NCBI GenBank assembly: GCA_943704415.1
Contig: CALSCO010001884.1
Coordinates: 1 to 36,030 of the forward strand
DNA length: 36,030 nt
Direction of reading: 5' to 3'
From: Parvularia atlantis
Lineage: Eukaryota > Opisthokonta > Rotosphaerida
The notes below the pieces were generated by a model, which saw nothing but the letters and a program-made list of their open reading frames with translations, was not told the DNA's origin and searched no databases. Made by a program: the position numbers and the translations under genes. Below, one piece after another: positions 1-36,030 of the stretch. The stretch's first letter is position 1, and each line of letters begins with the position of its first letter.

Positions 1-41
1 CCCCCCTGGCACCCCATTGCGCCGCTCACGTGGCCCGGCAG

Positions 42-3000
42 CCCCCACGCTCCAGACGCCCACGCAGGGCACCGTCGTGCAGGTCAACACCACCGTCTCG
101 TTCACGTTCCGCCAGATGCTCCCGTCCGCCAACGGCCTCGGCTGCAACAGCAACAGCTTCCCCGTGGGCTACATGGTGCGCAGAGCGTGACGAGCCACGG
201 CCGCCCGTGCCGACCGCGCGCGCAGGTTTACCTCGCCCCGGCTGGCACCGCCCAAGGCAGCCTGCAGCAGTTCCAGCTACTCGAGACGCCGATCGCGCAG
301 CAGAGCACCGCGGCCGTCGTGACCACCAACTTTACGCTCACGACGTATGTCGCGCCCCCCACACCCCGCAACCGGCGCTCACGCACCCGTCCCGGCGCGC
401 AGGCCCGGCTCTTACATCTGGACCGTGACCTACTCCAACGGCGGCCTCATCAGCTACGGCGCGCTCAACACGCTCACCGTCTGCAGCCTCTCGGCGCCCA
501 CGCTCATCTCGCCGGCCAAGAACGCCCACTTTGACACCTTCTCGGGCACGCAGCCGACAATCTTGCTCACCTGGAGCGCCGCCGCGGCGACCTGTGCGGC
601 GCAGAGTAACCGCACCCGTTCGCCCGCACTCACGCGGCGCACGCAGCCTGCAGCACCGCCAACATCGTGTACCAACTCGACGTCTCAGGCCTGGGCACGT
701 ACCACGTCACCGGCACAAGCTACACCCTGCCGCCGATCGCCGATGGTGCGGCACGCCGAGCACAAGGCAGCGCACTGCTGACACAAACCTCTCTTAGGCA
801 TGTACACGTGGACCGTCACGGCGATCGCGGGCGCGATCTCGTCGCAGCCCTCGGCCTCGTCCACCTTCTACCGGTGCGCCGACCTCGCCGCAGCGTGCAC
901 GCCTCCGTCTCACACCGCACACAGGTGCACCTACGCCCCGCCGCGCCCCGCCGCGCTGTCCGCACCTGCCAACAGCGAAATCAGCACTGAGACGTTTGTC
1001 GCGGCAGCGCATGCCTGGGCGGCTTCTCACGCGCGTACCCACAGGTCCCAGACGCTCTCGTGGTCGACGCAGCCGCCGTTCACCTTTGGCGGCCAGTGCT
1101 CGATCACGCCCAACCAGTTCAGCTTCACGCTCTCGGTCACGTACAACAACGTCGTGACCAACTACACCCTCGGCACCAACACCGTCTACGTGCGTGGATT
1201 GCAACGGTCGCGCACTGCAGACGCCTCACCGCCTGCACGCGTACACAGACGCTCAACAGCCTCGCCGTGGGCGGGTACTCCTGGACGGTCTACACCAGCA
1301 ACGCCGTGTACAGCCTCGGCGTCACGCCATGGACGTTCACGATCGGCGTCGCGTGCTCGCTCGAGGCGCCCACCGCGCCTGTGCTGACGGTTCCCGTGAC
1401 GAGTGCCGTGCTGCCGTCGGTACTCCCAGACGGGCGCGCGCGCTTGCGACTCACTACGCGCGCAGACGTCCGCGGCGCTGGTCTGGAGCCTGCGCTCGAC
1501 CGGGCAGTCGTGCACGTCCGGGCCCGAGTTCTTCCGCCTAAACGTGACTGCGCCTGACGGCATCACGCAGTCGTACCAGATCAGCTCTGACGTGACCTCG
1601 TACACGCTCAGCGGTCTCGTCGTCGGTGCGCACGGCGCTGCGCAGCCCGCACGCAGCGCTGACGCTGTCGCACAGGCACGTACACCTGGACCGTGTCGTA
1701 CACCAACGCGGCTGACCTCACCACGACGTCCTCGCCCTCGTTGTTCACGATCTGCCTCCCGACGGGCCTGCGGTGCGGCGCGTCCACTGTGCCGCGCAAT
1801 CGGGCCAACCGCTTGTGCGTGCGCGCAGCGTGCCGACGATCGCGGCACCGACCACACCCACCGTGGTCTCGCTCACCCCGCCCACCGTCACTTGGACGGC
1901 CGCGACGCCAACGATCGTGTGCTGTGCGTCGGCGCAGCGCGCGGTCCGCCCTTGCCCTCACATGCACCCCGACACTCACTCACGCAGACGCGAGCTACCC
2001 GATCGACTACCTCGTCACGGCGACGTGCACGCAGTTCTGCACCGGCACGCCCGGCGCCGTCGTCCAGGTCGGCGGCACCGACATTTCCTCGAGCTACGTC
2101 CCCCTCGACGGCATCGGCGGCCTCTGGACGCTTCAGGTCTCGGCCCGCGCGCGCGTCGTCGCGTCCGACACGTCGGCCTCGACCACCGTCCAGTACCAGT
2201 ACTGCACGCCCGTCTACCCAGACGTGCCCGCGCTGATTTCGCCGAGCAACAACCAACTCAACCTGTTGCCCGACGTCGTCATCGCGTGGTCGGTCGCCAA
2301 CTGGGAGACCGTGGCCGCGTGCAACACATTCGTCGCGGGCTACCAGATCGACGTCTACATCGACACGACCTACGACTTTTCCTCGCCCAACCTCGACGTG
2401 CGCACGTTCAACGTCACGACCATCGCAGACCTGCCGACGTCGATCAACTGGACCGCGCCAGCCAGCGGTGCGCGCACGCACGCGGGGCCGGGACGCCGTA
2501 GCTGACAGTCCGTGCGCGTGCAGGCTCGTACTACTGGAAGGTGGTCGCAACCAAGTGGATGAACGCGGGCAGTGTCGCGTCCTACCAGCGCACGTCATCC
2601 GTCAGCCTCTTTTCGGTTGGGCAACGACGCGCGAGCGCGCTGCGCACGGCCGAAGCTGAAGCGCGCTGTGCACGCGTGCGCAGGTCTGCGTCAACGTCCC
2701 GCCCGTCGCGCCGAGCATCAGCGCGTTCCTCAACGAGACGCTCGACATCACGTACGACAACGTGACGGCCACGCTCACCTGGTCGTCGTTCGCCTTCAGC
2801 GATGTGCGCGCATGCACACGAAACAGCGGAGCGCGTGCTGAACCGCGCGCAGTTTGGCCTCACCTGCGACTACGACGTCGCCCAGCGCCCGTTCGTGCCG
2901 ACGATCGAGCTCTTTGTCGGCACAAGCGACAACTTCACCACCGCGCTCGCCGTGCGTGCCCCCGTGACCCGCGCTGCGCGGCATCGCCCGACACGCCCGC

Positions 3001-5241
3001 ACGCGCACTCGCAGTCGTACCCGTGGACCACGCGTCTGGTCGACATCACGGCGCTGCTGACCGGCAACAGCACGTTCTACTGGCGCATCGGCCTGTCGAA
3101 TGGCCTCGCGACGACCCTGTCCAACACGGTCGCCTTCAACGTCGTGTCGTACGCGACCTCGACGCCGCCGCCGACCTTCCCGCCGACGCTGCCGGTGCGC
3201 GCCCTCTTACGGCACACGACGCGTGCTGACACGGCGCGCGCGCAGGGCGGGACCACGCTGTGCCCGGGCTGCGGTGAGCTGGGCGTGGCGGGGCTGCCGG
3301 CGGGCGCGATCGCCGGCATCGTCATCGCCATCGTGCGTCATTGGCGCGGTCGCCTGCGCTCAGTGGCTGACGACCGCGCGCAGATCCTGAGCGCGATCAT
3401 GTTTGTGGTCGCGTTCATCTGGTGGCGCCGCAGCAAGCGCGACAAGGACGCGGACCGGCTCGAGAAGCTCGAGTCAATGTTTGACATGACGCCGACGCGG
3501 GTGCGCACCCTCGCGAACGTGCGGCCGCAGCTCACGCGCGCGCGCGTGCGCCCGCGCTGCCACAGGACGACGCACTCAATGCGTACGTCGTCCCTGCGCA
3601 CACCCTGGCCCTGTACAACCCACGGCACCCGCTCTACGCCATCAAGGTGCGACCGCAGCGCGCGTACGGCCGCGTCCGTGTGTCTGACATACGTGCGCCA
3701 AACAGGGCAAGCCCATCTGGCAGACCTTTGAGGAGCTCGTGGTCGCGCGTGACTTCAAGCTGCCGTTCCTGCTGCTGCAGGGCGTCGAAAAGTGCGCGCT
3801 TGATGCAGGCGTGCGCGGTGCCAGCAAACTCGCTCACGCGCGCCCGCGTGCGCGCGCGATGTCCGCAGCACCGAACACGCCGACGTCGTGACCAAGTCGC
3901 TCGTGTACCTGTTCCAGGTCCACGGCTGCGCCGACGACCTCATCCGCTTCCTCATCTCGCGTGAGGTCCGTAAGGCCGAGAAGGACAACGTGCTCGAGGC
4001 GTCGACGCTCTTCCGTGCCAACAGGTGCGCCGCGCGTCGTTTGTGCCTCGCGCGCGCTCATCACCGGCACGCGCAGCTTTGCGTCGGCCGCCTTCACGGC
4101 CTACTGCCGCGTCGAGGGCCTTGAGTACCTCGTGGCGACGCTGCGGTCGTTCCACGTCGAGATCATCCGCAGCGCGGAGAAGGCCAAGATTGAGGCCGAC
4201 AAGAAGGCCCGGCTCGAGAGCCGGCACACGGTCGACAAGGGCGTGGTGGTGCAGACCAAGACGTCGCGCAACGAGGTGCGAGCTGCGTCCGCGGGGGCAA
4301 TCGCAGCTGAATCGGCGCGTCGCCAGCTGTTCCGGGGCAATATGGAGGTTGACCCGAACCGGGTCGAGCACGAGGACGATGTGGTCGTGAATCGGATCGC
4401 GCTGGAGCTGACATGCCAGCGCCTGCTCACGGCGATCCTGCAGTCCGAGAGCTACTTCCCGATCCGGCTGCGGTGCGCTGCCGTGCGGCTGGGCGTGCGC
4501 CTACTAACGCCGTGCTGTGTGCCCACAGCAACATCATGCACCACGTGCGCGAGACGATCAACGCACGCTTCCCGACGGCCGCGCCGGCCGCGATTGGCGG
4601 GTTCATCTTCCTGCGGTGCGCGTGCCGCGCGCCCCCCTTCGCACGTCCAGACTGACCCAGCGGCGGCGACGCAGCCTCATCAACCCGGCCATCATCACGC
4701 CGGCCTCGTTTGGCCTGCTGCCGCAGGACCCGGACTCGGACGTGAAGCGGCAGCTCGTGCTCGTGACCAAGGTGCTGCAGAACCTGGCCAACGGCACAAG
4801 CTTCAAGGAGGACTTCATGAAGAGCATGAACGACTTTATCGACGCCAACCGCGAGCGCATGGAGCGCTTCTTCCGCGAGGCACGTCGCCGCGCGAGGCAA
4901 GCGCACTCGGCACGGCTCATGTGCGTCGCCAGGTGTCCAACAAGCCAACGGCCGCCAACCCCCCGCCCGTGCCCGTGCCGGACCACGTGCACTACTACTC
5001 GCTCGCGGCGCTGCACGACGTCCTCTGCCGCCTCAAGGCCAAGGCACGCGCACGGGCGTCTCGCGGGTCCCGTGCACTAATCGCACTGCACGGCGGCCGG
5101 CAGATCATGGGCACGCTGGACGAGGAGGCGCGCCTGCGACCCGAGCAGGCGCACGGCATCCGCTCGCGCTTCATCGACGTCATGGCCGAGCTGGGCGAGC
5201 CCGTGCCGCTGCAGCCGCCGGCCGAAGCCGTCGCCGTGTGA
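42..5241 (+). CDS. Transmembrane RasGAP with FN3-like ectodomain (5' incomplete)
   Basis: About 1262 residues are visible; the gene runs off the left edge. Exons: 42-175, 226-344, 403-593, 647-745, 798-873, 925-993, 1045-1189, 1249-1419, 1466-1625, 1676-1772, 1829-1923, 1988-2467, 2524-2615, 2684-2803, 2853-2951, 3015-3194, 3246-3332, 3384-3500, 3566-3646, 3706-3791, 3869-4024, 4077-4472, 4529-4615, 4675-4879, 4933-5043, 5104-5241. Residues 1-780 hold about seven repeats of some 100 residues with a recurring Y-x-W-T-V strand, cysteines and N-glycosylation sequons, resembling fibronectin III/Ig-like folds. A hydrophobic helix (about 793-815, ending FIWWRRSKR) is followed by a cytosolic RasGAP domain with the arginine-finger segment TLFRANS and the signature FLRLINPAIITP. 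RasGAPs switch off Ras by speeding GTP hydrolysis. Seen: the motifs and the fusion. Inferred: extracellular contact modulates Ras at the plasma membrane. The introns at 4880 and 5044 use GC donors; the second is in frame and less certain. Confidence 0.9.
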
Positions 5242-5298
5242 GAAACGAAGAGAAAAGCTGAGCGTGTTGTAGCTGTCCGCAGTCTGCTCCGTATCATC

Positions 5299-6689
5299 AT
5301 GGCGGTGCGTCGATCAACCATCGCGCTGCCCGCTGACGCGCGCGCGAGCAGCTCGGCCTCGCGCGCCTGCCGCTGCTGCCGTGGCTGCACCTGAACCACA
5401 GCCTGTTCACGGCGCGCAAGATGCGTCTGCTGCCGGGCTGCCTCGAATACAGTGGCGTGGGCGGCACAGCGTGCGCACACGCAGCCGCTCAGACGCCGCG
5501 CAGACCGCAAGTACCCGCTCGCGGGGCTCGTCGGCTTCCTCGCGGTCAACTTTGGCTCGGCCATCATGCTCAGCGTCTTCCTGCGCGAGGACTGGGGCTT
5601 CCTCGCTGACAACTTCCAGGTGCCCTCGGCCGTCGCGTGCTGGTGCGTCCGGCGTCTGCGCTCGGGCGGCTGGGGCTGACGCGCGGGCCCCAGGTACGTC
5701 GTCTTCTTTGCGCCGCTCGACCTCGGCTTCCTCGCCGTGGACCTGCTGCCTGTACAGGTACCGCGCGCATGCGCGCGCGCGCGCATGGGCTGCCGAGCGC
5801 TCGCTGAGAGCCGGCGGCGGCGCAGTTTGCGATGGCGGCGGTCGAGGGCGTCCGCAATGCGCTCAAGAACGTCGACGGCGTGCGGCACGGCCTGAGCGCC
5901 TTTCCGGGCTCGTGGACGACGGCAGTCGTGTGCGGCTTCCTCGGCGGTGCGCACGCCGCACACGCTGCTGCCGCTGCCGCTGTGCCCTCACGCCGCGGGG
6001 CACAGGCTGCGGCAGCTCGTTCGTGCTCTGGTTTGAGCGGCAGTCGCGCGGCGTGCACGCCATCCACGACCTCAACAAGCCGTCAGGGTGCGCGGCTGAG
6101 CTGTGCGTTGTGTGTGCACTGCGGCCGACCCGTGCCGCGCAGGTTTGTCAAGCTGTGCCTCGTCGTCAGCCTGCTGTTTGTCGTGCTCGGCGATGCAGCG
6201 GCGCTCTTGCCGCCCAAGTACGCTCTGAGCGACGAGACGGGCACGGAGCTGGCCATCGTGCTGCACGTCGCATTCCTGCTGGCCGCGGTTCTCAACAAGG
6301 CGCGTTGTGCGCCGCTGACCCGCTCGCGCGTTCGCTAACACTGGCCCGCGGCGCCGCAGAACTTTGACCCGCTCGCGCTGCCGTTTGCGACGCTGCGGCT
6401 GCTACTCTTTGGCGTGACCGCGGGCGACGACGAGCACCACCACCCGCACGGCCGGCACCCAAAACCGACAGCCGTCGACGTCGAGGTCAAGGGCGAGGAG
6501 CCGGCCGTGCCCAAAACCGTGATCGCGCCGGGCTCGGCGACCAAGGCGGCCGCGTCGACGCCGCAGGGCTCGCCGGCGCCGAGCGCCATCGCGCTGTCCG
6601 GGCCGTCGGCGTCGAGCAGCGGCGTTGGGCTGGCCGAGCCTGTGGAGGCGCCCCCGGCAAGGCGGCGCGGGAGGAGCGTGCGCGAGTGA
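5299..6689 (+). CDS. TMEM38: TRIC trimeric intracellular cation channel
   Basis: The spliced model gives 332 residues from exons 5299-5304, 5352-5451, 5504-5642, 5694-5757, 5826-5946, 6006-6087, 6143-6299 and 6360-6689. The first exon is only ATG GCG. TRIC proteins are K+-permeable channels of the ER/SR that balance charge during Ca2+ release. Collinear matches to the animal family: RKYPLAG followed by a Gly-containing helix, WYVVFFAPLDLGF, LLPVQ before the KEV-region helix, the GG-containing pore helix, and a C-terminal LRLLLFG followed by a His-rich stretch (DDEHHHPHG) like that of vertebrate TRIC-A. The KEV motif of TM4 is altered (VEG in place of KEV), which may change gating. The tail is basic (PARRRGRSVRE), as in ER-retained members. 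The last intron (6300-6359) has a GC donor. The ATG lies 57 bases after the RasGAP stop. TRICs are best known from animals and prokaryotes, so a protist copy is notable. Confidence 0.88.
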
Positions 6690-6808
6690 GCGGCGTGTCG
6701 CTTGCGCGGGGTGTCGAGATGTTTGATGAAACGGGGGGGAAACAAGACAAAGGAAGGCAGGCGGGTCCATCCGCGCCAACAAACGGGTGATGCGGGGTAG
6801 CAAAGGGG

Positions 6809-8530
6809 CTACTTCGATGGTGCGTGCCTGTCGATGGTCGGGAAGCCGTTGAACGTCCAGAAGCTGACCTGCTCGGCGTGGCAACGAGGCGTGAGCGGCG
6901 TGCGGCGGCCTGCGAGTGCGCGCACCTTGTCTTTTTCCCGCACGTCCGGGTCGAGTATTGCGTCCTCGGGCGTGGGGTGGAAGTACTGCGGCATCCACGC
7001 GACCTTGTTGTGCTCGCGCTGCTTGCGCAGTTGCCTCTGCCGGGCCGACCACCGCGCGTTAGCGCCCGCCCTCACGGCGCCAGAGCGTACGCCGCACCTG
7101 GCGCTCCTCGATCGCGTTCTTCTCTGTCCCGGCCTTGGTGTAGTCCTCGTTGATCAGCGCCTGCGTCACCGGCCGCCACACCTTGAGCGTCTCGAGGTCG
7201 CTCTGCTGCTCGATCGGCTTGGTGCGCGGGTAGACCGCCTTAATGCCCGAGGTCACGTCCGACAGCAGGATCTGCACGCCCGACTCGGCGTCGTGCGCGT
7301 ACGTCTTGTCGGCCCACTTGCCCGAGAGCGTGTACAGCTGCGTCGATGCCTCAGCTGGCGCGCCGCCGCCTCCCAGAGCCTCCAGGGCGAGCGCGCACCG
7401 GCACCTCGTCGTCCGTGTAGTAGATGGACCCCTTGATCCCGTGGTACTCGCCCAAGAACCACCCCTTGCTGCGAAGCGCGCTGCGCATCAGCCCGCGCAG
7501 CACGGCCACCAGCGGGCGCGGGGACGCACGCGATGTGCGAGATGTGCGCGGTGATGCCGGCCGACGACGACACAAACGTCTCGCCCGTGATCTCGACAAA
7601 GATCCGGCCGCTGATGATGCCGCGCAGGTGCATCTCCGGGTACGACAGCCTGTACTCCTCGTTGTGCTGCTTGAGCACGAGGATGATCTCGCCCAGGTTC
7701 TCGACCTGTGCGCGTGGCACGCGCACACAGGTGAGCCCGGCGCAAGCCCCGGCCGCACGTGCCCACGCGCACCTTGACCGACGTGCCGCGGAACTTGGTC
7801 TTGGTCAAGATGGACCCGTTCAGGTACATGCCCAGGTATGGACTCTCGAACATGAACGCGCTCACGGGCGGGTGGTGCGACACTGCGTGCGTGCGCGCGC
7901 ACGTGGGGGGCGTGAGCGTGGCACGGGCGAGAGAGGCGTCCCGCGGCGGCGCACCCTGCTCGGCCGTCATCGTCACGTGCTTCCACTCGCTCTTGGGGTC
8001 GTCCCAGAAGCAGTGGTACTGCTCGCCCAGGATCGGGTTGTACGGCTTGCGCACCGACTGGCTCGTCACGAAGGGCTCGCCAAAGTTGGCCCAGAGGCTG
8101 GCGAGCCACCAGCGCACAACGCGGAGCATGCGCTCTGTGTAGGCGCGCCGAGCACGCTCAGCCCCCCCGCCGCGTCGCCTCAGCGGGCAGGCCGCACACA
8201 CCCTTCGCGTCGGCCCCGCTGTTGATCGCCGCAAACAGCTCTGGGTACGAGTGGTACGCCGTCTCGTGCTCGAGGATGGATTTGCCACTGAGGAGGAACG
8301 AGGGCGCGCTCAGGTTGGCGAGGTCGCCCGAGGCCGTCATCAGCTGCGCCCCGCCCGCGTCTTGAGCACGCGCGTGCGCGCACAAGACCGCCGCGCACCT
8401 GCCGGATATACGACCCCCAGCTCGACTTCTGCGCCGGCGGCACGACCGATGCGCCGTTCCCGCTGTCACCCTCGTCGTCGAGCGCGAGCTGGCCCGCGGC
8501 GCCGGCCACGTCGTCGTCGTCGGCGCTCAT
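6809..8530 (-). CDS. Oxysterol-binding protein-related protein (ORD domain)
   Basis: Nine exons give 410 residues: 8399-8530, 8202-8343, 7955-8134, 7773-7882, 7530-7705, 7399-7480, 7098-7337, 6926-7036, 6809-6868. The protein is a stand-alone ORD lipid-transfer domain without PH domain or ankyrin repeats, like short Osh/ORP proteins. Seen: KPYNPILGEQYHCFW, the family fingerprint EQVSHHPP (restored across the intron 7883-7954), the beta-barrel segments FMFESPYLGMYLNGS and YPEMHLRGIISGRIFVE, and the C-terminal FWTFNGFP. ORD proteins exchange sterol, PI4P or PS at membrane contacts; the two histidines of SHHPP bind the phosphoinositide head group. The N-terminus is acidic (MSADDDDVAG). The start at 8530 is the first ATG of this exon, but a splice-acceptor-like CAG lies just upstream, so a further 5' exon within 8531-8780 is possible. 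It is convergent with the TRIC gene, with 119 bases between stops. Confidence 0.92.
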
Positions 8531-8780
8531 CGCGGCGGCCTGCGCGCGCGCCGTGGTGCCGTCAGCGTGCGGGATGCGGCGGCCCTTTCCCTGCGAGCGC
8601 GGCCGCGCCCTTTTCCGGCTCAGCGCCCCCGCGCCGGCCACGCGAGCAAAGTGCGCGCCGCGGCCGCCCGTTCCTCCCCGCACCCTCGCGCCGCGCCATC
8701 GTCCCGTGCGCCACGCGGCCGGAAGGCGGCGCGTGCGGCGCATGGCGCGCTTCTGCCGATATGTCCCTCAAACGACAAGG
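8531..8780. other. Upstream region of the OSBP-related gene
   Basis: These 250 bases separate two tandem minus-strand genes. Read on the minus strand, a CTGAC branch motif and a CAG acceptor sit immediately before the OSBP-related ATG, which suggests a 5' UTR intron or an extra first exon. I could not identify its donor with confidence. Confidence 0.4.
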
Positions 8781-10747
8781 CTAGCCTGTACTGATCTCGC
8801 CGAGCACGTTGACGCGCCGCCCGCTGAACGCGCGCGACACGGCGGCCTCGATCTGCGCGCGCAGCCGCCGCGACTCGTCCGCCAGCTGCGCCAGCCGCGC
8901 GCTCGTCTCGGCGATGCGCGCTGTTAGCTGGACGCGCTTGATCTCGGTTGCCGCCAGCCGCGCGCGCGACGCCTGCGACAGCCGCAGCTTGTGCTCGAGC
9001 GACGCCACGAGCCGGTCGAGGTACCGCGGCGACGACCTGATCAGGAACACGCGCGAGTGCCGCAGCTGGTCTGCGAGCCGATCAAGCTGCGGGCCGCGTC
9101 AGCGCCACGCTATGCCCACGCCGCACACGCACCGGCACCAGGAGGCCGCGCAGCGACTCGACCGTCTGGTACAGCCGCTCCGACTGGAAGTGGTGCGCCG
9201 TCACCGCGGCCTCACCCTTGCCGCTCTGCTCGGCGATGCGCTGGGCCACAAAGGCGTGTAGCTGCGCAGTCGCCGTCAGCGTCGCAACGCCGCGTGTGCG
9301 CACCCACCTCGCTCAGGTCGTCCAGCAGCAGTGCCCGCCCGGCCTCGCTCTCGAGCACCGTGTCGCCCTGCGGCACGTCGGCCTGGCCCGCCTGCTCCAC
9401 GGTGATGGCCGCGGGTGCGGTGGCGCTCGCGTCCCAGTCGACCGCCACCTCGCCAGCCGTGTCAGCCGGCACGTCGGCCACGGGCGCCTCGACCGCCACG
9501 TCCCAGTCGATCGCCGGCTCGCCGTCCGCGGCAGGCTCGACGTCCCAGCTGATCGTCGGCTCGGGCTCCGGCGCAGCCTCGGGTGCAGGCTTTGGCGGCA
9601 CTATCTCGACCGTCGCGGGCGTCGTTGCCACCGTCGCGGGCGCACGTCGCTCAACAACGAGGCCTGTGTGCACCTCCAGGTCGTCCAGCGACGTGTTGCC
9701 GCACTCGCGCACGAAGCGCAGCACCGGCAGCCGGGTCGCGCGGTGCGCCGGCGCCACAAAGTCCACAAACGCGTCGTAGAAGCGCAGGAGCTCGGTTAGC
9801 TCAGGGGCGCGCGCCGCCGCCTCAATCTGCCGGCACAGCTCGGGCACGTTGAGCGTGAGCGTGAGCAGCTCGGCGCGCACGTTGAGGCCCTGCGCGCACG
9901 GCTGAGCGAGCGCGATGCGGCACAGTGCCATGCGCACCGCTATCCGCAGCTCCTGGCACTGCGCCGCGTACTTGGCCTTGTACACGTTGGCGCTGCTGAC
10001 GGCCTCGGCGTCGCGCCGTGCCAGGTCCTTGATCTGCTGCTGCCAGTTGGCCAACTGGCGCTTGGCGGCCGGGCTAGAACGACGCGGTGAGCCATCGCCC
10101 GACGCAAGACCAGGCGGGCGCGCACATCTCGTAGACGACGTACTGCAGCAGCTGGTTGGCCGTCTCGCCCAGGCATACGCCGTCCTTGTCGTACGCGCGC
10201 ACGACCTGGGCCCATTGCCGCAAGCGCTCGGACGTGTACTGGGTGCGCGTCAAGCAGCTGTGCACCGACGGGCCGGCATGGCACACCTGCCCAAACAGGT
10301 TCGTCTGGCCGTCGCTCTGCTTTAGTAGCTCGACCACCTGCACGCACTCAAAGTAGCCGAGCCGGCGCGGCGCGGCATAGTCGCCCAGCGCGCCCGTCTC
10401 GCCCGCCAGGCCCTCTTGCAGCTCGGTCACCTGCGCCCGCGCTCAGCGAGGCGATGCAGACGCATCTGTGCCGCGCCTTGGCCTGGATCGCCACGCTGCG
10501 CCGGTACCAGTCGCTCGGCGTCTTCTTGCGGTCGACGAGCCAGTCTGCGCGCGTGATGTAAGCGCGACCGCAGCTTGCGCAGCGGGCGCACGCGCGCACC
10601 GAGCAGCTTCGTCAGCTGGACGTCGATCGGCAGGTCCTCGTAGTTGGGCCGCAGCAGGCCCTGCCCCACTGACTGCATCGGCGCGCCTCAGCCGGACGCG
10701 CCGCGAGGCGCCGCGCAAGATAGACGCACCTGGATGACAGACGTCAT
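8781..10747 (-). CDS. CDK5RAP3: CDK5RAP3 (LZAP), UFM1 ligase complex subunit
   Basis: Eight exons give 538 residues (human about 506): 10730-10747, 10600-10672, 10477-10544, 10126-10430, 9938-10073, 9308-9889, 9133-9261, 8781-9086. The 18-base first exon (MTSVIQ) was placed because its donor joins an acceptor directly in front of the conserved N-terminus. Matches to animal CDK5RAP3: LPIDVQLTKLLDWLVDRKK, the helical VELLKQSDGQTNLFGQ, YEIPAAKRQLANWQQQ, LPVLRFVRECGNTSL, SSPRYLDRLVASLEHKL and the terminal GRRVNVLGE. Residues about 312-353 carry three short ISWDV / IDWDV / VDWDA motifs in an acidic linker. These correspond to the shuffled ATG8-interacting (IDWG) motifs that bind UFM1 and ATG8 proteins. 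In known systems the protein works with UFL1 and DDRGK1 on ER-bound ribosomes. Intron 10431-10476 has a GC donor; 9890-9937 is 48 bases and in frame, so it reads through as ORF. Confidence 0.93.
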
Positions 10748-10760
10748 CTTTCCGGCTCGA
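10748..10760. promoter_or_regulatory. 13-base gap between divergent start codons
   Basis: The CDK5RAP3 ATG (10747, minus strand) and the LYR-protein ATG (10761, plus strand) are separated by only 13 bases. Both starts are supported by conserved N-termini. Any promoter elements and 5' leaders must overlap the opposite coding sequence, or the transcripts must have almost no leader. No TATA-like box is visible. Confidence 0.7.
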
Positions 10761-11069
10761 ATGTCGAGCGCACGCGCGCTGCTGCGCGAGCTGCTGCGCA
10801 AGGAGCGGCGGCTGCGCCTGACCGACCGCGAGTTCTACCGCGAGCGCGTGATGCAAGTGCGCATGGCGTGCCGAGCGGGCAGGTGGGTGACGATGCACCA
10901 ACGCTGCCGCCAACGCAGGAGTTCCGGCGCTTTCGCGCCGAGACCGACCCGGAGCGCATCGCCGCGCTGCTGCGAGTGCGCGCGCGCGCGCGCGTGTTGC
11001 CGCGCCGTGCGCTGACCCGCACGCGCACAGCGTGGCGAGCACTTTGCGCGATCGGACAACGTGCTGTGA
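10761..11069 (+). CDS. Small LYR-motif (complex1_LYR) mit. protein
   Basis: Three exons (10761-10856, 10919-10975, 11031-11069) give 63 residues. The sequence begins MSSARALLRELLRKERRL, then LTDREFYRERVMQ, EFRRFRAETDPERIAALLR and a short tail. This is the LYR pattern (here LLR, with the downstream conserved Phe-Arg), and the closest resemblance I recognise is the MIEF1 upstream microprotein (AltMiD51). LYR proteins bind mitochondrial acyl carrier protein and help assemble respiratory complexes, Fe-S clusters or the mitochondrial ribosome. Which one this serves cannot be told from the sequence. No cleavable presequence is evident. It is divergent from CDK5RAP3 and convergent with the ARM gene, with 44 bases between stops. 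The intron phases (0,0) fit, and the total is a whole number of codons. Confidence 0.8.
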
Positions 11070-11113
11070 ACAGGTGTGCAAAGAACAATGCAAACATGAA
11101 CAAGGAAACGTGG

Positions 11114-14100
11114 TCAGGCCGGTCTCAGGCTCTCGACCGCGATGCAGGCGCGGCGCAGGGCCAGCGCGCGCCGATGGAGCCGCTCGTGCGTGCTGGCGTC
11201 GGCCACGGCACGGGTGGCGGCGCGGGAGCACACGGCGAGGGCGATGCGCGCCGACTTGGCCTCGCGCTCGCGGCGCCGGGCGAGCTGGTGCTCGCGCGGG
11301 CTCATGTCGGTGACGGGCGGGGGCGGGCGCAGGGCGGCGCGGATGCGCGCGCCAGCGAGCAAGACGAGGAGCGTGAGCACGTGGTAGCCGGCCTCGACGA
11401 CGGTGGCGCTGCCGAGGAAAATGCCGACGATCTGGTCCACGAGCAGGTGCGCGCTGTACGGTGGGTCCATCAGCACGGCGGCGTCGGCCGAGGGCGCAGT
11501 CAGGAGCAGGCGGCCGAGCGCGAGCAGCGCAAACTCGGCCACGTCCGGGCACTCGGCGTGACGGTGCGCGCGTAGCGCCGCCAGCAGCTGGATGTGCACG
11601 AGCACGGGCGGGGCCATGAGCCGGCGCGCCTCGCCGGGGCTGAGCAGCAGCAGCGACAGGATCGCGCGCGCGCCGCACGCCTGGATGAGCCCGTCGGCCA
11701 GGTGGGTCTATGCGAGTGCGCGCGCGCGCGCGCACGTCAGCACGTGAGTACACGTGAATCGCGCACTGCCGGACGCACCCGCATCGCGCCCACGATGCGC
11801 CGCTCGAGCCGGTACGACGCGCACGTGAGCAGGCGCAGGGCCGCGCCGGACGTGTCGGCCTCCATGGCGTAGGTGATGGCCTGGAGGCCGGTCGACTGCG
11901 TCCACGAGTCGTCACGCAGGCTCTGCAGGGTCGTCCAGAGCCAATGCGCGGTGCTGTTGTCGTGCGGCTGGGCCCAGTCAAGGGCCGGGGCGACGGACGA
12001 GCGCGCGAGCACGGCGAAGAAGGTGCAGGCGGCGGGCTGGATGAACGTGTCGTGCGGGAACGCGCTCATGGCGCGGCGCACGGCGACGTCGGCGCGGACG
12101 GGCGGGAGGACGAGCGCGCGGGCGACGTCCGGGCGGCGCGCGAGGGCGGCGAAAAACGAGACGACGTTGGACGCGAGGCGCATGTTGTCGGGCTGCTCGG
12201 CGAGGGTCTCGGCCACGACGGCGGGCGCGCCGAGCTGCATCAGCAAGCGCGCCGTCTCAAAGTCCTCGGCCAGCGACATGAGCACGCCGCAGCAGTTCTC
12301 GCAGATGTCGTCCTCATTGCAGTAGTAGCGCAGCGTGTCGAGCAGGACCTTTACGAGGTCGTGTCGCGGCTCCATCAGCTGCGCGCACAGGGCGATGTGA
12401 AAGTCGGACATGTCCTGCGTCCGGTCGCTCGACAGGACCGCGTCGTCGCTGTCGTCCTCGTGCACGAGCTCGAGCGCCACGGTGAGACCACGGCGCACGC
12501 GCCACAGCGGCTGCATGTCCGTGTCCGCCTCCTCCGGCGCGGCCCCGCCCGTCGCTGGGTCGCACCCGGCCACGTCCGTCGCCGGTGCGCCCTCGCCCTC
12601 GTCCTGGCCCTGCTCTGGGTGCAGGCTGCTCGTGCGCGAGAGCACGGCGGACGGCACGGCGAGGCGCGCCGAGCGCAGGCCGCCGCTGCTGGGCGGCGCC
12701 GAGGCGAGCGGCTCGGGCGGCGGCGAGAGCGCGGCGGACGGGTCGCGCGAGTGCATGGGGCGGCACGGCCGGTCGTCGTCGTGTTCGACGAGGGCGGCTG
12801 CACCGAGGGCGACTGTGCGAACCGAGGGACGGAAGACGGGCGGCTGGATGACGACATGGTTGACGGCGCAGTTGAGCCACTCGCTCAGGACGGCCGTGCC
12901 GTTGGCCTGGATCGCGGGCACGCGGCCGTGCAGGCGCAGGGCCTCGATGATGGGCGTGAAGGTGTCGATGCCGCGCATGACGAGCTGCTCGCGGGCGATG
13001 TGGTTGCGCGACGTGACCGACCAGAGCGCGTACAGGCTGTATTCGACCACGCGGGCATCGTCGATGTGGCGCTGGATGATGCGCAGGAGGAGCGTGTGGG
13101 CGCTGAAGGGGACGCCGCAGAGCGTCACGGCGTGGTCGGCCACGGTCGACAGCGCGCCCAGCGCGGCGCAGCCCTCAGCGGCGAGGCCGGGCACGTCCGG
13201 ATGGGCGTTGAGCGCGCCGATCACGGCATCGTGCGCGCCCAGGCGCATGAGCATGGCCGACTCGCCGTGCAGGGCCAGGTTGTACAGGCACGTGGCCGCG
13301 TCCTCGAGCAGGACCGCATTGTACTGGTGCCTGCGCATCAGCCGCAGCACGAGCGCCGGCGTCTCGACCTCAATCAGCATCGGCAGCATCTCGTTGAGCC
13401 AGCTGCACCGGCGCAGCACCGCGCAGCCGTGCTGGCAAAACATCGGCTGATCGAGCCGCGCCGCGAGGGCCGCCGTGAGCGCGTGCAGGAAGCCGTGCTG
13501 CTCGACGAGCTCGTGCACGTGCGCCGCGCACCCGGCCGCGAGCCGCTGCAGCGCGAAGCACGCTAGCGCGCTCACGCTCGCGTTGTCAAAGTGTACGTGG
13601 TACATCTCGACCGCGAACGCGACCATTTTATACGGCGCCTCGTTCAGCCACGACTGGTGCAGGGCTGAGTGTGCGTGTGCTCGCGCGTCAGGCGGCGTCG
13701 CGCTCCTCAGCGGGGCACCAACGAACCGTCCAGGCCCGTGGCCAGCCCCACGACCTCGAAGCCCGCGGCGAGTAAAGCGGGCCGGTCGCGATGTCGGCGC
13801 ATGGCCTGCGCGAGGGCCTCGAGCAGCGCGCGCCCCTCCGCGCCCGACAGCAGCTGCTTGAAGGCGGCTGCGCGGCGCACACGTCACGCCTTTCGCCCGC
13901 CTGCGCGCGGCGGCACGTGGCACGCACGTTGCTGCACCATGTCGCTCGCAGTCTTCGCAGCCAGCTCCAGCCTGGCCACCGAGGCGGCTGGGTCGGCGAG
14001 CACGGCGTGCATCTCGCCGATCAGCGCCAGGAGGCCCTCTGCGCGCGCGCGGCGCACGCGGTCACGACGACCGCGTGCTCATATTTCTCGCCTTGGTCAC

Positions 14101-14264
14101 GCACCGCGCGTGTGGGGCGCGCGCTCGGCGGTCGGCACGACGACGCCGCGCACGAGCCGCACGAAGCGCGCGAGCACGCCGCCGCCGCGCGAGCCGCCCG
14201 CGCCGCTGCCGCTGCCGCTGCCGCTGCCGCTGCCGCTGCTCCGTGTTGCGCGGCCCGGTGTCAT
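11114..14264 (-). CDS. Armadillo/HEAT-repeat protein
   Basis: Five exons give 963 residues: 14105-14264, 13928-14038, 13727-13867, 11779-13664 and 11114-11707. The large fourth exon encodes helical ARM-type repeats, for example a unit containing LLEDAATCLYNLALHGESAM followed by AAEGCAALGALSTVADH and EYSLYALWSVTSRN. A second block begins near CNEDDICENCCGVLMSLAED. Between the blocks lies a disordered Pro/Ser/Asp-rich linker of about 130 residues. The N-terminus has a Ser-Gly run encoded by a GGCAGC microsatellite. The family member is not recognised. ARM solenoids are generally protein-binding scaffolds, and no catalytic motif is visible. Long opposite-strand ORFs over exon 4 are GC-bias shadows. 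Divergent from the trypsin gene. Confidence 0.82.
11719..11739. repeat. Alternating CG tract inside an intron
   Basis: A run of alternating C and G occupies the middle of the ARM gene intron 11708-11778. Similar tracts occur in many other introns of the window, for example near 5767-5785, 10976-10994, 28887-28902 and 33440-33456. Such sequence can adopt Z-DNA. Confidence 0.6.
14205..14244. repeat. (GGCAGC)n microsatellite in coding exon
   Basis: About six copies of a six-base unit (CCGCTG on the plus strand) encode a Ser-Gly run near the N-terminus of the ARM protein. It is probably length-variable. Confidence 0.8.
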
Positions 14265-14482
14265 GCTTTAGGGGCACGGATCTGGTCACGAGTCTCACTT
14301 TCACGCTGCCGCCAGCTGTGCCGTCGCGCGCACGACGGCGAGCGGCGGCTCTGCCACGCCCTCGCAAGCCATGCCCCCCCCGTGCTGCCTCGTGCTGACT
14401 TGTACCTTGCTCCTCGGCCGCTGGCCCGTGCGCGCGCGCTGCCCTGGATGTTTGACGGACACAAACAGGACCACCCGCAGCA
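14265..14482. promoter_or_regulatory. Divergent intergenic region, ARM gene / trypsin
   Basis: These 218 bases separate the start codons of two divergent genes and must hold both promoters. I see no TATA box. A pyrimidine-rich patch with a run of eight C lies near 14373. No ORF with homology and no RNA gene was seen. Confidence 0.5.
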
Positions 14483-15724
14483 ATGAAGGCCGCCGCAGCC
14501 CTCGCCGTGCTCGCGCTCGTCGCGGCCGCCGCCCACGCGGCCCCGCTCACCAAGTTGCAGAGGCTGCGCGAGTTCTACAGCGACCTCGACCTGGACCAGG
14601 TGCTGGCGCGCGCGCGCGGGCAATGCCGTTCACCCTCGTCGCTCACTTTTTCTTTCCCGCAGGTCCACCCGGTCGTGCAGGACCGCCTGCTGGCGTACCT
14701 CGAGAAGGCGCGTGCGGTGACCGCCGTGGGACACCTGACTGACGTGCCGCGCGCACGCACGGCAGACCCCGTCGACGCAGATCGTCGGCGGCGTCGAGGT
14801 CAGCCCCAAGTACCAGGTGCGCGGCGGCGGTGAACGGACACCCGCGAGCGGCCCGCTCACGCTCGCGGCGCCGCAGTACGAGTTCATGGCGTCGCTGCAG
14901 TACACGAACGGCGGCCATTTCTGCGGCGGCTCGCTGTGCGTGCACGGTGGCGTTTTGTCCAGCGCGTGCTCACCGCGCGCACGACCGCAGCGTCAACAAC
15001 TCGTGGATCATGACTGCGGCCCACTGCTCGACCGGCATGAACCCGCGCTCGCTCGTCGTGCGCCTGCACCGCCACCAGCTGTCGCTGTCGGACGCGGCCG
15101 AGGGCGGCATCAGCGTCGGCGTGGCCGAGATCGTCATCCATCCGGGCTACCGCGCGATCACCTTTGACAACGACATCGCCCTCTGGCGCCTGTCCACGCC
15201 CGTCACCACGCTCGACAAGATCCCGCTGGACGAGACCAACCGTTATGGCGTCGCCGGCACCAACGTCGTCGTGATCGGCTGGGGGACGACGTCGCAGGGC
15301 GGCCGCTTGAGCGACGTGCTGCGCGAGGGTGCGCTGCGCCGCCCCACCGGCCCGCCTGGCCCGGTTGCGCTGACCGCGATGCCTGGCGCCGCCCAGTGAC
15401 TGTGCCGATCGTCTCGGACAGCGTCTGCAACACCAACTACCGCGACCGCATCACCGAGAACATGATCTGCGCCGGCCTCGCCCAGGGCGGCAAGGACTCG
15501 TGCCAGGGTGACAGCGGCGGCCCGCTCTGGTCGAAGACGTCCGGCACGCCGGTCCAGGTCGGCATCGTGTACGTCTCGGCCGCCTGTCGCCGCGCGACCT
15601 CCGGGAACTGACGCCGGCCGACAGGTCGTGGGGCGAGGGCTGCGCGCAGCCCAACAAGCCCGGCGTGTACGCCAAGGTCAGCAGTGACTCGATCATCGAG
15701 TTCATCCGCGACACGCTCAACTGA
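14483..15724 (+). CDS. Secreted trypsin-like serine protease (S1A)
   Basis: Seven exons (14483-14599, 14663-14716, 14766-14816, 14877-14935, 14991-15328, 15397-15568, 15625-15724) give 296 residues. An N-terminal signal peptide of about 19 residues (KAAAALAVLALVAAAAHA) is followed by a propeptide and the mature start IVGG. The catalytic triad is complete: His in TAAHC, Asp in DNDIALW, Ser in GDSGGPLW. The residue six before the catalytic Ser is Asp (KDSCQGDSGGP), which predicts trypsin specificity for Lys/Arg, and SWGEGCAQPNKPGVYAKV supplies the open S1 wall glycines. Activation should follow cleavage before IVGG, but the residue there is Gln rather than Arg/Lys if the acceptor at 14765 is right. 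The gene could therefore be processed unusually, or exon 3 could start slightly differently. No extra domains; probably a digestive or extracellular enzyme. Confidence 0.93.
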
Positions 15725-15811
15725 AGACGGCGCGGTCAGAAGGCCGAAGGGCTAAAACAGAGCCTGCGGTGTGGTTGTCACTTTCGAACCTCGAGAACCT
15801 TGACAAGCCGG

Positions 15812-16802
15812 ATGGCGCGGGGCCACGTGGTGCGGGCGGCTGCGGTTGAGGAGGCCGCCGCGAGCGACGCCGCGAGCGACGCCAGCGCGAGCGCTGCGGA
15901 GGTTGACGAGGAGCAGGAGCACGACGACGATGCCGAGCATGACGACGATGCCGAGTATGGCGACAACGACGCCGAGCACGACGACGAGCACGAGCACGAC
16001 GACGACGATCACGACGACGCCGCCGCAGACGCCAGCGACGCAGCAGGCGAAGCAGCACCAAAGCGCAAGCGCACGCGCAAGGTCGCGCCCACGCTCACGC
16101 CCGAGGAGCTCGCAAAGTTCCAGGAAAAGGTCGAGCGCACAGGCGTGGTCTACCTCTCGCGCATCCCGCCGTACATGCAGCCCGCCAAGCTGCGCCACCT
16201 CCTGTCCAAGCACGGTGAGATCGGGCGGGTGTACCTCGCGCCCGAGAGTGCGTGCGGCCGCGGTGCGCGCGTCCCGTGCTGACGTCGGCACAGGCGCGGC
16301 CGCGCGCGAGAAGCGCAAGCGCTTCGGCGGCAACCGCAAGGACAAGTTTGACGAGGGCTGGGTCGAGTTTGCCAACAAGCAGGACGCGAAGCGCGCGGCC
16401 GAGCTGCTCAACAATCGCATCATCGGTGCGCGTCAACGCCCGTGGCACGCGACGCCGCTCACGCAGGCCCTTGGCAGGAGGCAAGAAAACGGGCTTCTAT
16501 CACGACGACATTTGGACGATCAAGTACCTGCCGCGGTTCAAGTGGCACCACCTGACCGAGCGCATCGGTGCGGCCGGCTGCGTCTGCGCGCGCCCGACTC
16601 ACGCGCCGAACGGCTGCTCTGCGCAGCGCTCGAGAAGGCTGCGCGCGAGCAGAAGCTGCGGGCCGAGGTGGCGCGGGCCAAGCGCGAGAACGAGTTTTAC
16701 CTGCAGAGCGTCGACCGGGCCAAGATGGTCAGCAGCATCGCCGAGCGGCGCAGCAAACGCGCCAAGGTCGAGCCCGGGCAGGCAGAGGCAGGCGACGCGT
16801 AG
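15812..16802 (+). CDS. ESF2: ESF2/ABT1 ribosome biogenesis RNA-binding protein
   Basis: Four exons (15812-16247, 16294-16425, 16478-16567, 16627-16802) give 277 residues. The protein starts with a long acidic Asp/Glu/His/Ala tract (about residues 30-75). An RRM-like domain follows, with the family signature GVVYLSRIPPYMQPAKLRHLL, GEIGRVYLAPE, RFGGNRKDKFDEGWVEF and LLNNRIIGGKKTGFYHDDIW, then KYLPRFKWHHLTERIALEK and a basic C-terminal helix. In yeast Esf2 binds U3 snoRNP-containing pre-ribosomes and stimulates the helicase Dbp8 in 18S rRNA processing; animal ABT1 is the ortholog. It acts in the nucleolus. KRR1, another small-subunit processome factor, lies 10 kb away. It is convergent with CCZ1, with 35 bases between stops. 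Confidence 0.94.
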
Positions 16803-16837
16803 GACCGCAGCTGTACAAAGGAGACACAAAGGGTGGG

Positions 16838-18975
16838 TCAGTCAATAAAGATGTTTGCAAACTGCGTCGCGCACAGCCGCTTGACCTCCTCTGCGCGGCC
16901 ACCACGCATCAGTCCGGCCGCATGTGGCCGCAGCGCCGCACCATGGATGTCGATCAGCGTTGCGTCCTTCTTCGGCAGGATCACGTAAAACTCGCGCTGC
17001 TCCGATCTCCTCCCGACGATCCAAAAGTCAGACGCGGTCTTGACGCACAGCTCGCTCAGCGCCTCGGGCGAGCTGGCGGCGCAGGCGCGCGCGTTGCAGC
17101 GTCAGCGCTCCATGGTGGCCGCAGCCGGAAACGCACCTCACAAACTCCTCGTGCATATCGGACAGCAGGTGCATGGCCTCGCGGCTGAGCACGGTCGGGC
17201 GGGTGTCGTTGAACGTCGCCTTGAGGGCGAGGTTCATGTGGTTGAAGTAGATGTAGCGGTAGGCAAAGTCGGGCCTGCGACCGCGCGCTCAGCTCCGCGA
17301 CGGGCCGCCCGCAAGACAGGGCGACGCACGCCGTCTTGCGCTGCTGCTGCCGCGTGATCTGCGTGTTGAGCTCCTCCAGCTGCGGCGCGAGAAACTCGTG
17401 CAGCGACGCGTAGAACCTGAGGTCCATCACCTTGTCCACGGCCGTGAGCGTGTTGGCCATGAGGAAGACCGCGGTCACGCCGAGCATCTGCGGCAGCACG
17501 TGGGCACGTTGCCGGCCGATGCGCAGCACGCGCGCACCTGGTAGATGATGAGGAAGTGCTCGGCGCTGTCTGGCCCGACGTGCACCTGGCGCGCGCGGGC
17601 GGCGTCAATCAGCCAAGCCCAGCGGCCGCGCGAAAGCCACGCACGCGCATCGAGTTTATCGGCGTCGCCGGGTCCCCAAGGTCCGCCGGTCCCGTCAAAA
17701 AGCCCGGTTTGCTTACGCGCGTCGTAGCGGGCGTTTGGGCGTGCGCAATGACGACGAAGCGCGGCGACCGCGCACCTGACGTCGGGCGAGCTCACGTCCT
17801 TCATCTTGCGCGGCTTGGGCGGCGCTTGCTGTGCGCGTGCACGCGAGCGCAGATCAGCGCGTGCGGTGAGCAAGGGGACCGCGCCTACGGCACCATCTCC
17901 TCGGGCGTGCGCGTCTGCGACGGAAGGTTGAGCAGCAGCCCGCTCGTGAGGCACCGGTAGAGCACACGGATGTCGTCCTGCTCCAGGCCCGACCACACCA
18001 GGTGGTCCGAGTGCAGGAAGCAGCTGCGCAGGGGCGCGCGCGCGCGCGTGAGGCGGACGCTGCGGCGCCCAGCGACGGCTGCAGGCACCTGTACGAGATC
18101 TCCGGGAAGCGGTTCTCGGTCATGTTGATGAACGACTGCACGCGCAGGTACAGCGTCTTGTCGAGCGGCAGGAACTGCAGGCCTATATGGGCGCACGCGC
18201 GCGCGTGGCGGAGGAGGTTGTGTGAGCGCGAGCATGCGGTGTGTGGGATGCATGCCGTCGAGCGTCGTCAGCAGGTTGGTCTCGTTCAGGTCCATGCGCG
18301 CGAGCAGCGGCGGGAAGAAGTCGAGCATCTTGGTGCGCAGCGTCTGCACCGAGAAGCGCTCGACGTTGGCCGAGAACGAGCTGTGGAAGAGCTGCGGGGC
18401 CGGATCAGTCGGCGGAAAGCCGCGGCGGCGGCCCGCCCACCCACCTTGAACATGCGGTGGGCCTGCCGCAGCACGGCGTCCAGAACCGAGTCGTGCAGGT
18501 CGGTCTCGAGGTAGTCCTCGACCACCTGGTTGTCCTTGGTCGTGCGGCGCAGCTTGGGCACGTCGACGTGCTGCGCGCGCACGCGCGCGCCAGGGCGGAG
18601 GGTTAAGACGCGCCGCCGTGTGTGCGCCCGTGCGCGCGCGTCTTGCCATGATCATCCAGTAGTCGCCCTCCGGGTTGAGGAAGACCATGCGCCTCTTCTG
18701 CGTGCGCACGACCTCGCACGGCTTGGTTGGCGCGAACGAGCTGCGCGCACGGCGGCGTAAGGGATCACCCGACACGCCGAGCGCGCGCACCGCGTGAAGT
18801 TGACCATGGCCTCGCTCAGCCCGACGTGGCGCAGCTTGTGGTCCAGCGGCGCGTCGGCCGGGTAGTAGAACAGCAGCTTCTCGTGCTCGGTCTCGTCCGT
18901 CGGCCCCAACTGCGGGTTGAACACGAAGAAGGTCGAGAGCATCGCCGGCACGGCGTGAGACGTGGAGGCCGCCAT
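16838..18975 (-). CDS. CCZ1: CCZ1, subunit of the Mon1-Ccz1 Rab7 GEF
   Basis: Thirteen exons give 470 residues: 18791-18975, 18647-18740, 18445-18570, 18256-18391, 18089-18182, 17894-18023, 17776-17828, 17645-17711, 17538-17585, 17330-17487, 17137-17274, 16942-17072, 16838-16890. Family segments in order: FNPQLGPTDETEHEKLLFYY, VGLSEAMVNFTR, VLRQAHRMFKLFHSSFS, LQFLPLDKTLYLRVQSFIN, LVWSGLEQDDIRVLYRCLT, PGFLTGPADLGDP, YRYIYFNHMNLALK, DFWIVGRRSEQREFYVILPK and the terminal EEVKRLCATQFANIFID. With Mon1 it activates Rab7 on late endosomes and autophagosomes through longin domains. Two introns (18571-18646 and 18183-18255) use GC donors. The short exons 17776-17828, 17645-17711 and 17538-17585 were found by matching the human protein pattern. 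Confidence 0.96.
16844..16849 (+). promoter_or_regulatory. AATAAA, possible poly(A) signal for ESF2
   Basis: A canonical AATAAA lies 42 bases after the ESF2 stop, inside the antisense of the last CCZ1 codons. If it is used, the ESF2 3' UTR overlaps CCZ1 coding sequence. AATAAA is rare in such GC-rich DNA. Confidence 0.45.
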
Positions 18976-19009
18976 GAGTACACAAAGTTAGCAACACGAC
19001 GCACGGCTG

Positions 19010-21091
19010 TCACTGAACCGCCGCCGGCAGCTCGTCCGCGCGCGGCGCCCAGAGGTGCAGGCTGTGCGCGCCGTCGCGCAGGAGCGCCGCAAGCTGCGCG
19101 TCGGCCGGCACCGCCGCGAACGAGCGCAGGAGCGACTCGAGCAGCGGCACATACTCGAACGGCCGCCGCACCAGCACGTTGACCGGGCGCAGCGTGCGGC
19201 TCGGGCCCTGCGCCGGCGGTCAGCGCGGCCTTCGCTCGCACACCGTGCGCGGCGCACCGCGATCTGCTCCTCGAACGCCTCGTCCCAGCTGCGTGTGTCG
19301 CTCAGGTGCTGGATGCAGCCCGGCAGCGCGCGCACGTGACTCTCGAGCACGGTCGCCAGCAGCACGAGCTGGCGCGCGCGCGCGGCAGGTCAGGCGCCGG
19401 TGCAGCGGGCAAACGCGAACAACGCACAGCCTTGCTCGCCTGCTCAACGATGCTGGCCGCGTCCGTGCGCGACTCGACCGCTTCCCGGAAGACGCGCCGG
19501 ACGTACTGCGCGCTGTCGTGCACGCTCGCCGCTGCGCCAAAGAGCATGCCGATCTGCTGCGTGTCGGCGCCGGCCGCGCGGATGTGCCGGATGTAGCCCT
19601 GCGCGCCCGCGTCAGGCCACCCAGCCCGGAGTGCCCCGGCCGCGCGCACCTCCACCAGCTGGTGCATGTCGTCGCAAAACTGGTCATGGTTGCTCAGCAG
19701 TGGCTCGGCCGTGACCATCCAGCGCGCGACGGGGTTGTCGACCAGCAACGCGCGCTGTATGCGGTCGACCGCCGAGAGCGTGTCGGGCTCGGTCACGAGC
19801 ACCCACTCGCTGCTCACGATCAGCGGACACGGCCCACGCGCACGCGCACGCGCCACGCACGTTTGCACGCGCTTGGCGCGCGGCGAGAGCGTCTGCCGCT
19901 GCCTGTGCGCGTCGCCGGTGCCCTCGTCGTCGCTCGACTCCTCGTCCGACGTGTTGTTGGGAGTGACCGTGCCATCGCGGCCCTGCGTGCACGTGCGCAA
20001 CACTGTCAGCAGCGCGCACAACGGGCACAGAGCCGCACGCCACCTGTTGCCGCGCCAGCCGCGCCGCCGCGGCCGCCGTGAGCGTGTGCGGGTGGTAGGC
20101 GATCGGGCTGGGCACGCGCGAGGACGTCGCCGAGCTGCCGAAGCTGATCACGCCCGACGGCGGCGACACAAGCGTCGCGTCGGCAAACATGTCGAGCGGC
20201 GTCGTCTCGCGGTGCACGGCCGACGCGATACCCGGCGGCAGCACCGTTGTCGTCATGGTCTGCGCGGAGGGCGGTTCAGCACCCAGCCGCGCGCGCGCAA
20301 ACCGGCAGCCGCGCGCAAAACGGCAGCCGCGCCACGCACGTGCGCCACCGCGCGGCTCAGGTTGGCCGAGTAGCCGTGGGCGTGGCGCGGCGAGGCGAGG
20401 ACGATGTGCTCGGACACGGACGAGCGCACGGACGACGGGCCCGGCAACGACGACAGCGACGGGAGCTCGCCTGAGAGAGGGGCCCCGCAGCACGGGTTGG
20501 GCAACACGGTGTGGCACGGCGGCGCCGCGCACCTGTGCCCGTGGGCGACGACGGCGGGGTGGGCGAGCGCGGCGTGCGCGACCGTCGCGACGTGCTCGCC
20601 GATAGCAGCAGCAGGCGCAGCTCGTCCTGCGACACCAGGCCTACGCCGTAGGCGGGGACGGTACCGCGTTTGCTGCGGCGTACCGGACGTGAGCGGTGCG
20701 CGTAGTGGGCGGGCGGGCGCATTGACGCACGTCGGCGATGTCGTGCCCGACGCCGACGACGGCACCGCGCCCGCGGGCGGCGAGGGCGTCGGCCCGCCGC
20801 GCCGCAGCGTGTAGCGTCGGACAGGCAGCGCGCCGGCGCCCGAGGCCGACGCGGTCGTCGCGGCCGCGACGAGCTTGGGCACGGGCGGGCCGACGTACCG
20901 CCCGGGCGCGTCCCAGTCGATGCTCACCTCGACCGGCGCGCCGCTCACGTCGTGCTGCGGCCGATCGGCGAGGCTCGGCCGGAGAATGTCGGTCGACATG
21001 CCAAAGACGCCTCTGCGTGTCGCACGCGTTGTCGTTGGGGCGGGCGCGCGCGCCGTGCGGCGTTTGTTTTGGGCGCGCACCTGGCCAGCAT
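19010..21091 (-). CDS. Putative RhoGEF with divergent DH domain
   Basis: Ten exons give 509 residues: 21081-21091, 20731-21012, 20533-20672, 20340-20470, 20044-20259, 19861-19982, 19650-19809, 19440-19598, 19258-19368, 19010-19207. The start is an 11-base exon (ATG CTG GCC AG) joined in frame to the next exon; an internal in-frame ATG at 20999 is the alternative. Residues 1-270 are Ser/Pro-rich and disordered, with IDWDAPGRYVGPPVPKL. Residues 300-509 are helical. The order FCDDMHQLVEGYI, IGMLFGAAASVHD, LVLLATVLESHVRALPGCIQ and LRPVNVLVRRPFEYVPLLESLL resembles the helices of a DH domain, the last matching the place of the L-L-x-x-P-x-Q-R-x-x-x-Y motif. No PH domain is visible. The assignment is an inference. 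Intron 19369-19439 has a GC donor. Its stop is 34 bases upstream of the CCZ1 start on the same strand. Confidence 0.7.
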
Positions 21092-21497
21092 TTTTGTCTC
21101 GTTCGCGCTGCGGCTGCTGCGGCTGCGGCTGCGACTGCCCTGGCTGCGCGCACGGCCGACGGCAGGGGGGTTCAGCGGCCACGTCACCGGAGGGGGCACG
21201 GCGCCTGCAAAGTGGCGACGCGAGGACAGTCCCTACGGTTCTCAGCGAGTGAGCGGGCGGTTTGTGCCCACGTCACATGCACAGGTGCGGCGCGGCGGGC
21301 AAGCGCGACAGGCGCCGTGCGGGGTTGCGCGCGCACACGGAGGGCAAGGGGCCCCGCGAGGCACGCGCACAACGGGCAGAGCACGCGCGCAAAGGAGGGC
21401 TGAGGCTCACCCGAAAGAAAGCCTGGAGAGCAAAAAGCTGGGTGACGTTCGCTGCACGTCACTCGCTGCACGTCACTTGCTCCGCGCCGCCCGAGCC
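21092..21497. promoter_or_regulatory. Divergent intergenic region with repeated ACGTCA sites
   Basis: This 406-base gap between the putative RhoGEF and PCMT1 is the longest without a gene. It holds five copies of the bZIP/CRE half-site ACGTCA, counting both strands: 21181-21186, 21270-21275, 21443-21448 (as TGACGT), 21456-21461 and 21470-21475. The last two lie in a tandem 14-base duplication (21450-21463 and 21464-21477). No conserved ORF or RNA gene was seen. Confidence 0.45.
21450..21477 (+). repeat. Tandem 14-base duplication containing ACGTCA
   Basis: Two perfect adjacent copies of CGCTGCACGTCACT lie 20-50 bases before the PCMT1 start codon. Each includes a bZIP-type ACGTCA site. This placement suits a promoter-proximal element. 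Confidence 0.7.
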
Positions 21498-22407
21498 ATG
21501 GCCTGGACGTGCAGCTCGACGAGCAACGCGGGCCTGGTCCGCAACCTCAAGCAGTCAGGCTATGTGCGTGCGCGCGGCGCGCCCCCGCGCAGGGTGCTGA
21601 CGGCGCAGGGCCAGGTCGTGGGCCGCGCCGTCGAGGAGGCGATGAACGCGGTAGACCGCAAGTGGTTCGTCGGGCCGGGCGCGCACGCGTACCAGGACAG
21701 CCCGCAGTCGATCGGGCACAACGTGACCATCTCAGCGCCGCACATGCACGCGCACGCACTCAGCACGCTCGAGGCCAAGCTCAAGGCGCGCGCGCGCTGT
21801 GCTGACGTGCTGAAGGCCGCGTGCTGACACCTGTGCACACTCGTGCCTCTGCAGCCGGGCGCGCGCGTGCTCGACGTCGGGTCCGGCAGCGGCTACCTCA
21901 CCGCGTGCATGGCGCACATGGTCGCGCCGTCCGGGCAGGTCGTTGGCGTGGAGCACGTGCCTGAGCTCGTCAAGCAGTCGCTGCGCAACATCGACACGGC
22001 GCGCGCGGCGGGCGTGCAGATGGCGCCGATCGAGGTTGTGGCGAGCGACGGGCGCGAGGCATGCGCGCGCGCGCGGCTGTGCTTCGGCTGAGCCGCGTCG
22101 TCCACGCAGGGCATGCCGCAGTACGCGCCGTACGACTGCGTCCACGTCGGCGCCGCGGCCGAGCGCTTCCCGCAGGCCCTGCTCGACCAGCTCGCCGAGG
22201 GCGGCCTGCTGTACGTGCCCGAGGTGGTCGAGTACGGCCAGCAGGCCATCTGCCTCTACCGCAAGGGCCCGCGCGGGACGTACGAGCGCGACCAGCTTCT
22301 CGGGGTGCGTGGCCGTGCGTGTGCGCGGGGGCGCGGCGGGCTGACGCGCCGGCGCGCAGGTTCGCTACGTCCCTCTCACGTCGCTCGCGAGCCAGCTCGG
22401 CGACTAA
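21498..22407 (+). CDS. PCMT1: Protein-L-isoaspartate O-methyltransferase
   Basis: Five exons (21498-21563, 21615-21785, 21855-22058, 22110-22304, 22360-22407) give 227 residues, the same length as the human enzyme. It begins MAW like the animal protein, then [10 protein letters not shown], the substrate/SAM region [24 protein letters not shown] motif [38 protein letters not shown] and the C-terminal VRYVPLTS. The enzyme methylates isoaspartyl residues in aged proteins with S-adenosylmethionine and so starts their repair. It is cytosolic. Two of four introns (21786-21854 and 22059-22109) have GC donors. The stop lies 98 bases before the kinesin start. Confidence 0.96.
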
Positions 22408-22505
22408 CGTATGTACGTGTACGTGTAGCATCTAGAGATCTGGCTGTAATTAGCGTGTACTATCTGCGCGTCTGTGCTGCGCTCAACGCCGGCTCCCGCC
22501 TCCAC

Positions 22506-25500
22506 ATGGCCGCGCCTGCCGGGCCCGGCGGGTCGTCCGTGCGCGTGGCCGTGCGCTGCCGGCCGCTGAACGACCGGTGCGCGCGTCGTCCTGCGTGCGC
22601 GGGCGCGAGCGCCACCGCTGATCGCGACCCGTCGCATGGTTCGCAGCGAGATCCAGTCGCGCGCCGACGTCGTCGTGCGCATGAGCGGCGGGCAGGTGCT
22701 GCTGACCGACCCGGAGCGCGTGGCCGCGGGCGCGGCCGACCCCGTCCGCCCGTTCACGTTTGACCACGCGTTCTGGTCGACCAACCGCGACGACGCGCAC
22801 TTTGCCTCGCAAGAGCGCGTGTTTGACGACGTCGGCCGCGGCACGCTCGCGCACGCGTTCGAGGGCTTCAACGTGTGCATCTTCGCCTACGGCCAGGTGC
22901 GTGCGCGCGTGCGCCGTGTGCGTATTTGGGTGCTGACCCGCGGTGCGCGGCAGACCGGCTCGGGCAAGTGCGTCGCTCGTGCTCGCGCACGGATGGTCGC
23001 GGCTGACATTGCGCGCAACACGCAGGTCGTACAGCATGATGGGCACGGAGCAGGACCCGGGCATCATCCCGCGCCTGTGCGAGGCCATGTTTGCGCGCAT
23101 CGACCAGAACGCCGAGCCGACTTTGTCGTTCAAAGTCGAGGTCTGATGCGCACACACATCGCGGCCGCGCGCTCCGGCTCACGCTCGCAACGGCGGCGGT
23201 CGTGGCGCAGGTGTCGTACCTTGAGATCTACAACGAGAAGGTCAAGGATCTGCTCAACCCAGCCATGAAGGACCACTCGGTGCGCATCGGGCCGCGGTGC
23301 GTCCTCGCGCGCCTGACAGCCCGCGGCAGTGCAAGGTCCGCGAGCACCCGGTCCTCGGGCCGTACGTCGAGGACCTGTCCAAGTGCGTCGGGCTGCCTGC
23401 GGCCAGGGGGGTGTCGGGCTGATCGCGCACGCCCGGCCAGACTGCTGGTCGCGAGCTTTACCGACATCAACCGCCTGATCGACGAGGGCAATAAGGCGCG
23501 CACGGTCGCGGCCACGGCGATGAACGCGCTCAGCAGCCGGTCGCACGCGATCTTCACGCTTGTGCTCACGCAAGTCAAGGTGCGCGCAGCCGGCGCGTGA
23601 CAGCGTCCGTAGACCGCGCGAGCCGGCGCACAGTACGACCCGGAGGTGAAGATGACGAGCGAGAAGACGAGCAAGATCAGCCTCGTCGATCTCGCCGGTA
23701 GCGAGCGCGCGGGCAAGAGCGGCACGACCGGCGACCGGCTCAAGGCGCGCGCGCACCCGGTGTTGCTGCAGCGTCGGCTGACGCGGTCGGTCGCAGGAGG
23801 GCGCCAATATCAACAAGTCACTGAGCACGCTCGGGCTCGTCATCAAGGCGCTCGCCGAGTCTGACCCGCGTAGCAGCAAGCAGCCGTTCGTGCCGTATCG
23901 TGACTCGGTGCTGACGTGGTGCGCTACGCCGCCTGTGCCGGGCGCCGCGTGCTTAGTGCCGTGACGCAGGCTGCTCAAGGATAACCTGGGCGGAAACTCG
24001 AAGACGATCATGGTCGCGACGATCAGCCCTGCCGCGATCAACTTTGAGGAATCGCTGAGGTGCGGCGGCAGTGCGGCGGCGGCAGGCGTCGCGGGGCTGA
24101 GCCGTGCGCCGCGGCACCAGCACGCTGCGGTACGCCAACAGCGCGAAGAACATTGTCAACCGCGCAGTCGTGAACGAGGACGCGAACGCGCGCATCATCC
24201 GCGGTGCGACGCGCTTGTCGCGTGCTGTCGTGCTCACGCACGCACACAGAGCTCAAGGAGGAGATCACACGCCTGCGCGAGCAGCTGGCGCAAAACGGTG
24301 GCACGTCGAGCAGCGCCACGGCCGGGTCCTCGCCCGACAGCGAGGTCAGCCAGCTGAGGGACCAGCTGAAGGAGAGGTGCGCCGCGCCGCCTCGCCGCAA
24401 CGTCGCACGCTCTGACGATGCGCGCGTATGCAGCGAGCGCCTCATCGCCGAGCTCAGCCTGACGTGGGAGGACAAGATGCGCAACAGCGAGAAGCTCGAG
24501 GCGCAGCGGCGTGCGGCGTTCAAGGTGCGTGCACCGGCTGCGACCGTCGCCTGGCGCGGCTAACCATACGCGGCCGGGCGCCAGGCGATGGGCATCAAGG
24601 TCACGGTCGAGGACAACAGCCTGCCGTACTTCCTCAACCTGAACGACGACCCGCTGTACGCCGAGGTGCTGCTGTACGAGCTGCGTCCGGGTGTGTCGAG
24701 CGTGCGCCGTGTGCTCGCTCGCTGGCTGAGCGCACGTGGTCAGGCGTGACCAGGATCGGCTCGACGCCGTCCGCCAACGAGCAGGACATCGTCCTGGCGG
24801 GGCCGGACGTGGCGCCGCAGCACGCCGCGGTGGAGAGCCTGGACGACGGGAGCGTGTACCTTGTGCCGTTTGGGGCGGCCGACCCGGGTGCGGCGGCGGG
24901 CCGGCCGTGCGCACGTCGCAGCGCTGACCGTGCACACAGTCTGGACGCAGACGCAGGGCAGCACAGGGCAGCCGAGGCCAGATGCGGACGTGGACGCGGA
25001 CGCGGACGCAGCAGCAGCCGACGGCGGCGCAGCACCAACCGATCCGCTCGCAGACCTGGCGACGCGCTCGAAACGGCTGTCGCAGGGCGAGCTGCCGCGC
25101 GTGCTCGTCAATGGCAGACAAGTGCACGAGCGCGTGCAGCTGCGCCAGGGCCACCGCGTCGCGTTCGGGCGGTTCCACACGTACCGCTTCCAGCACCCGG
25201 CCGAGGCCGCGCGGATGCGCCAGGAGCGGTGCGCGTCTCGCGCGCCTGGCCGTGGCCGCGCTCACGGGCACGCGACGGCGCAGGCTCGCCGGGATAGCCT
25301 CGCCGTCGGCGCCGGGGCGAGTGCTGACAGCCGACTCGTCGCTGGTGGACTTGAGCCTGTCGGAAGATGCGGTGCGCGCGCGCAGCCGTGCCGCTGCGAG
25401 CTGCGCAGCTGAGGCGCTGCTCTCTTGCTTGTCAGCTCGACCTCAGCCTCGCGCCGGACGACCTCTCGTTCACGCTGGTGTCGTCGTCGCCGGACCGGTG

Positions 25501-26703
25501 CGTCAGCGCAGGCGCATCCACCGTGCTGACGCTGCCCCGCAGTGTCGGCGCCAACGGGTCGCCCGTGCGGCCGCTCTCGGGCCAGTCGCAGGACACCGCG
25601 CAGGGCACGACGGTGCGTCTTCGCGCGTCGTAGTGCACGGCAAGTGACACCGCGCACGCACAGGAGATGGCGCAGCGTCTGCGCGACCTCGAGCTGCAGG
25701 TCGCGACCGAGAAGGAGCGCGTGGAGCTGCTGGAGGAGGGCCGCATGGCGTATGAGCGGCGGATCAAGGAGTTGCATCAGGAGCTGGTGCGGCTACTTGC
25801 TTGCAGTGTCGCGCGAGACGCGGCCGACGCATCGGGCGGCCGCGCAGGAGCACAAGGCGAGTGCGACCGGCGCCGACAAGAGCAACAACATCCAGCTGCT
25901 CATCCCGAGCTTCTTGCTCGTGGCCGACACGGCCACGAAGAGTCATCATGTGCGCCGCGGCTGTCGTGCGCGTGCAGCTCGTCCCTGACGCCGCCCGGCG
26001 GAGCAGGAGTACGTGATCGAGGTCACCGTGGGCGGCGAGCGCTGGGTGGTCATGCGGCGCTACAGCGAGTGCGTGCCGCGCCGTTGCGCGTGCTGACCGG
26101 GCGACTGACAGTGCCGCGATGGCAGGTTTCTCGAGATGCACCAGCAGGTGCCTTTTGCGCGCGGCCGACTGGGAGCAACGAGCGCTGACGGCGGCGATAT
26201 GCGCGCAGCTCATGCGGCGCATGGAGATGTCGCCCTTCCTGATCAGCCACTTCCCGAAGAAGCGCCTGCTGCAGTCGCAGGACGAGGCCTTTGCCGAGAG
26301 CAGACGCGAGCGGCTGCAGACGTGCGCGAGCGTGTGACGTTGGCCTCTGTGCTCACCTTCGCGCCAGGTACCTTCGCGGCGTCGTGGCCGAGCTGTTGCG
26401 GCAGCCGCTGTCGGCGCTGAAAACGTGCGCGCGATGGCCCGCACGATGCGAGCGGGCGAGCGGGCTGACCGGCGCGCGCCCCTAGCAACCTGAACAAGGA
26501 GGCGCTGATTGAGGAGCTGCCATTCCTTGATCCGACGTTCAACTTTGAGAAGGCACGCGCCGCGCACGCCCCACGCGCCGCGGCGCATCTGACATCCCCC
26601 GTGAACCCGGCAGCGCTCGCAGTTCTCCGAGAAGGTCGCGCCGTTCCTCATGCCCACGCGCACGAGCCGGTCGTCGACAATGCGCTCGACCGCGCCGACG
26701 TGA
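22506..26703 (+). CDS. KIF16B: Kinesin-3 with FHA and PX domains (KIF16B-like)
   Basis: Twenty-seven exons give 906 residues. Exons: 22506-22576, 22647-22896, 22954-22967, 23026-23140, 23211-23279, 23330-23382, 23441-23579, 23634-23744, 23797-23918, 23970-24059, 24121-24203, 24250-24376, 24434-24524, 24585-24690, 24744-24887, 24940-25228, 25284-25371, 25436-25497, 25543-25612, 25664-25786, 25848-25949, 26007-26068, 26126-26147, 26209-26321, 26368-26424, 26486-26552, 26623-26703. The motor (1-372) has the P-loop GQTGSGKSYSMMG, switch I NALSSRSH and switch [10 protein letters not shown] neck coil and an FHA domain (about 480-600) follow, then a coiled coil ([11 protein letters not shown] onward) and a C-terminal PX domain with [17 protein letters not shown] and FPKKRLL. 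This order matches animal KIF16B, a plus-end motor that binds PI3P and moves early endosomes. The FHA is split by an Asp/Ala-rich low-complexity insert (about residues 530-560). GC donors occur at 23745 and 26553. Confidence 0.94.
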
Positions 26704-28407
<1,704 letters not shown>

Positions 28408-28471
28408 CCGCCGTGAAGTATCGCCGACCAGTAGTAGCGCGGACAAATGAAACAACGAAGCTTGAACGCGC

Positions 28472-30883
28472 TCAGGGCAGGAACGAGTGCGACGACGTGA
28501 CGCTGTGCGAGAGCAGGAAAATGGACCGGTTGCGCTCCTCAATGATGAGCACCTGCGGCGCGCGTGTGGGCAAGCCGGGCTGCCACCGCCCCAACCGCAC
28601 CTTGAAGCGTATCGCGCGGCGGTCGGGCGGCACCTCAGCCTCCTTCTCAGGGCCGATCTGCACGAGGTCTGTCCCGAGCGAGACACCGAGGCAGATCTGC
28701 ACGTGCACACGCGTCAGCAGGCGGGGTGCGCGAGGCGAGTGCGCGCGTGTCCACCTCGTCCGCGTCCTCGAGCTGCCGCGGCTTGGAGCGCTCCTTGCTC
28801 GGGCTGAGGCGGACGTTGTTGACAAAGGTGCCCGAGGACGAGCCGAGGTCGGTGATGTAGAACGACCCGTTGGACTGCGCATCCGCGCGCGCGCGCGCGC
28901 ACCGGTGAGCGTGCGCCGAGTATGTGCGTCGCTGCACGGCCGTACCTCACTGAACGCCGCGTGCACGCGCGAGATCACCTTCGAGTCGAACGAGATCGAG
29001 TTGACGAGCGGCGTGGGGGACTCGCGACACACCGTCACCGGCTCCTTGTCGAGGAAGAACTGCACGCCGAGACGTGTGAGTGCGCACGAGGCCTGCCATG
29101 CGCGACCGCACCTCGGTCGTCGACGCCTCGGCCCAGTAGAACGTGATCTGCGGCCGACCGACGGGCACGGCCTCGAGCGCGTGCTTGACCAGGTTGGAGT
29201 TTTCCTGCCGCGAGAGCCGTGAGCGGTACGCCAGGGCCACGCCGCGCGCGACGCACCAGGAGCTCCTCGAGGGTCTCGACCACGGGCGTGACAAGCGAGG
29301 TCTCGCTCGCGGGCTTGATCGTGGGCATGCCCACCTTCTGTGTGTCTGGTCAGGGCCAGGTCTGCGCGCGCACGCGGGCGCACCGCGGGCGCGGCCGACT
29401 GCCGCTTGGAGTAGCGCTTGCTCGTGGCGGAATTGACGAGCGGCGTGCGCTTGACCGTGTCGTCGTCGTAGTGCCCGGGCCCGTCCTGCTCGGTGCCGGT
29501 GCCCGTCGATGTGCTCGCGACGGTCTGCAGCGCCGCAGGCTCAGCAGGCGTGCCCCCCTCCCCGCGCGCGCTCGACGGCCGCACTCGCACTGCGCTCTCC
29601 TCGTCATCCTCCTCCAGCCCTAGGCCGTTCTGCGCGATCATCTCCATCACCTCCTCTACCAGCGGCTTCAGGCTGCCGGCCTGTGGCGCGGGCCGTGAGC
29701 ACCAGCTGGCCATGCGGCACCGCGGCCGCGACCTTGGTGATGAACGGGTGCTCGAGCAGCGTCGCGGCGTCCGGCCGCGCGTTCGGGTCCTTGAGCAGGC
29801 ACTTGGTCATAAAGTCGACAAACTCGGGCGAGCACTTGTCGGCTGAGCACGCGCCGGTGTCAGCGAGCGCGCGCGCGCGCAGACACGGCGACCACCGCGG
29901 AACGCACCGTCGAGGGCCATCGGCGGCGGCTTGTTTGGGATCATGATCATGGCCAGCATTGGCCGCACCGAGTGGTACGGCGGCTTGCCGTCGACCATCT
30001 CAATGCACGTGACGCCGAGCGACCAGATGTCTGCTTTCCCGTCGTACCTGTGCAGGGCGCATGTCATGCAGCCGTTGACGGGGCGCGCGCGCGCGTGTGT
30101 GTGCGTCTCGCACCCAGACTCGAGCACGACCTCGGGCGCCATCCAGTACGGCGTCCCCGTGAGCGTGTTGCGCTTGAACGTCTTGTCGGTCAGCTGCGCG
30201 GCCACGCCAAAGTCTGTGGTGCGTGAGCGGCGACGGCGCGGCGACCGTGGGCGGTCGTGCTCCGCACCGGCGAGCTTGGCCACGCCGTCGGCCGACAGGA
30301 GGACGTTGCCGGCCTTGACGTCGCGGTGGATCCTCTTGCTGGCGTGCAGGTACTGTAACCCGCGCAGGACGTCCCTTGCGGTGCGCGGCGCCGTGTGAGC
30401 GCGTGCACGCCTCGCTGACGAAGCAGCGCCGTGCCTGCAGATCCCCGCGATGTACTTCTCCTCGAACGTGTGCTTGCTCAGGCGCATGTAGTCTGCCACC
30501 GACCCGCCGGCGCAGTACTCGAGCACGATCTGCGGCGCGCGGCGTGTCGTGGGCGCGCGCTCGTGCGCCGTGCGCGCCCGCACGCACCCACAGGTGCTCG
30601 TCCTCGACGAACGTGCCGAAGACCTTGATCACGTACTTCGAGTCGATCCCGTTCATGATGTCGACCTCGCGCATGATCGACTGCAGGCCCTCGCCCTTCT
30701 CGATCGGCACAAGCCTGTTGTGTGCGCGCGAGTGTCTGCGTGAGGGGCCGCGTTCGTGCTCGCGCAAACGCGCCGCACGCACTTTATCGCGTACAGCACG
30801 CCCGTCTCCTTGTGCGCGGCCTTCACGACCGACCCATAAGAGCCCTCGCCGAGCTTCTCGAGGAGAACATAGGCGGAGGACAT
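28472..30883 (-). CDS. MST/Hippo-type STE20 kinase with C-terminal FHA domain
   Basis: Fourteen exons give 556 residues: 30783-30883, 30588-30714, 30435-30529, 30268-30374, 30114-30213, 29908-30047, 29716-29842, 29384-29672, 29257-29337, 29112-29204, 28946-29059, 28755-28874, 28601-28696, 28472-28552. The kinase domain (8-265) is closest to MST1/2: LEKLGEGSYGSVVKAAHKETG, catalytic Lys at 34, EYCAGGSVADYMRL, HRDVKAGN, DFGVAAQLTD, RNTLTGTPYWMAPE and ADIWSLGVTCIEM. All catalytic residues are present. A linker with acidic EEDDEES and a basic KRYSKRQS stretch follows. Residues about 421-530 form an FHA-like domain with SRVHAAFSE and ITDLGSSSGTFVNN. No SARAH helix was seen. FHA domains bind phosphothreonine, so the kinase may recognise its own or a partner's phosphosites. 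Introns 29673-29715 and 30375-30434 have GC donors; the first is the least certain. In-frame ATGs at 30943 and 30958 could extend the N-terminus. Confidence 0.9.
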
Positions 30884-31011
30884 CGCCCGGCGCACGCGCG
30901 TGTCTCGCGGTTCGGGCTGAAAACGCAGCCAGGCACTCGCCATGGCCGCGCAGGCCACGTGGCTCTGTTTGACCCGGACAACGACCGGCGCGTGCGGCAG
31001 CTGCGAGAGAC
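30884..31011. promoter_or_regulatory. 128-base divergent region, MST-FHA kinase / double propeller gene
   Basis: The region lies between the start codons of two divergent genes and must serve both. I see no TATA box or clear repeat. If one of the kinase's upstream ATGs is used it shrinks to 53-68 bases. Confidence 0.45.
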
Positions 31012-34000
31012 ATGGAGCTGTCGGCGCTGGAGGACGACGCGGCGGGCCGGAAGGGCCGCAGCAAGGCGTGGCGCGCGGCCGACAGCGCGGCGCTCGTGGG
31101 CGCGATCCAGAGCCTGCCGGCCGACGCCGACGCGGACGGCGCCGACGCCGACACCGACACGGGCGGGCTCACGACGCTGCAGGCCGAGGCGCGCGCGTCG
31201 GTGCAGCGCCGGCGGCAGACGCGCCTGCTGGTCTGCGCCGGTGTGGTCGCAGTGCTGCTGCTGCTCGTGGTCGTCGTGCCGGTTGCGGTCGTGCTGTCGC
31301 GCGGCAGCGGCGGGGCGGGCCTCGACGCCGTTCTCACGCCGACGCCGACGCCCGCCCCGACCGACACCTCGCCGTACCAGTGCGCCGGCCGCTACCAGAG
31401 CCTGCCCGCGGCCACGCGCACGCCCGGGCCGACCGCCGCGCCCGTGGTGCCGGTGTTGCAGTGGAGCGAGGTCGCGTTCATGCCGACGCAGCGCAGGTGC
31501 GGAGGATGTCGCGTTTGCGCGGCCTGGCTGATGCTTTGTGTGCGCGCGCGCGTGTGCAGCGACCAGACCGCCGACACGCTCAACGGCATGGTGTACCTGA
31601 CGGGCGGGTGCGTGGGCGAGCAGACGTGCGGCGGGCCGTACTGCGCGTGCTCCAACATCACCGCGTCGGTGCTCGCGTTTGACCCGTTCGCGTTCTCGTT
31701 CGAGGAGCTCGCGCCGATGCCCGTGCCGCGCTACCGCCACTGCTCGTGCACGTGGCGCGACTCGATCTATGTCTTCAACGGGCGCACGCTCGAGACGGAC
31801 GAGATCATCGACCAGGTCGACCAGTTCAACACGACCACAAACGCCTGGTCAACCAAGGCCAGCCTGTACCCGGACGACGTCGGCAGCGACAACGCGTGCT
31901 TCACCATCGGCGACGTCATTTACATCATGGGCGGTTACAGTCCGGACTACAGCGTCGCGTTCAACACGACCTACCGCTACTACCCGGCCACGGACACGTG
32001 GGTGCGCGACGCCGCGCAGCTCGAGTTTGGCCGCGGCGACTTCTCGGCCGTGCCGGTGGGGCGCAAGGGCTTCATCTACGGCGGCTACGTCGCGAGCGAC
32101 TTTTGCAAGCCGATCGACTCGATGGAGATGTTTGACCCGGACGAGCACACGTGGACCCCGCGCGCGGCCCCGGGCGAGAACAGCGCGCAGAAGCGCGCCG
32201 GCGTCGAGCTCGAGGGCCGCCTGCTCAGCTTTGGCGGCGAGACCAAGTCCAAGACGGTCGACTGCGTCGACACGGACCTGGTCCCGCTCAGCCGCGTGCG
32301 CTCGTACGACCCCGTGTCCAACACGTGGCGCAACGAGTCTTCCCTGCCCCAGCCGCTCTTCCGCTTCGCCGCGGCCGTCGTTGACGAGCGCCTGTTTGTG
32401 TTTGGCGGGCAGGGCGAGCTGATCGCGGGCACGGCCGAGGACGACGTCCCGTACTTTCCCGTGCTCAGCAACGTCTACGAGTTTGACTACGTCTTTGAGA
32501 GCACGCCCACACCCGCGCCCTCGGCCGGTGCGCTGACCGCCGCGGCCGCTGCCGTCGGTGCTGATATCGTACGCAGCCCCGACGGCCGAGGCACCCGCGC
32601 TCAGCATCAACGCGACCGTCCTGCCCTTCTACGGCGGGCGCTCGCAGGACGAGGCCGGCACGGCGCTCTGCAAGACGGACTTTAATGGCGGTGCGCCGCT
32701 GCGAGTGCTGCCCGTGCGCTGCCCGCGCCGCTGAGCTGTGTGCGTGCGCGCAGACGGCAGGCAGGACCTCGTCGTCGGCACGTGGAACGAGCTCGTGTAC
32801 GTCGTGCCCGGCGGCCGCACCAGCTACAACTTCACGGGCTCGTACCGGCTCACGGACGTGCAGGCCCTACGTGCGTACGTGTATACGGGCGAGAACGCGG
32901 GCGACGACTTTGGCTCGGCCGGCCTCGCGGGCGAGGTCGACTTTAACGGCGATGGCATCCAGGTGCGTGCGCACTGCCGCTGGTGCTTGCGCGCACGGAC
33001 TCACGCGGTGCGCGCCCCCGCAGGACCTCATCGTGGGCGCGCCCGGCTACGAGGGCGACAATGGCGCGGCGTACATCATCTACGGCACGAATGAGACTCA
33101 GACCGAGCCGCTGTCGATGCGCGACCTCGGCTCGCGCGGCGTGCGCATCTACGGCCCGCGGCTGTCGGGCCAGTGCGGGATCAGCGTGAGCGTGGGCGAC
33201 TTTGACGGCGACGGGCTGGCGGACTTGCTCGTGGGCTGCAGCGGCCGCGACGTCAACAAAGTCTTCCTGATCTGGGGCCTGCGCCCGTGGCCGTCGGTGA
33301 TCAACCTGGACGCGCCGCCGCAGTGCAGCACGGTCTCGTTCACCGAGTCGCTATCGCACACGAGCTTCGGTTACTCGATGCCCCCGCGCGCGATCGGTGC
33401 GTGCCTTGTGCCCCTGTGTCGTGGACTGACGCCTGACCCCCCCGCGCGCGCGCGCGCGACGCAGACATCAACAGCGACGGCTTTGATGACATTATCATGA
33501 GGTGCGGCGCGCACCCGCGCCACCCGCCTGCGCGGCTGACCGGGCCATGTGACTGCGCAGCGCCCCCTGGTCGGGCACGAACCGCGCGGGCGCCGTCTTC
33601 GTCTACTACGGCCGGCGCGACAACTGGACGCCCACGGTCACGCTCGCCAGCACGAGCTCGGCGTCGTCGCGCGGCTTCAACTTTATCGGCGCGCCATACG
33701 ACGTCCTCGGCTATTCTGTCGCCGCGGCGGTGCGCGCGCTCGCCCCCAGCTGTGCAGCCGGCGCTGACGCTGTCTGCGTCCAGGGCGACATCAACGGCGA
33801 CGGCAAGATGGACCTCATCATGTGCGTGCGGTCGCGCTTGTGCTTGCCGTAGCGCTGACTGCAGTGACGACGGCGGCAGTGGCGCGCCCACCGACACCTC
33901 GCTCAGCTCGTATGCACGCGGCGCGGTCTACGTCGTCTTCGGCTTTGCGACGTCGCAATACGCGAGCGTCCCGCGCAACCCGTCGCAGCTGAGCGGCACC

Positions 34001-34515
34001 AACGGCCTGCGCATTTACAGCCCCAACCCGTTGCTGGGACTGGGCGCGGCCGTGTCGTCTGCCGGCGACCAGAACGATGACGGTGCGCTTACGCGCCCTC
34101 GCGTGCACGCGGTGCTGACCTGGTGCTCGCGCGGCCCAGGCGTCGACGACATCGTGTTTGGTCTGCCGTTCGCCACGCTCGCAGATGCCCCGTCCAACTG
34201 CATCCTCCAGGGCGTCGGCGTGGTGCTCTTTGGCAAGGCCGGCGGGTACGCGGCCGAGTACAACCTGGGCTACAGCGTCAGTCCGGCCGACGGCTTCGTG
34301 ATTGGTGCGCCCCGCCTGCGCTGCGCGTGGCGCCGACCTGACGTCGACCGCGTGCAGGTCTGACCAACTTTTGCCAGTCGGGCTTTGGACTGGCGGTACT
34401 GACGCTGCCCGAGTTTGTGGGCGACGACGCCGACTTGATCATCGTCGGCGCGCCGTTCGCGTCGTCGCCGGGCCGCAACAGCGACGGCGCCGTGACGCTG
34501 TGGATCAACTTCTGA
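31012..34515 (+). CDS. Type II membrane protein, kelch plus FG-GAP propellers
   Basis: Eleven exons (31012-31496, 31560-32527, 32577-32690, 32754-32962, 33024-33396, 33465-33501, 33561-33729, 33784-33821, 33880-34082, 34140-34304, 34358-34515) give 972 residues. A 71-residue cytosolic N-terminus rich in Asp-Ala and ending RRRQTR precedes one hydrophobic helix (72-95), then a Thr/Pro-rich stalk. No signal peptide precedes it, so a type II orientation is inferred. Residues about 150-495 carry kelch repeats (VYLTGG, IYVFNGR, IYIMGGY, GFIYGGY, LFVFGG with following W-x-P and YDP-x-x-NTW units). Residues about 520-970 carry integrin-alpha-like FG-GAP repeats with Ca-loop motifs DFNGDGRQD, DFNGDGIQD, DFDGDGLAD, DINSDGFDD, DINGDGKMD and DQNDDGVDD, each followed by a VGAP-like turn. 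The role is unknown; cell-surface binding or adhesion is an inference. It is convergent with the LysM gene, with 102 bases between stops. Confidence 0.9.
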
Positions 34516-34617
34516 CCGGCGCATGTCCTTGCTTGCTTTTGTGTGCATGAACGAACGGCGTTATGACAAAGTGAGACACAAAAACTCGACAGCTTGGCAG
34601 CGCAGAGGACGTTTGTG

Positions 34618-35578
34618 TCACATGCTGGCCAGCTGCCGGAACGCCCTGCGCACGCTGCGTTAGATGAGCATACGCGCGCGCGCCGACCGCGACGCACTGC
34701 GACGCCGTCACGGGGATGTGCACTTGCGACGCGGCGACGGCAGACGAGGCCGCGCGGCGTGACGCACGCGCGCCTGCACCCTGGCGCGGGTGCGGGTGCT
34801 CGCGCTCCCACTGCAGGTCGGCCATGAACTGCGCGGGCGGCGGCGGTCAGCAGCGAGCCGCACAGCGGGCAAGGATTCGCGCGCAATGCCTTTTCCACGG
34901 CCAGGTCGAGGTTGAAGTCGCAATCTGCGAGCCGATGGCGCGTGAGCGCGCTCAAACAGCACGCACGCGCGCGCGCACCCTGCATGTAGAACAGCGCCTC
35001 GTTCGCGTCCGTGCACTTGGTCGTGAGCTGGAAGCGCTTGGTCAGGCGCTGGCGCTGGCGCTCGTCCTTCATCTCTGCGCGCGCGCGGTTGGGACACGCC
35101 GGCCCCTCGCCACGGGCACGGGCGGCGCGCACCGTCGGTTGGGTCGTTGACCGACTTTGGCAGCTTCTTAACGCCGGGGATGACGAGCTTCTCGCGCTCG
35201 TACAGTGTGCCGTTGAAGAGCTTGTTGGCGTGCTTGATCGCGTCGACGCTGCCGAGACGCGCGCGCGCGTGCTGAGCGGGTGCACGGCGGCACTGCGCTG
35301 CACGCCCGCGCACCTCACGTTGTACTTGAGTCCGAGGCCGACGAGGGTGTCGCGCGGGCTGACGTAGTGCACGACCGAGACGCTGTCGCCGTGCACGCCC
35401 ACCTCGGCCACGTCGGGCACGGCCGGGTGCAGCACGGCTGCCTCGCCCGCCGCGCCGACCTGCCCGAGCTGGTGCAGCGAGCGCCTGCGCCGCGGGGCGG
35501 TGAGCGGCGCGCTGCGCGTCTCCGCCGCAACGCACGCGAACGTCCGCAGCTCGTCGTAGGCCGGCAACGTGCCGTTCA

Positions 35579-35609
<31 letters not shown>

Positions 35610-35943
35610 CCGCACCGCGGCGGCGTACGACGGCGGCGGCACGGCGGCGGCCGCCGCGAGGGCGCCCAGGCCGCTCTTGTCGAGCGTTTCTCTGTGCGGG
35701 GCGCGGGGCGTCGACCGTGAGAGGCGGGCGTGCGAGGGGGGGGTTGAGCCGGCGCGGGACCGACCTGCACACGGGGCAGCGCGTCGCCGCGCCGAAGCAC
35801 GCGCCGCACATGCGCTTGCGGCAGCACGCGGTCGTCACCGGCGCGGCGCCCTGGTGCGGCTGCGCCACCTGCGCGGCTGCGAGCGCGGGCGAGGCGTCGA
35901 GCGTGCGCAGGCACGCCACACAGAGGCCCGAGCCGCGCGTCAT
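34618..35943 (-). CDS. RING-like zinc finger plus LysM domain protein
   Basis: Seven exons (35765-35943, 35314-35691, 35133-35248, 34979-35074, 34890-34924, 34698-34828, 34618-34645) give 320 residues. The N-terminus has CVACLRTLD followed by CCRKRMCGACFGAATRCPVCRET, a cysteine-rich RING-like finger restored across intron 35692-35764. After a low-complexity Ala/Pro linker comes a LysM domain, VVHYVSPRDTLVGLGLKYNV then SVDAIKHANKLFNGTLYERE. Then comes a helical segment RFQLTTKCTDANEALFYMQ, DCDFNLDLAVEKFMADLQW, shared as I recall with intracellular LysM proteins of fungi and plants. No signal peptide is visible, so this is likely a cytosolic protein and not a chitin receptor. The start at 35943 is chosen as the ATG nearest the zinc finger; an in-frame ATG at 36003 is possible. 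Intron 34829-34889 has a GC donor. Confidence 0.85.
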
Positions 35944-36030
35944 CTTCAGGGTTGAGTGACGACCGCTTGTTGTCGTTCCGAGCGACTTCTCACGAGCCCT
36001 CATGCGCACGCCCCGCCTGTTCCCCCCCCC

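Follow-up and report, generated by a model that had tools for sequence, protein, structure and literature searches.

A predicted single-pass receptor with a classical RasGAP domain, and a candidate family of receptor-type RasGAPs

The window, meaning the whole stretch of 36,030 nucleotides analysed here, is contig C455:1-36030 of a 16.25 Mb assembly in 616 contigs, with a GC content of 0.67-0.74 in 1.5-kb steps. At its 5' edge lies a gene whose features, with the kind of evidence behind each, are as follows:

1 to 41, + strand: 3' part of an intron whose 5' part would be the 15 bases at the end of contig C163, read on the gene strand, with the break falling in a C run.
42 to 5241, + strand: the gene as far as it is visible, with 27 exons encoding 1251 complete residues, its 5' end cut by the contig edge (splice model).
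44 to 3152, + strand: ectodomain with seven FN3-like repeats, which begin near 44, 491, 944, 1372, 1771, 2221 and 2705 (repeat alignment).
3153 to 3305, + strand: Pro/Thr/Gly/Cys stalk leading up to the membrane, interrupted by intron 3195-3245 (translation, by eye).
3306 to 3425, + strand: single transmembrane (TM) helix AIAGIVIAIILSAIMFVVAFIWW, split by intron 3333-3383 and followed by RRSKRDK (hydropathy).
3519 to 3565, + strand: intron at which the first-pass annotation had feared a boundary between two genes; its position and phase are conserved in a paralogue on contig C190 (alignment column 80 in both).
3972 to 4792, + strand: RasGAP domain (PF00616), Pfam-matched part, 96.8 bits.
4014 to 4016, + strand: arginine-finger codon (TLFRANS), Arg in 43/43 receptor rows of the alignment described below.
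4608 to 4702, + strand: FLRLINPAIITP motif, split by intron 4616-4674; the FLR arginine is present in 43/43 receptor rows.
5104 to 5241, + strand: last exon and stop codon (splice model), with a C-terminal stretch conserved in C190.

A Viterbi splice model gave a single reading frame, open at the contig's 5' edge and ending with the stop at 5241, with exons running from 42-175 to 5104-5241. The 26 introns of the final model (46-77 nt) are mostly about 50 nt long and of the form GTGCG...CAG: all 26 have an AG acceptor and 24 a GT donor (GTGCG in 20), the other two, 4880-4932 and 5044-5103, being GC-AG introns. The first of these was placed by eye, as was intron 1420-1465, and the second by comparison with the paralogue. 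The coding score of 752, against 115 for the reverse strand and 3-18 for 10 first-order Markov re-draws, is an inflated contrast and not proof alone, because the scorer was trained on the gene itself; independent tests with the paralogue and with database relatives agree with it. The start at 42 given in the first-pass annotation is the exact exon start, right after ...CGGCAG, and its estimate of about 1260 residues is near the modelled length.

The next gene downstream, at 5284-6623 (+), encodes a TRIC channel (PF05197, E 7.8e-21). Beyond it, a minus-strand model that spans 6830 to about 8300 and continues upstream from there probably merges two genes. It encodes an oxysterol-binding protein (PF01237 at E 1.7e-48) together with a homologue of CDK5RAP3 (PF05600 at E 4e-85).

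The ends of contigs C163, C455, C211 and C190 fall in C homopolymer runs within introns, so that genes are divided between contigs. Contig C163 finishes with a donor plus a run of C, the window begins with a C run followed by the ...CGGCAG acceptor at 41, and the reading frame is continuous across the two (1+2 = 0 mod 3). When the N-terminal part of the paralogous C211 was used as query, it matched C211 itself, two window exons and, beyond these, only C163:14-544 (-), at the contig end. The missing N-terminus most likely lies there, the gene being broken within one intron. Joined in silico, the protein would have 1496 aa and two hydrophobic segments (Kyte-Doolittle, 21-residue window, cut-off 1.7), namely its N-terminal start and AIAGIVIAIILSAIMFVVAFI. 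On the N-terminal side of the TM it would contain 31 Cys and 11 N-X-S/T sequons, on the C-terminal side 4 Cys and one sequon. The start on C163 is signal-peptide-like by hydropathy and by eye, the two means by which all signal peptides were assessed here. Upstream of this N-terminus and on the same strand, C163 carries a gene (locus L051) for MESD (PF10185, E 3.5e-16), a chaperone of LDL-receptor relatives, which adjoins the receptor gene.

The ectodomain had been described as Ig/FN3-like modules. Seven repeats, each roughly 100 residues long and FN3-like in pattern, are indeed visible, but their FN3 identity is the weakest part of the description: Pfam fn3 matched one of 12 repeat sequences (seven from the window and five from the paralogue C211) at E 0.035, and a repeat profile reached E 0.08-5 against FN3 structures, so ‘FN3-like’ is used here as a description rather than as an established assignment. 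The single membrane helix that had been proposed is recovered by hydropathy as the one TM of the window protein, and the RRSKRDK directly after it is a positive-inside flank, as expected for a type I orientation.

The RasGAP assignment, with its intact arginine finger, was borne out. PF00616 is matched over profile positions 7-207 of 207, at E 2.1e-27 and well above the cut-off of 28.3 bits (score taken on an earlier 1260-aa model). The best PDB sequence match is neurofibromin (E 5.1e-30), and the nearest solved structures are those of neurofibromin, SynGAP and p120GAP. The arginine finger and the FLR arginine, which we take to be the catalytic residues of RasGAPs, vary hardly more in the 65 non-receptor rows of the alignment (present in 64/65 and 65/65, respectively) than in the receptor rows, so they mark a RasGAP and not a receptor.

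Could the reading have joined two separate genes, or an assembly artefact? The draft state of the assembly, with its 616 contigs and breaks in C runs, gives some ground for such a concern, and the first-pass annotation had itself named two outcomes that would count against it, namely that the exons on either side of 3500-3566 belong to different genes, or that the real splice form lacks the TM helix. In the paralogue C190 (minus strand, running to its contig end), however, stalk, TM and GAP are linked in the same way at 73-75% identity to the window. All ten window introns compared across the TM and GAP have a C190 counterpart in the same alignment column and phase, among them the one that splits the TM (3333-3383) and the suspected boundary at 3519-3565; C190 has one extra intron inside the GAP. 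Neither outcome is thus seen in the paralogue, which keeps both the linkage and the TM-splitting intron. Between the window gene and C190, dN/dS comes to 0.47 for the full set of 456 codons; the 274 GAP codons give 0.33, and the 67 codons preceding the domain 0.79. Contig C211 provides a signal-peptide-like start and an ectodomain (by eye; the model also covers upstream neighbours). It breaks off at a C run in the homologous intron, and judging by these contig ends C211 and C190 probably make up a single gene. A third receptor-like locus, C574, combines a RasGAP domain and a TM with a start that resembles a signal peptide; by eye an EGF-like motif lies before the TM, but Pfam (E up to 0.1) gave no family other than RasGAP there. 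At least 3 of the 22 RasGAP loci in this genome are therefore receptor-like. The third locus with TM and RasGAP also argues against an accidental fusion, as do 43 database relatives of the same layout, seven of them bearing assembled-transcript names, and we regard such a fusion as scarcely credible.

The receptor-like architecture put forward for the window gene thus recurs in at least two further loci (C211/C190 and C574) and in 43 of 98 relatives, which came from three protein searches, all seeded with receptor GAPs. In these 43 a TM lies 26-66 residues before the GAP (median 46). Lys plus Arg is more abundant after the TM than before it in 43/43, and cysteine density is greater outside in 38/43. 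A strongly hydrophobic start was found in 21 of the 38 receptor-type relatives that begin with Met, as against 1/55 of the others. The seven with TRINITY (assembled transcript) names are P0014, P0017, P0039, P0065, P0067, P0069 and P0088.

The ectodomains differ from one relative to another. A Pfam scan, which covered 14 of the 43 receptor-type relatives, matched EGF in P0001 (Lithocolla globosa), LamG and IPT in P0004, P0005 and P0017 (with LamG under its cut-off in P0005 and P0017), LamG in P0022 (Balamuthia mandrillaris, named ‘ira2’), PSI and IPT in P0024 and P0088, a cadherin/Ig-like family in P0077 and a periplasmic-binding-like part in P0039; in P0003 and P0014 no ectodomain family exceeded the cut-off. 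Balamuthia belongs to Amoebozoa and Lithocolla to Opisthokonta, so the receptor-like layout with a classical RasGAP occurs in one or more amoebozoans and in one or more opisthokonts other than animals. Four receptor-type RasGAPs, P0071, P0077, P0078 and P0086, are listed with cadherin/Ig-like ectodomain families. Each has at least one further hydrophobic segment, which in P0077 may be a signal peptide, and the GAP match exceeds 550 residues in P0071, P0077 and P0078, with two Pfam stretches in P0077 that are probably tandem GAPs.

In a 108-row tree one clade holds 42 of the 43 receptor GAPs with an ultrafast bootstrap of 100 and an SH-aLRT of 97 (98 in a quick tree), values to be read with the receptor-seeded sampling, the omission of plexins and a bootstrap that had not fully settled. 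The sole non-receptor-type row within this clade, P0016, is probably truncated, and one receptor-type row, P0086, is placed outside it, as are the rows named or domain-typed as RASA1, RASA3, RASAL, IQGAP-like and SEC14-bearing.

Plexins are the closest known kind to the window protein, and it is fair to ask whether the latter is simply a divergent plexin. The two share a layout, and some relatives also give PSI and IPT matches. PF08337 (Plexin_cytopl) matched neither the window protein (E up to 1) nor any of the 14 scanned receptor-type relatives (E up to 0.1 or 0.01). Pfam likewise found no Plexin_RBD (PF20170) in the window protein, no plexin-type Rho-binding domain (RBD) in the same 14 relatives, and no Sema in the window protein or its inferred N-terminus (in the genome-wide Sema search, no control gave a match). 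Moreover, the same genome has a separate plexin, C491:9500-14863 (-), locus L052, with PF08337 at 332 bits and Plexin_RBD at 55 bits. It has four IPT stretches, a PSI below cut-off, one strong TM and an N-terminus off the contig, and its introns are of the GTGCG type, as in the window gene. A RasGAP profile made from eight domains, six of receptor type and two cytosolic, gives no match to this plexin. With the predicted fold of the relative P0025, Foldseek matched p120GAP, NF1 and SynGAP at 2.8e-12 to 7.6e-8, ahead of plexins at 2.1e-5 or weaker. Of the 121 PDB sequence matches to the receptor alignment, the best 60 include no plexin. Plexin identity is largely refuted by the absence of PF08337 and RBD, the separate gene and the Foldseek order, and we consider it very unlikely. 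Judged by the two cytosolic features tested, the receptor RasGAPs appear not to be plexins, even though they share the plexin layout.

A published survey (PMC6374515) traces plexins back to the ancestor that choanoflagellates share with animals. If the host of the window is not a choanoflagellate, for which the lack of any cadherin match in our search of the genome is a weak hint, then plexins extend beyond this published range.

We suggest, with a probability of about two in three, that the window gene encodes a type I single-pass receptor RasGAP in which engagement of the ectodomain locally lowers Ras-GTP or Rap-GTP. The signal peptide on C163 would direct the large, Cys-bearing, FN3-like ectodomain outside the cell, with one helix spanning the membrane and leading through a short basic juxtamembrane segment to a RasGAP domain of the classical type that keeps its catalytic arginines. 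Engagement, clustering or tension on the ectodomain would then, most likely, alter the packing or the density of the membrane-adjacent GAP and cause a local drop in Ras-GTP (or Rap-GTP), making the protein an ‘off’ receptor. Direct coupling of extracellular contact to Ras inactivation, as originally proposed, is a plausible hypothesis. The sequences establish the layout, the topology signals, the intact catalytic arginines, their conservation and a family of such proteins, whereas surface location, ligand, gating and substrate belong to the proposal. The genome gave 68 RasGEF matches at exon level and 86 matches to PF00071, the latter including other GTPases (12 of 14 prokaryote controls also matched), and GAP substrates are thus likely to be present.

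The main rival is an adhesion protein with a constitutively active, anchored GAP, in which the ectodomain would do no more than adhere or position the protein and the TM would hold an always-active GAP near Ras, with no gating by ligand. Adhesion proteins often contain EGF, LamG, IPT and FN3-like modules, and this, the classical domain with its catalytic arginines and the lack of a plexin-type RBD by Pfam, in the window protein as in the 14 scanned relatives, all speak for such an anchor. Against it, TM and GAP lie close together in 43/43, and the model of P0025 runs a helix through the membrane (residues 362-397, with block means of 54-83, a prediction of only moderate confidence); both suggest, weakly, that the two sides are coupled. 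We think an ungated anchor the less probable account, and favour the receptor RasGAP.

Receptors are usually thought to activate Ras through GEFs, plexins being the known exception. Since plexins are receptor RasGAPs, the type as such is known, and what is new here is the family, more than the single window gene. Cells far from animals probably have receptors able to switch Ras off directly. More tentatively, and as a possibility that we do not hold to be the likelier one, these proteins may form a second, ancient class of receptor RasGAPs apart from plexins: one lineage of membrane-tethered classical GAP, already present in the common ancestor of Amoebozoa and Opisthokonta, whose ectodomain was repeatedly swapped (FN3-like, EGF, LamG, IPT, PSI, cadherin-like) and whose members would directly turn Ras off in response to contact or matrix cues. 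A separate family of this kind would make direct receptor-to-Ras inactivation older and more widespread, and it would offer a simple cytosolic module for testing receptor control of a GAP.

Among known systems, the literature searched, in the portions available, yields only plexins as receptors with a RasGAP domain; the statement in the first-pass annotation that typical RasGAPs are cytosolic or membrane-recruited leaves these receptors out. Like the window protein, plexins are single-pass receptors with a cytosolic RasGAP-fold domain beside the membrane, and they share PSI and IPT matches with some of its relatives. They differ in having a Sema-PSI-IPT ectodomain and, after the TM, a GAP of the PF08337 type interrupted by a Rho-binding domain, whereas the window GAP is of the classical PF00616 type and the protein lacks a Plexin_RBD or Sema match. 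Several uncharacterised proteins of protists, P0001, P0022, P0002 to P0005, P0024 and others, have the same TM-GAP arrangement as the window protein and fall in the same GAP clade, but their ectodomains are of the EGF, LamG, IPT or PSI kind (none over cut-off in P0003) in place of seven FN3-like repeats. Classical RasGAPs such as neurofibromin, p120GAP/RASA1 and SynGAP resemble the window protein in GAP sequence, arginine finger and FLR motif, and they resemble the predicted fold of P0025. They are cytosolic or are recruited peripherally via C2, PH, SH2 or SEC14 domains, and modules of these types are present in the domain listings. To this classical GAP the window protein adds a TM helix, an ectodomain and, by the probable join to C163, a signal peptide.
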